Shown in pieces: positions 1-64,000 of a DNA stretch of 64,000 nt (position 1 is the first letter of the stretch; each line of letters opens with the position of its first letter). Source of the DNA: Nakamurella lactea DSM 19367 (GTDB taxonomy: Bacteria; Actinomycetota; Actinomycetes; Mycobacteriales; Nakamurellaceae); contig NZ_AUFT01000011.1 in NCBI RefSeq assembly GCF_000426645.1, positions 62,001 through 126,000 on the forward strand, in the 5' to 3' direction. The position numbers were made by a program, and so were the translations under genes. The notes beneath the pieces were generated by a model. That model was given only the letters and a program-made list of their open reading frames with translations, searched no databases and was not told the origin of the DNA.

Positions 1-330
1 GACGTCGACTGCAAGCACGGCGGACCGCTCACCATCCGCCCGCTCGAGGTGATCGCACGCGACACCGCCTACCGGCAGATGGCCGACGTCCTGCTGGTGA
101 CAGGCCCCGACTCGGACACCCCGCCGCAGGTGTCGGACATCGAGACGGTCAAGGCCGCGGTACCGGACGTGCCCGTGGTCATCGCCAGCGGTATGAGCGA
201 CCAGTCGCTGGATCTGGTCAAGGCCTGCGACGGCACCACCATCGGCACCTTCGCCCGCGGCTGGGACATCAACGGCCCGATCGATCACGAAATCGTCAGC
301 ACCTTCGTCGCCAGCGTGCGGGACCTGTGA
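1..330 (+). CDS. BtpA/SgcQ family protein, C-terminal part (partial)
   Basis: The reading frame is open from the first base of the window, so the N-terminus lies outside. The visible 109 residues show the end of a TIM-barrel fold of the BtpA/SgcQ family: a segment ADVLLVTGPDSDTPP, then PVVIASGMS and a final loop GTTIGTFARGW, which match the sugar-phosphate-binding strands of that family. Members are linked to photosystem I biogenesis in cyanobacteria and to sugar utilisation operons in bacteria; in an actinobacterium the second role is more likely. The stop codon overlaps the start of the following cupin gene (TGATG), so the two are translationally coupled. Family assignment is fairly secure, substrate unknown. 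Confidence 0.75.
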   Translation, partial: DVDCKHGGPLTIRPLEVIARDTAYRQMADVLLVTGPDSDTPPQVSDIETVKAAVPDVPVVIASGMSDQSLDLVKACDGTTIGTFARGWDINGPIDHEIVSTFVASVRDL

Positions 331-731
331 TGTCGGCCGAGAACCGTCCGGCGACTGACCGTGAGACGCCGCAAGTCTTCCAGCTTGCGGATCTGCCGGT
401 CACCCAGATCGGCGACACCTACCGCATGGCGGCCATCCCCGGCGACAACGTGACCGTCGGTATGCACTGGTTTCAGCCGGACCATCCGGCCTGGCCGGCG
501 CCGCACAGCCATCCCTACGACCAACTCGCCTTCGTTCTTCAGGGATCGATGCGGTTCACCCTCGGCGACGACACTCGCGATGTCCACGGTCCGGCCGTGG
601 TCTGGATACCCGCAGGCCTGCCGCACTCGGCCGATGTGATCGGCGACGAGCCCTGCTTCAACCTGGATGTTTTCGGACTGGTGCGTGAGGACTTCGCCCG
701 GTTGTTCCCCGCCGAGCGGGTCGCCACCTGA
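330..731 (+). CDS. Small single-domain cupin protein
   Basis: A 133-residue protein made of one cupin barrel. The first metal-binding motif is seen as HSHPYDQLAFVLQG (His59, His61, with Gln65 in the usual Glu position) and the second as PAGLPHSADV (His99). The ATG chosen at 330 overlaps the stop of the upstream BtpA-like gene; a GTG three bases earlier is the alternative. Small cupins of this type act as isomerases, dioxygenases or sugar/metabolite binding proteins, and the coupling to a BtpA/SgcQ-like protein suggests a carbohydrate pathway. The exact substrate cannot be told from the sequence. Confidence 0.8.
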   Translation: MSAENRPATDRETPQVFQLADLPVTQIGDTYRMAAIPGDNVTVGMHWFQPDHPAWPAPHSHPYDQLAFVLQGSMRFTLGDDTRDVHGPAVVWIPAGLPHSADVIGDEPCFNLDVFGLVREDFARLFPAERVAT

Positions 732-818
732 CTGACGGCAATGTCCCGCCCCCCAAGGGGTTTCAAGACGGACCAACCATCGATCCGCTGCTGGCCAGCA
801 GACCCGGCGCGCCAGTGA

Positions 819-846
819 GGCCCGCCTCCCGTCCGGGATGCGGGCC
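819..846. terminator. Hairpin between convergent genes, probable bidirectional terminator
   Basis: An inverted repeat with outer arms GGCCCGC (819-825) and GCGGGCC (840-846) continues inward with one mismatch to a 2-base loop, about 12 paired bases in all. It lies between the convergent cupin and rhamnosidase genes. No clear T-run follows, which is common in GC-rich actinobacteria. Confidence 0.5.
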
Positions 847-876
847 CCACTGTTCCGGCTCTGCCGAGTGTCGTGA

Positions 877-1410
877 TCAGCTCAGGGTGAACACCACAGT
901 GGTGGTGTTGCCGAGCAGATCATTCACCACGAGGGTGTTCTCGCCTGTCGTCGCACCGAACTCGCCCGGCGCGACGTAGTTGAGATCTGACCACGTGTTG
1001 TCGGTCAGATCCTTCTCAACCCCGTTGAGCGTCAGGCGATCCACCTTCGACGGATCATGCAACTTGAACGACACCTTCGAGTAGACGCCGTCCGAACCCA
1101 CCGTGTACTGCGCACCATCCTTGACAGTGACCTGGGGACCGGTCGCATCGAGTGAGAACTCGACTGTCGTCGAGTTGCCAAGAACGTCGTACACCTTCAG
1201 CGTGTTCTTACCCTCTACCGCACCGAACTTGCCCGGAGCGACGAAGTTGAGATCGGACCACGTGTTGTCGGTCAGGTCCTTCTCGACCCCGTTCAGGGTC
1301 AGGCGATCCACCTTTGACGGATCGTGCAGCTTGAACGACACCTTCGAATACAGCCCGTCCGATCCCACCGTGTACTGTGCGCCATCCTTGACAGTGACCT
1401 CGGGCCCACG
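877..1410 (-). repeat. Two tandem copies of a 267-bp coding repeat
   Basis: The 3' end of the rhamnosidase gene holds two near-identical copies of an 89-codon unit, roughly 877-1143 and 1144-1410. Marker strings such as CCATCCTTGACAGTGACC recur exactly 267 bases apart (1115 and 1382). Both copies encode VTVKDGAQYTVGSDG and LTLNGVEKDLTDNTWSDLN, a beta-rich module ending in an Asp-Gly-Asn type turn. A more diverged single copy ends the second rhamnosidase. Such modules probably bind carbohydrate or the cell surface. Confidence 0.85.
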
Positions 1411-4400
1411 CGGCTCATAGTCGACCGGGAACGAGCTGAACTCAAATGTTCCGCTGCCGACGTTGTACACGTCGTAGCTGCCGTCGCGTCTGATCCACTG
1501 GCTGCCGGGCGTGAGCGCCTTGCTCACGGATCCATTCGCGGACGACAGCGGTACCCACACTTCACCGGACGTGCCTTCGGGCGCCGTGACCTGCAGGTGG
1601 AACGTCCCATCGGACGAGCCCGCACGAGCCTTCTCGTCCTGTGCCCACCTGACCTGGAGCGCACCATGCGCGGTGGGTACCTGTCCCTGTGCCCATTCGA
1701 GATCCGTGGGCTGAGGCTTCACCTCCCATTTGGCGTATCCCGGATCGATCGCAGTCGCCCCGACGACTGCTTCGGTCAGCACCTGGGTCGGACCCGCGCC
1801 CCAGGCGTGAGCGAGGCTGTCGAATCCTCGGCTGGGAAGGCCGTTCTCCAGCACGAACTCCCAGAAGGTCCCGGTGTAGTAGCCGGAGTCCGGATTGACC
1901 TGCAGGCCCCACATCCGGCGCATCAGTTCGAGGGCGCCGGCCGCATCATTGCTGCGGAGTCGGGCAAGCATCTCCCACGTGTTATTCAGTGGTTCGATGG
2001 TGTGCCCGTACGGATCCGCCATACTCGGACCCGGCTGCGAGATCTCGCTCCCGTGCTCGAGCCACGCGTTCTGGAAGTAGTCCAAGATGTGCTGAACCTG
2101 GTCGGCCGGAGCAACACCGAGTCGAACGGCGTTCATGTTCGCATCGAGCGGGAACACGTCAGGCCGGCTGTCGGTGTGTTGATACAGGCCCTCCTGCGCA
2201 TTGAACAGGTGTGCGTTGATCGCTTCCTTGAGAGCGGCAGCGCGTGCGTTGTAGTCGACTGCCTTGTCCGGGTTACCGACGTGGGTCTGGAGCCACGCCA
2301 TGTCCTGCAGGAACTCAAGGTAGACGAGGTTGTACTCCGTTACCTCGCCGTTCTGACGGGTCTGCCAGTAGTCGTTGTCGTTCGTGACGACCAGGCCGTT
2401 CTCGTCCAGTCGCGTCGCGTGGTACGTGAGCGCGGCCTCCAGGTTGGGCAGAACCGACTCGATGTAGGCGGTGTCGCCCGTGTAGCGGTAGTACTGCACC
2501 GCGATCATGGCCGAGTAGGCCGAGTACGTCATCGCGTAGTCGAATCCTCCACAGCCACGGAAGCCCACCGCACTGGTGAGGCGTCCGTTCGGCGCCTGCA
2601 GGTCCATGAATGCGTCGATCGAGCCTGTCACATACGGTGAGGCGTTCGAACCGAGCGACAGCATGGCGACGGGGTCGCTGATCATCAGGTCCCCCGACCA
2701 GATCGCCCGGTCACGCTTGGCACCGTCGAAGATGACCGGCTTGTCGAAGCACTGCTCCACACCCGGTGGGACCATGTCCATCTGAGCCGTGTACGCACCG
2801 GCGTACCACATGCGGTTCAGCTGGTCATCGCTCGAGAGGAACCAGCCCTGGTACTGCTCGGGCGTTGCCCGGTAGGCCTTGAAGTTCAGGCCTGCCGTTC
2901 GGATCTTTATCGTTCCGGGAGTGCGTAGTTCGATCGCCTCGAACCGGAAGCCGCCTCGCAGCGCGCCGGTGTAGGTGCGCGGCTCGTCGATCGTGAGGTT
3001 GATCTGACCTCCGTTGTCGTTGACATAGGTGCCCAGGCCCGTGACTGTTTCGCCGGGGTCGTGCGCGTTCTTCAGCGCCGGCTTGAACGACACTCCGGTT
3101 CCCGCGCTGTTGACCGGCGTCCCGGCCGGTACCGGGGATGCCAGAGCCGGTGTGAAGGTGATACCGCTGCCAAGGCTTTGAATCGCCGTTCCCGCGTCGA
3201 TCGTCGCATCGAGTGCCGTGGTGAACGTGATACCGGTCCCGGGAGAGGCCACCGTCGTACCGACGCCGTGGGCGGCAGCGAGCACCGGCGCGATGCCGAC
3301 GCCGGTGCCGGGCTTGCTGGTGTTGAGCACAGGCGATCCGACCGCGTGGACGACGCTCAGCGGAGAGTCGACCGTCAGTACCTGGCTCCCACCCGTGCCG
3401 GTGACCGAGGTGACCGCACGCGTCTCCGATTCATCGCCGGAACCGATGGAGATCTGGTCCCCGGGTTCGAACCCGGCGTTGCTTGCCACCCGAAGGGTCG
3501 TCGGCCCGGGCGGCTCCGCGATGCTGCTGTTCCACGGGCTGATCCCGTACGCGCCGGTCACGATTGCTGCTGTCCACGACGTGTCGTCGAAGCCTGCCTC
3601 GGCCCAGCCCGAGGGCGGGCTCGCCGGCGTGCCGGCCAACGCCTTCCACGTCCCGTCGCTGACGAGGTGCTCCGAACCGATGTCCGCAGAGACGAGCAGA
3701 CCGCCCCCGCTACCGGCATTGGTCACGGCGGTGGCGATGACGTTCATACCAGGGACCAGCAACGGCTTGATGTCGACGATCTGCGACGTCCGCCACGCGT
3801 TGTCGATACCCGCGGAGGTCGCCACCTCGGTGCCGTTGACGTAGGTCGTGTGACTGTCGTCCGCATTGATGCGCAGCACCGCGGACGACAGCGCTGCAGG
3901 GTCCGAGACATCGAACGTCTTCCGCACGTAGATCGTGCCTGCGGTGGTGTTGCTCGCCGCTCCCGCCGCGTTCCAGATCCAGTTGGCACCGGCCAGGCTG
4001 GGCACCGCGATCCCAGAGGTTGTGTTGGCGGCTGCCACGCTGGTGCTGACGCCGGCAGTGCCGACGTCGGTCACCGTGACGTGCTCTTGGGCCGGCCCCG
4101 GATCGACATCGATCTCGGCACCGACGGTCAGTCCGTCCACCCTGGAAACCTTGAGGTTGTCGTCACCGGCGACCGCCGCGGCGAGCAATTGGCCCGTCGA
4201 AGCCGCCGTTCCGACCTCGCCCACGGTACGAACGACTGCGTCATCCCCCGAGCCAGTGACAGCTTGGTCTCCCACGCCGAAGCCGGTCGTGTCCGCGACC
4301 TTGACATTCGTCGATCCGGCCTCCGCCGGGTAAACGAGCGTCGTCGGCGCGCCGGCTGACGTCCCCACCTTGGAGATTGTCGCCTTTATCGCCGCTGCGC

Positions 4401-5157
4401 CCGATCCGATCGTGAGCGGACCACCGACGGCATACCCACTGACATCGGCAACCTTCACGTTGCCGTCACCCGCGTCCGCCGACAGCACCGTCGCCGTCTC
4501 CCGCGCGGCGGACGTGCCCACGTCGGTGACCTTCGCAGTCTCTGCGGTCCCGCCGCTGCCGATGGTGATGGAGGTCCCCGGGTAGAACGGCGCCGTGCTA
4601 GTGACCTTGACGTTCTTCTGCCGTTTCGCCGCCGCGGCCGACAGCGTCGTGGTCTGGTTCGAGTTGAGGAACGGCAGGGCTTCGCTCGTCGAGATCCGCA
4701 CCTGCGGTGATCCGGACGCCGCCCTGACCTCGAGGTACGGCGTGCCGCCGACCTCCTGTCCGTAGTCGAGCACGACGACCGCGGGTGGCCCACCGGGCTC
4801 CACGGTCATGGTGGTCGTGCCGTTCTCCTTCGTCAGCGCCTGCGCATTCTTCACGCTCCCGTGCGACCTGGTGATCGCAGTCGGGTGCACGTCGTCGCTC
4901 GACGGCCCGGGTACGTACTGCTCCCAATCGGCATTCGACGGCCAGGTTGGGAGCGCGGACGAAGAATCTGCTCCGTCCGAAGCCGACGAACTGCCGCTGC
5001 CGGCAGCGGACGCCGGCGCTGCCGCGAGCGAGACCACGAGGACCCCTGCGGCGACGCCGGCAACAGCTTTGCCGAATGCACGACCGGTCGGCGCGCGTCC
5101 CGTCAATCTTCGCCCGACGCGTTCGCCGCGTCGCCTTGCTCGAACGTGTTCTCGCAC
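877..5157 (-). CDS. Secreted GH78-like alpha-L-rhamnosidase, repeat-rich
   Basis: A 1426-residue exported protein. The start is taken as GTG 5157 because GGAGG lies six bases upstream; a TTG at 5163 sits right on that site. An Arg-rich N-terminus and hydrophobic stretch end in APASAA, a signal peptidase site near residue 52. A beta-sandwich motif (LDYGQEVGG, about 131) is followed by a large insert: four ~50-residue repeats with VGTA/VGTS ends (about 170-370), a jelly-roll-like segment (about 385-505) and four ~23-residue GTGI-PAL repeats (about 618-712). The (alpha/alpha)6 domain follows from about 770, and two 89-residue repeats end the protein. The usual acid motif RDExxGW reads KRDRAIWSGD here, so the general-acid Glu appears to be Arg; rhamnosidase activity is therefore uncertain. 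It faces its partner at 8204-12178 across a two-component system. Confidence 0.72.
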   Translation of the reverse strand: MREHVRARRRGERVGRRLTGRAPTGRAFGKAVAGVAAGVLVVSLAAAPASAAGSGSSSASDGADSSSALPTWPSNADWEQYVPGPSSDDVHPTAITRSHGSVKNAQALTKENGTTTMTVEPGGPPAVVVLDYGQEVGGTPYLEVRAASGSPQVRISTSEALPFLNSNQTTTLSAAAAKRQKNVKVTSTAPFYPGTSITIGSGGTAETAKVTDVGTSAARETATVLSADAGDGNVKVADVSGYAVGGPLTIGSGAAAIKATISKVGTSAGAPTTLVYPAEAGSTNVKVADTTGFGVGDQAVTGSGDDAVVRTVGEVGTAASTGQLLAAAVAGDDNLKVSRVDGLTVGAEIDVDPGPAQEHVTVTDVGTAGVSTSVAAANTTSGIAVPSLAGANWIWNAAGAASNTTAGTIYVRKTFDVSDPAALSSAVLRINADDSHTTYVNGTEVATSAGIDNAWRTSQIVDIKPLLVPGMNVIATAVTNAGSGGGLLVSADIGSEHLVSDGTWKALAGTPASPPSGWAEAGFDDTSWTAAIVTGAYGISPWNSSIAEPPGPTTLRVASNAGFEPGDQISIGSGDESETRAVTSVTGTGGSQVLTVDSPLSVVHAVGSPVLNTSKPGTGVGIAPVLAAAHGVGTTVASPGTGITFTTALDATIDAGTAIQSLGSGITFTPALASPVPAGTPVNSAGTGVSFKPALKNAHDPGETVTGLGTYVNDNGGQINLTIDEPRTYTGALRGGFRFEAIELRTPGTIKIRTAGLNFKAYRATPEQYQGWFLSSDDQLNRMWYAGAYTAQMDMVPPGVEQCFDKPVIFDGAKRDRAIWSGDLMISDPVAMLSLGSNASPYVTGSIDAFMDLQAPNGRLTSAVGFRGCGGFDYAMTYSAYSAMIAVQYYRYTGDTAYIESVLPNLEAALTYHATRLDENGLVVTNDNDYWQTRQNGEVTEYNLVYLEFLQDMAWLQTHVGNPDKAVDYNARAAALKEAINAHLFNAQEGLYQHTDSRPDVFPLDANMNAVRLGVAPADQVQHILDYFQNAWLEHGSEISQPGPSMADPYGHTIEPLNNTWEMLARLRSNDAAGALELMRRMWGLQVNPDSGYYTGTFWEFVLENGLPSRGFDSLAHAWGAGPTQVLTEAVVGATAIDPGYAKWEVKPQPTDLEWAQGQVPTAHGALQVRWAQDEKARAGSSDGTFHLQVTAPEGTSGEVWVPLSSANGSVSKALTPGSQWIRRDGSYDVYNVGSGTFEFSSFPVDYEPRGPEVTVKDGAQYTVGSDGLYSKVSFKLHDPSKVDRLTLNGVEKDLTDNTWSDLNFVAPGKFGAVEGKNTLKVYDVLGNSTTVEFSLDATGPQVTVKDGAQYTVGSDGVYSKVSFKLHDPSKVDRLTLNGVEKDLTDNTWSDLNYVAPGEFGATTGENTLVVNDLLGNTTTVVFTLS

Positions 5158-5277
5158 AGCCAACCTCCGATGGTTCGTTCATGACGCCCGACGTCTCTCG
5201 CCGGAACGCACACGGCCGCCCGATCGACCGAGGACTTCTCAGGAATGCAGGCACATTCCTGCAGAACATTCGATCCG

Positions 5278-5992
5278 TCAATGATTCATTTGGAACTGGA
5301 TCTGCTTGCCGACTGGTAGGACAATTAGCCGGTGAATAGCTTGGGACGGCAGAAATACGTAAGGCCCGAAACGATCGAACTGATTGGCCCGCACCAGGGC
5401 GAAGCGCCGTTCGCACTGACCAACGAATCGCCGTTTGCTATGAGCAATGGCCGGCTCGCGCTCCATCAAACCCGACACCGCCGTATAGGAAGTGCCGCCG
5501 AAGAATCCGATCCGAAAAGTACGACGATCCAGAAGGGTGTCACCTGGGATAATGGATCGGGAGGGGCGATCTATCTCGCCCCCGAACAGGACCGTGGAGT
5601 GTGTGGTGTGCTGCGACAGGAAGATGGCCAGGTCGATGCCGGAGGTAGATACTCTCAGGTCAGGGCACTCCGTCATGAGATGAGCGAGTTGCAATGACTG
5701 GGGCGACCCGTCCATGAACACCTCCTCCCCGCACCGGAGCTGCGACAGGACCGAATTCAGCTGTGGCATGCCCGGGCCGAGCCCTGCCCGCCGTTTGATC
5801 ACGTATCATCCCCTTGAGATGAAGCCGGAAGGCCGAACGCTCGACCGCGTTTGACTCGATAGTAAAGCTTTGATCTGTGATACTGAACTCCATAAAGAAC
5901 GCGTTCGTCAATAGCTGGAGGAAAGTGAAAGCTGCCGCCTTTCGATTGACAGGCGCCCATCCTTCGCGGACAAACGTTAACCCAGATGACAC
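5278..5992 (-). pseudogene. DeoR/GlpR-like sugar-responsive regulator, frameshifted
   Basis: Two minus-strand frames together make one DeoR-type protein. The frame starting near 5992 encodes a helix-turn-helix-like segment (FLQLLTNAFF, then SAFRLHLKGMIR) corresponding to the DeoR recognition helix and the end of the wing. The frame starting at GTG 5802 encodes the effector domain: FMDGSPQSLQLAHLM, VLFGGEIDRPSRSIIPGD and FFGGTSYTAVSGLMERE, which follow the DeoR pattern of ribosyl-phosphate-sensing proteins. The switch lies at about 5800-5806 and needs a one-base shift. The stretch is clearly poorer in G+C than its neighbours. It lies 120 bp upstream of the first rhamnosidase in the same direction, so it probably once regulated it. 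Whether the shift is a mutation or a sequencing error cannot be told. Confidence 0.6.
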
Positions 5993-6090
5993 TGCAATAG
6001 TTCAACAAATCTGAGGTATCTGAGATTGGCTTGGGGCCCACGTCCGCCGTGCTGGCGGGAGTGGCGAGGCCATGGAGTGTGGTCCGAACC

Positions 6091-7437
6091 TTATTCAGAC
6101 GCAGGGTCCACCTTCGTCAGCGGACCGTCGTAAGACTTGAGAGTCATCGTCACCAGCCAATCAGCACCATCGTGCCCGGCGGTCAACGATCCGCCGCTGG
6201 CCTCCAGAGCAGATCGGGCGATGCTCAGTCCGATCCCGGTCGAGCCGGCTGCGGGTGGCCGCATACGGTGAGGCGCTCCCGGATCTGCATTTCGCACCCG
6301 GATGACGATGGTGTTGTCGACCTGCCGCACGGTGGCGGAGTAGCCGACACCGGGCGGGGTGTGCCGGTAGATGTTGCTGACAACCGCGTCAATAGCGGTG
6401 CCGAGATGCTTGGTCGACAGCGCTACGAATAGCGGTGCGGAACCGCCGTCGAGTTGTACCTGCCTGTCTTGAGCCTTGGCTGCCGCGGACCAGAAGCGGA
6501 ACTGCTCGCGAAGGACCTCTACGGCATCAGACCGTTCGGCAAGACCGTCTTCGCGGCGATGCCTGGATTCGTTGATGACGTTGTCGAGCCCCTGTTCAAG
6601 GGCGAGAATCGCCTGCTGCACCCGGCGAAGCTGCTCCGGCCGCTCCGTCAGCACAGCCTCAAGTCGTTCGGTTTCCAGCGACAGGACTGTCAACGGCGTT
6701 CGGAGTTGATGAGACACGTCAGCAGCACGCTCGCGTTCACGGGCCAGCAGGCGTTCAATACGGCCGGATAGTTGCGTAAGGGCAACTCCCAGGTTGACGA
6801 TCTCTGGGGGTCCTTTGACCGGTACCGGAGTGTTCAGGTCGCCTCGTCCGAGCGACTCCGCAGCATGCAGGACGGAGTCGATCGGTCGCGTGATGCGCCT
6901 GGCCAACAAGAGAGCAGCCCCCAGTGAGACCACGAGAGCGCCGGCGCCTGAGCCTGCGATGAGAAGCCATCGCTGTCTTTCCTGTTGGCGGATCAGGTCT
7001 CTGGTGATCGTGCCTTCGACGATCCACGACGAGGTTCCCGTGAAAACACCCTGAGAGGCGATCCGGTCGCCGTTCTGGTCGACGTAGAACCGAGGGGAGA
7101 GCCGGTCCAACGGCGACCGTGGTTGCTGGACCGAATAGGTCCCGGGCCATCGCGCCCGAACGGCGGCGGCATCGCTGCCTACGTAAGTGTGGAAAGGCGT
7201 CTTGACACCGATCCGGGTTCCCGTGACTGTATCCACTGACTCCGTAAAGGCAGCCACTTGTTGGTCGGTTCGATCGCCGCTGAGTATGTAGTCGGCAATG
7301 GCGAGAATCTGTTGGCGAAGGTTCTGGTCAAGCTGCCCAGTCACCCGAGTATGGACCAGGGGCAGTGCCGCGAAGCCGAGAACCACCAGCACCAGGGTGC
7401 TGGTGAACGCCGTCAACATCAGCAGTCTCCGGCGCAT
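6091..7437 (-). CDS. Two-component sensor histidine kinase
   Basis: A 448-residue membrane kinase. The order is: first membrane helix (about 7-27), extracytoplasmic sensor (about 30-155), second helix (about 157-180), HAMP linker (ITRPIDSVLHAAESLGRGDL), dimerisation domain with phospho-acceptor His243 in VSHQLRTPLT, and an ATPase domain with N-box VVSNIYRHTP and G2 box TGIGLSIARSALE. It starts three bases after the stop of the response regulator gene at 7441, so the pair is co-transcribed. Placed between two rhamnosidases, it may sense plant or cell-wall carbohydrate or the resulting envelope state; that is inference from position only. Confidence 0.9.
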   Translation of the reverse strand: MRRRLLMLTAFTSTLVLVVLGFAALPLVHTRVTGQLDQNLRQQILAIADYILSGDRTDQQVAAFTESVDTVTGTRIGVKTPFHTYVGSDAAAVRARWPGTYSVQQPRSPLDRLSPRFYVDQNGDRIASQGVFTGTSSWIVEGTITRDLIRQQERQRWLLIAGSGAGALVVSLGAALLLARRITRPIDSVLHAAESLGRGDLNTPVPVKGPPEIVNLGVALTQLSGRIERLLARERERAADVSHQLRTPLTVLSLETERLEAVLTERPEQLRRVQQAILALEQGLDNVINESRHRREDGLAERSDAVEVLREQFRFWSAAAKAQDRQVQLDGGSAPLFVALSTKHLGTAIDAVVSNIYRHTPPGVGYSATVRQVDNTIVIRVRNADPGAPHRMRPPAAGSTGIGLSIARSALEASGGSLTAGHDGADWLVTMTLKSYDGPLTKVDPASE

Positions 7438-7440
7438 GCA

Positions 7441-8121
7441 TCAACTCGTCGGCGCGACGAGACGAATGCCTACTCCGCGGACCCGCTGCAGATAGCGAGG
7501 ATGCCGTGCGCTCTCGCCCAGCTTCGCCCGCAACGAGGACAGCTGGGTGTCGAGTCGGCTGAGCGCGTCGGCGGTGGATTCCCCCCAGAGCCGCTGGGTC
7601 AGGTCGGCCGCGGACATGACATGGCCGTGGTTCATCGCCAGAAGCAGCAGCAGCTGATATTCCAAGTTTCGGAGGTCAACGACTTCGCCGTCGAGGGTGA
7701 CCCGGCGACGGTCGGGGTCAATATGGAGTGCGCCGACGGTCACGCTCGGCACTTCCGCCGGAGAGCTTCGACGCAGCACCGCCCGGATCCGGGCGTCGAG
7801 CTGGCTGACGCTGAACGGCTTGGTGACGTAGTCATCGGCACCGAGATTGAGCAGCCGGACGGCTTCATCCTGACTGACCTGGGCCGTGACCACGATCACC
7901 GGGACTGCCGTCAGCGACCGAACCACCGACAACAGGGTTGAGCCTTCGATGTCGGGCAGTCCCAGATCGAGCAGCATCAGATCGACGTCACGGTGAAGGA
8001 CCATCTCGATCGCCGGCAGGCCCTCCTTCGACGCGAGCACCGTGTACTCAAGGTCGTTCAGACTCTGGGTCAAGCTGCGACTGATCGCCTCGTCGTCCTC
8101 GACGAGCAGCACCGTCACCAT
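7441..8121 (-). CDS. OmpR-family response regulator
   Basis: 226 residues: a receiver domain with acidic pocket VEDDE, phospho-acceptor Asp52 in LMLLDLGLPDIEG and conserved Lys in DDYVTKPFS, followed by a winged-helix DNA-binding domain (LEYQLLLLLAMNHGHVMSAADL, final wing RGVGIRL). It is first in an operon with the sensor kinase at 6091-7437. The start at ATG 8121 places the receiver strand immediately after it; an in-frame ATG at 8151 would add ten residues. Neither has a convincing Shine-Dalgarno sequence, so the mRNA may be leaderless or nearly so. Confidence 0.9.
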   Translation of the reverse strand: MVTVLLVEDDEAISRSLTQSLNDLEYTVLASKEGLPAIEMVLHRDVDLMLLDLGLPDIEGSTLLSVVRSLTAVPVIVVTAQVSQDEAVRLLNLGADDYVTKPFSVSQLDARIRAVLRRSSPAEVPSVTVGALHIDPDRRRVTLDGEVVDLRNLEYQLLLLLAMNHGHVMSAADLTQRLWGESTADALSRLDTQLSSLRAKLGESARHPRYLQRVRGVGIRLVAPTS

Positions 8122-8156
8122 GCCGGTCACGGTAGCAACTTCTAGCAACATCGCCA

Positions 8157-8181
8157 GGGGCGCGGCGTGATGCCGCGCCCC
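8157..8181. terminator. Perfect 10-bp hairpin, probable terminator of the second rhamnosidase
   Basis: GGGGCGCGGC (8157-8166) and GCCGCGCCCC (8172-8181) form a perfect 10-bp stem with a 5-base loop. It lies 22 bp past the rhamnosidase stop at 8204 and just before the response regulator start, so it should insulate the two same-strand transcription units. There is no U-tract. Confidence 0.6.
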
Positions 8182-8203
8182 CGGTCAGTTGCTCCCGCGC
8201 CGG

Positions 8204-11200
8204 TCAGGATGCGACCACCCTGAAGGTGATCTCCTGCGTGTTGCCTGCAACGTCGTACGCCACGAGGGTGTTTTCGCCGAGAACAGCGCCGAACACTCCG
8301 GGTTTGACGAAGTTGACGTCGGACCAGGCATTGTTGGTGAGATCCTTGACGACTCCGTTGATGGTGACCTTGTCGATCTGGCCGGCGTCGTACAGCTTGA
8401 AACTGACCTGCGAGTAGTTGCCGTCGGTACCAACGGTTTCGTTCGCTCCTGCCTTGACGGTGACGGTGGGTGCTGTCGTGTCGATGGAGAAGGTGTAGTC
8501 CCGGGTGATCGAGATGTTCCCGGCCGTGTCCTGTGCGTTGTAGCGCACCTGGTAGGTACCTTCGGGCAGCGTGACCGTTGCCTTGTGGCTGACTGCTGTA
8601 GCGCCGTTGCCGGCAGTCTGCGTTGACTTGACGAGCTTGCCGTCCTGGTAGATGTTCGCCACCACCCGCTGCAGACCGACATCATCAGTCGCATCCACCT
8701 GTACGTTCAAGGCTTGGAACGGCCCAGCAGTGGTCGGCGCGACCAATGTGGTCAGCGGTTTGACGGTATCGACCGGAGGCTCGGTGTCCTTGGCAGTGGA
8801 GAAGACAAACCTGCCGGAGCCCACGGTGTAGACCGCGTAACCATCCTGCTCGCGCAGGAAGGTGGCCCGCCTCGGCTGCTCCACGTGGTCGCCATTCGCC
8901 TTGGGAACCCACACTTCCGCAGTGGTGTTGGCCGGGACGGTCACCGTCATTACTGTGCTGTCAGCGTTGCGGACAACGCTGTTCGACGCCACACCTTGCG
9001 GTGTGGTGTAGGTGGCATTGACGCAGGGGATCGTGTCGATACCTTGGCCGGCTGCGGGGTGAATACGGAGCTTCTGATAGCCCGTGGAACCGGCCTGCTG
9101 ATCAATGCCTGCGAGGTCGTGCACCAGCCATGAGGCGACTTCACCGAGGAAGTGATGGTTCTGCGATCCGCCTCCGCTCAGGTTTTCGGCAAGGGTGGTC
9201 TGGCCTCTGTTCACCTGGAAGGCGTAGCTCGGCGCCTCCGGGTTGACGACCATCCGATAAAGAAGGTCATCACGTCCGCCGGCATGCAACGCCCGGAACA
9301 CCGCCCCACCGGCCACCGAACCGTGGCTGAGCCGATAGTCAAAAGCCTCCACTGCTCCCACCAGGGAGTTGAACACCGCGTCGCGGTATTCGTCGGGAAC
9401 CAATCCGGAGTCGAGCGCTACGGCATTCGATGCCTCTGTGTCATTGGCATACCAGACCCTGCCGGTGGCGGCGTCAACATGTAGATAGTCTTCGTTGTAC
9501 TCCTTCTTGAGGTCTGCAGTCAACGCGTTGTACTTCTTGGCGTCGGCGGTCTTTCCGAGTTTGTCGGCGATCTTTGCGAGCACTCGCGCGCCCTCGTAAT
9601 AGCCGATATCGATGATCGCCTCTGCCGGAGTGGTTGCTTGCGCCGCCGACCAGTCGCCCAATCCGTTGATCTCACCGCTTGGGTTGGTCTGCTTGCTCCT
9701 GCCGACGTATTCGAGCCATTTGACCATCGCGTCATAGTTGGCCTCCATTGCGGAGGTGTCACCGTACTTCTCATACAGCGCCCAGGGGATGCGGATTACT
9801 GCACCGCCCCAGTTGGGTTCGTCGAGGAACCACCGGCCGTTGTAGATCTGGTCGGGCACGGCGTGGTACTCCGGAGCGATGTTGGCGATCATGCCCTCGT
9901 ACTTGCCGGCGTACTTTCCGCCGTATCCCTCGCTGACCGGCGTCGGTCGTTGCGATGTGCGCATGTTCGCCACGAGCTGCCCTTGGTAGGCGCGCATGTC
10001 ATACATCGTCAGCTCGGCGTCGATGTTGTGCAGGTTGTCGCCGGTGTAGGGTCCCTTCTCCCGGTTCGGGCAGTCTGTGAGCACGGACTGCATGTTTCCT
10101 TGCAAAGCTCGCTTGGTGATGTCGTAGATGGAATTCAACATTCCGTCGCAAGTCTGGAAGGTCGAGGTTTCCTGGTTCGAGGCGTGGGTCACCAACAGCG
10201 TGATCATTTTAGGTGTCGGCTTGCTCGGCATGCCGCGGACCACCAGATACCGCTGCCCGTTGTAGGTGAACTGGGTGTGCCAGGTCTCCTTGCCCTTGCC
10301 GGCGAATGTGTAGTGATAGATGCCCGACGACCCGACAGTGTCATAGTTCGTCGGTGGAGTGGGCTGTTCCGATCCCAGCAGGGTGACCGTAGTTCCGGCC
10401 GGTGCCTTGCCGGTGACCTTCAGCAGGCCGACGAGGTTGCGACCGAAGTCCAACACATACGCGGGCCGTGGCGTGGTGGTGATCGCGGTCCCCTGGGGCA
10501 CCGCGGACTTCAGTGCCGGGCTGAGAGAGATGCCGGTTCCTGCGCCGCGGACCGTGTCGTCCTGGCTGTGGGCGGCTTTCAGCGCCGGCTTGATGGTGAC
10601 CGTCCCAGGGGAGTTGTTCGCGGTGCCTTCGCGAGTCACCCCCGTGACCGTCGCCGTCTCGGCGTTGCTTCCGGTGCCGACCACGACTTTCTGGCCGATG
10701 ACGAAGTTTGCGGTGCCTTCGCAGGCGGCGCCGGCATAGCAGTTGGCTCCGACGTTTGCCACGCTGATGCTGGTGTCCCGGACGTTGGTGGCCGCGGTCA
10801 GCGTGGTCGCTGTCTTGGCGGAGATTCCGACATCGGTCACCGTGTACTTCCGGCCGTTCAGGTCGATCGCGTCGCCGGTGTAGATCCCGGTGGCCGAGGC
10901 GATTTTCACGTTACGGTCCCCCGCTGCGGCAGCCGCGACGACTGTGGTGTTGGCAGCGTTCGGCTGCTGCTCGGTGATGGACACCGGCGCGGCCTCTTCA
11001 GCCACCGTCACCGGCGGCCGGGGATCAGCGACCAGAGGTGTCGTGTCCCGTGGGATGGTGTCGGCACTCAGTGCCGCGATGCGGGCACTGTGCCAGTTCT
11101 TGCCTGCCAGACTCTTCGCGGTGCCGGTCCAGCCGCTCTGCATGATCCGTGCGTCGTAGTCTTCACCGGCCCACCAGGACGAGAAGACCGTTGGCCCGGA

Positions 11201-12178
11201 CCTCGCCTTCCAGGTCCCGTCGGTGGCGATCGTTCGCACGCTCCCGTTGGCGAAGGTCACCTCCAGCTGCGCGCGCACCTTCGGGGTCCCCAACACCTCG
11301 TTGTTCTCGGGCTGGAACATGTACCGCCCGATCGACGTGGTGTCGGCTTGCTGCAACGCGCCGCTACCGACCTCCATGCCGAACACGTTCTTGCCGCGGG
11401 TCAACAGGTTTGTGACGTCGTAGGTGCGGTAGTTGACCTCTTCCCAGTAGGAGGTCTGGCCCGGTTCCAGGACCGCGTCACCGATCGGTGAACCGTTCAG
11501 GGTCGCCGCGTACTGGCCCAGACCCGTCGCGTACAGCCTTGCCGAGGCGATCGGTCGTTTGAGGTTGAACTGAGTCGCGAACACCGGAAGCGGGTTCGGC
11601 ACCCCATTCGTCTGATAGGTGTAGTCCGGGTCCTCGATCCACTCCCCGGACCAGTCGGACGCCTCAAGGAGTCCGACCGTGAACGTGGAAGTCGCGCTCC
11701 ACCGGGAGGATCGGCCGTTGGCGTCCCAGACGCGGACCCGCCAGTAGACGGAGTCGCGTGACCGGAGCTCCGGGCCGAAGATGACGCTCTGTTGGCTGGA
11801 CCTGACCTTTCCCGTGTCCCAAAGGAGCTTGCCGGCCTTGAGTCGCTTCGGCGAGGTCGCAGCTTCGACCTGGTACGCGGTTTGTCGATCCAGCGCACAC
11901 GTCCCAGTTGCGGTGTCCTCGAAGCACGGATTGCCCTTGACGTCAGCCGCTGTCATCCGCCAGGCGAGATCAGGCCTGGTGTCTCCGATACCCAGCTGAT
12001 CCCCAAGTAGGGCGTCGACGCTCAGGTCGACGGCTCTGACGCCCTGGCCGTCGGAGGCACTGGTGGCCTGCCTCGAAGTGCCGTGGGCACTCCCAGCATC
12101 GGCCGGAACGGACACCAACGAGATCACCAGCGTGAGGGCAGCAAGGACGCCACCCAGACGCGCACTTCGGGTTCGCAT
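8204..12178 (-). CDS. Secreted GH78 alpha-L-rhamnosidase
   Basis: A 1324-residue exported glycoside hydrolase. The start is taken at ATG 12178, which opens a signal peptide (hydrophobic VLAALTLVISLVSV, then VPADAGSA); longer frames upstream lack protein-like character. Early segments follow the bacterial rhamnosidase N-terminal domain (YQVEAATSPKRL, YWRVRVWDANGRSSRW), then a ~190-residue insert of VTDVGI and GTGISLSPALK repeats, the core motif YVLDFGRNLVG and the (alpha/alpha)6 domain with DCPNREKGPYTGD, where the general-acid Glu is present. Two immunoglobulin-like modules and a 90-residue module shared with the first rhamnosidase close it. It should release terminal L-rhamnose outside the cell from plant glycosides or polysaccharides. 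Confidence 0.88.
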   Translation of the reverse strand: MRTRSARLGGVLAALTLVISLVSVPADAGSAHGTSRQATSASDGQGVRAVDLSVDALLGDQLGIGDTRPDLAWRMTAADVKGNPCFEDTATGTCALDRQTAYQVEAATSPKRLKAGKLLWDTGKVRSSQQSVIFGPELRSRDSVYWRVRVWDANGRSSRWSATSTFTVGLLEASDWSGEWIEDPDYTYQTNGVPNPLPVFATQFNLKRPIASARLYATGLGQYAATLNGSPIGDAVLEPGQTSYWEEVNYRTYDVTNLLTRGKNVFGMEVGSGALQQADTTSIGRYMFQPENNEVLGTPKVRAQLEVTFANGSVRTIATDGTWKARSGPTVFSSWWAGEDYDARIMQSGWTGTAKSLAGKNWHSARIAALSADTIPRDTTPLVADPRPPVTVAEEAAPVSITEQQPNAANTTVVAAAAAGDRNVKIASATGIYTGDAIDLNGRKYTVTDVGISAKTATTLTAATNVRDTSISVANVGANCYAGAACEGTANFVIGQKVVVGTGSNAETATVTGVTREGTANNSPGTVTIKPALKAAHSQDDTVRGAGTGISLSPALKSAVPQGTAITTTPRPAYVLDFGRNLVGLLKVTGKAPAGTTVTLLGSEQPTPPTNYDTVGSSGIYHYTFAGKGKETWHTQFTYNGQRYLVVRGMPSKPTPKMITLLVTHASNQETSTFQTCDGMLNSIYDITKRALQGNMQSVLTDCPNREKGPYTGDNLHNIDAELTMYDMRAYQGQLVANMRTSQRPTPVSEGYGGKYAGKYEGMIANIAPEYHAVPDQIYNGRWFLDEPNWGGAVIRIPWALYEKYGDTSAMEANYDAMVKWLEYVGRSKQTNPSGEINGLGDWSAAQATTPAEAIIDIGYYEGARVLAKIADKLGKTADAKKYNALTADLKKEYNEDYLHVDAATGRVWYANDTEASNAVALDSGLVPDEYRDAVFNSLVGAVEAFDYRLSHGSVAGGAVFRALHAGGRDDLLYRMVVNPEAPSYAFQVNRGQTTLAENLSGGGSQNHHFLGEVASWLVHDLAGIDQQAGSTGYQKLRIHPAAGQGIDTIPCVNATYTTPQGVASNSVVRNADSTVMTVTVPANTTAEVWVPKANGDHVEQPRRATFLREQDGYAVYTVGSGRFVFSTAKDTEPPVDTVKPLTTLVAPTTAGPFQALNVQVDATDDVGLQRVVANIYQDGKLVKSTQTAGNGATAVSHKATVTLPEGTYQVRYNAQDTAGNISITRDYTFSIDTTAPTVTVKAGANETVGTDGNYSQVSFKLYDAGQIDKVTINGVVKDLTNNAWSDVNFVKPGVFGAVLGENTLVAYDVAGNTQEITFRVVAS

Positions 12179-12911
12179 CAGGCGCCACCCGACACAAGAA
12201 TCAGGTTCCCGACCGCAGACCACAGACTGGTCCCTTGAACTGAAGTTCGGTTCATCATTCGCACTCCTTGTGCATGACGCAGATTTATCATGAAGCTTGA
12301 CGCGGACAACGCAGCTGGACATTGACACATGCGTTCGTGGTTGGCAATAGCCTGCTGGCCTTCGAAGGCGGGTCGGTTGCGCGGCGAAAGCGAGGACTGA
12401 CTTTCGTGTTCGAGAGTGTTCGCGATCGGCCACCAGTGGTGAATGCGGCAGCAGGCAGGCGGCAGAGACATTTCGCGAATGGACGTCGGTGACGGCGAGT
12501 CCGGCATGGATTGGGTGGCGGGGTCAACTGAGCTGCGGAAACCCAGTGTGCGAACGAATGCGGACAACGTCTGGGAGTAATTCAATCCGTTCCCTGGCTA
12601 CCTGTGACGAATTCCCCTACCTCCACATATTTGAGGTTTCTCAGGCTCGGCTGCAATTCATCTGGGCAGGCCGGTTATCGGCGTACCATGTGAGCCCACG
12701 ACAGTTTCGGTTAGCCGATTCGACCGGAGCCTCGACGAGGCGTGCGTGTTCGGTGCGGAGTTGCGGCAGACGAGTCATTCTGCGACCTCGGAATACGTCC
12801 TTGGAACTACGAGGAGAACGCCGGCTCGACTCTGAACCGGCTTCCACTTCACCACCGTCCGGGCGCTGCCGCAAGAGCAGATCCACTCCCGGTCCCCCGG
12901 TAGATTTGCCG
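12179..12911. other. Gene-free stretch of 730 bp upstream of the rhamnosidase
   Basis: No open frame here shows codon bias or a recognisable domain, on either strand. Part of it (about 12250-12700) is poorer in G+C than the neighbouring genes, like the stretch around the broken DeoR gene, which fits recently acquired or decayed DNA. The side next to 12178 must hold the rhamnosidase promoter and leader, but no clear promoter pair was recognised. Confidence 0.5.
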
Positions 12912-13397
12912 TCAGCCCACGGCAGGCTTCTGCTCGGCACCCTCCTCGCCATCGCTGCTCCGCCGGGAGAAGAACGAGACCTGGCCATTGGCCTCCAGCA
13001 CTGCCAACCGGATGTCCCTGACCGTCTCGAACCCCTGCTGGCGGGCCGCCGCCTTGAGGTCGTCGATGGACATCTTCTCCCGGCGCATCACGCCCTTCAG
13101 CGGTTCGCCGTCCTGCACGATCACCACCGGTACCCCATGGGTGAAACTCCGAATGCTCGGCCACTTGGTGTTCGCCCAGGACAGCCCCATGGTCAGGACG
13201 GCGAAGACGGAAATCGCGAGCACCCCGGCCGTCACCGAGTAGTCCTGCTGGGTGACGGCCTGCTGCACCATGTCGCCCATCGTGATGAACAAGATCAGCT
13301 GGAAGGTGCTTAACTCGCCGATGGTGCTCCGGCCGACCAGTCGGGTGATCATCCACAGGAACAGGTAGATCACTGCGGCGCGAACGACGATTTCCAT
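12912..13397 (-). CDS. DUF421 (YetF-like) membrane protein
   Basis: 161 residues. Two or three membrane helices occupy the N-terminus (VIYLFLWMITRLVG, FQLILFITMGDMV, VLAISVFAVLTMGL), followed by the typical soluble DUF421 domain with VPVVIVQDGEP, MRREKMSIDDL and ARQQGF. YetF-type proteins are found in the membrane of many bacteria and sporulating relatives; the molecular function is not established. It is the last gene of a seven-gene operon running from 19605; the gap to the preceding gene is only 14 bp. Confidence 0.85.
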   Translation of the reverse strand: MEIVVRAAVIYLFLWMITRLVGRSTIGELSTFQLILFITMGDMVQQAVTQQDYSVTAGVLAISVFAVLTMGLSWANTKWPSIRSFTHGVPVVIVQDGEPLKGVMRREKMSIDDLKAAARQQGFETVRDIRLAVLEANGQVSFFSRRSSDGEEGAEQKPAVG

Positions 13398-13411
13398 GAC
13401 GTGTCCTTCGG

Positions 13412-13930
13412 TCAGGGGAACAGGAAGGTGGCGAACTCCACCGTGACCAGCCGGCCGGTCCCGCGCATCACCGAAACCCGCCCGGTGGAACCGATCTGAC
13501 TGGATGGCTGGATGTAAGCGTCGTAGTCCACGATGAGCGGGCCGCCGCCGGGCGGCGCGTCGAAGGTCAGCAGTACGTCATCGCCCTGGGATGTGCTCGC
13601 CGACGGCTCGGGATGAAATCCCTGCGTCTCGAAGATGGTGAAGTACCCGCGGTTGACGGCGAGGGTGATCTCCTTGCCGAATGGGTGCTCGGAGGCCACC
13701 TCGATCCGCAGCGGCACGTCCAGGCCGGCTCGGGCCACCCCCGCGTACTCCACGCTCAGGGTGTAGCCGCCGGCGGTCGCCTCGACTCGTTTGCTGTGCA
13801 CCCCGAGCAGTCCGGTGGCGGCCGTCAGAATCGCCACCACCATCAGCGAGATCACCACCCGCCGGGCCCACACGGCGAACATCGGCCGGCGGCTGCCGAT
13901 GTCCGACAGGGTGGAAAGGTCAGCCGACAC
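13412..13930 (-). CDS. Hypothetical single-pass membrane protein
   Basis: 172 residues with a cytoplasmic N-terminus, one membrane helix (VVISLMVVAILTAATGLLGV, about residues 26-45) and an extracytoplasmic beta-rich domain (LSVEYAGVARAGLDVPLRI, EITLAVNRGYF). I do not recognise a named family. Its start overlaps the end of the enolase-superfamily gene by 11 bp and it precedes DUF421 by 14 bp, so it is a true operon member; it may work with the DUF421 protein in the membrane. Confidence 0.75.
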   Translation of the reverse strand: MSADLSTLSDIGSRRPMFAVWARRVVISLMVVAILTAATGLLGVHSKRVEATAGGYTLSVEYAGVARAGLDVPLRIEVASEHPFGKEITLAVNRGYFTIFETQGFHPEPSASTSQGDDVLLTFDAPPGGGPLIVDYDAYIQPSSQIGSTGRVSVMRGTGRLVTVEFATFLFP

Positions 13931-15002
13931 GGTACTCAGCTGCCCTACCGCTTACCGACATGCCGTGCCCGGGTCGCTCGAATGGAGTCAGAGTCCCCGC
14001 GAGCACCCGGGGCACCCCGTCGAACAGGATCGGTTCCAGCCGGGCGTGGTCGGCGAACCACTCCAGGTGGCGGAGGTGCTCAACGGTCCCGGCCAGCGCG
14101 GCGTGCAGCGCCGGCGCGCAGTGCGCCGACACCGGCACTTGTGCAGCAGCCGCGACTCGGGCGCAGGCCAGCCAGCCGGTGTAGCCGCCACATCGGGTGG
14201 CGTCCAGCTGAAGACAGTCGACCACCAGGCACAGTGCGGCCGCCTGCTGCGGTTCGGACAGGTATTCGCCGGCGGCCACGTCGCACCGCAGCGCCGCCCG
14301 CACCAGCCCCAGCCCGGTCGGGTCGTCGCTGCTCACCGGCTCCTCGAACCAGACGACACCGGCCCGATCCAGTTGCTCGCCGATCCGTCTCGCCTGGCCG
14401 GCGCCGTAGCCGCCGTTCGCGTCCACCATCAGCTGGACGCCGGGGCCGGCCAACTCGGCGAACCGGGCGACCCGGGCCAGGTCGCGATCCTCGGCGGTGC
14501 CCCAGCTCTCACCGATCTTGATCTTCATCGCGGTGCAGCCAGCCGTCGACCAGGCTTCCACCTGTACGGCCAGCTGCCGATCGTCGAAGGTGGTGAAGCC
14601 GCCGGATCCGTAGACCCGCACCGATCCGCCGCCGCCCAGCAGGGCATTGACCGGGACGCCCAGGGTCCGGCCGAGCAGGTCCCACAGGGCGATGTCGACG
14701 GCGCTGATCGCCTGCATCACCAGGCCTTTGGTGCCCAGGTTCCGGCAGGCGCGCCGCATCCGTGCGTAGCAGCCGGCGATGTCGCCCAGGTCGTGGTCGA
14801 TCAGAACCGGCGCCAGGTGTTCGGTGATGATCACCGCAGCCGCGGGCGAGCTGTAGGTCCAGCCGAGCCCGGTCCGGCCCCCGGCCTCGAGGAGGCAGGT
14901 GACGACGGTGGTCGCGTCCCACGTGAGGGTGCCGTCGCCCTCCGGGGTCGGCGTCGGAACCCGGTATACGGTCGGCGTCACCGTCGCGACTGTCTGCGTC
15001 AT
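13920..15002 (-). CDS. Enolase-superfamily enzyme, mandelate-racemase type
   Basis: 360 residues, the usual length. The N-terminal capping domain is followed by a barrel bearing the expected catalytic set: KIKIG (Lys160, Lys162), the metal ligands Asp194 in VDANGGY, Glu220 or 221 in WFEEP and Glu246 in AGE, then Asp267 and His294 (SAHCAP) as the Asp-His dyad. This arrangement abstracts a proton alpha to a carboxylate, so a sugar-acid dehydratase or racemase role fits. It overlaps the GMC oxidoreductase gene by 4 bp (ATGA), which suggests it acts on the acid produced by that enzyme. The exact substrate is not predictable here. Confidence 0.85.
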   Translation of the reverse strand: MTQTVATVTPTVYRVPTPTPEGDGTLTWDATTVVTCLLEAGGRTGLGWTYSSPAAAVIITEHLAPVLIDHDLGDIAGCYARMRRACRNLGTKGLVMQAISAVDIALWDLLGRTLGVPVNALLGGGGSVRVYGSGGFTTFDDRQLAVQVEAWSTAGCTAMKIKIGESWGTAEDRDLARVARFAELAGPGVQLMVDANGGYGAGQARRIGEQLDRAGVVWFEEPVSSDDPTGLGLVRAALRCDVAAGEYLSEPQQAAALCLVVDCLQLDATRCGGYTGWLACARVAAAAQVPVSAHCAPALHAALAGTVEHLRHLEWFADHARLEPILFDGVPRVLAGTLTPFERPGHGMSVSGRAAEYRVG

Positions 15003-16660
15003 AGGGTTCCCGTACCGGAGGTTGTCCGGCCGATCGCGACCATCCGATCGGCTGCCCTGGCGGCCAGCGCCATGATGGTCAGGGCCGGATTCGCCGAACC
15101 CTGGGTGGGCAGCACGCTGCCGTCGACGATGAACAGGTTGGGCACGCCGAAGACCCGGTGATCGGCGTCGACCACCCCGTCCGCGGCGGTCGCCGCCATC
15201 CTGGCGCCACCGACCAGGTGGGCGTATCGGTCGATGGTCATCACCTCGGAGGCGCCGGCCGCCCGCAGGATCGTCTCCATGGATTCGGTGGCGGCCCGCA
15301 TCAGGGCGTGATCGTTGGCGCCCATGCTGTAGGCGAAGTGGGCCACCGGCAGCCCGTGCCGATCGGTTTCGTCGGCGAGAATGACCCGGTTGCCGGCCAA
15401 CGGCAGGAACTCACACAGCGCCCCGAGGGTTGCCCAGTGCACGTAGTCGCGCATGTATTCGCGCAGCACCTCGCCCCAGTGTCCTTGCGCGGTCACGTGT
15501 TCTGCCCAGGTGATCGGCAACGGGCTGACGGTCTGGATCGACCAGCCGCGACGGTACGGCTTACTCGGGTCGGTTTCGTAGAACTGCTCGGTGCTCACCT
15601 CCGGTGGCGGCGACTTGTACATCCTGATCTCGGCCTCGAACCGGCCGGCGGTCTGCGGGGCGCCTTGCACCATCAGGTAGCGGCCCAGCTGATCGTGGCG
15701 ATTTCCCAGTCCATCAGGGAACGCGCGGGACGTGGACAGCATCAGCAGCCTCGGGGTCTCGATGCTGTAGCCCGCGACGACGACCGCCGCGGCCCGCTGT
15801 CGCCGGAGGACGCCGCCGCGGTGGTACTCGACGCCGGTCACCCGGCCGCTGCCCTCGTCCAGCAGCACTCTCGAAACGTGCGAGTCCGGCCGGATCTCGG
15901 CGCCGTGCGCCAGCGCGTCCGGGACATGGGTGATCAACGGGCTGGCCTTGGCATTGACCTTGCACCCCTGTAAGCAGAAGCCGCGGTAGATGCAGTGCGA
16001 GCGGTTGCCGAAGCGCCCGTTGGTGATCGCCACCGGGCCGACCCTGGCTTCGATGCCGGCCGCCTTCGCGCCGCGCAGGAAGATCTCGCCGTTGCCGCCG
16101 ACCGGGTGCGGCGAATGCGGGTATCGATGCGGATCCCCCCATGGCCACCGCTGGCCCGCCACCGGCAGTTCGTGTTCGATGTGTTCGTAATAGGGCTTGA
16201 GCTCCGGGTAACCGATCGGCCAGTCGGCGCCCACCTTGTCGCGACTGCGGGTGGCGAAATCGGAGGGATGGAGTCTCGGGACGTACCCGGCGAAATGCAC
16301 CATCGACCCGCCAACACCCCGACCGGAGTTGTTGGAGCCCAACGGAACCGGATCGGTGCCGCCGATCTGTCTGGGTTCGGTCCAGTAGAGGGTATGGGCG
16401 CCACGCTCGTCGCTGACCCAGTCGCTGTCCGGGTCCCAGAACGGGCCGGCGTCCAGGCACACCACCCGCCAGCCCCGGCGGGCAAGGCGCTGGGTGAGGA
16501 CGCTGCCCCCGGCCCCGGCCCCGACCACCACCAGGTCGACCTCCTCGGCGTCGTCGAAGGTGCGCATGTCGGCCCGGAGGCGATGGTTGACCCGGGACCC
16601 GTCCGAAGGCAGCAGCCAAGCGGATTCGTTGCGGGTGCGGACGTTTCCCGATCCGCTCAC
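14999..16660 (-). CDS. GMC-family FAD oxidoreductase (sugar/alcohol dehydrogenase)
   Basis: 553 residues. The FAD-binding motif VVGAGAGGSVL lies at about 45-55, the substrate-side GMC signature around NNSGRGVGGSMVHFAGYVP, and the C-terminal FAD loop around SANPALTIMALAARAA. A Cys-containing segment CIYRGFCLQGCKVNAK resembles the gluconate 2-dehydrogenase-type flavoproteins. It overlaps the genes on both sides by 4 bp; the upstream one encodes the small subunit of the same kind of enzyme. Together they probably form a membrane-linked flavoprotein dehydrogenase oxidising a sugar or sugar acid and feeding electrons to the respiratory chain. Confidence 0.88.
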   Translation of the reverse strand: MSGSGNVRTRNESAWLLPSDGSRVNHRLRADMRTFDDAEEVDLVVVGAGAGGSVLTQRLARRGWRVVCLDAGPFWDPDSDWVSDERGAHTLYWTEPRQIGGTDPVPLGSNNSGRGVGGSMVHFAGYVPRLHPSDFATRSRDKVGADWPIGYPELKPYYEHIEHELPVAGQRWPWGDPHRYPHSPHPVGGNGEIFLRGAKAAGIEARVGPVAITNGRFGNRSHCIYRGFCLQGCKVNAKASPLITHVPDALAHGAEIRPDSHVSRVLLDEGSGRVTGVEYHRGGVLRRQRAAAVVVAGYSIETPRLLMLSTSRAFPDGLGNRHDQLGRYLMVQGAPQTAGRFEAEIRMYKSPPPEVSTEQFYETDPSKPYRRGWSIQTVSPLPITWAEHVTAQGHWGEVLREYMRDYVHWATLGALCEFLPLAGNRVILADETDRHGLPVAHFAYSMGANDHALMRAATESMETILRAAGASEVMTIDRYAHLVGGARMAATAADGVVDADHRVFGVPNLFIVDGSVLPTQGSANPALTIMALAARAADRMVAIGRTTSGTGTL

Positions 16661-17352
16661 GGCTGATCCTCGAGATGCCGGTGACGCGCCCGTTCGACCC
16701 GATCGGCGAACGGGCCGGGATCGACATCGTCATGGTCGGCCACCTCGAACCGTTCCAGGGCGTCCACCCCCGGGTTCAGATAGCCCCGCGGATAGGCCGG
16801 GCCGGAGAACCCGATCTCGTTCCACGCCCACGGATGCGAATAGAACGCGGTGCAGGCGTAACGGGTCCACAGGCTCCACACCCGCTCAGCCGGCAGGCCG
16901 TGCCAGCACTCCGACGCCGCGGCAAGGTCCTGCACCTGCTGGATCAGCACCGTTTGCCGTCTGACCTGCGTCTCCGCGAAGCCGGTGCCGTACCGGCTGC
17001 TCGCGTCGGATTCCAGGTACCGCAGGGTGTCCCGCCACGCCTGGCCGTCTTCGGGAAGATCGTCGTAGTGCCAACCGTCGGTCTCGCCGGCGGCCAGCCG
17101 GGCGTCGATCAGCGCGAGCACCGGGATACGCGGCTCGCCGTCCTGGGCGAGCAACCGATCCAACAGCGCCCCGGCGATGCCGGCCTCGGTCTCGGTGAAG
17201 AAGACGGTGGCAGCGGCCGGTCCCAACCGGGCGAGCACCGTTCCGGCGGTCAGCGCATCCCAGTCGTCGGCCCGCTCGACCACATCGAACCCAGGGAACC
17301 GGCCGCGATGCTGCGGGGTGATCGCGCGCTGCGCCGGGCTGCGATAGATCAT
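16657..17352 (-). CDS. Gluconate 2-dehydrogenase subunit 3-like protein
   Basis: 231 residues. The sequence follows the pattern of the small (gamma) subunit of gluconate 2-dehydrogenase complexes: a helical protein with DALIDARLAAGETDGWHY-like central part and a C-terminal TAFYSHPWAWNEIGFSGPAY stretch seen in large actinobacterial members. The start at ATG 17352 overlaps the upstream stop by 4 bp. No Tat signal is obvious at the N-terminus. It is coupled to the GMC oxidoreductase gene and is best read as its partner subunit. Confidence 0.75.
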   Translation of the reverse strand: MIYRSPAQRAITPQHRGRFPGFDVVERADDWDALTAGTVLARLGPAAATVFFTETEAGIAGALLDRLLAQDGEPRIPVLALIDARLAAGETDGWHYDDLPEDGQAWRDTLRYLESDASSRYGTGFAETQVRRQTVLIQQVQDLAAASECWHGLPAERVWSLWTRYACTAFYSHPWAWNEIGFSGPAYPRGYLNPGVDALERFEVADHDDVDPGPFADRVERARHRHLEDQP

Positions 17353-17813
17353 CGCCCGCGCCGGCCTTCCCTGCGCAGGATCGACGCCACGATTCCCATC
17401 CCGCCGACCAGGGCAGCCAACAGCGGGGCGAACATCGGCGGACCGGATTCCATGTTGTAGCGGGTCCAGCCGCCGGGACGTTGGGCGGTGCCCCGCCAAT
17501 GCAGATAGGTGCCCTGGACCCCGTTGCAGACGATCGCCGCGCCGGCCAGCGGCAGCACCGTGCGTGCGGCTCGCTCGGAGAAGACGGCGGCGATCCCGGC
17601 CGGCACGGCCGTCGGGATCACCACCACCGGCCACCACATCATCCGGTTGCCGAAGCTGGCACCGTCGTGCGAGAGGTACACCTCCGCGGTGGTGATCGCC
17701 GCACCGGCCGCAGTGAGCGCCGCCAGGCTCCGCTCGAACCGCCCCGTTCGAACATCGGTGAGCACCGTCGCCAGCGCCCCGGACACCTCCGGCTCGCCCC
17801 GTCTGCCCAGCAT
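17349..17813 (-). CDS. Small membrane protein of the oxidoreductase operon
   Basis: 154 residues counted from ATG 17813, which follows the stop of the TPP enzyme by one base. Four or so hydrophobic segments are seen (LAALTAAGAAITTAEVYL, WWPVVVIPTAVPAGIAAVF, VLPLAGAAIVCNGVQGTYL and FAPLLAALVGGMGIVASIL). No named family is recognised; it might anchor the flavoprotein dehydrogenase or accept its electrons, which is inference from position only. Confidence 0.75.
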   Translation of the reverse strand: MLGRRGEPEVSGALATVLTDVRTGRFERSLAALTAAGAAITTAEVYLSHDGASFGNRMMWWPVVVIPTAVPAGIAAVFSERAARTVLPLAGAAIVCNGVQGTYLHWRGTAQRPGGWTRYNMESGPPMFAPLLAALVGGMGIVASILRREGRRGR

Positions 17814-17814
17814 G

Positions 17815-19605
17815 TCAGTGCTTCTCGCCGGGAAGGTATTGCTGCATCTTCTGTTTGACGCCCTCCTTGACAACACCCCAGGTGTCCTCATCACCCTTGA
17901 GCAACGCACCGGCCATCGACTTCAGCTGCTCGAACGTGGTGTGCGGCGGGATCGGCGGCACCGATGCGTCGCAGCGGATGTCCAGCACCGTGGGCCGATC
18001 GGCCGACAGCGCCGTACGCCAGGCGCCGGCCAATTCTTCCGGATCGTCGATGTTCACTCCGGCCAGACCGAGAGAACGCGCGAATCCCGCATAGTCCACG
18101 TCGGGCAACGACTGTGATTCGGGGAAGGTCGGCGACCCTGCCATCGCCCGCAGCTCCCAGGTCACCTGGTTCAGATCGTTGTTGTGCAGGACGGCAACGA
18201 TCAGGTGCGGGTCGGTCCATTGCTCCCAGTACCGCGATACCGTGATCAGCTCGGCCGTCCCGTTCATCTGCATGGCACCGTCGCCGACCAGCGCGATCGA
18301 CGGCCGATCCGGGAACGCCCACTTCGCCCCGATCGCGTACGGCACCCCCGGCCCCATGGTGGCCAGCGTGCCGGATAGGGTTCCGCGGATGTCGCCGTGG
18401 AACTTGAGCTGCCGCGCGTACCAGTTCGCGGCCGTGCCGGAGTCGGAGGACACCATGGCGTCCGCCGGCAGTTGCCGGGACAGCTCATGGAAGATCCGCA
18501 TCGGATTGATCGGGTCGGCCCCCGTCATCGCCCGGCGCTCGACATCGTTCCACCAGGCGGCGACATCGGATTCGACGGTCTCCCGGAAGGAACGGTCCGC
18601 ATTGCGGTTCAGCAGTGGAATCAGCTGCTGGAGGGTAGTTTTCGCGTCACCGACCAGGTTGATCTCGTAGGGATAGCGCATGCCGATCCACTTGCCGGAC
18701 CGGTCGATCTGCACCGCCCTGGCCTGCTCGAGGCCGGGCATGAAGTTGAGGTAAGGGAAATTCGAACCGACCGTCAGCAAGGTGTCGCAGTTCTGCATCA
18801 TCCGATAGCTGGCGGTACTGCCGAGCAGCCCGATCGGCCCGGTGACCCACGGCAGCGTGTCGGAGAGCACGTCCTTGCCCAGCAACGCCTTGGCAGCTCC
18901 GGCCCCGAGCGATTCGGCGACCTCGGTGAGCTCCTGAACGCAGCCCCTGGCGCCCTGGCCGACCAACAGCGCCACCTTCGTCCCGGCATTGAGCAGTTCG
19001 GCGGCCGCCCGGACACCGGAGGGATCGGGGGCCGCTGTGCTCGACACCGTGCCAAGACTGGACGGAACGTCCTTCATCCCGTTCCCGGGCGTGACGTATT
19101 CCAGTTCCTGCACGTCGCCCGGGATGATCACGCAGGTGGGCGCCGATTCGGTGACGGCGATCCTGATCGCCCGATCGATCAGGTTCGGCAACTGCTCCGG
19201 CACCATGCAGGTCTGCACGTACTCACTACAGACATCCTTGAACAACGACTGCAGGTCCACTTCCTGCTGGTACGACCCGCCCATCGCGCTGCGCGCGGTC
19301 TGCCCGACGATGGCCACCACCGGCACGTGATCGAGCTTCGCGTCGTAGAGCCCGTTCAGCAGATGAATGGCCCCCGGCCCACTGGTCGCCGCGCACACGC
19401 CGACCTGCCCGGAGAACTTCGCATATCCGACCGCTTCGAACGCGGCCATCTCCTCGTGCCGAGCCTGCACGAACTGCGGCGGCGACTCCGCCCGCCCCCA
19501 GGCCGCGATCAGGCCGTTGATCCCGTCTCCCGGGAATCCGAACACCTGCTTGACGTCCCACTCACCAAGCCGCTCAAGTAGACGATCGGCCACAGTCGGT
19601 GCCAT
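17815..19605 (-). CDS. Thiamine-pyrophosphate enzyme, pyruvate oxidase/dehydrogenase (PoxB-like)
   Basis: 596 residues, the normal length. The start at ATG 19605 is supported by GAGGAG six bases upstream. Motifs: GFPGDGING near the N-terminus, the activating Glu in ARHEEMAAFEA, TSGPGAIHLLNGLYDAK, a central nucleotide-binding-like domain, and the TPP/magnesium motif GDGAMQMNGTAE continued by LHNNDLNQVTWE. PoxB-type enzymes decarboxylate pyruvate to acetate at the membrane and pass electrons to quinone, while related acetolactate synthases differ in the C-terminal part. It is the first gene of the seven-gene operon, consistent with oxidation of sugar-derived pyruvate. Confidence 0.85.
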   Translation of the reverse strand: MAPTVADRLLERLGEWDVKQVFGFPGDGINGLIAAWGRAESPPQFVQARHEEMAAFEAVGYAKFSGQVGVCAATSGPGAIHLLNGLYDAKLDHVPVVAIVGQTARSAMGGSYQQEVDLQSLFKDVCSEYVQTCMVPEQLPNLIDRAIRIAVTESAPTCVIIPGDVQELEYVTPGNGMKDVPSSLGTVSSTAAPDPSGVRAAAELLNAGTKVALLVGQGARGCVQELTEVAESLGAGAAKALLGKDVLSDTLPWVTGPIGLLGSTASYRMMQNCDTLLTVGSNFPYLNFMPGLEQARAVQIDRSGKWIGMRYPYEINLVGDAKTTLQQLIPLLNRNADRSFRETVESDVAAWWNDVERRAMTGADPINPMRIFHELSRQLPADAMVSSDSGTAANWYARQLKFHGDIRGTLSGTLATMGPGVPYAIGAKWAFPDRPSIALVGDGAMQMNGTAELITVSRYWEQWTDPHLIVAVLHNNDLNQVTWELRAMAGSPTFPESQSLPDVDYAGFARSLGLAGVNIDDPEELAGAWRTALSADRPTVLDIRCDASVPPIPPHTTFEQLKSMAGALLKGDEDTWGVVKEGVKQKMQQYLPGEKH

Positions 19606-19847
19606 CAATATCTCCTCGTCGGGCCTTCTGGAGTCGACCGGATCGCCTTCGCCACCCGGGGTTGTGTTGCCCGTGACGAATTCGGTGCCCACATGTGCGG
19701 TTCGGCAAACCGATCCCAGCCGTCCCGAGAATTCCCGCCCGGGCAGGCGCTCGACGAGCCGATCGAGGAATAGTCCGAGCTGATCGGGGCACTGGACCAG
19801 CGCGCTATCAGATGAGCCTGCGCAGGTCGAGTGGATCGGAGAACGAC

Positions 19848-20882
19848 GTGTTATCCAGGACGAGATCGCCCCGAACTGTGGTGGTGACCGGCGCCAGCGG
19901 CGGCATCGGGCGGGCCTCCGCTGTCGCCTTTGCCGCCCGCGGCGACCGAGTGGCGCTGCTGGCGCGGGGTGCGAAGGGACTGGCCGCGGCGTCGGACCAG
20001 ATCCGGGCGGCCGGCGGCACCGCGGTGCCGCTCGAAGTGGACTCCGCCGATCCCGATGCCGTCGAGTCGGCCGCAGCGACCGTCGAGGCAGAGCTCGGGC
20101 CGATCGATATCTGGGTCAACGACGCGTTCACCTCGGTGTTCGCACCGTTCCACCAGATCAGCGCGGCGGAGTTCAAACGGGTCACCGAGGTCAGTTACCT
20201 CGGATACGTCTACGGCACCCAGTCCGCGCTGCGCCGGATGCGCGAGCGCGACAGCGGGACGATCGTCCAGGTCGGGTCGGCGCTCGCCTACCGGGGCATT
20301 CCGCTGCAGTCGGCCTACTGCGGCGCCAAGCACGCCATCCAAGGATTCAACGAGGCACTGCGCTGTGAGCTGTTGCACGACAACAGCAACGTGCACGTCA
20401 GCATGGTCCAGATGCCGGCCGTCAACACTCCACAGTTCTCCTGGGTGCTCTCCCGGCTGCCGCGTCACGCTCAGCCCGTGCCGCCCATCTATCCCCCGGA
20501 AATGGTCGCCCGGTCGGTGCTGCACGCCGCCGATCATCCGCACCGCCGGGAATACTGGGTGGGCACCAGCACGGCGCTCACCCTGGCCGCCAACGCCATC
20601 GCACCGGGCGTTCTGGATCGTTACCTGGGGCGGACCGGCTTCGATTCGCAACAGACCGATCAGTCGACAGATCCGGATGCCCCGGTGAACCTCTGGGAAC
20701 CGGCGGATGGCAGCGCCGGCAAGGACTTCGGGGCTGACGGCATCTTCGATTCCCGCACCGTCCACGTTGACCCCCAACTGTGGGCATCCCGGCATCACGG
20801 CATTCTCGGCGCCGTTGCCGCGGCTGCCGTCGGGGCCGCTGCCGCCGCCGGGGTCGGCGGGGTCCTCGGGCGTCGTCGATGA
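19848..20882 (+). CDS. Short-chain dehydrogenase/reductase with C-terminal membrane tail
   Basis: 344 residues from GTG 19848, chosen for the GGAG six bases upstream; an in-frame ATG at 19812 would add 12 residues. The Rossmann motif TGASGGIGRA, the NAG-like position VNDAF, the catalytic Ser and the YCGAK (Tyr-x3-Lys) pair are present. A C-terminal extension ends in an Ala/Gly-rich hydrophobic helix followed by RRR, so the enzyme is probably tethered to the membrane. Its stop overlaps the next start by 4 bp. The substrate is unknown; such SDR-GH15 gene pairs are common in actinobacteria. Confidence 0.85.
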   Translation: MLSRTRSPRTVVVTGASGGIGRASAVAFAARGDRVALLARGAKGLAAASDQIRAAGGTAVPLEVDSADPDAVESAAATVEAELGPIDIWVNDAFTSVFAPFHQISAAEFKRVTEVSYLGYVYGTQSALRRMRERDSGTIVQVGSALAYRGIPLQSAYCGAKHAIQGFNEALRCELLHDNSNVHVSMVQMPAVNTPQFSWVLSRLPRHAQPVPPIYPPEMVARSVLHAADHPHRREYWVGTSTALTLAANAIAPGVLDRYLGRTGFDSQQTDQSTDPDAPVNLWEPADGSAGKDFGADGIFDSRTVHVDPQLWASRHHGILGAVAAAAVGAAAAAGVGGVLGRRR

Positions 20883-21256
20883 CCCGGCCACCGCGCCGGT
20901 CTGCCGCGCGAACGACGGCGTGCCTGCGGTCCGCGGCCGGCGTCGCGGGTGGCATCGCGATGCTGCTGCGGCCGGACGCTGTTGCGGCTGCCGCGGCCGG
21001 TGACGGCACCCGACCGCGGGCCGAATTGATCGTCGTTCTCGGACTGCGGGAGCTGACCCAGGGGCTGGTGATCCTGCGGTGGCCGGCGCGACCGATCGCG
21101 ACCGTCGGGATGGCCGTCGATCTGCTGCACGGCATGTCGATGCTGGCGGCCCGGCGGCTCACTCCCACATTCCGCACCGCCGCCACCCGGAGCGCCGTGG
21201 CGGCCTTCGCCGGCGCCACTGCTTTGTTGCCCGCGGCAATGGGCGGCCACGGATGA
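20879..21256 (+). CDS. Small hypothetical membrane protein
   Basis: 125 residues. Hydrophobic stretches (LRSAAGVAGGIAMLL, AVAAFAGATALLPAAMG) and a central IVVLGLRELTQGLVIL suggest three or four membrane segments. The ATG overlaps the SDR stop, and its own stop overlaps the GH15 start, both by 4 bp, so it is the middle gene of a coupled three-gene operon. No family is recognised. Confidence 0.7.
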   Translation: MTRPPRRSAARTTACLRSAAGVAGGIAMLLRPDAVAAAAAGDGTRPRAELIVVLGLRELTQGLVILRWPARPIATVGMAVDLLHGMSMLAARRLTPTFRTAATRSAVAAFAGATALLPAAMGGHG

Positions 21257-23064
21257 CGCCGCGCGCGACCCCGGCTCCGGTGGCAGGTCAGCTCGGTGCC
21301 GCGGAGTTCGGCCCGTTCGCGCCGCAGACGTTGCGGCAGTATGCGTTGCTGGCCGACGGCATCCGCGGTGCGCTGATCGGACCACGCGGCGACGTCAGCT
21401 GGATGTGCGTGCCACGCTGGGACTCCGACGCGGTGTTCTGCTCGCTGATCGGGGGTCTGGGCGGATATGCGATCACGCCCACCGACCGGCACGTCTGGGG
21501 CGGCTACTACGAAGAAGGTTCGCTGATCTGGCGCAGCCGGTGGGTCCTCACCGACGGACTGATCGAGTGCCGGGAAGCACTGGCATTCCCCGGCCGCACC
21601 GACCGGGCGGTGCTGTTGCGTCGCGTGACGGCCCTGAACGGCGACGCGCGGGTGCGGGTGCTGCTGTCCCCCCGAGCCGGCTACGGCCGACACCAGTTCA
21701 CCGCGTTGCACCGCGACGACAGCGGATGGACGGCCCGCTCGGGGCCGCTGCGGCTGCGCCTCACCGGCGCCGACGGCGCCCGGCCGGATGGCACTCGAAA
21801 CGACCGATGGCTGGTCGCCGATCTCGTCGTCCCGGAGGGCACGCATCACGATCTGGTGCTGGAAATCGGCGACCAGGAGCTCACCGACGACCCGGTCGAC
21901 CCCCGGCAGGCCTGGCAGCAGACCGAGAACGCTTGGCGGGCAGAAGTACCCGCGCTGGACAACTGCATCGGCGCGGGCGACGCCCGCCGGTCGTATGCGG
22001 TGCTACGGGGACTGACCAGTCCCGGCGGTGGGATGGTGGCGGCGGCCACCACGAGCTTGCCCGAGCGTGCCTCGGCGGGTCGCAACTACGACTATCGGTA
22101 TGTCTGGATCCGCGATCAGTGCTACACCGGGGTCGCCGCTGCCGCGGCCGGTGGTACCGCGTTGCTCGATGCGGCAGTGGGTTTCGTCGCCGGCCGGCTG
22201 ATCGAACACGGCGACCAGTTACGTCCGGCGTACACGACCGAGGCCGGCCGGGTGCCAGATCAGCGCGAGCTCGATCTGCCGGGCTATCCGGGCGGCCACA
22301 ATCTCGTGGGTAACTGGGTCAACCGACAGTTCCAGTTGGATGCCTTCGGCGAGTCGCTGGTGCTGTTCGCGGCGGCCGCCCGGGACGACCGGATGGACGG
22401 AACCTCCTGGCAAGCAGCGGATGTCGCTGCGACCGCGATCGCCGACAGATGGACAGAGCCGGACGCAGGCATCTGGGAGATCGACAATCGCAACTGGACG
22501 CACAGCCGGCTGGCCTGCGTCGCCGGTCTCCGGTCACTGGCGGCGGCCGGGGCACCGGCGGCGCGGGCCGCCGAATGGGTGGCGCTGGCCGACCGGATCC
22601 TCGCCGAGACGGACCGGACCGGACTGCATGCCACCGGCTACTGGCAGCGGTCACCGGACGATCTGGCGGTGGACGGCTCGCTGTTGTTGCCCCCGCTGCG
22701 CGGCGCGTTCGCGGCCGATGACCCGCGAACCGTTGCCACCCTTGAGGTTTACGCCCGTGACCTGGTCACCGACGGTTACGCCTATCGGTTCCGTCACGAT
22801 GATCGCCAGCTGGCCGAAGCGGAGGGTTCGTTCACGCTCTGCGGATTCACCATGGCGATGGCGCTGCATCAGCAGGGTCGAGCGGTCGCGGCCCGGGGTT
22901 GGTTCGAGCGAACCCGGGCGGTGAGCGGCCCACCTGCGTTGTACAGCGAAGAGTACGACGTGGCCCAGCACCAGCTGCGCGGCAACATCCCGCAGGCGTT
23001 CGTGCATGCGCTGCACCTGGAGTCGGCGGCCCGGCTGGCCGGCCCGCCCAGCCAGCAGGAGTGA
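21253..23064 (+). CDS. Glycoside hydrolase family 15 protein (glucoamylase/trehalase-like)
   Basis: 603 residues, typical of the bacterial GH15 group with an N-terminal beta-sandwich (ALIGPRGDVSWMCVPRWDSDAVF) and a C-terminal (alpha/alpha)6 barrel. The barrel shows RNYDYRYVWIRDQCYT, WEIDNRNWTHSRL and the late SEEYDVAQHQLRGNIPQAFVH segment, which carries one of the catalytic carboxylates. No signal peptide is present, so it acts in the cytoplasm, perhaps on trehalose or maltodextrins. The start overlaps the stop of the small membrane protein gene by 4 bp. Confidence 0.88.
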   Translation: MTPRATPAPVAGQLGAAEFGPFAPQTLRQYALLADGIRGALIGPRGDVSWMCVPRWDSDAVFCSLIGGLGGYAITPTDRHVWGGYYEEGSLIWRSRWVLTDGLIECREALAFPGRTDRAVLLRRVTALNGDARVRVLLSPRAGYGRHQFTALHRDDSGWTARSGPLRLRLTGADGARPDGTRNDRWLVADLVVPEGTHHDLVLEIGDQELTDDPVDPRQAWQQTENAWRAEVPALDNCIGAGDARRSYAVLRGLTSPGGGMVAAATTSLPERASAGRNYDYRYVWIRDQCYTGVAAAAAGGTALLDAAVGFVAGRLIEHGDQLRPAYTTEAGRVPDQRELDLPGYPGGHNLVGNWVNRQFQLDAFGESLVLFAAAARDDRMDGTSWQAADVAATAIADRWTEPDAGIWEIDNRNWTHSRLACVAGLRSLAAAGAPAARAAEWVALADRILAETDRTGLHATGYWQRSPDDLAVDGSLLLPPLRGAFAADDPRTVATLEVYARDLVTDGYAYRFRHDDRQLAEAEGSFTLCGFTMAMALHQQGRAVAARGWFERTRAVSGPPALYSEEYDVAQHQLRGNIPQAFVHALHLESAARLAGPPSQQE

Positions 23065-23109
23065 ACCAGGGACCGACCTGATCACGCCCCGGCGTTGTGC
23101 CCGTCGCGT

Positions 23110-23889
23110 TCACGCGGCCAGCCGCTGCTGCAATTTCGACAGCGCGCACCGAAGGAGTCGGGACACCTGCATCTGGCTGACCCCGATCCTCAAGCCGATC
23201 TCATCTTGGGTGAGGTCCTGGAAGTACCGCAGCGCCAGCAGGTGTCGTTCTCGCTCGGTCAGGCAGGCGATCGCCTCGCGCAACATCGTCCGGACCTCGA
23301 CGGCGTCCAGTTCCCGTTCGGCAGCAAGACTCGGCGGGGCGATCGCGTCGAACGGGGCAGCGTCCAGACTGGTGAAGTCGGTGGCGCAGCGGGCTATCGC
23401 GTCGGCATCCACCTCCCGGCGCGCGACACCCGCGGCCTCGGCGAGTTCGTCCGGTGTGGGGACGCGCCTGAGGAAACTCAGATCTCCTCTGGCCATGGCC
23501 ACCGCTGTGCCGACCTCTTGCAGATGCCGTGGCAATCGAATCATCGGTGCTACGTCGCGAAAGTAACGCTTGAGTTCACCGACGATCATCGGTCTCGCAT
23601 ACTGGAGAAATCCGCCGGTCGGCTGCGCCTTCCAGCCCCGCACCGCCTTCGTCAGCCCCACCTGGGCGACCTGGACCAGGTCCTCCAGATCCGCTCCCCG
23701 CCCGAGAAAGCCGGCCGCCAGCGCTGCGGCAAAAGTTCGAAAGCGGATCACCAGCGACTGCTCAGCAGCCCGGATCGCGCCCGGACTTCGAGAGTTTCGC
23801 GCCAGCGTCAATGCGTCAAGCAACTCGGCCGCGTCGGAACTTCGGTCGACGACCGTTCGGCGATCGGATACGGGGGCAAGGTCCACCAT
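23110..23889 (-). CDS. SigB/SigF-type alternative RNA polymerase sigma factor
   Basis: 259 residues. Region 2 is seen as GRGADLEDLVQVAQVGLTKAV, region 3 as PTPDELAEAAGVARREVDADAI, and region 4 as LTERERHLLALRYFQDLTQ followed by EIGLRIGVSQMQVSRLL, the helix-turn-helix for the -35 element. The linker RYFRDVAPMIRLPRHLQ is typical of the SigB/SigF/SigG group used in general stress responses. The ATG at 23889 is preceded by GAGG. Just upstream in the same direction lies a PAS-ANTAR regulator. No anti-sigma factor of the RsbW type is adjacent. Confidence 0.88.
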   Translation of the reverse strand: MVDLAPVSDRRTVVDRSSDAAELLDALTLARNSRSPGAIRAAEQSLVIRFRTFAAALAAGFLGRGADLEDLVQVAQVGLTKAVRGWKAQPTGGFLQYARPMIVGELKRYFRDVAPMIRLPRHLQEVGTAVAMARGDLSFLRRVPTPDELAEAAGVARREVDADAIARCATDFTSLDAAPFDAIAPPSLAAERELDAVEVRTMLREAIACLTERERHLLALRYFQDLTQDEIGLRIGVSQMQVSRLLRCALSKLQQRLAA

Positions 23890-24019
23890 GGCACGCCTCG
23901 ATTGCAGTAAGGAGGCTGGCGCGTGGTTTGACCAGACCTCCAGGCAACCACTGCGCGCCCGCTGATGCAAGGTCTCAGCCCGATCGATCGTGAACCGCCG
24001 GCGCCCGGTGCGTCGCCGC

Positions 24020-24766
24020 TCAGGAAATTTCGTCGACGCGTGCCGGCAGACCCCGGGGATCGGGCTCCCGTGGCAGGGCGGCCGTCGCCGGATCGGCCAG
24101 CGCCGGCGGGATGACGTCCACCGCGCCGACCATGCCAACCAGGATCGTATGGATCTTCCGCCGCGGCGGCATGGCGGCCAGCTCAGGATCATTGAGACCA
24201 TCCAGAAGCCGCTGCACGAGGTCGCGGACCCGGATGTTGGCGTGCTGGGAGTGCCACCGCAGCAAGGCGAACGCCTCCTCGTCGTCGAGCGAGTAGGCCA
24301 GCATCAACGCACCTTTGACCTGCTCGATCGCGCCCCTGTTGGCCACCGCGGACTCCAGCGCCGTCGTTGTCCGCTCGGAGACATCCGCTCGCAGCGGTTC
24401 AGTGACGTCCAAGAAGTAGCCGTGCAGCCCGATCACCGCACCGGTGGGTCCGACATCACCCGAAGCCAGCACGACCACCGTGCGGCATTTCCCGTCAGCG
24501 CCGTTGATCCGATACCGGCAGCTGAATGGCTCGCCGGTGGCCAACGCGGTGGTGACTGCGGCCGATACCCGGTCCCGATCGTCGGGATGGCGATGGGCGA
24601 TCATCAACTCGCCGGTCGGCAACACCTCGCCCGGGCGGAACCCGTGGAGGGCGAACACGCCCGCCGACCACGCCCAGGTATCGCCGACGAGGTGATAGCG
24701 GAAACCGGCGACGGGAATCGAAGGTCCACCGGCTACCGCCTCGACGGCCGGGATCAGATCGTCCAT
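24020..24766 (-). CDS. PAS and ANTAR domain regulator
   Basis: 248 residues. The N-terminal half is a PAS fold (WAWSAGVFALHGFRPGEVLP, HRHPDDRDRV, GLHGYFLDVTEPLR) likely to sense a small ligand or redox state. The C-terminal half is an ANTAR RNA-binding domain, with ANRGAIEQVKGALMLAYSLD and LLRWHSQHANIRVRDLVQ. ANTAR proteins bind paired hairpins in mRNA leaders and prevent termination. It lies 130 bp upstream of the stress sigma factor in the same direction. A separate broken ANTAR segment is found at 26240-26323. Confidence 0.88.
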   Translation of the reverse strand: MDDLIPAVEAVAGGPSIPVAGFRYHLVGDTWAWSAGVFALHGFRPGEVLPTGELMIAHRHPDDRDRVSAAVTTALATGEPFSCRYRINGADGKCRTVVVLASGDVGPTGAVIGLHGYFLDVTEPLRADVSERTTTALESAVANRGAIEQVKGALMLAYSLDDEEAFALLRWHSQHANIRVRDLVQRLLDGLNDPELAAMPPRRKIHTILVGMVGAVDVIPPALADPATAALPREPDPRGLPARVDEIS

Positions 24767-24812
24767 TGGACCCTCCGTTGAGGTTCACGACAGTCGGTCG
24801 GAGAATACGGCC

Positions 24813-25389
24813 TCAGCTCTTGCGGCGGGCGCCGGTCCGGGTCGCCACCCTATTATTCGCCGCCTGCTTCGCGGTGGCAGCTCCGGCGTCGGTCAGGGTT
24901 CCGCTCGGCGACTCCAGGTGCGCACGCACGAACCAGTGGAACAGTTCCAGCGAGTGCAAGTGACCGATCAGCATGTCGTTGCTCACCGGGTCGCTGTCCT
25001 CCACGTCCGCCGCCGCCTGCCGATGCGCGGCGATGACGCCCTGGTAGACCTGATCGAGAGCACCCAAATGGGCGATCGCATCGTCCCGGCCGATCGCGTA
25101 GGCGCCCCATCACGGCCGGCTACCAACGCTCCTGGGGTGCCGACCACTTCCCCGCCGAGGGTGGCGATCCGCTCGGCGATCTGATCGACGAACGCCCGAA
25201 CATCGTCGATCTGCGGGTCCAGCATCTCGTGCACCGCGATGAAGTGCGGACCTACCGCGTTCCAATGTACGTGTTTGAGCGTCAGCGCCGGCGGTCCCCC
25301 TGGCTGTTGGTTGAACCAGGGGGACCTTGCGACGCGCCGATCCCGGGCTCGACGCGCAACTCTTGCTTGGTGTACTCCGTCCGCATTCC
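24813..25389 (-). pseudogene. dps: Dps (DNA-binding ferritin) gene, broken by two frameshifts
   Basis: Three frames together rebuild a Dps protein. ATG 25389, with AAGGGGG eight bases upstream, opens MRTEYTKQELRVEPGIGASQG. A second frame gives ALTLKHVHWNAVGPHF and HEMLDPQIDDVRAFVD, containing ferroxidase-centre residues, and continues to VGTPGALVAGRD. A third frame gives YAIGRDDAIAHLGALDQVYQ and ELFHWFVRAHLE to the stop at 24813. One shift lies near 25290-25326, where a hairpin replaces the usual start of helix A (the LQxRLxALxDL region); the other lies in GGGGCGCC near 25095. Both are near G/C runs, so sequencing error is possible, but the lost helix segment argues for a real defect. Intact Dps protects DNA and stores iron. 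Confidence 0.72.
25293..25326. repeat. Perfect inverted repeat inside the broken dps gene
   Basis: GGTCCCCCTGG (25293-25303) and CCAGGGGGACC (25316-25326) form an 11-bp perfect stem with a 12-base loop. It occupies the place where Dps homologues encode the start of the first long helix, and the reading frame changes across it. It could be a small mobile hairpin, an excision scar or a REP-like element; other copies were not seen in this window. Confidence 0.7.
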
Positions 25390-25674
25390 TCAATCCCCCT
25401 TGTCGCGATTTCACCCGGACGGTGTAGCGAGGACGGCTGTCGGCACGTAGCCAATCGCCAGTGCAGGTCAGGCGGGCCTTGACGGCTCCGCGGAACCGAT
25501 GGGCCGATCGGTCAGGGTCGTGCACGAACCGGCGACAGGCGCTACTCCTCGTGGCATTGATTCGGACAATCCGGCGAACAGTCCAGCAAGAGGGTGGTGC
25601 CGGCTCGCCGCATTGCGGTCTTGTAGGCGCGCGCCTGGTGGAGAACACTGGTAGCCGACACCCGGGAGGTCGTG

Positions 25675-25887
25675 ATGAGCGCAGCCACACCTACTGTGCA
25701 CCAGGCACTTTCACCGATTCGGGTCGAGCGGTTCCCGCGCGACGATCGCCCGGAAGACGACAGCCATCGCGGTCTTGCGTCGGCCACCGAACGTGTTCCG
25801 GTAGGCCGAAGCACTGCCGCCTTCGAGCCTCATGGCTTCGCCAACGCCGGGCCGGATTGCTACTGGGAGGTCCTTCCCGGTCGATGA
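25675..25887 (+). CDS. Possible small protein, unknown function
   Basis: A 70-codon frame opens with ATG 25675 and has a strong ribosome site GGGAGG five bases upstream. The product is hydrophilic, rich in Arg, Pro and Asp, and has no recognised domain or signal. Codon use is ordinary. It stands alone between the broken dps gene and DUF6131. The ribosome site is the main reason to list it; it may not be a real gene. Confidence 0.3.
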   Translation: MSAATPTVHQALSPIRVERFPRDDRPEDDSHRGLASATERVPVGRSTAAFEPHGFANAGPDCYWEVLPGR

Positions 25888-25911
25888 CCACCCGGCCGGG
25901 TCGCGGCGGTG

Positions 25912-26067
25912 CTAGTACCAGACCTTTCGGCCGGCGACGGCGTGCCCCATCGCGCCCAGGATCCACAGGATGGCCCCGACGACCACCAGGATGATCCCGA
26001 TGGTCCACAACCATGGCAGTCCGACGATGAATCCGATCACCAGACAGATGATGCCCAGGACAATCAT
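25912..26067 (-). CDS. DUF6131-type small hydrophobic membrane protein
   Basis: 51 residues, almost all hydrophobic: two membrane helices (IVLGIICLVIGFIVGL and TIGIILVVVGAILWILG) joined by a short LPWLW turn, ending in a short basic tail AGRKVWY. The start is fixed by GAGAGGAG about five bases before ATG 26067. Proteins of this pattern are widespread in actinobacteria and often belong to stress regulons; the function is unknown. A SigB/F-like promoter is visible 62 bp upstream (26129-26153). Confidence 0.8.
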   Translation of the reverse strand: MIVLGIICLVIGFIVGLPWLWTIGIILVVVGAILWILGAMGHAVAGRKVWY

Positions 26068-26128
26068 CCGTGCTCCTCTCTCAGCAGGCGCCCGACGGCG
26101 ACCGCACGGCCGCACTCCAATCGGGTCT

Positions 26129-26153
26129 GTATCCGGGTTCGGCGTTTTGAAAC
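26129..26153 (-). promoter_or_regulatory. Candidate SigB/SigF-type promoter of the DUF6131 gene
   Basis: On the minus strand GTTT is followed after 15 bases by GGATAC, close to the GTTT-N15/16-GGGTAT pattern of actinobacterial SigF/SigB promoters. It ends 62 bp before the start codon. The sigma factor at 23110-23889 is the natural candidate to use it. Confidence 0.4.
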
Positions 26154-26239
26154 CTCCTCGAAGCGTTCAGCTCCGGCGATGGCATGCATGAACCGCGTGC
26201 GCCCCAGGCACTGGCATCAGCACGGCACGACAGTCGTGG

Positions 26240-26323
26240 CATGCCCTTGGCCTGTTCGATGCGCACCCGGGTGTTCAGCGCGGTCTGCAGCTGCTCGGTG
26301 AGGACTGTTTGGTCACGGGTCAT
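26240..26323 (-). pseudogene. ANTAR-domain gene remnant
   Basis: The first 28 codons from ATG 26323 read MTRDQTVLTEQLQTALNTR followed by VRIEQAKGM, which is the beginning of an ANTAR domain (helix one and the EQAKG signature). After that the frame loses all similarity, and neither alternative frame restores the second and third helices. It overlaps the end of the DUF1365 gene by 11 bp. It is best read as a truncated relic of an ANTAR regulator. Confidence 0.5.
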
Positions 26324-27086
26324 CCGGCCCGCCGTGCGGGATCCGGTTGACGACCGGTAGGCCTGCAGCCCACAACCGCACGCCTTGCAGTCGAATCCAC
26401 ACGCTGGTCAGCATCGTCATCGCCGGCCGCCGAGCCACCGCCCGCAGCAGGCTCGCCGTACTCGCCGGACGCCGGGTGCCCGCCAGCGTGGCGGTAAAGA
26501 CCGTCGCACCGCCCTGACGCAGCGCGATCGTGATGGACAGCCGCTCCCCCGGCGGGGAGAAGCGCATCAGATAGCGGCCGTCAACGGTCAGGAACGGGGA
26601 GACGTAGAACTGCTTGTCCTGTTGCACCCGCCCGGCCGGATCGGGATGCAACAGGTAGACATGGCGCTCCCGATAGGTGTTGTGGACCTCGGCGAGAATG
26701 CAGGCCAGCTCACCGGTCTCGGCATAACACCAGTGGACGCTGATCGGGTTGAAGGCGTGCCCGAAGCTGCGGGCGTTGGCCAGCATCAGCACTCGGCCGC
26801 CGGTCAGGTCGATGCCGTTGCCGGCCAGAAAGGCCGTCACGTTTTCCTTGATGCTGCGGCCAGGATCGCCCAGGTGGTCGCGGGACTCGAACCGGGCCAG
26901 CGGACGCTGCCACAGCGGCAGCCGGGGAAGCTCGTCGAGATCGACCAGCCAGTAATAGACGCGGTAGGAGAACGCACGCCTGGATGGCACTGTCCGTACG
27001 TGACCCAACTCCGCTTGGTACAACCACGGCGGCCCGCCGCCGGCGGCCAACGCGACGCCTCCGCCCACGCTTCGTGCTTCTGCCAT
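26313..27086 (-). CDS. DUF1365 family protein
   Basis: 257 residues with the family landmarks YQAELGHVRTVPSRRAFSYR near the N-terminus, ARSFGHAFNPISVHWCYAET and the C-terminal VWIRLQGVRLWAAGLPV. A good ribosome site (AAGGAGG) precedes ATG 27086. DUF1365 proteins are co-inherited with cyclopropane-fatty-acid synthase, an FAD oxidoreductase and DUF1295 in many bacteria, including the mycobacterial sigK locus, and are thought to help modify lipid acyl chains. Here the gene is separated from those partners by a tspO relic and a CHRD-like gene. Confidence 0.85.
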   Translation of the reverse strand: MAEARSVGGGVALAAGGGPPWLYQAELGHVRTVPSRRAFSYRVYYWLVDLDELPRLPLWQRPLARFESRDHLGDPGRSIKENVTAFLAGNGIDLTGGRVLMLANARSFGHAFNPISVHWCYAETGELACILAEVHNTYRERHVYLLHPDPAGRVQQDKQFYVSPFLTVDGRYLMRFSPPGERLSITIALRQGGATVFTATLAGTRRPASTASLLRAVARRPAMTMLTSVWIRLQGVRLWAAGLPVVNRIPHGGPDDP

Positions 27087-27134
27087 CTTCCTCCTTGCCG
27101 TGAGTGGTTCGGAGCACTCGACCGGCCGGACTGG

Positions 27135-27383
27135 TCACCAACGATGCAATGGGGCACACGCGCATCGGTTCGGGTTCCGGCGGGCAATGTCAGTGTTGAG
27201 GACCAATGCGACTCCACCCCACACCGCATACGGCACCAGCGTGTCCGCGGCACCGCCGAGCAGTCTGTACAACACCGTCCACACCGGGCGAAGGCCGAAC
27301 GGGGCGGCTGCCACTCGGGCTTGCACAGGGATCGATACAGGACGAGTACGGGGTGTCGGCCACCCGCCGACAGTGGAAGTCAC
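27135..27383 (-). pseudogene. TspO/MBR family remnant with internal deletion
   Basis: On the minus strand codons around 27302-27168 read PFGLRPVWTVLYRLLGGAAD joined directly to TLVPYAVWGGVALVLN and TDIARRN. The first part matches the FGPVWTxLYxLMG loop and helix of TspO, the second the C-terminal helix with its VPYxxWxxxAxxLN signature; the roughly 70 residues normally between them are missing. The N-terminal part is also degraded. TspO is a membrane tryptophan-rich sensory protein binding porphyrins and lipids. The fragment cannot make a full TspO. Confidence 0.55.
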
Positions 27384-27751
27384 GGCGACCGCGAAAGGCC
27401 CTCAAGGCAACTTGCCGATGCATCGATACCTCCTGATCTTCATGTGCAGAGCGCGAAAGGCCTTGGCCGGCATATGCCCTCGCCGGTCCTGGTCGGCTCC
27501 CCGGAGGATTCGGACGAGCTGATCCCCGATCCCGGCGCGGGCGCGCGGGCGTTGATCGCCGCGCGCTGACCGTACTGAGGATGCCGGTGCGCATCCAGGC
27601 TCTCAACCGGGTCGGCCGTTCCATCAGTTGGGATCTGATGCTGCAGGCACAGCGAGGTAGCCCGGGACACCGGACACCTTGTCCCACGTCCCGGGCCACC
27701 TCTGGTGAACCGCTACCTATCTGGCTGCCCGGCGGAGCCGGACATCAGCTC
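27384..27751. other. Gene-free stretch
   Basis: About 370 bp between the tspO relic and the CHRD-like gene. A short plus-strand frame beginning MHRYLLIFM has no ribosome site and no continuing domain. No promoter or hairpin stands out. Confidence 0.4.
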
Positions 27752-28624
27752 TCAGTTCTCGCTGGTCCGCCGGCGACGCAGCGCCACCGCACCCGCACCC
27801 GCGGCTGCCACCAGCGCGAGGCCACCCAGCGCGTACTCCATGGTGTTGCCGTCCGAGGCCGCCATCGAGCCGCCGCCGGTGTTCGCCCCGCCCGAGGGCA
27901 TGGCCGACATCTGCGAGGCCTGCAACGGTCCGCACAGCGCCGGCGCGGTCCCGATCAGTGCAAGCTTCTTGTCCGCTCCCGGCAGGGTCACATTCAGCGA
28001 GTTCGGCGTGCTCAGCGAGGCCTTCGGCGCCGTCGCCGGGTTCAGGCCGTGCACCACGACCACGGCCGTACCGGCCTTGATCGATGCGATGGTGTCGGCG
28101 TTCATGGTGAACGTCCGCTTGTAGGTGAAGCTGCCACCCCCGGGAGCGACTGTCACATCGGTCGCCGTCGAGGTGTCGGTGGCACCCTTGGTCGAGAACG
28201 TGGTGCCGATCATGCCGTACGCATCATGGCCCTCGACGGTGCTGATCACCCCATCACCGTTGGCGTCGGCCGACGCGGTCGGACAGGTGCCCTGGCCGGC
28301 GATGTGGATGTGGTTCACGTGCGGGAACGGCGCCCCTGCGAACCCGGCCGGGATCCCCAGCGCGGCAAGCGTCTTGGTGTCGGTCGGGAGCTTGTCGGCC
28401 AGGCCGGTCACCGTTTCGGTGACGGTCGCCTGGTCACCGTCGAGGGTCAGCATGACGGTGCCGGAGGCCGCACCGTCCGGGGTGTTCAGCGGCACCGCCG
28501 CCAGGGTGGCCTGGTAGCTGGCCGGCTCGGCTGCGGCGCTGGCCGGTGCGGTCAACGCCAATCCGGTCAGCGCTGCGATCCCGGCGGCCGCGAATGGCAC
28601 CGCAAATCGACTGATCTTGGACAT
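27752..28624 (-). CDS. Exported CHRD-like surface protein with C-terminal anchor
   Basis: 290 residues. A signal peptide (FAAAGIAALTGLALTAPASA) starts the protein. The mature part holds a CHRD-like/superoxide-dismutase-like fold with FPHVNHIHIAGQG, an EF-hand-like loop DANGDGVIS probably binding calcium, and AVVVVHGLNP. The C-terminus has a hydrophobic helix (YALGGLALVAAAGAGAVAL) followed by RRRR, shaped like a sortase sorting signal, but no LPxTG precedes it; MPSGG is the nearest candidate. A class F sortase lies 5.6 kb away in the same locus. A SigK-like promoter lies about 100 bp upstream (28725-28752). Confidence 0.75.
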   Translation of the reverse strand: MSKISRFAVPFAAAGIAALTGLALTAPASAAAEPASYQATLAAVPLNTPDGAASGTVMLTLDGDQATVTETVTGLADKLPTDTKTLAALGIPAGFAGAPFPHVNHIHIAGQGTCPTASADANGDGVISTVEGHDAYGMIGTTFSTKGATDTSTATDVTVAPGGGSFTYKRTFTMNADTIASIKAGTAVVVVHGLNPATAPKASLSTPNSLNVTLPGADKKLALIGTAPALCGPLQASQMSAMPSGGANTGGGSMAASDGNTMEYALGGLALVAAAGAGAVALRRRRTSEN

Positions 28625-28724
28625 GAGATGAATCCCTTCCATCGATGCGGCCGAGACGCTGTGCCCCAACCGGAGCGCGCTCGCCGGGCGTTCGCGCCGG
28701 CGAGCGCATCTGCACTCAAGTAGC

Positions 28725-28752
28725 CATCCGGGTCCGTTCGGCCCGCGGATGG
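28725..28752 (-). promoter_or_regulatory. SigK-like promoter of the CHRD-like gene, also palindromic
   Basis: On the minus strand CCATCC is followed after 16 bases by CGGATG. Because CCATCCG (28724-28730) and CGGATGG (28746-28752) are inverted copies, the same pattern reads on the plus strand, and the element could also fold as a hairpin ending the upstream FAD oxidoreductase transcript. It shares the -35 and spacing with four other sites in the locus. Confidence 0.5.
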
Positions 28753-28815
28753 GTCCGACAACCAAATTTCTGGTCGGGATCGGTTCGCCGTTTCGCTCAC
28801 GACCCTCGTGTGTGC

Positions 28816-30120
28816 TCACCAGTTGACTCCGAACGCGGCGGCCGCGGCGACGCCGGACCGACAGCCGTCCTCGTGGAAACCCCATCCGTGGTAGGCGCCG
28901 GCGAAGGCGGTGACCGGGGTGTTCAGCTCGGGCAGACGTGCCCGAGCGCCGGCCGAGGGCACGTCATACACCGGGTGCCGGTATTCCATCCGGGCGATCA
29001 CCGAAACGGGATCGATCCGGTCGGCGGCATTCAACGTCACCAGGAACTGCCGCTCGCCCGGCAGCCCCTGCAGCCGGTTCATCCAATAGGTGACCACCGG
29101 GCCGTCCGCCGGATCGCCGTGGGACGGAACCAGATAGTTCCAGGATGCGCGGGCACCGCGGGCGCGGGGTAGCAGCGACGAGTCGGTGTGCAGCACGGTG
29201 TGGTTGGTCGAGTAGCCGAGCGCCCCGAGCACCTGATGCTCGGCGGCGGTGGGGTCGGCGAGCAACGACAGCGCCTGGTCGGCGTGAGTGGCCAGCACCA
29301 CCTTGTCGAAGTCGGTCACGGTGCCGGTGCCGTCCGTGACCGATGCGGCCCGCTCGCGACGTTGGACCGCGGTGACCTTGTGGCCGCGCCGCACGTCCGC
29401 GAGTTGCGCCGCCAAGGCGTCGACGTAGCGTCCGGAACCGCCGGGGATCGTGTACCACTGCGGCGAGTGGCCGATGCTGAGCATCCCGTGGTGGTCCAGG
29501 AATCGGAACAGGAACCGCGCCGGGTATTCCGTTGCCTTGCCGGACCCGCACGACCAGACGCACGCCACAACGGGAACGGCGTACAGCTCGCAAAATTCGG
29601 CGGAGAAGTGTTGCCGGGCCAGGAATTCGCCGTAGCTGGTGTCGTCGCCTTCGTCGGCGTCACACAGGAACTGGGTAGCACTGCGGTGAAAGCGCCGCAC
29701 CTGGGCGAGCAGGCAGAGGAATCGCCGAGACAGCAGCTGCTGCGGCTGCGCGGCGAGGCCGCGAATGCCGCGACCGCCGGCGTACTCCAACCCGCTCGCC
29801 TCGTGCCGGATGCTCATACTCATCTCGGCCCTGCGCACCGGCACGTCCAGTTCGCCGAGCAACCGGCGCAGCAGCGGATAGGTCCGGTCGTTGTGCACGA
29901 TGAACCCCGAGTCCACCGCCAGCGGCTTTCCGTTGTCGTCAACCGTGCGGTGGGTGTGCGCGTGCCCGCCGAGCCGATCGTCCGCTTCGAACAGCACCAC
30001 CCGGTGCGTCTTTCGCAGCAGGTAGGCGGCCGTCAGCCCGGAGATGCCGGAGCCGACGACCGCCACTGACGGCCGGACCGACGGCGGCATCGGACGCTCG
30101 GACACCACGACGGCGCTCAC
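28816..30120 (-). CDS. FAD-dependent oxidoreductase (flavin amine-oxidase type)
   Basis: 434 residues from GTG 30120, which overlaps the stop of DUF1295 by 4 bp (GTGA). The N-terminal FAD motif VAVVGSGISGLTAAYLL is followed by FEADDRLGGHAHT, and the C-terminus by FAGAYHGWGFHEDG, the pattern of the NAD/FAD protein that accompanies cyclopropane synthase. In mycobacteria the orthologous gene lies next to sigK. The likely role is desaturation or oxidation of lipid acyl chains, or supply of a modified-lipid precursor; the exact reaction is not established. Confidence 0.88.
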   Translation of the reverse strand: MSAVVVSERPMPPSVRPSVAVVGSGISGLTAAYLLRKTHRVVLFEADDRLGGHAHTHRTVDDNGKPLAVDSGFIVHNDRTYPLLRRLLGELDVPVRRAEMSMSIRHEASGLEYAGGRGIRGLAAQPQQLLSRRFLCLLAQVRRFHRSATQFLCDADEGDDTSYGEFLARQHFSAEFCELYAVPVVACVWSCGSGKATEYPARFLFRFLDHHGMLSIGHSPQWYTIPGGSGRYVDALAAQLADVRRGHKVTAVQRRERAASVTDGTGTVTDFDKVVLATHADQALSLLADPTAAEHQVLGALGYSTNHTVLHTDSSLLPRARGARASWNYLVPSHGDPADGPVVTYWMNRLQGLPGERQFLVTLNAADRIDPVSVIARMEYRHPVYDVPSAGARARLPELNTPVTAFAGAYHGWGFHEDGCRSGVAAAAAFGVNW

Positions 30121-30899
30121 GCCAACCTCTTGGGCGGCAACGGCACGAAGCCCGAGGTGGACCGCACGTACTCGGCGTAGCCGGGCCGGGACTCGTGCAT
30201 TCGCTGTTCGGTCAGGGCCTTGCCGGTCTTGGCCACCAGCAGGTAGGTCATCAGCAGCGGCGACACCACCGTCAGCAGGCCCGGCCACGCCCAGGCGACC
30301 GTCAGGAACAGTCCCCACCACGCGCAGGCGTCACCGAAGTAGTTGGGGTGACGGGTGTATCGCCAGAGCCCGGAACGCAGAATCCGGTCGGGATCGGTGC
30401 GCTGCGCCTGGAAGGCGGCCAGCTGCCGATCGCCGACCGATTCGAAGATCAGGCCAATAGCCCAGACTGCGACGCCGATGGCCACCACCACGACCACCGG
30501 ATCCGTCAGCAGCATCGCCGCCTGCACCGGCAACGACACCACCCACATCACCACGCCCTGCGGCAGGTGGACCCGCCGAACAACGCCCATTGCACCGGCG
30601 TCGGACAACATCCGTACGTATCGCGGGTCCTCCGCGCGCCCGCGGTTCCGCCGGCCGATGTGCACGCCGAGACGAAGGCCCCAGACGGTCACCATGGCGG
30701 CCACCGTCCAGCGCAGCCAGGTTGTTCCGTGCCCGGACGCCAACAGCATTGCGACCCAGGCCACGACCGCGAACCCCGGCCCCCACACGACATCGATCAC
30801 CGAGTACCTCCCGGTGCTCCGGCCGGCGAGGAAGGTGGCGGCCATCAGCACCACAACCGCGGCCGCGGTACCCGCCAGGCAGAACAGCACGGTGGTCAT
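30117..30899 (-). CDS. DUF1295 membrane protein (steroid 5-alpha-reductase-like fold)
   Basis: 260 residues with six or seven membrane helices and the family signature LWRYTRHPNYFGDACAWWG near residue 190, then EQRMHESRPGYAEYVRSTSG. The fold is that of isoprenylcysteine methyltransferases and steroid reductases, which act on lipid substrates within the membrane. It overlaps the cyclopropane-synthase gene and the FAD oxidoreductase gene by 4 bp each, so the three proteins are made together. Confidence 0.88.
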   Translation of the reverse strand: MTTVLFCLAGTAAAVVVLMAATFLAGRSTGRYSVIDVVWGPGFAVVAWVAMLLASGHGTTWLRWTVAAMVTVWGLRLGVHIGRRNRGRAEDPRYVRMLSDAGAMGVVRRVHLPQGVVMWVVSLPVQAAMLLTDPVVVVVAIGVAVWAIGLIFESVGDRQLAAFQAQRTDPDRILRSGLWRYTRHPNYFGDACAWWGLFLTVAWAWPGLLTVVSPLLMTYLLVAKTGKALTEQRMHESRPGYAEYVRSTSGFVPLPPKRLA

Positions 30900-32224
30900 C
30901 GGGTTCTCCGGCCGGCCGGGACGACGGCACGGTCCAAGGGCTGCCGGTCGGGTCGGGCAGCGACGATCTGGTCGACGCCCATCCGGCCGTCGGCGAACGC
31001 GAGGGCGCTGCCGGCGAGGTAGAGCCGCCAGATCCGGGCGAACTGCTCGCCGGCCAACTGGACCGCACGGTCCCAGCGCTGTTCCAGATTCGCGCGCCAG
31101 GCGTCGATGGTCGGCGGGTAGTGCTCCCGCAGGGCCTGCACGTCGCGGATCTCCAACCCGGCGCCGGTGAGGTGACCGACGGTGACGGCGAGGGGTTTCA
31201 TGTGCATGTCCGGCGCGATGTAGGTCTGGATGAACCGCCCGCCGCCGGGTGCGTCCGCGCCGCGGGACATCTGCTGCACCAACACCGTTCCAGCCGGCCG
31301 GAGCTGATCGTGCAGCAGTCGGGCGAACTGCGGGTACTCGCGGTCACCGACGTGTTCGCCCATCTCGATCGCGGCCACCGCATCGAATTTGGTGCTGCCA
31401 TCAGCGGCGAGCGAGGAGTCCAGGTCGCGGTAATCGGCGAGGACGACCTTCACCGTTTCGTCGAGTCCGGCAGCAGTGATGCGGTCGCGGACGAACTCGT
31501 ACTGCGCGCGGGACAGCGTCAGGCCGGTCGCCCTGACCCCGAACCGTTGCGCGGCATGCAGCAGCAGCGAGCCCCACCCGCATCCGACGTCGAGCAGCGA
31601 CGACCCGGCGGTCAACCCCAGCTTCCGGCAGATGAGATCCAATTTGGCCTGCTGGGCATCGGCCAGCGCACCGGCGCCGTCGGGGTAGTACCCGCACGAG
31701 TAGGCCATGGTGTCGTCCAGCAGCAGCCGGTAGAACTCGTTCCCGGCGTCGTAGTGATGCGCGATGGCGGCCCGATCCCGCGCCCGCTCATGGCGTTTGC
31801 CGGTCAGCGAGGCCGCTTCAGCCGGTGGTTCCGGCCGGCGGCCGAAGGCGCCGAGCCGGGCGCCATCGGCGAGCAACATCGGCCACTGCCGTAGTGGCGG
31901 GCGATCGGCACTCCGGCCGGACGGACGCAATGCTGCCAGCGCCGCGCCGAGGTCGCCGACCACGTCCACTTCTCCGCAGATGTAGGCGTCGGCAAGGCCG
32001 AGTTCACCTCGATCCCACAGCATCCGCCGCAGGGCACGCCGATCGCGCACCACGATGACCGGGGCTTCCCCGACCGCGGCTCCGCCCTGGCACCCGGGCG
32101 ATGGACGGATGACAGTACTGCCGTCCCACGCGGTGATGCCCAGCGGCAACGGCTGCCCGAGTACCGTCGCGGCGACCCGGTCCAGACGCTCCGCGACGGT
32201 TGATCTCCCCACAGGTGATCTCAT
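30896..32224 (-). CDS. Cyclopropane-fatty-acyl-phospholipid synthase family methyltransferase
   Basis: 442 residues. An N-terminal lipid-binding-like domain (LGLADAYICGEVDVVGDL) precedes the SAM-dependent methyltransferase with YDAGNEFYRLLLD, the SAM motif LLDVGCGWGSLLLHAA, LSRAQYEF and AIEMGEHVG, and the late YIAPDMHMKP segment. It methylates or cyclopropanates unsaturated acyl chains of membrane phospholipids. It is first in a coupled operon with DUF1295 and the FAD protein, in the same arrangement as the mycobacterial sigK locus (ufaA1-like gene). A SigK-like promoter lies about 110 bp upstream. Confidence 0.9.
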   Translation of the reverse strand: MRSPVGRSTVAERLDRVAATVLGQPLPLGITAWDGSTVIRPSPGCQGGAAVGEAPVIVVRDRRALRRMLWDRGELGLADAYICGEVDVVGDLGAALAALRPSGRSADRPPLRQWPMLLADGARLGAFGRRPEPPAEAASLTGKRHERARDRAAIAHHYDAGNEFYRLLLDDTMAYSCGYYPDGAGALADAQQAKLDLICRKLGLTAGSSLLDVGCGWGSLLLHAAQRFGVRATGLTLSRAQYEFVRDRITAAGLDETVKVVLADYRDLDSSLAADGSTKFDAVAAIEMGEHVGDREYPQFARLLHDQLRPAGTVLVQQMSRGADAPGGGRFIQTYIAPDMHMKPLAVTVGHLTGAGLEIRDVQALREHYPPTIDAWRANLEQRWDRAVQLAGEQFARIWRLYLAGSALAFADGRMGVDQIVAARPDRQPLDRAVVPAGRRTR

Positions 32225-32334
32225 CGCGGTGCCCCGTGCTGGATCGATGTCTGCCGCGTCATCATGGTCCCTCCGGTCCGGTACCTCGCCACATCGCCGC
32301 CCAAGTCAGCAGAACAATTGCGCAGTACCAACGA

Positions 32335-32362
32335 GATCCGAAGGCCAAGCCCCCGCGGATGG
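32335..32362 (-). promoter_or_regulatory. SigK-like promoter of the cyclopropane-synthase operon
   Basis: Minus-strand CCATCC (32362-32357), 16-base spacer, CGGATC (32340-32335). The spacing and both hexamers match the site before the sortase gene exactly. The predicted transcript would have a leader of about 105 bases before the synthase start. Confidence 0.55.
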
Positions 32363-32461
32363 GTCGACCACGAGCACTTACTTGCGGTAGCCGCGCCCGG
32401 CCGCACGAGGCAGCCGGGGTCGCTGCTGGCGCACACCTGTCCTGCCGATCCGAGCAGCCGG

Positions 32462-33199
32462 TCAGCCGGTGAGCGGCACCACCCAGATCGGATCAGTGGT
32501 CGGCGTCCGGGAACCACCGCTCGGTTCGACCGAAACCCCGACCGCGGTATCGGCGGCGGCGACCGGCACCACCACGCTGGACGGAGTCGCCGAAGCGGAA
32601 ACCAACCCCGCGGAGACGGCGTCGTCACCGGCCATCACCCACAACTGATAGTCGTTGCCGGCTGCCAGCTTCGGCATCTTCGGGGTGGTCACCACCGCTG
32701 CATGACAGGACGGCGCGTACCGCACCGATCCGCCCGCGCCGACGTCCGGCGCGATCACCCGGGCATCGGCGGCCCGCTGGACGCAGACCTCGGCGGTCGG
32801 CGGCCCGCTGGTTCCTTGGGATGCGACGACGACTCCGCCCGCGATCAGCGCCACCGCGATGATCACGGCGGCCAGCAGCGTTGGCGGTCGGCGATACCAA
32901 CGCGGCCGGTCGACTCGCTCCGCGCGACCGGGGGGTTCACTGCTCGCGGGATCGGGCTCGGCCGCGGGCGGCGGCGCCTGCGGAGTGATGGCGATCAACC
33001 TCATCAACGACACGTGCAGCGATGGTGGCGGCTCAACAGCGACGGCCGAACCCAGCAGCGCGACCGTTTCGGTGAACTCGCCGTACTCAGTCGCACAGGA
33101 GGGGCAAGTGTCCAAGTGTCGATCGAACGCTGCCGCCTCGGCGGGCAGCAACGCATCCAGCGCCCGGGCACCGGTGTCGACATGCAATTGCGCGTTCAT
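32462..33199 (-). CDS. rskA: Anti-sigma-K factor (RskA-like)
   Basis: 245 residues. The cytoplasmic N-terminus holds a zinc-type anti-sigma domain with H-x3-C-x2-C (HLDTCPSC, about residues 28-35), then one membrane helix (TLLAAVIIAVALIAGGVVVA, about 108-127) and an extracytoplasmic RskA-type domain with YQLWVMAGDD. The start overlaps the sigK stop by 4 bp. It should hold SigK at the membrane and release it when the outer domain is cleaved. Identity rests on the pairing with a SigK-like sigma factor and on the C-terminal domain. Confidence 0.88.
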   Translation of the reverse strand: MNAQLHVDTGARALDALLPAEAAAFDRHLDTCPSCATEYGEFTETVALLGSAVAVEPPPSLHVSLMRLIAITPQAPPPAAEPDPASSEPPGRAERVDRPRWYRRPPTLLAAVIIAVALIAGGVVVASQGTSGPPTAEVCVQRAADARVIAPDVGAGGSVRYAPSCHAAVVTTPKMPKLAAGNDYQLWVMAGDDAVSAGLVSASATPSSVVVPVAAADTAVGVSVEPSGGSRTPTTDPIWVVPLTG

Positions 33200-33810
33200 C
33201 GGGCCACCTTCAGACAGTCGCGCAGACGGATCAGGCCGTCCCGCATCCGGGTCTTCACCGTCGGCAGCGGGGTTTCCAGCAGGTGCGCCACCTGCGCGTA
33301 GGTATAGCCGTTGTAGTACGCCAGAGTCACCGACTCCCGCTGGATATCCGTCAAGGTCAGCAGACACCGGCGCACGGCCCGGCGTTCCCATCGGTGCTCG
33401 ACGGCTTCAACGACGGTGTCGGATTCCCTGGATGCCGTCGAAGCGGCGACCTTCGCTTCCCGATCGGCCGACGCCTGGGTCGAGCGAACTCTGTCCACGG
33501 CGCGGGAATGGGTCACCGACATCACCCAGCCGGCCGCCGATCCCTTACTCCGGTCGAAATAGCCGGCCCGCCGCCAGATCTCCAGGAACACCTCCTGTGC
33601 CACCTCCTCGGCCAGGCCGGGATCACGCACCACGCGGCGGCACAGTCCAAAGACCCGGGCACCGAACTGTCGGTAGAACGACTCGAACGCTTCGGTGTGT
33701 CCCTGCGCGATCCGCCGCAGCAGCTCGGCCGCATCATCCTCGGATCCCGGTGCATCACCCGGGCCGCGGCCCGGATCGTCAGGAACTGCAGACAACGACC
33801 GTCCCACCAT
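33196..33810 (-). CDS. sigK: ECF RNA polymerase sigma factor SigK
   Basis: 204 residues. Region 2 is YRQFGARVFGLCRRVV to EEVAQEVFLEIWRRAG and WVMSVTHSRAVDRVRS; region 4 is RRCLLTLTDIQRESVTLAYY followed by YAQVAHLLETPLPTVKTRMR. This is the SigK/SigL/SigM-like ECF group paired with RskA anti-sigma factors. The neighbourhood (RskA, cyclopropane synthase, DUF1295, FAD protein, DUF1365, fasciclin) is the one known for SigK of mycobacteria, which drives surface antigens MPT70 and MPT83. A promoter with a SigK-like pattern lies 42 bp upstream, suggesting self-activation. Confidence 0.9.
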   Translation of the reverse strand: MVGRSLSAVPDDPGRGPGDAPGSEDDAAELLRRIAQGHTEAFESFYRQFGARVFGLCRRVVRDPGLAEEVAQEVFLEIWRRAGYFDRSKGSAAGWVMSVTHSRAVDRVRSTQASADREAKVAASTASRESDTVVEAVEHRWERRAVRRCLLTLTDIQRESVTLAYYNGYTYAQVAHLLETPLPTVKTRMRDGLIRLRDCLKVAR

Positions 33811-33851
33811 CGCGCACCTCCCTCATCCCGCCGAACAACTGGTCACACCGG

Positions 33852-33879
33852 TATTCGATGCAGCCGACCACCCGGATTG
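33852..33879 (-). promoter_or_regulatory. Candidate self-activated sigK promoter
   Basis: Minus-strand CAATCC, 16-base spacer, CGAATA, ending 42 bp before the sigK start. The -35 differs by one base from CCATCC used at the other four sites, the spacer is identical, and the -10 has the CGAAT form I recall for mycobacterial SigK promoters. Confidence 0.5.
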
Positions 33880-33980
33880 GTCCCGACCCGGCCATCCAGG
33901 GCAGTGTTCGGGAACCGCCTCCATCATCTCGGACCGTGTCGTCACGCCAGTTCGACCGCCGGTGGGCGTCCGACGGGAGA

Positions 33981-34221
33981 GATCCGCGAAGCGCAGCACC
34001 CCGACCATCGGGTGCGAGTCGCCGGAGATGACCCGGTAGCTCTGGGGGTGGGTACCGGCGCCCAGTCCGGACGACAGCCGGGTGGCGATCTTGGTTCCGT
34101 CGCCGTTCGGGTGGAACGCAGTCTCGGTGTCGACGCGCGTCGGGATGAGCCATTGCACCGTCGGCATCGGATGCGATGATGCCAGATATTCGTTGCCGGC
34201 CGACCGCCGGAATGCCCACAT
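33981..34221 (-). pseudogene. CopC-domain remnant
   Basis: From about 34221 the minus strand reads YLASSHPMP, then VDTETAFHPNGDGTKIATRL and LGAGTHPQSYRVISGDSHP with VGVLRFADL. The last part is the CopC signature (LxxGTYxVxYRVVSxDGHPVxGxxxF), the first resembles its start (SSxPxxG). About 30 residues of the middle are missing and no signal peptide or membrane part follows. CopC is a periplasmic copper-binding domain. This looks like a shrunken relic lying between sigK and the sortase gene. Confidence 0.45.
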
Positions 34222-34233
34222 CGAATACGCAGG

Positions 34234-35130
34234 TCAGGCCCGATGGGAGGAGACCAGAGTGGCGTAGGCGACGATATTGCTCTCGTAATGGCCGCTGCCA
34301 GGGTCGAAGGTGCCACCACAGGTGATCAACCGCAGGCCGGCATGGTCGATGTTCCCGTACACCTCAAGAGTCGGGAAATCGTCCTTGCCGTACGAACGGA
34401 CACCATCGATCCGGAACACCGCGACGGTGCCGTCGGCGCGGCCGATGTCCACGGTATCGCCGGGCTTCAGGGTGCCCAACCTGTAGAACACACCCGGTCC
34501 ATATTTGGCAGAGTCGATGTGTCCCAGGATGATCGACGGACCTGCGGATCCGGGCGTCGGAGAGTTCTTGTACCAGCCCGGCTTGGAATCAGGGTCGTTC
34601 AGGTCGGGGACCTGCACACTGCCGTCCGCGTTGAGCCCGAGGTCGATCAGCGGCGCGTCCACACCGATCGTGGGAATGGACAGCGACACCGGCGCTGAGG
34701 CAGGCAGGACCGGTCCGGTCAAGTCCGGCCTGGTCGGGTCCGGTGTCGGAGTGCCGACAGCAGTGTGCGCCGTGCCGGTCGTCGGGCTCGGCACGGTGGT
34801 GACGCGCGGGTTCGACGGTTCGGGGGAACTGCGGGTGTCTGACGGTGCCGTGGTCGCTAGCGCAGCGGTGGACCGGGTGATCGGGTCGGTGGACGCCGCG
34901 TCACCGGGAGTCCGGCCGCGCTCCGGTTCACCAGCCCGATCCGTGCGGGTGGCGCTCGCACTCGAAACACCGGGGCCATCGATGGAGCCGGCGGCCGACG
35001 CCGGAGGCATCGGTGGTCCCGTCCTGCTACCGGCCCAGGAGACCGCGATCAACGTGATACCGACTGCACACAGCACGGCAGCGACAGCCACATACAGCCG
35101 CCAACTGATCCGACGGTGGGTCCCTGCCAT
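34234..35130 (-). CDS. Class F sortase
   Basis: 298 residues. ATG 35130 follows a GGGAG site by six bases. An N-terminal membrane helix (LYVAVAAVLCAVGITLIAVSW) is followed by a long Ser/Thr/Pro linker (about residues 30-140) and the sortase domain: LSIPTIGVDAPLIDLGLN, catalytic His in ILGHIDS, catalytic Cys in LRLITCGGTFD and the closing HYESNIVAYATL. Class F sortases of actinobacteria cleave LPxTG-type signals of a few surface proteins. The CHRD-like protein at 27752-28624 is the only candidate substrate seen nearby. A SigK-like promoter precedes it (35265-35292). Confidence 0.88.
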   Translation of the reverse strand: MAGTHRRISWRLYVAVAAVLCAVGITLIAVSWAGSRTGPPMPPASAAGSIDGPGVSSASATRTDRAGEPERGRTPGDAASTDPITRSTAALATTAPSDTRSSPEPSNPRVTTVPSPTTGTAHTAVGTPTPDPTRPDLTGPVLPASAPVSLSIPTIGVDAPLIDLGLNADGSVQVPDLNDPDSKPGWYKNSPTPGSAGPSIILGHIDSAKYGPGVFYRLGTLKPGDTVDIGRADGTVAVFRIDGVRSYGKDDFPTLEVYGNIDHAGLRLITCGGTFDPGSGHYESNIVAYATLVSSHRA

Positions 35131-35264
35131 CGAACACTCCCTTTCCGCCTGCCGTTGGGGTTGCCGACCGTACTCCGCAGCAGGCACCGTGATCTGTGAG
35201 ACCTGCGGACCCCACCCGCTCGACCCTCGGGCTTCGGCGGTGATGTCACCGCCGCAACACTGGT

Positions 35265-35292
35265 GATCCGGCGGGGCGCCTGTGATGGATGG
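35265..35292 (-). promoter_or_regulatory. SigK-like promoter of the sortase gene
   Basis: Minus-strand CCATCC, 16-base spacer, CGGATC, about 135 bp upstream of the sortase start. Both hexamers equal those of the cyclopropane-synthase operon site. It shares the intergenic region with the oppositely directed site at 35341-35368. Confidence 0.55.
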
Positions 35293-35340
35293 GTCCAGGT
35301 TCGAAGTCCCTCGGGGAATTGACGATTCCGGTGCTGGCAC

Positions 35341-35368
35341 CCATCCGTCACCGGGTCCGCAGCGGACA
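35341..35368 (+). promoter_or_regulatory. SigK-like promoter of the molybdoenzyme gene
   Basis: CCATCC (35341-35346), 16-base spacer, CGGACA (35363-35368). The -10 element ends six bases before ATG 35375, so transcription would start at or next to the A of the start codon, giving a leaderless mRNA; this agrees with the absence of a ribosome site there. Confidence 0.45.
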
Positions 35369-35374
35369 CCGGGT

Positions 35375-37021
35375 ATGGACAACACGACGTCGACGCCGCG
35401 GCGTTCCGCGCGGCGACCGGGTCTGCCGCTCGCGGCGCTGATCGGCGTCGTCGCGGTCGGCCTGGCGCTGGGGGTCGCGGAACTCCTTGCAGCGCTGGGC
35501 GGCTGGTTCGGGTGGTGGGGCGTCAGTACGTCCCCGGTGGTGTCGCTGGGCTCGACCTTCATCTCGCTGACGCCGGAATGGCTCAAAGAGTTCGCCATCC
35601 GGACGTTCGGGCAGCACGACAAGGATGCGCTGCTGGCCGGGATGGGCATCACCTTTCTGCTGATCGCCACGATCGTCGGAGTGATCGGACGCAGTCGGCC
35701 GCGTTGGGCCGCCGGCATTCTGGCTGCCGGTGTCATCGCCGCTGCCATCGCGGTACTACTGCGACCGGCTACCGGCATTGTCGATGTCTTGCCCACCGTG
35801 TTGGGTGGCGCGGCAGGGATCGCATTTCTGGTCAGTGCGCTGCGACGAGCACTCAATTGCCCGCTACCGAATGCAACCCATCCTGGAGCTGACCCGGCCG
35901 AACGCAGTACTCCTGCAGACGGTCTCGCCGGTTCGCCGCGCAGTGCCATCACGCCACAGTCCAACCGCCGCGGCTTCGTTCGGCTCATCGGGCTGGGAGC
36001 GCTGGCGGCCGCGACGGCCGGCGCGCTCTCCCGCTGGATACCGTCCACCGAGCAGGTGACAGCCAGCCGCGCAGGCATCGTCCTGCCCACGGCGGCCGAC
36101 CTTCAACCGGCCCCGACGGTTGATCTGAAAACCCCAGGTCTGACGCCATTCCTGACGACGAATGCCGATTTCTATCGGGTGGACACCGCATTCGCCGTGC
36201 CCCGGATCACCGCCCAGGATTGGCGACTGCGCGTGCATGGCATGGTCAGCCACCCGTTCGAAATCGACTTCGCGGAGTTGACCGCGATGACGCTGGTTCA
36301 GCGAACGATCACCCTGTCCTGTGTCTCCAACGAGGTCGGCGGCAACCTCAACGGCACCGCGACCTGGGTCGGCGCCCGCATGGCCGACATCCTCGGCCGC
36401 GCCCGACCCCAGCCGGGCGCCGACTGCGTGCTGTCCACCAGTGTCGATTCCTTCACTGTCTCTACGCCGTTGGCCGCGCTCACCGACGGGCGGGACGCGC
36501 TGCTCGCGGTCGGCATGAACGGCGATCCGCTCCCGCTGGAACACGGCTTCCCTGTGCGGATGGTCGTGCCGGGCCTGTTCGGCTACGTCTCGGCCACCAA
36601 ATGGGTAGTGGACCTGGAAGTCACCACGTTCTCGGCAGTCAACGCCTACTGGACCAAGCGCGGCTGGTCGGCCAACGGCCCGATCAAGACCGAATCACGC
36701 ATCGACATCCCCCGCGGATTCGCCCAACTGAAGACCGGGCCCGTTCCGATCGCCGGTGTCGCCTGGGCCCAGCACCGCGGCATCACCGCTGTGCACGTGC
36801 AGATCGACGACGGCAGCTGGCTGCCGGCCACCTTGTCCGCCCCGTTCAGCATCGACACCTGGCGGCAATGGGTCTACCTGTGGAACGCCACACCGGGCGA
36901 ACACACCATCCGCTGCAGGGCCACCGACGCCACCGGAACAACCCAAACCAGCGCCGCGGCACCGATCATGCCCGACGGAGCCACCGGCTACGACTCCAGA
37001 GTCGTCACCGTCAATCCCTAA
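35375..37021 (+). CDS. Membrane-anchored sulfite-oxidase-fold molybdoenzyme
   Basis: 548 residues from ATG 35375. Four membrane helices fill the first ~190 residues (LAALIGVVAVGLALGVAELL, LAGMGITFLLIATIVGVIG, WAAGILAAGVIAAAIAVLL, VLPTVLGGAAGIAFLVSAL). A twin-Arg-like segment NRRGFVRLIGLGALA precedes the exported catalytic domain. That domain shows WRLRVHGMVSHPFEIDFAEL, the molybdenum-ligand Cys in LSCVSNEVGG, FGYVSATKWVVDLEVTTF and a C-terminal dimerisation-like sandwich ending in TGYDSRVVTV. Sulfite oxidase and methionine-sulfoxide reductase MsrP share this fold; the substrate is not known. The Met-rich fasciclin gene follows 90 bp later. Confidence 0.88.
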   Translation: MDNTTSTPRRSARRPGLPLAALIGVVAVGLALGVAELLAALGGWFGWWGVSTSPVVSLGSTFISLTPEWLKEFAIRTFGQHDKDALLAGMGITFLLIATIVGVIGRSRPRWAAGILAAGVIAAAIAVLLRPATGIVDVLPTVLGGAAGIAFLVSALRRALNCPLPNATHPGADPAERSTPADGLAGSPRSAITPQSNRRGFVRLIGLGALAAATAGALSRWIPSTEQVTASRAGIVLPTAADLQPAPTVDLKTPGLTPFLTTNADFYRVDTAFAVPRITAQDWRLRVHGMVSHPFEIDFAELTAMTLVQRTITLSCVSNEVGGNLNGTATWVGARMADILGRARPQPGADCVLSTSVDSFTVSTPLAALTDGRDALLAVGMNGDPLPLEHGFPVRMVVPGLFGYVSATKWVVDLEVTTFSAVNAYWTKRGWSANGPIKTESRIDIPRGFAQLKTGPVPIAGVAWAQHRGITAVHVQIDDGSWLPATLSAPFSIDTWRQWVYLWNATPGEHTIRCRATDATGTTQTSAAAPIMPDGATGYDSRVVTVNP

Positions 37022-37111
37022 CCCCCAGCCCGGCCCAGCGCAATCGCCGCTGCCAGCCAACGGAATCGGTAGACACCAGGTCCACCGACAACAAGAAGAA
37101 GGAGCATCACC

Positions 37112-37888
37112 ATGTTGCTGAAACGCACCCTCACACTGGCCGCCGCAGCAGGAATCGCACTGGCCCTGACCGCCTGCGGATCCTCCACTCCCGCAGCCGA
37201 TTCGGGCTCGGCCACCTCGGCACCTGCGACCTCGGTACCCATGACCTCACCGATGAGCTCAGGCGCCATGAGCGGCATGGGATCACCAGCCATGGGTTCC
37301 GGCGAAATGGGCAGCACGGACTCCGAGGCGATGGGGTCCGGCGCCATGGGCAGCATGGACTCGGGGGCCATGAGTTCAGGTGCGGACCCGGCCGCCGATC
37401 TCGTCGGACCAGGCTGCGCCGACTACGCCAAGCAGGTACCCACCGGTGCCGGATCGGTCACCGGAATGGCCGGCGACCCGGTCGCGACTGCTGCCTCGAA
37501 CAACCCGGTGCTGACCACTCTGGTGGCGGCAGTATCAGGCCAGCTCAACCCTAAGGTCGACCTGGTCAATACGCTGAACAACGGCCAGTACACCGTTTTC
37601 GCCCCTGTTGATGATGCGTTCAAGAAGATCCCGGCAGCGACCATCGACAAGCTCAAGACCGACTCCACGCTACTGTCGTCCATCCTGACCTACCACGTCA
37701 TCTCCGGGCAGCTGTCCCCTAGCCAGATCGACGGGACGCACACCACGGTCAACGGAGCGAAGGTCACCGTCAGCGGCTCCGGAGACAACCTCAAGGTCGG
37801 CGACGCATCGGTGATCTGCGGCGGAGTCCACACCGCAAACGCCACCGTCTACCTCATCGACACAGTGCTGATGCCCCCGGCAAAGTAA
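37112..37888 (+). CDS. Fasciclin-domain lipoprotein with Met-rich segment (MPT70/83-like)
   Basis: 258 residues. AAGGAG lies eight bases before the ATG. The lipobox LTAC (Cys22) makes it a lipoprotein. Residues ~42-92 form a low-complexity segment with ten Met in about fifty residues in GAMGS/GSM-type repeats. The rest is a single fasciclin domain: [34 protein letters not shown] and [14 protein letters not shown]70 and MPT83 of mycobacteria are the known SigK-driven fasciclin proteins, so this is probably the local counterpart. The Met-rich part may bind copper or absorb oxidants; it lies beside a sulfite-oxidase-fold enzyme that could repair Met sulfoxide. Confidence 0.88.
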
Positions 37889-37911
37889 GAGCTCCCCCAA
37901 GAACAACCCGC

Positions 37912-37951
37912 CCGTTGGGCGGCCGGCGCAGAGGTGCCTGCCGCCCAACGG
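37912..37951 (+). terminator. Perfect 12-bp hairpin after the fasciclin gene
   Basis: CCGTTGGGCGGC (37912-37923) pairs with GCCGCCCAACGG (37940-37951) across a 16-base loop, 23 bp after the fasciclin stop. It is the clear end of the plus-strand molybdoenzyme-fasciclin unit. No U-tract follows. Confidence 0.65.
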
Positions 37952-38208
37952 ACAGTCTCTACCCGGCGGCCGCGAGTCTCAGCTCGTCATGAGTGCGGTC
38001 GATCTCAGCGGTGATCTGCGCAGAGGCGGATGCTCCGAATCCGGAGATCGCCGTCGCAGCTGGCACGGGCCGCCAGCACCGCGTCCCATCCTGACGGAGG
38101 GCTCGATCATCTCCGCCGTCGAAGGCGACACGTCAGCCGCCAAAGAGCGTTCAGCGGAAGGGCGAGGCGCTGATTGAAGGCCACCGCTGACGCCACTCGT
38201 CGTGGCAT
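37952..38208. other. Gene-free stretch after the terminator
   Basis: About 260 bp with no convincing gene. A minus-strand frame ending near 37968 reads ASAQITAEIDRTHDELRLAAAG, which looks protein-like but has no start or recognised family; it may be the tail of a lost gene. Confidence 0.35.
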
Positions 38209-38967
38209 TCAGAACGGTGGATACAGCGCCCTGACCTGTTCGGGCGTCGGCCCACCCGGTTCGATGAGGACGACGGCGTCATCGAAGCCTGCTTCCGCAT
38301 AGCGGTGCAGCACATCACCGGTCGGTCCGAGGTCGTCCATGCCGGCCAGCCGGATCGCGCAGACGACGGCCCGCCGGCCCCCGGCCGCCCGGAATCTCTC
38401 GTGGGCGGCGACGATCTCATCGGGAGTCCGCCGAATCCCGGACGCCAGCCACCCGTCGAACTCACCAGCGGCCCGCTGGACGTTGGCGCCCCACGAGCCG
38501 AGCAGCAGCGGCGGCCGGGGTGGCAGCACGGCGGCGGGGACCAGGTCGGCCTGCTCGTCCCGACCGTGGTCGAGCAGGAAACGCAGCCGAGCCACGTTGG
38601 CCTCGAAAGTACGAAACCGCGCCGGGTATTCCCGGTCGAGGGCGCCGAAGTCGGTCCGGGTCGACCCAGGACTGACGCCAATCGTCAGCCGGTCGCCGCA
38701 GACGATCTGCAGCGACAGGATCCGGTGCGCCAGCTCGGCCGGATGGTGCAGCGGAACCTGTAGTGTCGCCGTCCCCAGCTCCACCCCGGCGGTCGCGGTG
38801 GCCGCCACCGCCAACGTCACGAACGGATCGGGTACCAGGGAGCCGCGACCGATGATCTGGGGCACCCAGAGACTCTCGAAGCCCGCCTCCACCAACCGTT
38901 TCGCCCACGCTGCGGTTGGCCGCGGCGGCGCGGCAGAGAAGTGGGCGAGGGTCGCGCCTAGCCGCAT
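38209..38967 (-). CDS. LLM-class flavin/F420-dependent oxidoreductase
   Basis: 252 residues of the luciferase-like monooxygenase barrel: AKRLVEAGFESLWVPQ, LAVAATATAGVELGTAT, HPAELAHRILSLQIVCGDRL, PPLLLGSWGANVQRAAGEFD with DGWLASG. The length is that of short actinobacterial members using F420 or FMN. It starts 23 bp after the end of the acetoacetyl-CoA ligase gene and is likely co-transcribed with it. Substrate unknown. Confidence 0.82.
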   Translation of the reverse strand: MRLGATLAHFSAAPPRPTAAWAKRLVEAGFESLWVPQIIGRGSLVPDPFVTLAVAATATAGVELGTATLQVPLHHPAELAHRILSLQIVCGDRLTIGVSPGSTRTDFGALDREYPARFRTFEANVARLRFLLDHGRDEQADLVPAAVLPPRPPLLLGSWGANVQRAAGEFDGWLASGIRRTPDEIVAAHERFRAAGGRRAVVCAIRLAGMDDLGPTGDVLHRYAEAGFDDAVVLIEPGGPTPEQVRALYPPF

Positions 38968-38989
38968 GGGTGCTCCGTCAGCCCGGTGT

Positions 38990-40954
38990 TCAGCGGAGCC
39001 GCCACCGCCGGTCCGCGGCGAACTGCGCGTACCAGCGCAGCGCGTCGGGATTGTCGACGGCGGCGAGGTTCGCCGCCTTCTCCAGTGGCTGTCCGGCGAG
39101 CATCTTCTTGATCGGCACCTCCAGCCGCTTGCCGGTGAGGGTATGTGGAACCGCCGGCGCCTCGACGATCTCGTCCGGCACGTGTCGGGGCGTCAGCCGG
39201 GTCCGCAAGGTGGCGGCGATCTTCTGCTTGAGGTCGTCGTCGACCGCGAACCCGTTGGCCGGCACCACGAACAGTCCCAGCCAGTACCCGTCGTCGGGCA
39301 GGTCCAGCCCGACCACCAGGGTGTCGGCGATCTCGGGCATCGGCTCCAGCACGTCGTAGAAGTCGGCGCTGCCCAGCCGCACCCCCTGCCGGTTCAGCGT
39401 CGCATCCGAACGCCCGTGGACGGAGACGCTGCCGTCGGCGTGGATCGTCACCCAGTCACCGTGCCGCCACACCCCGGGCCAGGTGTCGAAGTAGGAATCG
39501 TTGTAGCGCACCGACTCCGGGTCGTTCCACAGATACACCGGCATCGACGGCATCGGCGCCGTGATGACCAGTTCCCCGACTGATTCGACGACCGGCTGGC
39601 CGTCGTCGTCCCAGGCAGCGCAGTCCACGCCCGCGAGCCGACCACCGATCCGGCCGACCTGGACCGGCGCATACTCGTTGGCGCCGACGAACGATCCGGA
39701 GATGTCGGTGCCGCCGCTGGTCGAATCGATCCGCAGATCCGGGCTGACGTGCTCCATCACCCAGTGGTAGCCGGCCGACGGCAGCGCCGACCCGCTGACC
39801 ATCAGCTGCCGGAGCCGGCTCAGGTCGAGCCCCTGCCCGCGCGGGGAAACGCCGGCGTTGGCTCCGGCGGTGATCACTGCCGCGCCGAGCAGCATCACGT
39901 CGGCCCGGGTCCGGGCGGCGACCTCCCAGATTGCGCCCGGCGGATGGCCGGGGCTGCCCTCGTAGAGCACCAGGGCGGCCCCCTGGGTGAGCGCGTTGAA
40001 CTGGATGTTCCACAGTGCCCACCCGGTCGAGGTGTAGGTGAAGATCCGCTCGCCCGGGCGCAGCCCGGCGTACAACCCGGACCACTTGAGGCCCTCCAGG
40101 GTGATCCCGCCGTGCCCGTGCACCAGGCCCTTGGGCAGGCCGGTGGTGCCGGAGGTGAACAGCACCCACAGCGGGTGGGAGAACTCGACCTGGTCGAACA
40201 CCAGCGGCTCGTCGGTGGCCACCAGGTCGGCCCACGGCACCGAACCGGCCGGGTCCGGACGGTCGAACACGTACGGAACGTGCACGAAGTGCCGCAGCGT
40301 CGGCAGTCCGTCACGGAGTTGCGCGACGACGTCCCCGCGGTCGATCACCTTGCCGTTCCAGTGATATCCGTCCGCCGCGATCAGCACGGTAGGTTCGAGC
40401 TGGGCGAGCCGGCCGATGGTGCCGTCGGCCCCGAAGTCCGGGGAACAGCACGCCCAGACGGCGCCGACCGCCGCCGCGGCCAGGCAGGCGATCACGGCGT
40501 GCTCGGTGTTCGGCAGGTACGCGGCGACCCGGTCGCCGGGACGCACCCCGGCCCGGCGCAGCCAGCCGGCCGCCGACGCCACCGACCGGCGCAAGACGCC
40601 GAACGAGATCTCCCGCTCCGGCAGCCCGCCCTCCTGGACGCACACCAGCGCGACGTCGTCGTCGGCTCCTCTGCGCAGCTGGTGCTGCGCCCAGTTCAGC
40701 CGGGCGCCCGGGAACCAGCGGGTGTGCGGCATCGGATCGGCGGTGCGCACCTGCCGCCACGGCTGGCTGACGTCGAGGTGGTAGTACTCGACGACGGACA
40801 GCCAGAAGCTGTCCAGGTTTTCGACCGACCAGGTCCACAGGGCGTCGTGGTCGTCGAACGGCCGGCCCTCCCGGACCTGCAGCCAGTCGAGGTATTCGCG
40901 CAGCGCAGATCTGCGGATGCGCTCGGCCGATGGGACCCACAGCGGCTCGTTCAT
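38990..40954 (-). CDS. Acetoacetate-CoA ligase
   Basis: 654 residues, normal for the family. The start is ATG 40954 with GGGAG seven bases upstream; a GTG at 40957 is adjacent. The adenylate-forming signature LFTSGTTGLPKGLVHGHGG, the GWALWNIQFNAL segment, STSGGTDISGSFVGAN, the hinge YWLGLFVV and the C-terminal catalytic Lys in TGKRLEVPIKKML are all seen. The N-terminus (SVENLDSFWLSVVEYYHLD) is of the acetoacetyl-CoA ligase type rather than acetyl-CoA synthetase. It activates acetoacetate for ketone-body or polyhydroxybutyrate metabolism. Confidence 0.92.
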   Translation of the reverse strand: MNEPLWVPSAERIRRSALREYLDWLQVREGRPFDDHDALWTWSVENLDSFWLSVVEYYHLDVSQPWRQVRTADPMPHTRWFPGARLNWAQHQLRRGADDDVALVCVQEGGLPEREISFGVLRRSVASAAGWLRRAGVRPGDRVAAYLPNTEHAVIACLAAAAVGAVWACCSPDFGADGTIGRLAQLEPTVLIAADGYHWNGKVIDRGDVVAQLRDGLPTLRHFVHVPYVFDRPDPAGSVPWADLVATDEPLVFDQVEFSHPLWVLFTSGTTGLPKGLVHGHGGITLEGLKWSGLYAGLRPGERIFTYTSTGWALWNIQFNALTQGAALVLYEGSPGHPPGAIWEVAARTRADVMLLGAAVITAGANAGVSPRGQGLDLSRLRQLMVSGSALPSAGYHWVMEHVSPDLRIDSTSGGTDISGSFVGANEYAPVQVGRIGGRLAGVDCAAWDDDGQPVVESVGELVITAPMPSMPVYLWNDPESVRYNDSYFDTWPGVWRHGDWVTIHADGSVSVHGRSDATLNRQGVRLGSADFYDVLEPMPEIADTLVVGLDLPDDGYWLGLFVVPANGFAVDDDLKQKIAATLRTRLTPRHVPDEIVEAPAVPHTLTGKRLEVPIKKMLAGQPLEKAANLAAVDNPDALRWYAQFAADRRWRLR

Positions 40955-41100
40955 CACTGGCTCCCTCGCCGGTCGGCGCTAGGGTGGGGGCGCGACAGGC
41001 GCCGCCGGATCTGTCCATGCTCGCAGGAGAGGTTGCCGCCGATGGTCACCACCCGACCGACAGCGATCCGGCACCTGCCCCGGGCCGTGCGGGCCGACTG

Positions 41101-41520
41101 ATGCGGCTGCCGACGGCGCAGGCGCGGGCCCGATTCGCCGCCGCGCGGGTGGCCAGGCTGGCCACCGTCTCGGCTGACGGGACACCGCATTTGGTGCCGG
41201 TCACCTTCGCCGTGGTCGGCGACCGGATCGTGTTCGTGGTCGACGACAAGCCGAAGACCACCACCCGGCTGCGCCGGCTGGCGAACATCGCGGCCCGGCC
41301 GGCGGTCTGCCTGTTGGTCGACGTCTACGACGACGATTGGAGTCGCCTCTGGTGGGTACGGGCGGACGGCATCGCGACCGTCCTGGACGTGGACGACGAG
41401 GCGGTGGACGCGCTGGCCGCCCGCTACCCCGTCTACGTCGAGCGTCGCCCGCGCGGTCCGGTCGTCTCGATCGAGGTGACCGGCTGGACCGGCTGGGCGG
41501 CCCAGGGGCCGTCGATCTGA
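41101..41520 (+). CDS. PPOX-class F420-dependent oxidoreductase
   Basis: 139 residues forming one split-barrel flavin/F420-binding domain: ARFAAARVARLATVSADGTP, LVPVTFAVVGDRIVFVVDDKPK and a long WWVRADGIATVLD strand. It follows the TIGR03668-type pattern of actinobacteria. The ATG at 41101 was chosen because residues from there align with the family; the frame is open further upstream. It stands alone between two minus-strand units. The substrate is unknown. Confidence 0.82.
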   Translation: MRLPTAQARARFAAARVARLATVSADGTPHLVPVTFAVVGDRIVFVVDDKPKTTTRLRRLANIAARPAVCLLVDVYDDDWSRLWWVRADGIATVLDVDDEAVDALAARYPVYVERRPRGPVVSIEVTGWTGWAAQGPSI

Positions 41521-41630
41521 GGGCCGCCGCCCTGACGGCCCCCGGCCTTCCGCGAGCACGGCACCGCCGACCGCCGGCCCGCTCACTGCCGACAATCGTT
41601 GGCCCGCAGCGCTGTTCACCGTGCCGGTCC

Positions 41631-42620
41631 TCAGACCGAGTTCACCTTGGGCATGATCTCCTCGGTCAGCCGCTTCATGTCGTCCAGCGTCTTGGCGGTG
41701 GGCACGTCCCGGAACGGCGGCCACAGCAGCGGCATCGTCAGGCCGGCATCGGCGTAGCGCTTGAGGATGTCCTCGATCTGCCGGGCCGAACCCACCAGCA
41801 GGTTGGACGCCTTGCCGGCCGGCGTCTGGTCCGCGTCGTCCTCGGTGATCACGAACCAGATCATCGAGCACATGTCGAAGTCGTCCGGCAGGCTCCGGCC
41901 CATCTCGCCCAGTTCCCGCTCGATCTCGGTACGCCATCGGACGATCTCCTCCGGGGTGTCCTGGATGCCGATCCAGCCGGAGAGTCCGTACTTGGCAATG
42001 CGTCTGGCCGACCGCTTCGGATCCTTCAGCCCGCTGAAGTAGATCGGTGGGTGCGGCTTCTGGATCGGCTTGTGGCCGAACCCGGACGGCTCGAAGTCGG
42101 CGAATTCGCCGTGGTATTCGAACAGTTCGTTCGTCCAGATGCCCTGCATGATCTCGATGGTCTCGCGGACATGTGCGTGTCGGCGTGGGAACAGCTGCGG
42201 GACACTGGCGGCGGCGAATTCCTCGGGCATCCAGCCGGCGCCGACTCCGACGTTGAGCCGGCCGTTGGACAGATGGTCCTGGGTGGCCAGTTCTGCGGCG
42301 AGGATCGCCGGTGCGCGGTAGGAGGTGTCGATGATGCTCATGCCGATCCGGACCTTCTGCGTCTTCGCGGCGAGCCACGGGATCAGCGTCATGCCCTGGA
42401 ACCACTCGCCCCTGGCGATCACCGGCATGCCGGTCGGGAACTCCGTCATCATCCCGAACGGGTACTGCAACTCCCCCCGGTCGGACGCCTCCGGGACCAC
42501 CAGCCGGTCGAGCGCCCAGACGGAGTCGAAGTCCAGATCCTCGGCCAGCGCGGTCAGATCCTCGAGTTCCTTGATCGTCACCTTGTCGCGGAAGTTGGGC
42601 AGGTACAGAGCGAGTTTCAT
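41631..42620 (-). CDS. LLM-class F420-dependent oxidoreductase
   Basis: 329 residues. The barrel begins MKLALYLPNFRDKVTIKELE and shows FDSVWALDRLVVPEAS, the F420-type segment ATQDHLSNGRLNVGVGAGWM with EEFAAASV, and HPPIYFSGLKDPKRSARRIA. It lies 31 bp downstream of the alcohol dehydrogenase gene in the same direction. F420-linked LLM enzymes oxidise or reduce alcohols, sugars or aldehydes; a shared pathway with the dehydrogenase is likely but unproven. Confidence 0.85.
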   Translation of the reverse strand: MKLALYLPNFRDKVTIKELEDLTALAEDLDFDSVWALDRLVVPEASDRGELQYPFGMMTEFPTGMPVIARGEWFQGMTLIPWLAAKTQKVRIGMSIIDTSYRAPAILAAELATQDHLSNGRLNVGVGAGWMPEEFAAASVPQLFPRRHAHVRETIEIMQGIWTNELFEYHGEFADFEPSGFGHKPIQKPHPPIYFSGLKDPKRSARRIAKYGLSGWIGIQDTPEEIVRWRTEIERELGEMGRSLPDDFDMCSMIWFVITEDDADQTPAGKASNLLVGSARQIEDILKRYADAGLTMPLLWPPFRDVPTAKTLDDMKRLTEEIMPKVNSV

Positions 42621-42651
42621 GGCTTTCGGCCTTCCTGGGGGCGTCGTCGGG

Positions 42652-43713
42652 TCAGAAGGTGATCAGCGGCTTGATGATGCCGTCTTCCTTGTTCTGCATC
42701 ATCGAGAACCCGGTCCCGACGTCGTCGAAGGCGAAGGTGTGGGTCGTCATCCGGGTCGGGTCGAACCGGCCGGTCCGGATCAGCGCGAAGATCCGCTGCA
42801 TCCGATCATTGCCGCCCGGACACAGGCCGCTGTGAATGGCCTTGTCGGCCATCCCGAGACCGAAGGCGTCCAGCGGAACACGCAGCGGCTCCGGGTTCTC
42901 GCCGTGGTAGCCGATGTTCGAGACCCGGCCGCCGGCCTTGGTCACCCGCAGGCAGGCTTCCCAGGTCTGCGGGAAGCCGAGCGCCTCCACCGCCGCGTCG
43001 ACCCCCTCGCCGTCCGTCGCCTGGATGATCTGCTCGACCGCGTCGCCCTTGGTGAAGTCGATGATGTCGGTGGCGCCGTAGGCCTTTGACAGTTCCTGGC
43101 GGTTCGGGATCGACTCGACCGCGAAGATCCGCGAGGCGCCGAGCAGCGAAAGGCCGATGGTCGCGGAGAGCCCGACGGCCCCCTGGGCGAACACCGCGGC
43201 GGTGTCGCCGAGCTTCAGGTAGCAGTGCTCGGCACCCATGAATCCGGTGGACAGCATGTCGCAGGCGTACACAGCGGCCTCGCTCGAGACGTCCTCCGGA
43301 ATCGGCGCGACGTTCGCCTTGGCGTGCGGAACGAGGAAGTACTCGGCCATGTTGCCGTCGCGTTGGGCGGTGTACTGGTACCCGCCCAGCGGCCCGCCGC
43401 ACTGGCTGGTGTAACCCGTTTGGCAGTAGCGGCATTCGAAGCACGGCGTGACGGCGTTGACGGCCACCCGCTGTCCCTCGGTGAACCCGGTGACCGCCGA
43501 GCCGATGGCATGGATCACGCCGAGCGCCTCGTGCCCGAGGGTGACGCCGTCCTTGACCGGCAGCGCGCCCTTGACGGTGTGCACGTCCGAGGTGCAGATG
43601 AGTGCGTGGGTGGTCTTGACGATCACATCGTTCGGACCCGGTTCCGGGATCGGCTTCTCGACGATCTCGGTCCGTCCGACCTCTGGCATGACGAAAGCCT
43701 TCATAGTGCCCAC
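42652..43713 (-). CDS. Zinc-dependent secondary alcohol dehydrogenase (isopropanol-type)
   Basis: 353 residues of the medium-chain family close to the thermophilic secondary alcohol dehydrogenases: ICTSDVHTVKGAL with the catalytic Cys, TLGHEALGVIHAIGS with His-Glu, structural-zinc Cys in CFECRYCQTGYTSQC, FAQGAVGLSATIGLSLLGA as the nucleotide site and AIHSGLCPGGNDRM. The start is GTG 43713 because AGGAG lies seven bases upstream; ATG 43704 is in frame. It heads a two-gene unit with an F420-type oxidoreductase. Confidence 0.88.
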   Translation of the reverse strand: MGTMKAFVMPEVGRTEIVEKPIPEPGPNDVIVKTTHALICTSDVHTVKGALPVKDGVTLGHEALGVIHAIGSAVTGFTEGQRVAVNAVTPCFECRYCQTGYTSQCGGPLGGYQYTAQRDGNMAEYFLVPHAKANVAPIPEDVSSEAAVYACDMLSTGFMGAEHCYLKLGDTAAVFAQGAVGLSATIGLSLLGASRIFAVESIPNRQELSKAYGATDIIDFTKGDAVEQIIQATDGEGVDAAVEALGFPQTWEACLRVTKAGGRVSNIGYHGENPEPLRVPLDAFGLGMADKAIHSGLCPGGNDRMQRIFALIRTGRFDPTRMTTHTFAFDDVGTGFSMMQNKEDGIIKPLITF

Positions 43714-43887
43714 CTGAGCGCTCCTTTGCAGTCGATGGCCGTGTCGATGTCCTGCCAGGCTAGGAGCAGCGGGCGGCGGCCAGAAGTGCCGAGGGCACCA
43801 GGCGCCTGTAGTTCATTTGAACCATCCCGGCCGGCGCCACCGCCGACTACTGTCGGATGATCGACCGGCTCTGGCGAGGATGCGCAA

Positions 43888-44280
43888 TTGGACATAGTCG
43901 TGGTGGACGACGATCCCGCCGGTCTGGAGCTGCTCCGCATTCTCCTGGAGGCCGACGGGCACACCGTACGCGCGTGCGCGACCGCGGCCGGCGCGGTGGA
44001 CCTGCTGAACGATGCCGTGCCAAGGGTTCTGGTGACCGACCTGATGATGGGCGCGGATCGCCAGGGCGGCTTTCGGCTCATCGATCAGGTACGCCGCCGC
44101 CCGGAGCTGGACGGATTGCCGGTGGTGGCGCTGACCGGTGTGACCAGCGCGCGGGACCTCGGGCGGGCCCGCGCCGCGGGCGCGGATGTCTGCATGACGA
44201 AACCGATCGACGTTCCGGAGTTCCTGCGCGCGTTGCGCGAGATCACTGCGTCGACGCGGTCACCCGGGGCTCCTGACTGA
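43888..44280 (+). CDS. Single-domain response regulator with TTG start
   Basis: 130 residues, receiver domain only: DIVVVDDDPAGLELLRILLE, phospho-acceptor Asp in VLVTDLMMGADRQGG, Thr in VVALTGVTSA and Lys in VCMTKPIDVPEFL. The start is TTG 43888, preceded by GAGGA at a seven-base distance; no ATG or GTG gives a better start. The 3' end overlaps by 38 bp the convergent kinase gene. With no output domain it should act by protein contact or phosphate transfer, plausibly with that kinase. Confidence 0.85.
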   Translation: MDIVVVDDDPAGLELLRILLEADGHTVRACATAAGAVDLLNDAVPRVLVTDLMMGADRQGGFRLIDQVRRRPELDGLPVVALTGVTSARDLGRARAAGADVCMTKPIDVPEFLRALREITASTRSPGAPD

Positions 44281-46849
44281 TCGTCCCCGACGCCCGGGGC
44301 GCAGCCGGTGAGGGCGCAGAGGGAAGCACCAGACGGAAGGTCGTGCCCCGGTCCGAGGAGTCGACCAGGGTGAGGTCGCCGTCCATCGCTCGCATCAGCC
44401 GCCGCGAGACCGCAAGTCCCAGACCGGATCCCGCGGCTGCGGTGTCGTCACCCCGGTGGAACGGGGTGAACAGGAACGGCAGCAGGTCGGTCGGGATGCC
44501 CCGGCCGGAGTCCTGCACCAGGAACTCGTTCGGCCCGACCACGACGGCGACCGCACCGCCGACCGGGGTGAACTTGATCCCGTTCCCGAGCAGGTTCAAC
44601 AGCACCTGGCGCAGCCGATGCCGATCCGCCCGGACCGGCGGGAGCCCCGAAACCGCCTGCGTCCGTAGGACGATGGAGCGCTCGGCGGCCAGCCCCGCGA
44701 CGATCTCCATCGCCTCGGCGACGACTTCCTGCGGCGCGACGGACTCGGGAACGAGCTGCAGTTGCCCGGTCTCGGCCCCGGTGACGTCCAGCAGATCGTT
44801 GATCAGCTGCAGCAGATGCCGACCCGCACCGAGGATGTGCTCGATGCCCTCGCGCTGACGTTCGGGCGACAGCGGCAGGCTCTGCAATGCCTGGGCGAAG
44901 CCGATCACCGCGTGCAGCGGGGTCCGGACCTCGTGGCTGACCAGCGCCAGCAGTTCGCTCTTGGCGCGGTCGGCGGCCTCGGCCACCTCCTGTTCGAGTC
45001 GGGCCTGCCCGACCTGGCGTCGCTCGGTCAGGTCGAACAGCTCGATACAGAAGTGCCGGGGCTCCCCGGCCGGTCCGCGGATCAGCGAGCCGCTGATGGC
45101 GGCCCAGACCGATTCGGTATCCGGGCCGGCCCGGCGCACCCGGACCTCGGCCGTCGTCAGACTCTGGTCGCCGTCCGGGCGAGCCAAGGTCGAGGTCAGC
45201 GCGGCCAGGGTCGCGGCGGCGTCCTGCTCGACGAGCAGCCCGGCGATGGAGGTCCCGACCAACGGCCGACCGGCCATGCCGACCAGGGCGGCGTTAGCGT
45301 CCTGGATGGTGCCACTGGGACTGACCAGCGCGATGCCAAGCCCCGCGGCCTCGAAGGTACTGCGGAACCGGGCCTCGCTCTCCACGAGTTGTCCGTGCAG
45401 CGCGGCGGTACCGATCGCGACGGCGGCGACGTGAGTGAGTCGCTGGACCAGCTCGGTGGCCGACGGACCTGGCACCCACGGAGCGCGGTGGTACACCGCG
45501 AAGGTGCCGAGCACGATGCCGCGGTCGACGTCGAGGATCGGCCTGGACCAGCACGACCGCAATCCGTAGGTCAGCGCGAAGTGGCGGTAATCGATCCAGC
45601 GCTCGTCGGTGGCGATATCGGCGGAGACGACCTCTTCCCGGGTGAACGCCGCGGTGCCGCACGAGCCGGCGAGCGGACCGATGGGCAGCCCGTCGATCGC
45701 CGCGCGGTACGGCGGTGGAAGCCGGGCGCCCGCACCGTGTCGCAGGGTGCCGGTTTCCTGATCCAGCAACAGGATCGAGCACACGCTGGCCGGCAGGTGC
45801 CGCTCCATCGTCGCGACCAGGGCCTCCAGGCTCTGCGGGAGCGGGTCGCGCCGGGCGATCCCCTCCAGGATCGACGCGAGCGTCCAATCCGGGTCGCGAT
45901 CGGCAGCGCCGTCTGCGGTACTGACGTCTGCGGCACTGCCGCCCGCGGTGGCGGGTCCGCCGATGACGGGAATCCGCAGCACCGCGCGCACCCCGGTGGC
46001 ATCGCCGCGAGGCTCAACATGCAGGCTGCCGCCGTGATCCGCGGCGTACTCGGCGGCCTCGGCGAGCCCGAGCCCGTCGCCGGGTGGGTTCCACCCGCTG
46101 ACGAACGGCCGTAGCGGATCGCCCGCCGCCCAACCGTCCGGCAGCCCGCAACCGTCGTCGACGATCGTCAGCGCTGCCCAGCCGGGCGGTTCCTCGGCCA
46201 CCCGGACCGTGACGACCCTGGCACCCGAACGCCGGGAGTTGGCGATCAGCGCGGACACCGCCCGAGCAAGCCGATGCCGGTCGACGAGCACCGGGATCCG
46301 GGCGCCGCAGTCCATCCGCAGCTCGACCCGTCCCTGTGTCCGCAGGCTGCGGCAGGTTCCGCCGACCACCTCCGCCAGATCCGCCAGCTCCAGCGACGCG
46401 CCGTTGCTGCGGGTCAACCGCCCGGCCTGCCAGGCCAGTTCCGTACCGCGCGCCGCCAGTCGCCGCAGGTGATCGGCCCTGGCCGGATCCGAGGGACTCA
46501 GCAGATGGGCCATCATCGCCACGGCCGAGGCATTGCCGGCGACCTCGTGGGCGGCCGCACGCGTCTGTTCCCGCGTCAGCCGAGCCTTTTCGGCCAGCGC
46601 ACGGGCCGCGGCGCCGGCCGCCGTCAGCACCGCCTCGTCAGGCACGGTTTCCGCGATACACGGCAGCACCACGTCCGCCCCGGCGAGCTGCGCGGCGAGC
46701 GCTTCCGCGGGCGAAGTCGACTCCACGAGCGCGACAATGGCACTATCGGGCGAAGACCGGCGCAACGCTGCGACCTCGCCCGCCCGCACCACCCGGACCG
46801 GATCCGGCCGGGGTCCAGCGTCGGCGCCTTCTCGGAGGAACTCGTGCAT
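44243..46849 (-). CDS. Sensor kinase with two histidine-kinase modules, GAF and PAS
   Basis: 868 residues, soluble. Order: a receiver-like N-terminus lacking the phospho-acceptor (about 1-85); a first dimerisation helix with RAAAHEVAGNAS (His101); a first ATPase domain with LIANSRRSGA, DDGCGLPDGW and GDGLGLAEAA (about 185-295); a GAF domain (about 330-485); a PAS domain (about 490-615); a second dimerisation helix with ALVSHEVRTPLHAV (His639); and a second ATPase domain with LLNLLGNGIKF and GSGLGLAVSRRLM (about 740-850). Having two full kinase cores is unusual. It is divergent from the LuxR-type regulator 60 bp away, its likely partner. Confidence 0.85.
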   Translation of the reverse strand: MHEFLREGADAGPRPDPVRVVRAGEVAALRRSSPDSAIVALVESTSPAEALAAQLAGADVVLPCIAETVPDEAVLTAAGAAARALAEKARLTREQTRAAAHEVAGNASAVAMMAHLLSPSDPARADHLRRLAARGTELAWQAGRLTRSNGASLELADLAEVVGGTCRSLRTQGRVELRMDCGARIPVLVDRHRLARAVSALIANSRRSGARVVTVRVAEEPPGWAALTIVDDGCGLPDGWAAGDPLRPFVSGWNPPGDGLGLAEAAEYAADHGGSLHVEPRGDATGVRAVLRIPVIGGPATAGGSAADVSTADGAADRDPDWTLASILEGIARRDPLPQSLEALVATMERHLPASVCSILLLDQETGTLRHGAGARLPPPYRAAIDGLPIGPLAGSCGTAAFTREEVVSADIATDERWIDYRHFALTYGLRSCWSRPILDVDRGIVLGTFAVYHRAPWVPGPSATELVQRLTHVAAVAIGTAALHGQLVESEARFRSTFEAAGLGIALVSPSGTIQDANAALVGMAGRPLVGTSIAGLLVEQDAAATLAALTSTLARPDGDQSLTTAEVRVRRAGPDTESVWAAISGSLIRGPAGEPRHFCIELFDLTERRQVGQARLEQEVAEAADRAKSELLALVSHEVRTPLHAVIGFAQALQSLPLSPERQREGIEHILGAGRHLLQLINDLLDVTGAETGQLQLVPESVAPQEVVAEAMEIVAGLAAERSIVLRTQAVSGLPPVRADRHRLRQVLLNLLGNGIKFTPVGGAVAVVVGPNEFLVQDSGRGIPTDLLPFLFTPFHRGDDTAAAGSGLGLAVSRRLMRAMDGDLTLVDSSDRGTTFRLVLPSAPSPAAPRASGTISQEPRVTASTQ

Positions 46850-46909
46850 GGTGGTCCATCCCGCTGCGACAGTCACGACGTCCCGGCACGTGCGGAGGTA
46901 GCGGCGCCG

Positions 46910-47596
46910 ATGACGACTGACCGAACCGTAACACCGCGCGACAGGGCCACGGTGTTGATCATCGACGACCACAAGGTCTTTGCCGAACTGCTCGCCGAGG
47001 TGCTCGGCTCGCGCGGCCTGGACGTCGTCGGGAGCTACGGCAGCCTGGCTGACGGGCTGGCCGCGGTCGCCGACCTCGTTCCCGACCTCGTGCTGCTCGA
47101 CCATCGGTTCCCCGGCGACACCGGCGCGAGCAGCGTTACTGCGCTGAAACGACTTTCACCCTCGACCCGGGTGTTGATGCTGACCGCCGCCGACGAACGT
47201 GCCGTGCTGCTCGAAGCAATGAACGCGGGCTGCGACGGCTTCGTCACCAAGCGCCAGGACATCGACGAGGTGCTGGCTGCGGTCGCCGCCGTGTTGCGCG
47301 GCGACACCCCGATCTCGCCGGACATGGTCGGCGCGCTGTTCGCCGGCCGGCCGAGTCCGCTCGGATCCGACCTGACGCCCCGCGAATCGGAAGTCCTGCA
47401 ACTGATCGGCGCCGGCCACTCCAATCAGCAGATCGCCACCGCCCTGGGCATCAGCGTCAACACCGTGCGCAACCACGTCCAGCACCTGCTCGGCAAGCTC
47501 GGTGCGCACTCCCAACTGCAGGCCGTCTCGATCGCCTCCCACCTCGGCCTGCTGCGCTCCAACCGCGGCGGCATTGCGGGACGAGCGTCGCGGTAG
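46910..47596 (+). CDS. NarL/LuxR-family response regulator
   Basis: 228 residues: a receiver domain with LIIDDHKVFAELLAE, phospho-acceptor Asp in VLLDHRFPGDTG, Thr in MLTAADE and Lys in VTKRQDID, then a LuxR helix-turn-helix (LTPRESEVLQLIGAGHSNQQ then IATALGISVNTVRNHVQHLL). GGAGG lies 11 bases before the chosen ATG, a long spacing. It is transcribed away from the double-module kinase at 44243-46849, forming a two-component pair. Its last 441 bp are overlapped by the extended reading frame of the convergent MFS gene. Confidence 0.9.
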   Translation: MTTDRTVTPRDRATVLIIDDHKVFAELLAEVLGSRGLDVVGSYGSLADGLAAVADLVPDLVLLDHRFPGDTGASSVTALKRLSPSTRVLMLTAADERAVLLEAMNAGCDGFVTKRQDIDEVLAAVAAVLRGDTPISPDMVGALFAGRPSPLGSDLTPRESEVLQLIGAGHSNQQIATALGISVNTVRNHVQHLLGKLGAHSQLQAVSIASHLGLLRSNRGGIAGRASR

Positions 47597-49072
47597 GCCG
47601 AGGAAAGCAGCCACCGCGGCGGCCACCAGCACCCAGGACATTGCCGTCAGGACGCTGCCGGTCGCCCGGGCGAAGTCGAGCTGGACGAACTGCGGGATGG
47701 TACGAATGGCCTGGCCCGAGCCGGATTTCAGCTCGGCGATGCCGGCGGCCAGCCGATGCGCAGGGGCGGCCGCGGCGCCATGGCCGATCAGTGAGGTGGT
47801 CAGGTGGGAACGGAACTGCGCCACCATGACCGTTCCCAACGCGGCCAGACCGAGACCGGCGCCGAGGTTGCGGACGGTCTGGGTGATACCGGTCGCCTGG
47901 CCGTAGGCCGAGCTCGGCGAGTGGTTGAGCGCGTCGGTGTTGGCTTGTCCGAGCAGCAGTCCCATGCCGGCGCCGGACAGCACGATGAACATCACCTGCT
48001 GGCCGATCGACAGCGACGTCACGTGGGTGGCCCACAGGTGCAGACCGACCGCAGCGAGCACCGCTCCGAGGACGACGGGTCGGCGGGCGCCGATACGATC
48101 CAGCATCCGGCCCCCGAACTGCGCGGCGACGGCAAAGCCGGCGAAGAAGTACAGCAGGGTCAGGCTTGCGGTAGCCGGGGTCTGCCCGAGAGCGATCTGT
48201 CCGTACTCACTGGCGAAGAAGAACACCGGAACGAAGACGATCGAGGCCGCGAAGAGAATGATGTTGTCGACCCGGAAGGACCGGTCGCGAAAGATCTTCA
48301 GATCCATCAAAGGCTCCGCCGTGCGCAGTTCGACCAGTACGAACGCGGCGAGCAGGGCAACCGCGATCGCGATCGCACCGATGGTGAGCGGGCTGGTCCA
48401 GCCCCAGCCTGCGCTTTGCTGCAGCCCGAACACCGCGAGCCCGGATCCGGAGGTGATCAGGGCGAGCCCGGGAACGTCGAGGCGGGCCGGGCGGGGATCG
48501 TCTTCGGTCTTGGCCAGCGCAATCAGCACCAGGGCGATCACGGCAACCGGGATGTTGATCCAGAAGATCGAACGCCAGGTCCAGGCGGCCAGGAAGCCGC
48601 CGAGGGCCGGTCCGACCGCGGTCAGGGCGCCGGCGATGCCGAAGAACGTGGCCAGCGCCCTTCCGCGATGCCGCGCGTCATAGGCGCTGACGACGATGGC
48701 CAGAGCGGCCGGGTACAGCAGGGCGCCGCCGGCGCCCTGCAAGGCGCGAAAGGCAATGAGCCAGGGTTCGGCCAGGCTGCCCGCCGGCGTGAACCCGCAC
48801 ATCGCTGAAGCCGCAGTGAACACGACGACGCCGATCGTCACCATCCGGCGCCGACCGATGGTGTCGGCGAGGCGGCCGCCGAAGGCGAACAGCGCGGCCA
48901 TGGCGAGCAGGTAGGCGTTCACGCCCCATTGGAGCCCGCTACTGGTCAGGCCGAGGTCGGCCTGGATGCTCGGCGCCGCAACGGACACGATGGTCTGGTC
49001 GATGAAGGTCATCGCGACCGCGAAGGTCATGGCAGTCACTGCAAGGCCGCGGCGGCTGATGTTGGTCGACAT
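47156..49072 (-). CDS. MFS exporter of the DHA2 (14-helix) family with antisense C-terminal extension
   Basis: 638 residues. The first ~492 form a drug-exporter-type transporter with fourteen helices: TFIDQTIVSVAAPSIQADLG, the loop motif FGGRLADTIGRRRM, RALQGAGGALLYPAALAIV and LGPALGG-like antiporter motif VGPALGGFLAAWTWRSIF. Where most homologues stop (FLGLPRRSSRNA) the frame stays open for another 147 codons, running antisense through the LuxR gene to 47156; that tail is hydrophilic and unlike any domain. The natural stop may have been lost. The ATG at 49072 is favoured over GTG 49096. A divergent LysR gene and an intervening palindrome suggest regulation by LysR. Confidence 0.85.
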   Translation of the reverse strand: MSTNISRRGLAVTAMTFAVAMTFIDQTIVSVAAPSIQADLGLTSSGLQWGVNAYLLAMAALFAFGGRLADTIGRRRMVTIGVVVFTAASAMCGFTPAGSLAEPWLIAFRALQGAGGALLYPAALAIVVSAYDARHRGRALATFFGIAGALTAVGPALGGFLAAWTWRSIFWINIPVAVIALVLIALAKTEDDPRPARLDVPGLALITSGSGLAVFGLQQSAGWGWTSPLTIGAIAIAVALLAAFVLVELRTAEPLMDLKIFRDRSFRVDNIILFAASIVFVPVFFFASEYGQIALGQTPATASLTLLYFFAGFAVAAQFGGRMLDRIGARRPVVLGAVLAAVGLHLWATHVTSLSIGQQVMFIVLSGAGMGLLLGQANTDALNHSPSSAYGQATGITQTVRNLGAGLGLAALGTVMVAQFRSHLTTSLIGHGAAAAPAHRLAAGIAELKSGSGQAIRTIPQFVQLDFARATGSVLTAMSWVLVAAAVAAFLGLPRRSSRNAAAVGAQQAEVGGDRDGLQLGVRTELAEQVLDVVAHGVDADAQGGGDLLIGVAGADQLQDFRFAGRQVGSERTRPAGEQRADHVRRDRGVAAQHGGDRSQHLVDVLALGDEAVAARVHCFEQHGTFVGGGQHQHPGRG

Positions 49073-49166
49073 GATGTTGCCTGCCTTTCGGTGCACCCCG
49101 GTGGTGCGTTGGACTCACCGTTGCGCGACGTGGCCCCACCGAGTAGGTACCTCGTCCGTGTCCATG

Positions 49167-49183
49167 TACAAGACAGACTTGTA
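49167..49183. promoter_or_regulatory. Palindromic operator between the MFS and LysR genes
   Basis: TACAAG-N5-CTTGTA is a perfect inverted repeat lying 22 bp before the lysR start and about 95 bp before the MFS start. Its position between divergent genes and its symmetry fit a LysR or other dimeric regulator binding site that controls both. Confidence 0.5.
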
Positions 49184-49204
49184 GCCGACGGATAGGCTGC
49201 GTGG

Positions 49205-50179
49205 ATGCCGTTGAGTGGTCATGTTCCGGACCTCGATGCGCTCGAGATCCTGTTGGCTGTCGCACGCACGGGCAGCTTCAACGCAGCCGCGACCGGGGCC
49301 GGAGTGAGCCAGCAGGCCGTCTCCTCCCGGGTGCGGTCGATGGAGGCGCAGATGGGCGTCGTGCTGGTCCGCAGGGGACCGCGCGGCTCGCAATTGACCG
49401 CTGACGGTGTGGTGGTCGCCGAGTGGGCGGCGAAGGTTCTGGAGATTGCCGCCGAGTTCGACATCGGGCTCGCGGCGCTGCGTCAGGACCGCCGCTCCCG
49501 GTTGCGGGTGAGCGCGAGTCTGACGGTCGCCGAACAGTTGCTTCCGGCGTGGCTGGTGGCGTTTCGGATCGCTCGCGCCGGCGGGGACCCGCGCGGGGGC
49601 GCGATGGCTCGGCCGACCGAGATCGAGCTCACCGCGGTCAACAGCGAGACCGTGCTGACGCACGTGCGAGAAGGGTTCGCCGACCTGGGGTTCGTTGAAG
49701 GGCCCCGGATCCCGTCAACGTTGCGCAGTCGGGTGGTGGGCCACGACGAACTGGTCACGGTGGTCGCGCCGACGCATCCGTGGGCTCGCCGACGGACACC
49801 GTTGACGGCGGCAGAATTGGTCGCCACCCCGCTGGTGACCCGCGAGCGGGGCTCGGGGACCAGGGACGCCCTGGACGCCGCCGTCAGGCAGGTGCTGGGC
49901 GACGGTTACGAGCACGCAGACCCGGCGATCTCGTTGTCGACGACGACGGCGATCCGAGCCGCGGTGTTGGCCGGCGCCGGACCCGCCGTCCTGAGTTCTT
50001 TGGCGGTGCGGGACGACATCGGTCGGGGACAATTGGTGCAGGTGCCGGTCGACGGTTTGGACGGCCGCCGGGCGCTGCGGGCGGTCTGGGCGGGTGACCG
50101 GCAGCCGCCGGCCGGCGCCGCGCGAGATCTGATCGCCCACATCGCCGGCAGCCAACGTGGGACGCCGCTACGGCCTTGA
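49205..50179 (+). CDS. LysR-family transcriptional regulator
   Basis: 324 residues. The N-terminal winged helix reads LDALEILLAVARTGSFNAAA followed by TGAGVSQQAVSSRVRSMEAQ, and the effector domain shows LRVSASLTVAEQLLPAW, VREGFADLGFVEG and LVTRERGSGTRDALD. That last motif is typical of LysR proteins of the CysB/YeiE/CbbR-like subgroup. It is divergent from the MFS exporter and 108 bp upstream of a TDT transporter in the same direction; either could be its target, with the intervening palindrome at 49167-49183 pointing to the MFS gene and itself. Confidence 0.9.
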   Translation: MPLSGHVPDLDALEILLAVARTGSFNAAATGAGVSQQAVSSRVRSMEAQMGVVLVRRGPRGSQLTADGVVVAEWAAKVLEIAAEFDIGLAALRQDRRSRLRVSASLTVAEQLLPAWLVAFRIARAGGDPRGGAMARPTEIELTAVNSETVLTHVREGFADLGFVEGPRIPSTLRSRVVGHDELVTVVAPTHPWARRRTPLTAAELVATPLVTRERGSGTRDALDAAVRQVLGDGYEHADPAISLSTTTAIRAAVLAGAGPAVLSSLAVRDDIGRGQLVQVPVDGLDGRRALRAVWAGDRQPPAGAARDLIAHIAGSQRGTPLRP

Positions 50180-50287
50180 CGACTACCCGGCGTCGACCCG
50201 GCCGCCGGTAGCTACCAATCCGCCTTGTACCGGCCCAACGTCGACACACCTACTCTGCGGCCGCCTTCGGCCGGACAGTTAGGCGCT

Positions 50288-51349
50288 ATGAAGCACACAT
50301 CAGCTGACCATCAATCGCCGACCGCGACGCTTCCGCCGGTCCGGATCACACCCAACCTGTTCGCCATCAGCCTCGGACTCGCCGGCCTGGCGCAGACCTG
50401 GACCCTCACGACCCGGGTCGCCGGAACCCCGCCGGCGATCGCCGACGGGCTATGGCTGGTAGCCGGTGCGGCCTGGCTGATCACCTTGCTGCTCTACCTG
50501 CGATCAGTGCGGCAGGCCGGTCGGTGGCATACCGAATTGAGCGATCACGTCTTCGGGCCGTTCGTCAGCATCCCAGCAATCGTCGGGCTGTTGTTGGCCG
50601 GTGGGCTCGAGCCACACGCGCACATGGCCGGGCTGGTGTTGTTCGTGGTGTCGCTGATCGTCGCGCTGGCGCTAGCCGGACACCTGCTCGCCGTCTGGGC
50701 CATGGACGACGCTCCGTCGACGCATTGGCATCCCGGGTACTACCTGCCGTCCGTCGGTGCTCCGATCGTGGCCGCCGGCGAGGCCGCCGTGTTCGGCGCT
50801 CCTGGGCTCGCCCGATTGTTGTTCGGCTTCGGCATTCTCAGCTGGGTGCTGATCGGCGGCATCCTGCTGCACCATCTGGTCGGGCTGGAGCGGCTGCCGA
50901 AGCCGTTGATTCCGACGATGGCCATCCTGATCGCTCCGCCGGTCGTTGCCGGCAACGCATGGTTCGCGATCAACGGCGGCCGGGCCGATGGCATCGCTCT
51001 GGGTCTGGCCGGCTATTCGGTACTGATGGCGACGGTGCAGCTGAGCCTGATCCGGGCGTATCGCACCGCCCCGTTCGGTCCGGGCTGGTGGTCCTACTCC
51101 TTCCCGTACGCAGCCACCGTTGGCAATGCGATCGGCTGGGTGTGGATCGAGCACGTGCCACACGCCACCTTGGTGACCTACCTGCTGCTGTCGGCCATCA
51201 CCGCCTTCGTCGGGATGCTCGCGGTGCGCACTGTCGTTCGGATCGCCAGGCGCACCTTCCTGCCGCGACTGCAGCCGGTGGCCGTGTCGCCGACGGGCCT
51301 GCCGGCAATGCCGGCCGCCTTCGGGTCCGCCTTGACACCAGCGGCCTGA
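50288..51349 (+). CDS. TDT-family (TehA/SLAC1-like) membrane transporter
   Basis: 353 residues with about ten membrane helices, beginning ITPNLFAISLGLAGLAQTW, the pattern of tellurite-resistance/dicarboxylate transporters and plant SLAC1 anion channels. Landmarks are DHVFGPFVSIPAIVGLLLA, HWHPGYYLPSVGAPIVAA and WWSYSFPYAATVGNAIGW. Members move sulfite, malate or other anions. A LysR gene directly upstream often controls such channels, for example in sulfite export; that is inference here. Confidence 0.85.
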   Translation: MKHTSADHQSPTATLPPVRITPNLFAISLGLAGLAQTWTLTTRVAGTPPAIADGLWLVAGAAWLITLLLYLRSVRQAGRWHTELSDHVFGPFVSIPAIVGLLLAGGLEPHAHMAGLVLFVVSLIVALALAGHLLAVWAMDDAPSTHWHPGYYLPSVGAPIVAAGEAAVFGAPGLARLLFGFGILSWVLIGGILLHHLVGLERLPKPLIPTMAILIAPPVVAGNAWFAINGGRADGIALGLAGYSVLMATVQLSLIRAYRTAPFGPGWWSYSFPYAATVGNAIGWVWIEHVPHATLVTYLLLSAITAFVGMLAVRTVVRIARRTFLPRLQPVAVSPTGLPAMPAAFGSALTPAA

Positions 51350-51430
51350 GGCGACCTGACGCCCCGTACGACAGAAAGATTCCCTCCATGGTCGGCTCAC
51401 CCGAGGTAGCGTCGTCGCAAGGAGGTCACC

Positions 51431-51661
51431 ATGCCCATGCCCCGGCTGTGCCGAGTCGGTCTGCATCATTTTGTGGACTTTCCTGACCCGAACCCGGAAT
51501 CCGGCGGGCTGGAGAAGCAGGGTTACCGTGCCTGCACGCGGTGCAGCAAGGAGAAGGACGCGACCGTCTATCTGTCCCGATCCGCACAGTGGCGACTGCC
51601 TGCAACGTCGAACCCCGCGGTGCCCGAGGGACAATCGTTGCGTCAGCCCAAGAATCGATGA
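51431..51661 (+). CDS. Small Cys-containing protein, possible zinc binder
   Basis: 76 residues preceded by a strong ribosome site, AAGGAGG five bases before ATG 51431. The sequence has LCRVGLHHF near the start and CTRCSKEKD about thirty residues later, giving a C-x4-HH...C-x2-C arrangement that could bind zinc. The same pattern is known from short actinobacterial proteins of unknown function. It stands alone after the TDT transporter. Confidence 0.7.
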   Translation: MPMPRLCRVGLHHFVDFPDPNPESGGLEKQGYRACTRCSKEKDATVYLSRSAQWRLPATSNPAVPEGQSLRQPKNR

Positions 51662-51730
51662 CGCGTAGGTAGCCGACACGCAATTGGCAGCTGGGTGTTT
51701 ACCCGCTCCGGTGATCACGCCGCCCAGGCT

Positions 51731-52315
51731 TCACCGCGGTGACGCGTCAAACCCGGTCATCCGAATGAGTTTCGCCGGCACCCCGGCGACGACCGCGTTG
51801 GCCGGAACGTCCTTGGTCACCACACCACCGGCGCCGACGATCGCCCCGTCACCGATCGTCACGCCCGGAACCACCGTCACCCTGGCGCCGAGCCACACCT
51901 TGCGGCCTATCTGGACCGGCGCCGGGATCATGTCGGCGCGCCGGTCCGGATCGAACCCGTGGTTGAGCGTGGTCAGGATGCTGCCGTGTCCGATGAGAGT
52001 CCCGTCACCGATGGTGATCCCGCCGGTGTCCTGGAAACTGCACCCCATGTTGACGAAGACGTCCCGGCCGAGCGTGAGGTTCTTGCCGAACTCGCTGTAG
52101 AACGGCGGAAAGACGGTGACGGACTCGTCAACCGCCTTGCCGGTGAGTCGCGACAGTAGGGCGCGTACTTCTTCGGGCGCGCGGTATCCGGTGTTGAGCT
52201 CGGAGATGATCCGCAGCGCCTCCTGGGCGATGCCATGCATGAACGCGTGCTGATCCGAGCCACCGACGATCGTCGCGCCGCGGCTGACGTGGTCCAGGAA
52301 GTCGGACAGCTCCAT
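51731..52315 (-). CDS. Sugar O-acetyltransferase (maltose/galactoside acetyltransferase type)
   Basis: 194 residues with an N-terminal helical segment ([19 protein letters not shown]) and a left-handed beta-helix of hexapeptide repeats: [36 protein letters not shown] with the catalytic His, [19 protein letters not shown] and [20 protein letters not shown]. The fold acetylates hydroxyl groups on sugars from acetyl-CoA. The start is ATG 52315; the frame is open further but not protein-like. Confidence 0.9.
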
Positions 52316-52495
52316 GATTCGGATCCTGCCACGCCGATGGCGCAGACGGCATGACGAGCAGCTGGGGTGGCTCTTGCTACCCGCGCCCGGCGCGTCGTCG
52401 GCGGTTGCCCGCAATCATCCTCCGAGGGTGACGTCCGGACGGCGGGGAACCGGAAAAGGTGATCATGCAACCCTCCAGAGAATCGGAGTTCAGCC

Positions 52496-53476
52496 ATGGT
52501 CGGTACCGACGACGTCGCGCGGATGCGGTCGCAGCTGTTCTTCGAGGGTGACGACGCCGGCCGCCGGATCAGTCGATTCTGGCTACTGTTGGTGCTCGCG
52601 GCGATCATCGCCGGCGCCGGCGTCGCCGGCGATTCGACCGCAACCGTCATCGGCGCCATGATCGTTGCCCCGCTGATGTCCCCGATCCTCGGGATCGTGC
52701 TGGCGATGGTGCTCAACAATCGGCGCAACCTGCTCCGGTGTCTGGCCACGGTCGTCGCCGGCGTCGTCGTTGTCATCCTCATCGGCTTCCTGGTCGGCCT
52801 GGCGAAGGTCGAGCCGGTCACCGCAGCGACGAATTCCCAGGTCGCGGCCCGGATCAGCCCCAAGCTGATCGATCTGGTCGCGGCTCTGGCCACCGGCGCC
52901 GTCGGATCGATTGCGCTCCTGCGCTCGGACATCAGCGACACCCTGCCGGGAGTGGCCATCGCCATTTCGCTGGTGCCGCCGCTGAGCGTGGTCGGGATGA
53001 CGTTGGAGTCCGGGGCACCGGCGGAAGCCGGCGGCGCCCTGCTGCTGTTCCTGGCGAACGTCTCGGCGATCATGGCCACCGCGCTGGCGGTGATGGCCGG
53101 ATACGGCCTGCTCGGTAGCCGGATGACAGCCAAGGGCAAGACTCGGCGTTGGCGCCGCCCCGGTGTCCTGGTGATCGCCGCGCTGGCCGTGATCGTCGCC
53201 GTTCCGCTGGTGCTGACTTCCATTCGGCTGGCCCAGTCGACGACGGCAACGGACAAGGTCTCGCAGGTAGCGAGCGCCTGGACCGAAACGAAGGGGTGGA
53301 CGGTGGTTTCGGTGACGCCGACTGCCGAGGGCTACTCGATTCGGGCCATCGGGCCGCTGCCCATCCCGAGCAGCGCGGACCTCAGCTCGGCCCTGGATTC
53401 CGCCGGCCTCAGCGGCACCATCGTCCAGGTCGAGCTCATTCCCGAAGTGCGACAACAGCTCCGACCGGGCGGCTGA
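52496..53476 (+). CDS. DUF389 family membrane protein
   Basis: 326 residues. The hydrophobic core of the family is clear: DSTATVIGAMIVAPLMSPIL, IVLAMVLNNRRNLLRC, ALATGAVGSIALLR and DTLPGVAIAISLVPPLSVVG. The N-terminal ferredoxin-like domain of longer DUF389 proteins is absent, and the C-terminus is an extracytoplasmic domain of about 90 residues. Function unknown; some members are linked to uracil transport or stress. It is a single-gene unit. Confidence 0.85.
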   Translation: MVGTDDVARMRSQLFFEGDDAGRRISRFWLLLVLAAIIAGAGVAGDSTATVIGAMIVAPLMSPILGIVLAMVLNNRRNLLRCLATVVAGVVVVILIGFLVGLAKVEPVTAATNSQVAARISPKLIDLVAALATGAVGSIALLRSDISDTLPGVAIAISLVPPLSVVGMTLESGAPAEAGGALLLFLANVSAIMATALAVMAGYGLLGSRMTAKGKTRRWRRPGVLVIAALAVIVAVPLVLTSIRLAQSTTATDKVSQVASAWTETKGWTVVSVTPTAEGYSIRAIGPLPIPSSADLSSALDSAGLSGTIVQVELIPEVRQQLRPGG

Positions 53477-53528
53477 ACCCTTGCCGGTCGCCGGCTTCCG
53501 CCGGGACCTGGCCGGGTCACGACTCTCG

Positions 53529-54155
53529 TCAGCGGCACCATCCCTGCCCCAATGGCAGGTTGCGATCGGCGCGCCGGTCGCGCGACTGCTGCACCCAAGT
53601 TCGCAGGGCAGAAGCGGTCTCGGAGACGCCGCCCTCAGAAGCGTCGATGGTAGTCACCGACCATCGCGGGTCCCATCTGTGCCACGAACGCCAGCGATCC
53701 CATCGCATGTCGGGCGCGGACCCTTCGGTGATGACTTCTGGCTGGTAGGACGGATCTTCGGCATGGCAGCGGTGCCAGCGCGCCCAGTTGTTGAACGCCT
53801 CTTTGGCCTCTGCGGGCCACCTGCCGGGATCTCGTTGCTCCAGCCGATCGGACCGGATCCGGTCTTGAACATCGATGAGGCAGACCGCCAACTCCAGCCG
53901 GCTTGCCTCCGGGATGGCCAGCAGCTCACCAATAGGCGACTGTCCGGTGAGCAGTAGGTCGGTGTCCTCGGCCTCAAGGGCGATCGCCAACCGCACCCAC
54001 CGCCGCAGATCGCCTTGCCGCCAGGCGGTATCGGCATCGCTCGGTACGCCGTGTTCGTCGCTGTCATGGATGGCGACGCCCTCCACTGCCGTGCGGATCG
54101 CGGCCGCGGCGGTGGATTTTCCCGAACAGCTTGAGCCGGTCACCAGCAGCAACAT
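53529..54155 (-). CDS. P-loop NTPase, possible small-molecule kinase
   Basis: 208 residues. Walker A is LLLVTGSSCSGKSTAAAAI at the very start, followed by HDSDEHGVP, where an acidic residue may bind the substrate, and a lid-like IRSDRLEQRDPGRWP. The size and layout resemble nucleoside or antibiotic kinases of the AAA_33/AAA_17 type. The preferred start is ATG 54155; GTG 54170 is five codons upstream. No operon partner. Confidence 0.75.
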   Translation of the reverse strand: MLLLVTGSSCSGKSTAAAAIRTAVEGVAIHDSDEHGVPSDADTAWRQGDLRRWVRLAIALEAEDTDLLLTGQSPIGELLAIPEASRLELAVCLIDVQDRIRSDRLEQRDPGRWPAEAKEAFNNWARWHRCHAEDPSYQPEVITEGSAPDMRWDRWRSWHRWDPRWSVTTIDASEGGVSETASALRTWVQQSRDRRADRNLPLGQGWCR

Positions 54156-54349
54156 GTGCAAAGGCAACACGATCGCGCGGCAGAGCGCAGCTGGATTTTC
54201 GGCGGGCGATCAGGCAGTTCAATCGGGCGCTTCTACTGGCTGGCCGCTGTCCTACAGGGGGACCAACCGTGATCGATCGAATCCCCGCGATGGTCGAGCG
54301 CGCCTGCCCGCCAGCGCAATCGCCGCCTGAGACAGCCGGGGAGAGCATT

Positions 54350-54673
54350 ATGGGCAACATGAACATCGAGCTCCTGATCGTCCCAGGGTGCCCGCACGAA
54401 CGAGCTGCGGCGAGGCTGCTCCGCACCGCAATGGACGAAGTCGGACTCGGCTCGGTCGATTTTCGCACGGTCACCGTCGCCGACCCAGAAACGGCCGAAC
54501 GCATCGGTTTCGCCGGATCACCAACCTTCTCGGTCGACGGCATGGACCTGTTCCAGGACCCGTCGCGCTCGACGGCACTCGCCTGTCGGCTGTACCGGCA
54601 CTCAGGTGGATTGGCCGGAGTTCCAGACCTCGACGACCTCCGCACCGCGCTGCGGGCGACGACTGGTCTGTAG
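54350..54673 (+). CDS. Thioredoxin-like small protein
   Basis: 107 residues with a thioredoxin-fold pattern: ELLIVPGCPHERAAARLL (Cys and His in the place of the CxxC motif), VTVADPETAERIGFAGSP and PTFSVDGMDLF, including the cis-Pro turn. Such short proteins are common next to mercury-resistance and other thiol genes in actinobacteria. The ATG at 54350 follows GGGGAG by five bases. Function unknown. Confidence 0.75.
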   Translation: MGNMNIELLIVPGCPHERAAARLLRTAMDEVGLGSVDFRTVTVADPETAERIGFAGSPTFSVDGMDLFQDPSRSTALACRLYRHSGGLAGVPDLDDLRTALRATTGL

Positions 54674-54712
54674 CCGCGAACCAGCACGAACTCGGCATGG
54701 GACGATGGCCAG

Positions 54713-55282
54713 GTGCCCTCCTTGGTGTTGCCCGTGGTCCAGGCGGATCGGATTCGTGACCGCGACCAGCCGATCCTCGAAACAGGCTCGGCGCGATTAC
54801 GCCCGTGGTCGGATGCCGACGCTCCTGCACTGGTCGAGACCTACCAGGACCCTGATATTCAACAGTGGCACGCGCGGTCCATGGCGCCGGCCGAGGCACG
54901 GGACTGGATCCGAGCGGCGCACACCGGATGGCGCGACCAAAAGCTGGCGAGCTGGGCCATTGACGTCGATGGGCAGTTGGCCGGCCGGATGACCCTGAGG
55001 CTCAACCTCGACGAAGGCAGGGCCGTCGTCGGGTACTGGACCACGCCAGGTTTTCGAGGCCAGGGACTCGCGCCGGCCGGGCTGATGACAGCCACCAACT
55101 GGGCGTTCGGCCTCGGATTTCACCGCGTCGAGCTGGAGCACTCGACCCGGAACAGCGCCTCGTGCCGGGTCGCGACGAAGGCGGGCTTCGCCGCCGAGGG
55201 CACCCGGGTCAGCGCCGTACTGCACGCCGACGGTTGGCACGACATGCACACCCATGCCCGAGTCGTCGAGACTCGCGGCTGA
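54713..55282 (+). CDS. GNAT-family N-acetyltransferase
   Basis: 189 residues starting at GTG 54713. The GNAT fold is visible: RLRPWSDADAPALVETYQDP, WAIDVDGQLAGRMTLRLN, and the acetyl-CoA motif GYWTTPGFRGQGLAPAGLMT with a Q/RxxGxG/A-like core, then RVELEHSTRNSASCRVATKA. It resembles RimJ/RimL-type enzymes that acetylate proteins or small amines. The substrate is unknown. Confidence 0.85.
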   Translation: MPSLVLPVVQADRIRDRDQPILETGSARLRPWSDADAPALVETYQDPDIQQWHARSMAPAEARDWIRAAHTGWRDQKLASWAIDVDGQLAGRMTLRLNLDEGRAVVGYWTTPGFRGQGLAPAGLMTATNWAFGLGFHRVELEHSTRNSASCRVATKAGFAAEGTRVSAVLHADGWHDMHTHARVVETRG

Positions 55283-55354
55283 CGGCCCGGACCTTCCGCT
55301 TCCGATACCGCCGCGAGGGCAGCAGAATCCGTCCAACCGAATAGGCTCAATCGC

Positions 55355-55972
55355 ATGCTCGACGACGAGGAGATCGTTCGACTCTACGGCCCGTGGCATC
55401 ACCGGACCCCGGCCGATGCTGTCGAACTCTTCAACGGATACTCCGGCCGCTGGTGGATCGCCGGCGGGTGGGCGATCGAAGCATTCACCGGAATCCCCCG
55501 CACTCACGGCGATCTCGATCCCAGCATCCCGCGCGATGACGTACCGCTGCTGCGTCAGCATCTCGCATCGCGGCTCGACCTGTGGGCGGCCGACAGGGGC
55601 ACCCTCCGCCCGCTCGTCGGTCGGGTGGACGAACCACTCTCCCCGACCTGCGGGAACCTCTGGCTGCGTGCCAGCGGCTCCGATCCTTGGGAGTACGACG
55701 TCATGCTGATGGACGCAACCGCCTCGACCTGGACCTACAAGCGGGACCCGCGGATCACCCTCTCCGCGGACGAGATCCTCTGGAACCAGCAGGGAATCAC
55801 CTATTTGCGTCCTGAGATCCAGCTGTTCCACAAGGCGCCGGGACTACGACCGAAGGACCAAGCTGACTTCGCCGCCTGCAGGCCGCGGCTCGATCCGACC
55901 GCCCGCCGGTGGCTCCGATCGGCTCTGCAGCTGGCCCATCCCGACCACCCATGGACCGACCAGTTGCAGTGA
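55355..55972 (+). CDS. Nucleotidyltransferase-like protein (aminoglycoside adenylyltransferase type)
   Basis: 205 residues. The N-terminal part shows WWIAGGWAIEAFTGIPRTHG followed by DLDPSI, corresponding to the GG(W) and DxD/E metal motif of the LinB/AadA2''-like nucleotidyltransferase family; the second Asp position reads DLDPS, so one metal ligand is changed or shifted. The remaining strand EYDVMLMDA carries a third acidic residue. Related enzymes adenylylate antibiotics, but many actinobacterial copies have unknown substrates. No regulator is adjacent. Confidence 0.75.
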   Translation: MLDDEEIVRLYGPWHHRTPADAVELFNGYSGRWWIAGGWAIEAFTGIPRTHGDLDPSIPRDDVPLLRQHLASRLDLWAADRGTLRPLVGRVDEPLSPTCGNLWLRASGSDPWEYDVMLMDATASTWTYKRDPRITLSADEILWNQQGITYLRPEIQLFHKAPGLRPKDQADFAACRPRLDPTARRWLRSALQLAHPDHPWTDQLQ

Positions 55973-56075
55973 CCTGCAGAACGGGCTCACAGGTGAGAAC
56001 AGGCCGGGCGTCTACTACGCTGGACGCCACACTGACCAGTGCCCAGAACGCGGCCGATCGTGAGGGTGTCGTGAA

Positions 56076-56645
56076 ATGACCAAGCTGATCTACGTGACCA
56101 ATGTGAGTCTGGACGGCTACATCGAAGACGAGCGTGGCGCTTTCGACTTCGGCCCGGCGGATGACGAGGTGTTCAGGTCCTGCACAGAAATCCTGCAGTC
56201 CGCGGGCACGTTCCTCTACGGGCGGCGCCTCTACGAAGCCATGGCCGTGTGGGAGACCGATGCCACGTTGGCGGCGCAGTCCGACCTGATGGCCGACTTC
56301 GCGACCGCCTGGCAGAGGGCGAACAGGATCGTCTATTCCACGACACTGACCGCCGGGGCGACCGCCAACACTCGCATCGAGCGCCACTTCGACCCCACCG
56401 CTGTGCGCGAACTGAAGGCCGCGGCCAGCAGCGATATCACCGTTGGGGGTGCGAACCTCGCGTCCCAGGCATTCAAGGCCGGTCTGGTTGACGAGTGTCA
56501 GCTGTTCGTCTGGCCCACGGTGGTAGGTGGGGGAAAGCCGGGCTTACCGATCGACGCGCGCGTCGACCTCGAGCTCATCGATGAACGCCGATTCGGAAAC
56601 GGTGTCGTACTCCTCCGGTATCGCCCACTGGGGCGCCTAGCTTGA
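56076..56645 (+). CDS. Dihydrofolate reductase-family (RibD C-terminal) protein
   Basis: 189 residues. The pattern is that of the RibD C-terminal/DHFR-like group: KLIYVTNVSLDGYIEDERGA, FLYGRRLYEAMAVWE, ITVGGANLASQAFKAGLVDE and LFVWPTVVGGGKPGLP. These enzymes reduce small molecules with NADPH; the target is not known and they do not replace true dihydrofolate reductase. The gene is 40 bp upstream of an amidohydrolase gene in the same direction. Confidence 0.85.
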   Translation: MTKLIYVTNVSLDGYIEDERGAFDFGPADDEVFRSCTEILQSAGTFLYGRRLYEAMAVWETDATLAAQSDLMADFATAWQRANRIVYSTTLTAGATANTRIERHFDPTAVRELKAAASSDITVGGANLASQAFKAGLVDECQLFVWPTVVGGGKPGLPIDARVDLELIDERRFGNGVVLLRYRPLGRLA

Positions 56646-56685
56646 GGGGCAAGACGGACGACTTACCCGAGGAGCGATCATCCCG

Positions 56686-57936
56686 ATGACGGACACGGCC
56701 ATTCTGCTGGACTTGGCAATTCTGAATGCCCGACTGATCGACGGCTCGGTGGTGACGATCGGGATCCGGGATGGTCGTTACCGGGTGATCGCTGCGGCCG
56801 ACCAGGTTGACGCGGCCGGCGCGTTATCGACCATCGACGCGGCCGGTGGCCTGGTGACCGAATCGTTCGTCAACGGACACCTGCACCTTGACAAGGTGTT
56901 CACCTTGGGCTCGGTCGGTGACGCTGCGCTGGAGGCGTACGTCGGCGGGTCAATGGGTTCGGCGATGACCTCGATCGAACTGGCGTCCAGGGCCAAGGCC
57001 GGGTATCAGGTCGACAGCGCAAAGCCGTTGATCCGCAAGGCATTGGATGACGCGGTTCGCAACGGCGTGCTGCATGTCCAGGCGTTCGTCGACCTGGACG
57101 CGGCCGCCGGACTCAAGGGATTCGAGGCGGTTCAGGCCGTGCGGGAGGACTATCGGGATTTGCTGGATCTGCAGGTCGTGGCCTTCCCGCAGGACGGGTT
57201 GATCAAGGACGCCGAGGCCATGGCACTCTGCGAACACGCACTGCGCCACGGCGCTGACGTTGTCGGCGGCATTCCCTGGATCGAGTACACCGACGCCGAT
57301 GCACAAGCCCACGTCGACTGGGCCTGCGGGCTGGCCCGGGAAACCGGCAAGCGGGTGGCGATGCTGGTCGACGACGCCGGCGACCCGGCGCTGCGGACCA
57401 CCGCGATGCTGGCCCAGGCAATGATCGACAATGACCTGATCGGTCGGGGCGTGGCCTGCCACGCCAGAGCGTTGAGCCAGTACCCGGAGCCGACCGTGCG
57501 CCGACTGATCGGGTTGGCCCACCGAGCGGGACTCGGCTTCGTCACCGATCCGCACACCGGGCCGCTGCACCTGCCGGTCCGCGAGTTCCTCGATGCGGGA
57601 CTGCCGGTGGCGCTGGGCCAGGACGACATCGAGGACGCCTACTATCCGTTCGGCCGCAACAACATGCTGGAAGTGGCCTTCCTGGCAGCTCACCTGCTCG
57701 GATTCCTGTCGGTACCCGACCAGCACCGGCTGGTGCAGATGATCACCACCGGGGCGGGACGGGTCCTCGGGCTTCCCGCCCACGTCATCGCGGAAGGCAA
57801 CCCGGCAAATCTCTGCGTGCATGCCGCGACGCGGGTGGTCGACCTGCTGCGCGAGCACGCCACGCCACGCTGGGTGATCCGCGGCGGCGCCGTCATCGCC
57901 GAATCGGAGATCTCCAGCGCCATTCATCGAAGCTGA
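56686..57936 (+). CDS. Cytosine deaminase-like amidohydrolase
   Basis: 416 residues of the amidohydrolase superfamily. The metal site is shown by VNGHLHLDKVF (HxH), a central Glu/His region with CHARAL, and the late LGQDDIEDAYYPFGRNNMLE, the CodA-type metal-binding Asp segment, with Gln in place of the usual His (GHDD). It deaminates or hydrolyses a cyclic nitrogen compound such as a pyrimidine or triazine; the substrate is not fixed by sequence. It ends 18 bp from the convergent arsR gene. Confidence 0.85.
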   Translation: MTDTAILLDLAILNARLIDGSVVTIGIRDGRYRVIAAADQVDAAGALSTIDAAGGLVTESFVNGHLHLDKVFTLGSVGDAALEAYVGGSMGSAMTSIELASRAKAGYQVDSAKPLIRKALDDAVRNGVLHVQAFVDLDAAAGLKGFEAVQAVREDYRDLLDLQVVAFPQDGLIKDAEAMALCEHALRHGADVVGGIPWIEYTDADAQAHVDWACGLARETGKRVAMLVDDAGDPALRTTAMLAQAMIDNDLIGRGVACHARALSQYPEPTVRRLIGLAHRAGLGFVTDPHTGPLHLPVREFLDAGLPVALGQDDIEDAYYPFGRNNMLEVAFLAAHLLGFLSVPDQHRLVQMITTGAGRVLGLPAHVIAEGNPANLCVHAATRVVDLLREHATPRWVIRGGAVIAESEISSAIHRS

Positions 57937-57948
57937 CCGGTGCGCCGC

Positions 57949-57963
57949 CGGGGCTACGCCCCG
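57949..57963. terminator. Small hairpin between convergent amidohydrolase and arsR genes
   Basis: CGGGGC-TAC-GCCCCG (57949-57963) is a perfect 6-bp stem overlapping the arsR stop codon. It may end transcription from both sides, but it is short and lacks a U-tract. Confidence 0.3.
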
Positions 57964-58295
57964 ATGTCCTTCAGCGGCGCCAATGCACCGGGGATTGCCC
58001 AGTAGTAGACCCAGGTCCCGCGGCGTTCGCAGTCGATGAGGCCGGCGTCGCGGAGCTTGCGCAGGTGATGGGAGACTGTCGGCTGCGAGACCCCGACGTC
58101 GGAGATGTCGCAGACGCAGATTTCGCCGCCGCAGGCGGCGATCCGGGAGTAGAGGCGCAACCGGACCGGGTCGGACAGTGCCTTGAACAGGCCGGCCGTC
58201 TGCTCCGAGGCGTCGGCCGTCATCCCCGGCGCGGCGCAGGAGTCGTCGCAGCCGGTGGCCTGCGGGGGTGCGGCGAGGTTTTCGGCGAGGGGCAT
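57954..58295 (-). CDS. arsR: ArsR-family metalloregulator
   Basis: 113 residues. The winged helix has FKALSDPVRLRLYSRIAACG, the metal-binding motif EICVCDI in the recognition region (CxC of the As/Sb type) and SQPTVSHHLRKLRDAGLIDC. An additional CDDSC near the N-terminus could complete a three-Cys arsenite site. It is divergent from the flavoprotein gene; an operator-like repeat lies between them. The ATG at 58295 touches the GGAGGA site very closely, so the true start could be slightly further on. Confidence 0.88.
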   Translation of the reverse strand: MPLAENLAAPPQATGCDDSCAAPGMTADASEQTAGLFKALSDPVRLRLYSRIAACGGEICVCDISDVGVSQPTVSHHLRKLRDAGLIDCERRGTWVYYWAIPGALAPLKDIGA

Positions 58296-58304
58296 TCCTC
58301 CATA

Positions 58305-58348
58305 TTGACAACTGTCGATGCAGTGCGCAAGATGGAGTGACATCGACG
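58305..58348. promoter_or_regulatory. Promoter and operator-like repeat between arsR and the flavoprotein gene
   Basis: On the plus strand TTGACA (58305-58310) is followed after 17 bases by CAAGAT (58328-58333), a sigma-70-type promoter for the flavoprotein-arsC unit. Half-sites TGTCGATG (58313-58320) and CATCGACG (58341-58348) flank the -10 element as an inverted repeat with 7 of 8 bases matching, a plausible ArsR binding site. Confidence 0.45.
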
Positions 58349-58374
58349 TCTGTCTATTCAAGGATGTGTTGCTG

Positions 58375-59718
58375 ATGTCCGCTCACGCTGAGCTGCCGGT
58401 TGCCGTCATCGGTGCCGGGCCGATCGGGTTGGCTGCGGCGGCCGAGCTGGTCGGCCGGAATCAGTCGGTGGTCGTCCTGGAACAGGGCGATGAGGTGGCC
58501 GCAGCGGTGCTCTCGTGGAGACACGTGCGGTTGTTCTCGCCTTGGTCGGAGCTGGTGTCGCCGGCCGCGGCCGCGCTGTTGGCAGCGACCGGCTGGCGGG
58601 CGCCCGACCCGGGCCGGTACCCGACCGGCGCCGAGTGGGTGCGCGACTACCTCGCTCCGCTGGCCTCCGCACTCGGCGATCGGGTACGCGTCGGCGGTCG
58701 GGTGACCGGCGTGGCCAAACTCGATCGCGACCTGCTGGTCGATTCCGGACGGGCGGACCAGCCGTTCGTCGTCCACATCCAGCGGCCCGACCGGCAGGTC
58801 GAGCGCCTGCTGGCGCGGGCGGTGATCGACGCGAGCGGCACCCTGGGCTTGCCGAATCCGTTGGGGGCGGAGGGCTATCCGGTTCCGGGTGAGGCGATAC
58901 ATGCCGATCAGATCCTTTACGGAATGCCGAATCCGCAGCTGGACGCCCCGCTCTATGCCGGCCGCAAGACAGTGGTTGTCGGGTCCGGCGCCTCGGCGCT
59001 GACGGCGCTGATCGCATTGACCGGCGAGCCCTTGCACACCAATGATTCTCGCGTGGTGTGGGTGTTGCGTCGCGGTCAGGTCGGTGATTCCTACGGCGGC
59101 GGCGAGGCGGACGAGCTGCCGGCGCGCGGCGCACTCGGAATCAAGGTTCGCCAAGCAGTTCAGGCCGGGTTGATCGAGGTCGTCACCGGATTCCGTACCG
59201 CCGCCGTCACCGATGACGACGGTGGCCGGGTCGCCTTGGTCGGCACCGATGGCCGACGGATCACCGGCATCGACCGGATCGTCGGCGTGACAGGGTTCCG
59301 GCCCGACCTGGAGTTCCTGTCCGAAGTGCTGTTGGACCTGGATCGGCGGCTGCAGGCGCCTTCGCGATTGGCCCCTGAGATCGATCCGAACTTCCATTCC
59401 TGCGGGTCGGTGACGCCGCACGGCCACGACGTACTCGCCCAGCCCGATCAGGGGCTGTACCTGGCCGGCATGAAGTCCTACGGCCGGGCACCATCGTTCC
59501 TGGCGATGACCGGCTTCGAGCAGGTCCGGTCGATCGCGGCAGCGTTGGCCGGAGACCTGCAGGCGGCGAACACTGTGCAGCTGACGCTGCCCGACACCGG
59601 GGTCTGCCACGGCGCCGGCCTGTTCGACGACAACGGCAACGCGGATGCCGGCGCCGGTGGCTGCTGCGGTGCGCCGGCAGGGCCGCAGCCGATCAGCATT
59701 GGCGTAGCCGCCAGATGA
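58375..59718 (+). CDS. Flavin-dependent monooxygenase-like protein of the ars cluster (ArsO-like)
   Basis: 447 residues. FAD motif VAVIGAGPIGLAAAAELV at the start, a second dinucleotide motif KTVVVGSGASALTALIAL near residue 205, and a GVTGFRPDLEFLS segment near 305, as in class B flavin monooxygenases and ArsO. The C-terminus carries a Cys pair (GGCCGAP) that could bind arsenic. It is divergent from arsR and 43 bp upstream of arsC, so it belongs to an arsenic response unit. The exact reaction is not settled for this family. Confidence 0.8.
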   Translation: MSAHAELPVAVIGAGPIGLAAAAELVGRNQSVVVLEQGDEVAAAVLSWRHVRLFSPWSELVSPAAAALLAATGWRAPDPGRYPTGAEWVRDYLAPLASALGDRVRVGGRVTGVAKLDRDLLVDSGRADQPFVVHIQRPDRQVERLLARAVIDASGTLGLPNPLGAEGYPVPGEAIHADQILYGMPNPQLDAPLYAGRKTVVVGSGASALTALIALTGEPLHTNDSRVVWVLRRGQVGDSYGGGEADELPARGALGIKVRQAVQAGLIEVVTGFRTAAVTDDDGGRVALVGTDGRRITGIDRIVGVTGFRPDLEFLSEVLLDLDRRLQAPSRLAPEIDPNFHSCGSVTPHGHDVLAQPDQGLYLAGMKSYGRAPSFLAMTGFEQVRSIAAALAGDLQAANTVQLTLPDTGVCHGAGLFDDNGNADAGAGGCCGAPAGPQPISIGVAAR

Positions 59719-59761
59719 CCAGCCCGCCGCCAACATTCCCGTACCAAGGAGTCGGCACGCC

Positions 59762-60169
59762 GTGACCAAGCCCAGGGTCCTGTTCGTCTGCGTCCAGAAC
59801 GCCGGCCGCTCGCAGATGGCTGCCGGCTATCTGACCCATCTCGCCGGTGGCCGGATCGAGGTCCGGTCGGCCGGATCCGAGCCGGCAGATCGGATCAACC
59901 CGGTCGCCGTGGCGGCGATGGCAGAACACGGCATCGACATCACCGCCGAACAGCCGACGGTTCTCACCACCGACGCCGTGCAGGCCTCCGATGTCGTGAT
60001 CACCATGGGCTGCGGCGACACCTGCCCGGTCTTCCCCGGGAAGCGCTACGAGGACTGGGATCTCGACGATCCCGCCGGGCAAGGCATTGCCGCCGTTCGA
60101 CTGATCCGCGACCAGATCAGAACGCGCGTGCAGGATCTCATCACTTCCCTGTCGGACGTCACCGGTTAG
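59762..60169 (+). CDS. arsC: Arsenate reductase, low-molecular-weight phosphatase type
   Basis: 135 residues starting at GTG 59762. The P-loop VLFVCVQNAGRSQMAAGYL gives the C-x5-R motif at the N-terminus, and the later Cys in MGCGDTCPVFPG are the resolving pair of thioredoxin-coupled or mycothiol-coupled enzymes. It reduces arsenate to arsenite. It follows the flavoprotein gene in the same operon and overlaps the convergent AlkD-like gene by 4 bp. No arsenite efflux pump is present in the window. Confidence 0.9.
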   Translation: MTKPRVLFVCVQNAGRSQMAAGYLTHLAGGRIEVRSAGSEPADRINPVAVAAMAEHGIDITAEQPTVLTTDAVQASDVVITMGCGDTCPVFPGKRYEDWDLDDPAGQGIAAVRLIRDQIRTRVQDLITSLSDVTG

Positions 60170-60855
60170 GCGCCCTGCCGGCGGCGAACCATCTCGGTGA
60201 TCCAGACCGGCGCGAACGGCGACGTGCAGCCCGGCGCAGTCGGGTAGTCCTTGAGCACTTCCAAGCGCTCGCCAATGGCCAGCGCTCGGTCGCGGTGCTC
60301 CGGGCGCTCGATCCCGATCTGGGCCAGGCAATGGTTCATCGCCCACTGCAAGCGATCCGGCGCATCCTTCAGCTGGGCCTCGATCACCGCGAGCAGACCG
60401 GGGAAGTCCAGCCCGGTCGGCTCCTTCGCGACCCGCTCGGTGGTGAGCGCCCAACCGGCACTCGCGACCACCGGATCGGGGTCAGCGAGCCAGGCCACGC
60501 GGAGTTCTTCGCGGTGCGGGCTCTTCTTGACCACGTAGTTCACCAGCCAATCGTGCACCTTGGGCGCGCCCGCCTGTCGGACGATGGCGTCCAGGTCGGC
60601 ACGCTCGAACGATCTCGGTCGGCAGATCAGTAGCGCCAGCAACCTGGCCGCGGTGTCGTCCGTCGCCCAGAGCCGACACGCGAGATCCTGCTGGGTCTTC
60701 AGCCGCTTCGCGACCGCGCGCAGTTTGCCGAGGTTGACACCATGATCGTCACCGTGCTTCTCGTTCACCGCACGCGCCTTCGGATCCTCGAGTGCGGCCA
60801 GTTCGCCCATCACCTCGGCCAGCGCAGCCGTCGCCGGCTTCCCTGTCTCCGTCAC
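60166..60855 (-). CDS. DNA alkylation repair-like (AlkD/HEAT-repeat) protein
   Basis: 229 residues from GTG 60855, chosen for the GGAGG eight bases upstream and because residues from there align with the family. The protein is all-helical: EKHGDDHGVNLGKLRAVAKR, RLWATDDTAARLLALLICRP, KVHDWLVNYVVKKSPHREEL, ADPDPVVASAGWALTTERVA and RLQWAMNHCLAQIGIERPEH. AlkD-type proteins remove alkylated bases by a HEAT-repeat fold. Family placement is good, activity unproven. Confidence 0.8.
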   Translation of the reverse strand: MTETGKPATAALAEVMGELAALEDPKARAVNEKHGDDHGVNLGKLRAVAKRLKTQQDLACRLWATDDTAARLLALLICRPRSFERADLDAIVRQAGAPKVHDWLVNYVVKKSPHREELRVAWLADPDPVVASAGWALTTERVAKEPTGLDFPGLLAVIEAQLKDAPDRLQWAMNHCLAQIGIERPEHRDRALAIGERLEVLKDYPTAPGCTSPFAPVWITEMVRRRQGA

Positions 60856-61166
60856 CTCGGTCGCCTCCGGTCTCGTCAGCAGCGCAAATTTCCCGGTCCA
60901 CGGTAGCGGGCCGTCGGTGATGCCCGCAGCACCGACGTTCGCCGCCGATCGGCCGCCCGGCAGGGCACAACCGGAGGTAACGATTCTCGGATGTCGTATT
61001 GCGGGCGTCGCCGATCGTTTGTTCAGTAGGGGTGGACCGAACCACCTCCGGTGAGGACGATCGTCAGCGGAGTCGAAGGAGCGTCGAAGTTCGTCAGACC
61101 CGAGCCGTTCCATCGGCAGACGTGCGCCAATCACCACCACGAAGGGCTGTCCGAAGGAGAGATGTG
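60856..61166. other. Divergent promoter region between AlkD-like and YciI genes
   Basis: 311 bp without a gene. It holds the candidate ECF42 promoter at 60992-61016 and an unlocated promoter for the AlkD-like gene. Confidence 0.5.
60992..61016 (+). promoter_or_regulatory. Candidate ECF42-type promoter of the YciI-sigma operon
   Basis: TGTCGT (60992-60997), 14-base spacer, CGATC (61012-61016). ECF42 sigma factors are reported, as I recall, to use TGTCGA with a CGA/TC-type -10. The predicted start is about 140 bp before the YciI start codon, which is rather far. Confidence 0.3.
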
Positions 61167-61529
61167 ATGAAGTACGTACTGCTGTTCGTCGAAACCGAGC
61201 AGTTCGAAAGGGATTTCGAGGCGATGAGCGAGGCCGACCGCGAACGGGCGTTCGGCCTGGTCTATCAGTGGATGGACGACAACGCCGACAAGATCCGCGG
61301 TGGCAACAAGCTGCAGTCCGCCGACACCGCAACAACGGTCCGACTGGATGCCGGCAGCGAGCCCGTGGTCACCGACGGACCGTTCGTCGAGGGCAAGGAG
61401 GTGGTGAGCGGCTACACCGAGGTCGAGGTCGACGACCTCGACCAGGTGCTGAAGATGGTCAGTACCTGGCCCGGCTGCCCGATCGTGGAGATCCGGCCGC
61501 TCCTGGAGATGTCTGCCGGACAGGGCTGA
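61167..61529 (+). CDS. YciI/DGPF-family protein
   Basis: 120 residues with a ferredoxin-like fold: MKYVLLFVETEQFERDFEAM, then VVTDGPFVEGKEVVSGYTEVE, where DGPF is the family signature, and a closing IVEIRPL. AAGGAG lies eight bases before the ATG. DGPF proteins are the usual neighbours and targets of ECF42 sigma factors, and the sigma gene follows two bases after this stop. The biochemical role is not known. Confidence 0.88.
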   Translation: MKYVLLFVETEQFERDFEAMSEADRERAFGLVYQWMDDNADKIRGGNKLQSADTATTVRLDAGSEPVVTDGPFVEGKEVVSGYTEVEVDDLDQVLKMVSTWPGCPIVEIRPLLEMSAGQG

Positions 61530-61531
61530 CC

Positions 61532-62848
61532 GTGGGCGGCCAGGGTCCGGCCGAGCATCGGGCCGACGCCGGTCGCGAGCTCGAGCAGCTCGTCCGGGAG
61601 CACGCGGGCCGGCTGGCGGCCGGGCTGGTACGGATCACCGGCGACTTCGGCACCGCCGAGGACCTGGTCCAGGACGCGATCCTGGCCGCCCTGCAGCGGT
61701 GGCCGATCGAGGGGGTCCCGGCCCGGCCGGACGCCTGGCTGTTCACCGTCGCCCGGAACCGCGGACTCGATGTGCTGCGCCGGCAGCACAACTATCGCAG
61801 CAAGCTGGCTCAACTCCGATTGCCCGTCGAGTCCGCGAGCGACGACCGGCTCCGGCTCGTCTTCACCTGCTGCCACCCGGCGCTGTCCCGGTCGGCCCAG
61901 ATCGCGCTGACCCTGCGCGTGGTGTGCGGGCTCACCACAGCACAGATCGCCCGCGCCTTTCTGGTGCCCGAAACGACTGTCGCGCAGCGGATCACCCGTG
62001 CCAAGAGAAAGATCACCGACGCCGGAATCCCGTATCGGATGCCCGATCCCGACGAGCTCGCTGCCCGGTTGCGCGAGGTGCTGGCGGTGATCTATCTACT
62101 GCTGAACGAGGGTTACCTGTCGACCGCCGAGCGCGCCCAGTCCCGGGACCTGGTCGATGATGCCGATTGGTTGGCGGCCCAACTCCACGGCTTGATGCCG
62201 GCCGAGCCCGAGGTTGCCGGTCTGCTGGCATTGATCCGATTGCACCGGGCGCGCGCCGACGCCAGATTCGACCCGGACGGCAACCTCGTGCTGCTGGAGC
62301 AGCAGGATCGCTCGAACTGGGACCACGAAGCGATCGCTGAGGCGTCCCGGTTGCTCCAACAGGCCGCCCGCCGCCACCGGCCCGGGCCGTATCAACTGCA
62401 GGCGGCGATCGTCGCCTGTCACGCCGAGGCCGCCGATTGGGCAAGTACCGACTGGGAGCAGATAGTGCTGCTCTACGACATGCTGCTGCACCTGGCGCCG
62501 TCGCCGCTCGTTCGGCTACACCGGGCCATCGCCCGGCGCTTCACCGCCGGCCCCGCGGCCGCCCTCGGCGAGGTCGACGCCCTCGCCGACGCCCTCGATC
62601 GCTACCACCTCTACCACGCGACCCGCGCCGACCTGCTGCGGATCCTGGGCCGCGCGGCCGCGGCCCGGGCGGCCGACCGCCGCGCACTGCAACTCACCGC
62701 CAACCCGGCCGAGCAGGCCCTGTTGCGACGTCGGATCCTCTGGGGTGACGAGACCCGCGGCGCCGGACGCCGGGTCAATTCTGTCGAGCGAGTTGCCCGG
62801 GCTGATACTCGCCGCCGGCCTGCCGGGTCATCACCATCATCCGGTTGA
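61532..62848 (+). CDS. ECF42-type RNA polymerase sigma factor
   Basis: 438 residues from GTG 61532. Region 2 (RITGDFGTAEDLVQDAILAA, WLFTVARNRGLDVLRRQ) and region 4 (IALTLRVVCGLTTAQIARAF followed by LVPETTVAQRITRAKRK) occupy the first ~180 residues; the rest is the long C-terminal TPR-like extension typical of the group (VIYLLLNEGYLS, AIVACHAEAADWASTDW, LYDMLLHLAPSPLVRLHRAI). The frame runs about 30 residues past the usual end and overlaps the convergent CMD gene by 74 bp. The DGPF partner is immediately upstream. Confidence 0.88.
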   Translation: MGGQGPAEHRADAGRELEQLVREHAGRLAAGLVRITGDFGTAEDLVQDAILAALQRWPIEGVPARPDAWLFTVARNRGLDVLRRQHNYRSKLAQLRLPVESASDDRLRLVFTCCHPALSRSAQIALTLRVVCGLTTAQIARAFLVPETTVAQRITRAKRKITDAGIPYRMPDPDELAARLREVLAVIYLLLNEGYLSTAERAQSRDLVDDADWLAAQLHGLMPAEPEVAGLLALIRLHRARADARFDPDGNLVLLEQQDRSNWDHEAIAEASRLLQQAARRHRPGPYQLQAAIVACHAEAADWASTDWEQIVLLYDMLLHLAPSPLVRLHRAIARRFTAGPAAALGEVDALADALDRYHLYHATRADLLRILGRAAAARAADRRALQLTANPAEQALLRRRILWGDETRGAGRRVNSVERVARADTRRRPAGSSPSSG

Positions 62849-63254
62849 AGGTGTTGATGACGGCGATCTGCCCGACCAGCGCCATCAGCTGCTCGTCATC
62901 GTAGTGTGCGGCCGCGTTCGCCCATGCCTCGTCGGTCACCCCGCTGCCGTCGGCCAGCCGAGTGCCCTGCTCGGTGAGTTCCAGCGCGGCCCGCTCCGCG
63001 TCGGTGAAGACCGTCGTCTCCCGCCACGCCGCGACCAGATTGATCCGCACCGGCGTCTCCCCGGCCAGCGCCGCCTCCTTGGTGTGCATGTCAAGGCATC
63101 CGCCGCAGCCGTTGATCTGGCTGGCACGGATCTTCACCAGTTCCAGGGTGGCCGCCGGCACCGACGACGCGGCGACCGCCCGATCCGCCGCGACGATGTA
63201 CTTTCCGAACTTCGGTCCGACGTCGGTGCCGAACGGGTCGAGTCGAGCGTGCAT
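62775..63254 (-). CDS. Carboxymuconolactone decarboxylase/AhpD-family protein
   Basis: 159 residues. The active-site segment ASQINGCGGCLDMHTKEA has the CxxC-x3-H pattern of alkylhydroperoxidase AhpD-type proteins; flanking helices read LELVKIR and VAAWRETTVFTDAERAALEL. GGAGG precedes ATG 63254 by eight bases. Genes of this kind are the usual partners and targets of ECF41 sigma factors, and such a gene lies just upstream at 63352-64000. It probably reduces peroxides or acts on an unknown small molecule. Confidence 0.9.
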   Translation of the reverse strand: MHARLDPFGTDVGPKFGKYIVAADRAVAASSVPAATLELVKIRASQINGCGGCLDMHTKEAALAGETPVRINLVAAWRETTVFTDAERAALELTEQGTRLADGSGVTDEAWANAAAHYDDEQLMALVGQIAVINTFNRMMVMTRQAGGEYQPGQLARQN

Positions 63255-63288
63255 GGTGATCTCCTCCTGGTGTTGGGTTCACTAGGTC

Positions 63289-63315
63289 GACGAGTTCGAC
63301 TCCCGGGAGGTAACA
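63289..63315 (-). promoter_or_regulatory. Candidate ECF41-type promoter of the CMD-family gene
   Basis: Minus-strand TGTTACC, 16-base spacer, CGTC, ending 34 bp before the CMD start. It fits the TGTCACA-N16-CGTC pattern I recall for ECF41 sigma factors with two differences in the -35. Confidence 0.45.
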
Positions 63316-63351
63316 CCGCGCTTCGACCCTGCGCAGTTCGTCATCGGCGGT

Positions 63352-64000
63352 TCAGTTCGTCATCCATGGCCCGAGCTTCTCCGGGTTCCGCACCGCCCAG
63401 ACGTGCGTGATCCGATCGCCGACGATGTCGAAGGCGATCACTGCGGCGGTCACACCGGCCTGCTGCAGCAGCAGCCCTGGCCGCCCGTTCACCACGCGTT
63501 CGAGAACGGTCAGATCCGGTGCCACGCTGGCGATCTGGAGGAAACCACGGGCGACCTGTTTGCCACCGACGACCGGATCGCGGACGGCGCTGACGATACC
63601 GCCGCCGTCGGCGGTCGCGACCACCCCCGGGTCGAGCAGCCGCACCAGCGCGTCGATGTCCTTGGCCTCCCAGGCACGTTTGAAGTTCCGGACGACTTCC
63701 GCGCTCAGTGGCGCCGGGTCGGCCGGCACCTGCGCCTCCCGTACCCGGCGGCGTGCAGACGTGGCCAGCTGACGGCAGGCGGCGGGGCTGCGACCGACGA
63801 TCTCGGCGACCTCGGGGAACGGGTAGCGGAACACGTCGTGCAGGATGAACGTCACCCGCTCGGCAGGGGTCATCGACTCGAGCACCACCAGGAAAGCCAT
63901 GCTGATCGACTCGTCGAGGGTCACCCGGTCGGCCGGGTCCACGGTCCCACCACCCGTCCAGCCGTTGATCCACCCGCCCTGCTCCGGCACCGGCTCCGGG
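63352..64000 (-). CDS. ECF41-type RNA polymerase sigma factor (SigJ-like), C-terminal part (partial)
   Basis: About 216 codons up to the window edge; the N-terminus lies outside. Seen are the end of region 2 linker, region 4 (SMAFLVVLESMTPAERVTFI and FPEVAEIVGRSPAACRQLAT) and a C-terminal SnoaL-like domain (VRNFKRAWEAKDIDALVRLL, RPGLLLQQAGVTAAVIAFDI), which senses or restrains activity in the ECF41 group. The CMD-family gene 97 bp downstream is its expected target. It is the second extended-type ECF sigma factor in 2.5 kb. Confidence 0.88.
   Translation of the reverse strand, partial: PEPVPEQGGWINGWTGGGTVDPADRVTLDESISMAFLVVLESMTPAERVTFILHDVFRYPFPEVAEIVGRSPAACRQLATSARRRVREAQVPADPAPLSAEVVRNFKRAWEAKDIDALVRLLDPGVVATADGGGIVSAVRDPVVGGKQVARGFLQIASVAPDLTVLERVVNGRPGLLLQQAGVTAAVIAFDIVGDRITHVWAVRNPEKLGPWMTN

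Follow-up and report, generated by a model that had tools for sequence, protein, structure and literature searches.

Gene content of the locus

The window analysed here is the whole stretch of 64,000 nt from Nakamurella lactea DSM 19367 (GCF_000426645.1, NZ_AUFT01000011.1, 62,001-126,000, forward strand). The locus under study occupies window positions 27,087-37,888, about 10.8 kb (10,802 bases). The genes considered, with their profile matches, are:

26313-27086, minus: DUF1365 protein (PF07103, 237.9 bits)
27752-28624, minus: CHRD-like secreted protein with a C-terminal GVDTG sorting domain (NF058571)
28816-30120, minus: flavin amine oxidoreductase (PF01593, 86 bits)
30117-30899, minus: DUF1295 membrane enzyme (PF06966, 214.4 bits)
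30896-32224, minus: cyclopropane/methyl-branched fatty acid synthase-like methyltransferase, CMAS (PF02353, 260.3 bits)
32462-33199, minus: rskA, anti-sigma-K factor (RskA_C, NF052375)
33196-33810, minus: sigK, ECF sigma factor (NCBIfam PRK09646 SigK and PDB match)
33823-34167, minus: fragment of a CopC-like gene that keeps only the C-terminal half (PF04234 at 22.7 bits against a cut-off of 23.3; profile positions 50-90 of 92)
34234-35130, minus: class F sortase, SrtF (NF033748, 193.9 bits, cut-off 166; Pfam Sortase)
35375-37021, plus: membrane molybdoenzyme of the sulfite oxidase/MsrP superfamily (PF00174, 142.9 bits)
37112-37888, plus: MPT83-like fasciclin lipoprotein with a Met-rich linker (PF02469, 99.5 bits)

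The sigma factor scores 259.7 bits against the PRK09646 SigK profile (cut-off 226), and its best PDB match is M. tuberculosis SigK (4nqw, E 2e-48). It carries both conserved cysteines, Cys149 and Cys199, the equivalents of C133 and C183 in M. tuberculosis; the pair is kept in 201 of 220 SigKs, this one included and the rest among the matches listed. An RskA-type anti-sigma gene adjoins sigK, and its product matches Pfam RskA_C (74.1 bits, cut-off 29.4) and NF052375 (159.3 bits, cut-off 100); the RskA_N model gives 20.6 bits, under its cut-off of 27. With curated models over cut-off for both genes, the first-pass annotation was right to call this a SigK locus with RskA. A second sigK, preceded by a CGAA site, lies elsewhere in the genome (contig C2, locus L061). 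The CopC-like fragment upstream of sigK is probably a decayed gene.

The molybdoenzyme matches sulfite:cytochrome c oxidoreductase at E 7e-20 and stays under the curated cut-offs for MsrP (51.8 of 207 bits), SoxC (95.7 of 420) and SorA (94.3 of 600). The fasciclin gene begins 90 nt after it, 3.3 kb from sigK and not immediately adjacent to it, and is the sole PF02469 match found in the genome. Its linker holds 10 Met in 76 residues, as delimited by a crude rule that left one linker among the relatives (L077) plainly too long. M. tuberculosis likewise has lipid genes of this kind, Rv0446c-Rv0449c.

The CHRD-like protein ends in GGANTGGG, a transmembrane stretch and RRRR, and its GVDTG sorting domain scores 38.6 bits against NF058571 (cut-off 29). 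At E<=1 the window protein does not match Pfam CHRD, so the name is given through homology only: the protein shares 31-37% identity with seven CHRD proteins whose genes neighbour sortases in SigK loci among the matches listed, and one homologue (L198) matches Pfam CHRD at 28.1 bits (cut-off 24.1). There is some likeness to Cu/Zn superoxide dismutases (SODs), with a profile match to 4rvp at E 0.001 and Foldseek top matches that are mostly SODs (best E 0.035). The AlphaFold model is poor (mean pLDDT 50) and gave no fold match at E 0.001; the likeness to a SOD is kept only as a hint. In the window, the CHRD-like gene and SrtF lie about 5.6 kb apart.

Predicted SigK sites and their density

The first-pass annotation had proposed five sites sharing a -35 element, a 16-base spacer and related -10 hexamers. 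Their coordinates, strands, spacer and hexamers are all present in the sequence, and each site lies upstream of the gene or operon assigned to it. Two further candidates are added here:

33852-33879, minus: site before sigK, CAATCC-N16-CGAATA, 41 nt to the start, matrix score 24.5
35341-35368, plus: site before the molybdoenzyme gene, CCATCC-N16-CGGACA, 6 nt to the ATG, score 15.1
28725-28752, minus: site before the CHRD-like gene, CCATCC-N16-CGGATG, 100 nt to the start at 28624, score 15.4
32335-32362, minus: site before the CMAS-DUF1295-amine oxidase operon, CCATCC-N16-CGGATC, 110 nt to the start at 32224, score 14.2
35265-35292, minus: site before SrtF, CCATCC-N16-CGGATC, 134 nt to the start at 35130, score 11.0
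27106-27133, minus: extra candidate site before DUF1365, CAGTCC-N16-CGAACC, 19 nt upstream, score 15.9, rank 4
34187-34214, minus: extra candidate site before the CopC-like fragment, CATTCC-N16-CGAATA, score 17.0, rank 2

Distances run to starts at 33810 (sigK), 35375 (molybdoenzyme), 28624 (CHRD), 32224 (CMAS) and 35130 (SrtF); our own gene caller put the CMAS and SrtF starts further in. The sequences of the -35 elements are as first given, but the CAATCC before sigK, described as a single change, is no deviation, because A and C share the second position, at 55% and 45%, across 139 sites (138 from relatives among the matches listed and one from the second sigK of this genome).

Scores come from a matrix trained on 133 pattern-selected sites of relatives, with this genome excluded. 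The sigK site ranks first of 127,946 window positions, and all five sites fall within the top nine. The SrtF site is the weakest of the five and scores below the lowest training site (11.5). Since a match inside a called gene (38719, minus) reaches 16.4, above four of the five sites, the matrix score alone cannot certify the CGGA sites. That match (38721, minus, in the count of pattern matches) is presumably due to chance and was rejected as a promoter. A match at 28724 on the plus strand was also set aside as a promoter of its own; it is the near-palindromic CHRD site read on the opposite strand, and the next plus-strand gene is 6.6 kb off.

The same near-palindrome, which matches the pattern at 28724 on the plus strand and at 28727 on the minus strand, could suggest that the sites are operators, with an inverted repeat ATCCG-N14-CGGAT bound by a dimeric regulator. 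This is very improbable: A at the third -10 base, found in the sigK site and in 226 of 231 module sites among the matches listed, breaks the symmetry, and the fixed 16-base spacer and the 6-nt distance to the ATG suit a promoter.

The motif CMATCC-N16-CGRA has 61 matches in the 5.82 Mb genome (5,820,860 bases). The pattern was fitted to the five sites themselves, which qualifies the enrichment: 6 matches in the locus against 0.10 expected (P(>=5)=9e-8) and 7 in the window against 1.02 expected, a number that 0 of 100 shuffles reached. Two of these 7 are the matches set aside above. With 6 of 61 matches in the locus, the earlier regulon proposal withstood a genome-wide comparison of motif density. 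Of the 54 matches outside the window, called genes contain 43, another 2 run across a gene end and 9 are intergenic. The two that score best with the matrix stand before the second sigK and before a dipZ-like gene, whose product has DsbD_TM and thioredoxin-like domains; both are CGAA. The DUF1365 and CopC-fragment sites, the second sigK, the dipZ-like gene, the GVDTG domain and the unusual character of CGGA were absent from the first-pass annotation.

The CGGA form accounts for 37 of these 54 matches. Together with the in-gene location of most of them, and with SrtF and CMAS scores lower than that of the in-gene match in the window, this favours a narrower reading in which only the sigK and molybdoenzyme promoters work, perhaps with DUF1365, and at least one of the CHRD, CMAS and sortase sites is a look-alike in GC-rich DNA. 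We consider this unlikely. Only a tenth of a site was expected in the locus, whereas all five are intergenic by the called genes and correctly oriented. Moreover, four of the five, SrtF excepted, precede genes or operons whose homologues elsewhere have SigK sites.

Conservation in relatives and the CGGA form

Relatives were surveyed in 230 loci (41 from the matches listed, 80 best and 109 among the matches listed), 219 of them with a called SigK; the flanks taken were at most 10 kb long for 121 loci and only 1.5-4 kb for the other 109. The loci are related, one of the 80 best is titled Candidatus Melainabacteria, and L061 is the second sigK of this genome. L237, L238 and L243 come from genomes already in L085, L083 and L087; L272, L276, L294 and L318 apparently repeat L158, L160, L198 and L230; and more repeats may exist. 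Genes were called by a simple codon-usage caller, whose starts are sometimes wrong.

In the 121 loci, among the matches listed, CMATCC-N16-CGAA stands at 67 distinct sites before 115 SigK-type genes, a class that includes distant ECFs, at 24 before 53 molybdoenzyme genes and at 19 before 43 fasciclin genes. The 17 amine-oxidase homologues have 11 CGAA sites and one CGGA site in front, and the 8 CHRD homologues have 5 CGAA sites. All other genes of these loci have 17 CGAA sites per 1671 genes, a count of all sites as opposed to the distinct sites counted for module genes. Fisher tests on these counts, in which sites stand in for genes, therefore serve description only. No CGAA site precedes the 9 SrtF homologues in this set, because these genes are usually placed after CHRD. 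Of 8 molybdoenzyme sites in loci with the same gene order, 5 are separated from the called start by 6 or 7 nt, and DUF1365 has a site 6 nt upstream in two relatives, in each case among the matches listed. If the 6-nt site of N. lactea is used, the molybdoenzyme transcript would be leaderless.

The motif recurs upstream of the corresponding genes across many genomes, which marks it as the SigK promoter. The SigK-regulon reading is well supported, since the relatives' sites precede sigK, molybdoenzyme, fasciclin, amine-oxidase and CHRD genes. The earlier reading of surface proteins, a sortase and lipid enzymes as one predicted regulon thus gains from both enrichment and conserved sites, with the CGGA sites weaker and SrtF weakest. 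Its further suggestion, that finding sigK and fasciclin together is noteworthy, did not survive. The clustering is common, with a fasciclin or molybdoenzyme gene near sigK in 85 of 219 SigK loci among the matches listed, and according to PMC7509140 an mpt83-sigK-rskA cassette with a conserved SigK site had been described in 2008 (Veyrier 2008). A figure legend there (Figure 7) contrasts Rhodococcus equi with Nocardia, where mpt83 is absent, and the paper also reports high conservation of SigK sites between Actinobacteria, with SigKs of different species able to recognise the mpt70 promoter. The core arrangement of SigK clustered with its targets is an established and widespread one.

Four of the five sites in the locus are CGGA and only the sigK site is CGAA, whereas G at the third -10 position is rare in relatives, with 5 cases in 231 module sites among the matches listed. 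The difference raises the possibility that this SigK has drifted to CGGA, leaving its own CGAA promoter to the second SigK in a cascade. The CGAA sites of the second sigK and dipZ fit such a split, as does the recognition residue: this SigK has V99/S102, a pair absent among the site-bearing loci examined (among the matches listed), and position 102 is, by spacing from a conserved Trp, the equivalent of sigma-H N88, which, on the basis of PMC6411747, appears to contact the base changed in CGGA. However, the second SigK also has S102, and among the matches listed every one of the 21 sites beside SigKs with A, G or S at this position carries A as its third -10 base. We regard the split as improbable.

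Among the 219 SigKs from the matches listed, all three with Gln102 have CGGA (4 of 4 sites), as against 1 of 196 sites for Arg102. A rule linking Gln102 to CGGA broke down in a targeted sample of 30 loci from the genus of G392, probably Streptomyces by its likeness to L232, a further point against the paralogue split. There, 4 of 11 site-bearing Arg102 SigKs also have CGGA, so residue 102 alone does not set the third base. CGGA precedes sigK itself in 8 of these 30 loci, which also speaks against dismissing the CGGA sites as look-alikes; a CGTA form was seen twice. We infer that the CGGA sites are used by SigK in vivo.

The proposed regulon and its role

The locus very probably represents a SigK-RskA stress regulon, most of which is gathered in a single cluster. 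RskA would hold SigK at the membrane until a signal frees it, and the freed SigK would start transcription at C(A/C)ATCC-N16-CG(A/G)A promoters, including its own. One SigK promoter would serve the molybdoenzyme-fasciclin pair, while the lipid operon, the CHRD-like gene and the sortase gene would each have their own; DUF1365 is a probable additional target. Elsewhere in the genome, dipZ and the second sigK would join the regulon.

One of the closest known systems is SigK-RskA of M. tuberculosis with its mpt83-sigK-rskA cassette. It shares the SigK with both regulatory cysteines, RskA, the SigK site, an MPT83-like lipoprotein and a dipZ-like target; PMC9861118 describes SigK-dependent promoters for each of mpt83, mpt70 and dipZ in M. 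tuberculosis. N. lactea adds a clustered molybdoenzyme, a class F sortase, a GVDTG-CHRD protein and a second sigK, and its -10 elements are mostly CGGA. Haloactinopolyspora alba (L198) and Actinoplanes utahensis (L159) are also close in content, with sigK, rskA, fasciclin, molybdoenzyme, CHRD (GVDTG) and class F sortase genes together. Their SigK sites are CGAA, the lipid operon is absent within the flank, and CHRD directly precedes the sortase.

The most likely role appears to be a response to extracytoplasmic oxidants or envelope stress, because a sulfite-oxidase/MsrP-type enzyme lies beside a Met-rich lipoprotein and is accompanied by dipZ, a weakly SOD-like CHRD protein and membrane-lipid methylation. 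Similar logic is found in Brucella BcrS/AbcS-bcrXQP and in the Azospira SigF response to HOCl, where an ECF/anti-sigma pair governs a Met-rich protein and an MsrP-type reductase (PMC8315932). Those systems differ in having ECF16 with a DUF1109 anti-sigma factor; the likeness of the Met-rich proteins is one of kind, and the function in N. lactea is predicted. In Rhodobacter, the pathway to furan fatty acids, which is raised when chrR is mutated (PMC7380195), likewise connects an ECF anti-sigma gene with a methyltransferase acting on fatty acids and with tailoring enzymes; the likeness of the lipid genes to UfaM, UfaD and UfaO is one of enzyme kind. The lipid genes could equally serve 10-methyl fatty acid synthesis (PMC5660069). 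Two observations count against the oxidant role. PMC7509140 reports that the SigK-RskA complex is more stable with the disulfide oxidised and that SigK is set free by a reducing agent, which runs opposite to a simple induction by oxidants; in the light experiment of PMC9861118, dipZ did not respond.

Class F sortase and a GVDTG CHRD-like protein form a recurrent SigK-linked module in seven distinct relatives among the matches listed, and the sortase may anchor the CHRD-like protein through the GVDTG signal. A link between SigK and sortases was not found in the titles and abstract openings searched, which is not proof of absence; the pairing of SigK with such a sortase and its likely substrate seems to have received little study. 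A bolder view, which we hold as a doubtful possibility, is that SigK controls a complete extracytoplasmic oxidant-defence kit, consisting of a Met-rich MPT83-type sink, an MsrP-like molybdoenzyme that regenerates it, a thiol supply through dipZ and a SOD-like CHRD protein that a dedicated class F sortase attaches to the wall via GVDTG. If true, it would give a physiological role to the MPT83 family and to class F sortases, whose physiological roles PMC13251363 calls unknown; PMC9861118 likewise describes the stimuli to which SigK responds as obscure. Since nearly all modules lie side by side, the SigK stimulus and the sortase role could be addressed together in N. lactea or in a relative in culture, and one deletion of sigK or rskA should shift lipoprotein, molybdoenzyme, sortase, substrate and lipids together.

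Gene content of the SigK locus

Genes in and beside the SigK locus (27087-37888) run as follows. From low to high coordinates, a DUF1365 gene comes first, followed by the gene of a secreted CHRD-like protein that carries a GVDTG sorting domain at its C-terminus. One minus-strand operon encodes a flavin amine oxidoreductase, a DUF1295 protein and a cyclopropane-synthase-like methyltransferase. RskA, SigK and a class F sortase come next. The plus strand carries the gene of a molybdoenzyme, a membrane protein from the sulfite-oxidase superfamily, and, last, that of an MPT83-like fasciclin lipoprotein; no other fasciclin gene was found in the genome. M. tuberculosis SigK is the nearest solved structure to the window SigK. 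The window SigK has both regulatory cysteines, like 201 of the 220 SigKs compared (window counted). Between sortase and sigK, 33823-34214 (-) holds the C-terminal half of a CopC-like domain and a SigK-type site; this fragment looks like a decayed gene.

A second sigK-rskA pair lies near a contig end of the same genome (L061, 18207-18915; G000 contig C2), where it adjoins another molybdoenzyme gene; a CGAA SigK site of its own precedes this sigK. Its SigK is 67% identical to the window SigK. When 111 SigKs are placed in a tree, the window protein and 17 rows from its genus form a supported set (100/99); it is not paired with the second SigK, in a tree whose bootstrap is not settled and in which its exact place is not fixed.

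Candidate SigK promoters

The first-pass annotation described five sites of the form C(C/A)ATCC-N16-CG(G/A)A, and all were found exactly as given:

28725-28752 (-), before the CHRD-like gene
32335-32362 (-), before the lipid operon
33852-33879 (-), before sigK
35265-35292 (-), before the sortase gene
35341-35368 (+), before the molybdoenzyme gene

The CHRD site (28724-28752) is nearly palindromic because its -10 end, CGGATGG, mirrors its -35 end, CCATCCG. CMATCC-N16-CGRA has seven matches in the window against 1.02 expected, a number reached by none of 100 shuffles; the two further matches are the CHRD site read in reverse (28724+) and one within a called gene (38721-). The whole genome (5,820,860 bases, 27 contigs) has 61 matches. 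Six of them lie within the 10,802 bases of the locus, against 0.10 predicted from the rest of the genome, and the 54 beyond the window are mostly inside called genes (43 inside, 2 across a gene end, 9 intergenic). Equal density elsewhere, which the annotation had named as grounds for rejection, is therefore not what the genome contains, and its own test does not refute the proposal. The best two matrix scores among these 54 belong to the site before the second sigK and to a strong SigK site (score 21.6) before a dipZ-like gene (L004, 2-1447, minus strand; DsbD_TM and thioredoxin-like domains). Genes of the dipZ kind are known SigK targets (PMC9861118).

Relatives were fetched in three sets: 41 SigK or SigK-like loci of the same order, among the matches listed, one being the genome's second sigK; the best 80 named loci on genome contigs, nearly all actinobacterial; and 109 more loci from the class, among the matches listed. 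Distinct C(A/C)ATCC-N16-CGAA sites upstream of genes were counted over the first two sets: the 115 SigK-type genes have 67, the 53 molybdoenzyme genes 24, the 43 fasciclin genes 19, the 17 amine-oxidase genes 11 and the 8 CHRD genes 5; the 1671 other genes, with all sites counted, have 17. None was found before the nine sortase genes of these sets, because sortase genes mostly come after CHRD. The conserved motif reaches into the spacer, with G after the -35 element and GC at spacer positions 13-14. At molybdoenzyme sites of the same order, the distance between the -10 end and the called start is 6 or 7 nt in five of eight cases (6 nt in the window). This spacing points to the same ancestral promoter, probably leaderless, in the window and its relatives.

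A scoring matrix trained on 133 sites of relatives, window genome excluded, was run over 127,946 window positions. The sigK site ranked first and the other four sites ranked 5, 6, 7 and 9. Rank 2 is a candidate site at 34187- (CATTCC-N16-CGAATA), just before the CopC-like fragment, and rank 4 is another at 27106-, 19 nt before DUF1365. Since rank 3 (38719-) is a match inside a gene, matrix score alone is no proof of the CGGA sites; most of their case as SigK promoters is carried by position, orientation and target.

CGGA -10 elements

The third -10 base is G in four of the five locus sites. Of 231 sites before sigK and its usual target genes in the fetched loci, 226 have A there and 5 have G. 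In a sigma-H structure, N88 contacts this base, and the equivalent position is Arg in sigma-K (PMC6411747); the window SigK has Ser at the counterpart, position 102, as placed by spacing from a conserved Trp. Eight sigK promoters of one genus, probably Streptomyces, have CGGA in place of CGAA (L346-L349, L352, L359, L364, L365), and two have CGTA (L355, L375). A rule linking Gln102 to CGGA, drawn from three SigKs (one named Streptomyces), was rejected when a larger sample included Arg102 SigKs with CGGA. In that genus, all Gln102 SigKs go with CGGA and Arg102 SigKs are mixed. CGGA is therefore a natural but rare SigK promoter variant. It dominates in this locus, and residue 102 alone does not account for that.

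The sortase module and the predicted regulon

The first-pass annotation regarded the joining of sigK and fasciclin targets as noteworthy. This is not borne out: an mpt83-sigK-rskA cassette has been described (PMC7509140), and such neighbours are common, with a fasciclin or molybdoenzyme gene near sigK in 85 and lipid genes in 30 of 219 SigK loci fetched. All three modules (fasciclin/molybdoenzyme, lipid, sortase and CHRD) occur together in none of the 219, about half of which have short flanks.

Nine SigK loci have homologues of the window sortase and CHRD protein beside sigK, seven of them distinct (L083, L159, L164, L179, L187, L189, L198). Three of the sortases (L159, L187, L198) were checked against the class F cut-off, and each exceeds it. 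The GVDTG domain is matched by every one of the seven CHRD proteins, in four cases above cut-off, with GGVDTG or GGVATG in the C-terminal region; the window protein has GGANTG. Among the best 30 GVDTG loci of the order (L126-L155), 28 have a homologue of the window's class F sortase (E<=1e-8) inside the 1.5 kb flank fetched. The exceptions are the window locus, whose sortase is about 5.6 kb off, and a locus ended by a contig end. Given this adjacency, GVDTG proteins are the likely substrates of class F sortases, the two apparently forming dedicated pairs in these loci. According to PMC13251363, class F sortases have no known physiological role; the paper describes neighbours of two of them as possible substrates without a pentapeptide motif.

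From the predicted targets, we infer that the regulon responds to oxidants outside the cytoplasm or to envelope stress. The molybdoenzyme is akin to sulfite oxidases and MsrP, with no equivalog cut-off reached, and the CHRD family weakly resembles SODs and has His residues that do not vary. Met makes up 10 of 76 residues in the fasciclin lipoprotein linker, and 5.8% of linker residues in 75 fasciclin proteins against a 1.4% background. Nine linkers have five or more Met, eight of them from the window's genus (window counted). The window linker, rich in Met, Gly and Ser, is encoded by 39-nt direct repeats (37251-37380, plus strand); Met-rich linkers also occur in relatives of the genus. In other bacteria, ECF-controlled pairs of a Met-rich protein and MsrP add to HOCl resistance (PMC8315932), and in M. 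kansasii light induces MPT83/MPT70 homologues but not dipZ (PMC9861118). Counter to an oxidant role, the inhibited complex is reportedly made more stable when the cysteines of SigK are oxidised (PMC7509140).

Judged by sequence, the locus is very probably a real SigK regulon, with likely autoregulation. It is a regulon of known kind; less explored are the pairing of a class F sortase with a GVDTG protein and the promoters with CGGA.
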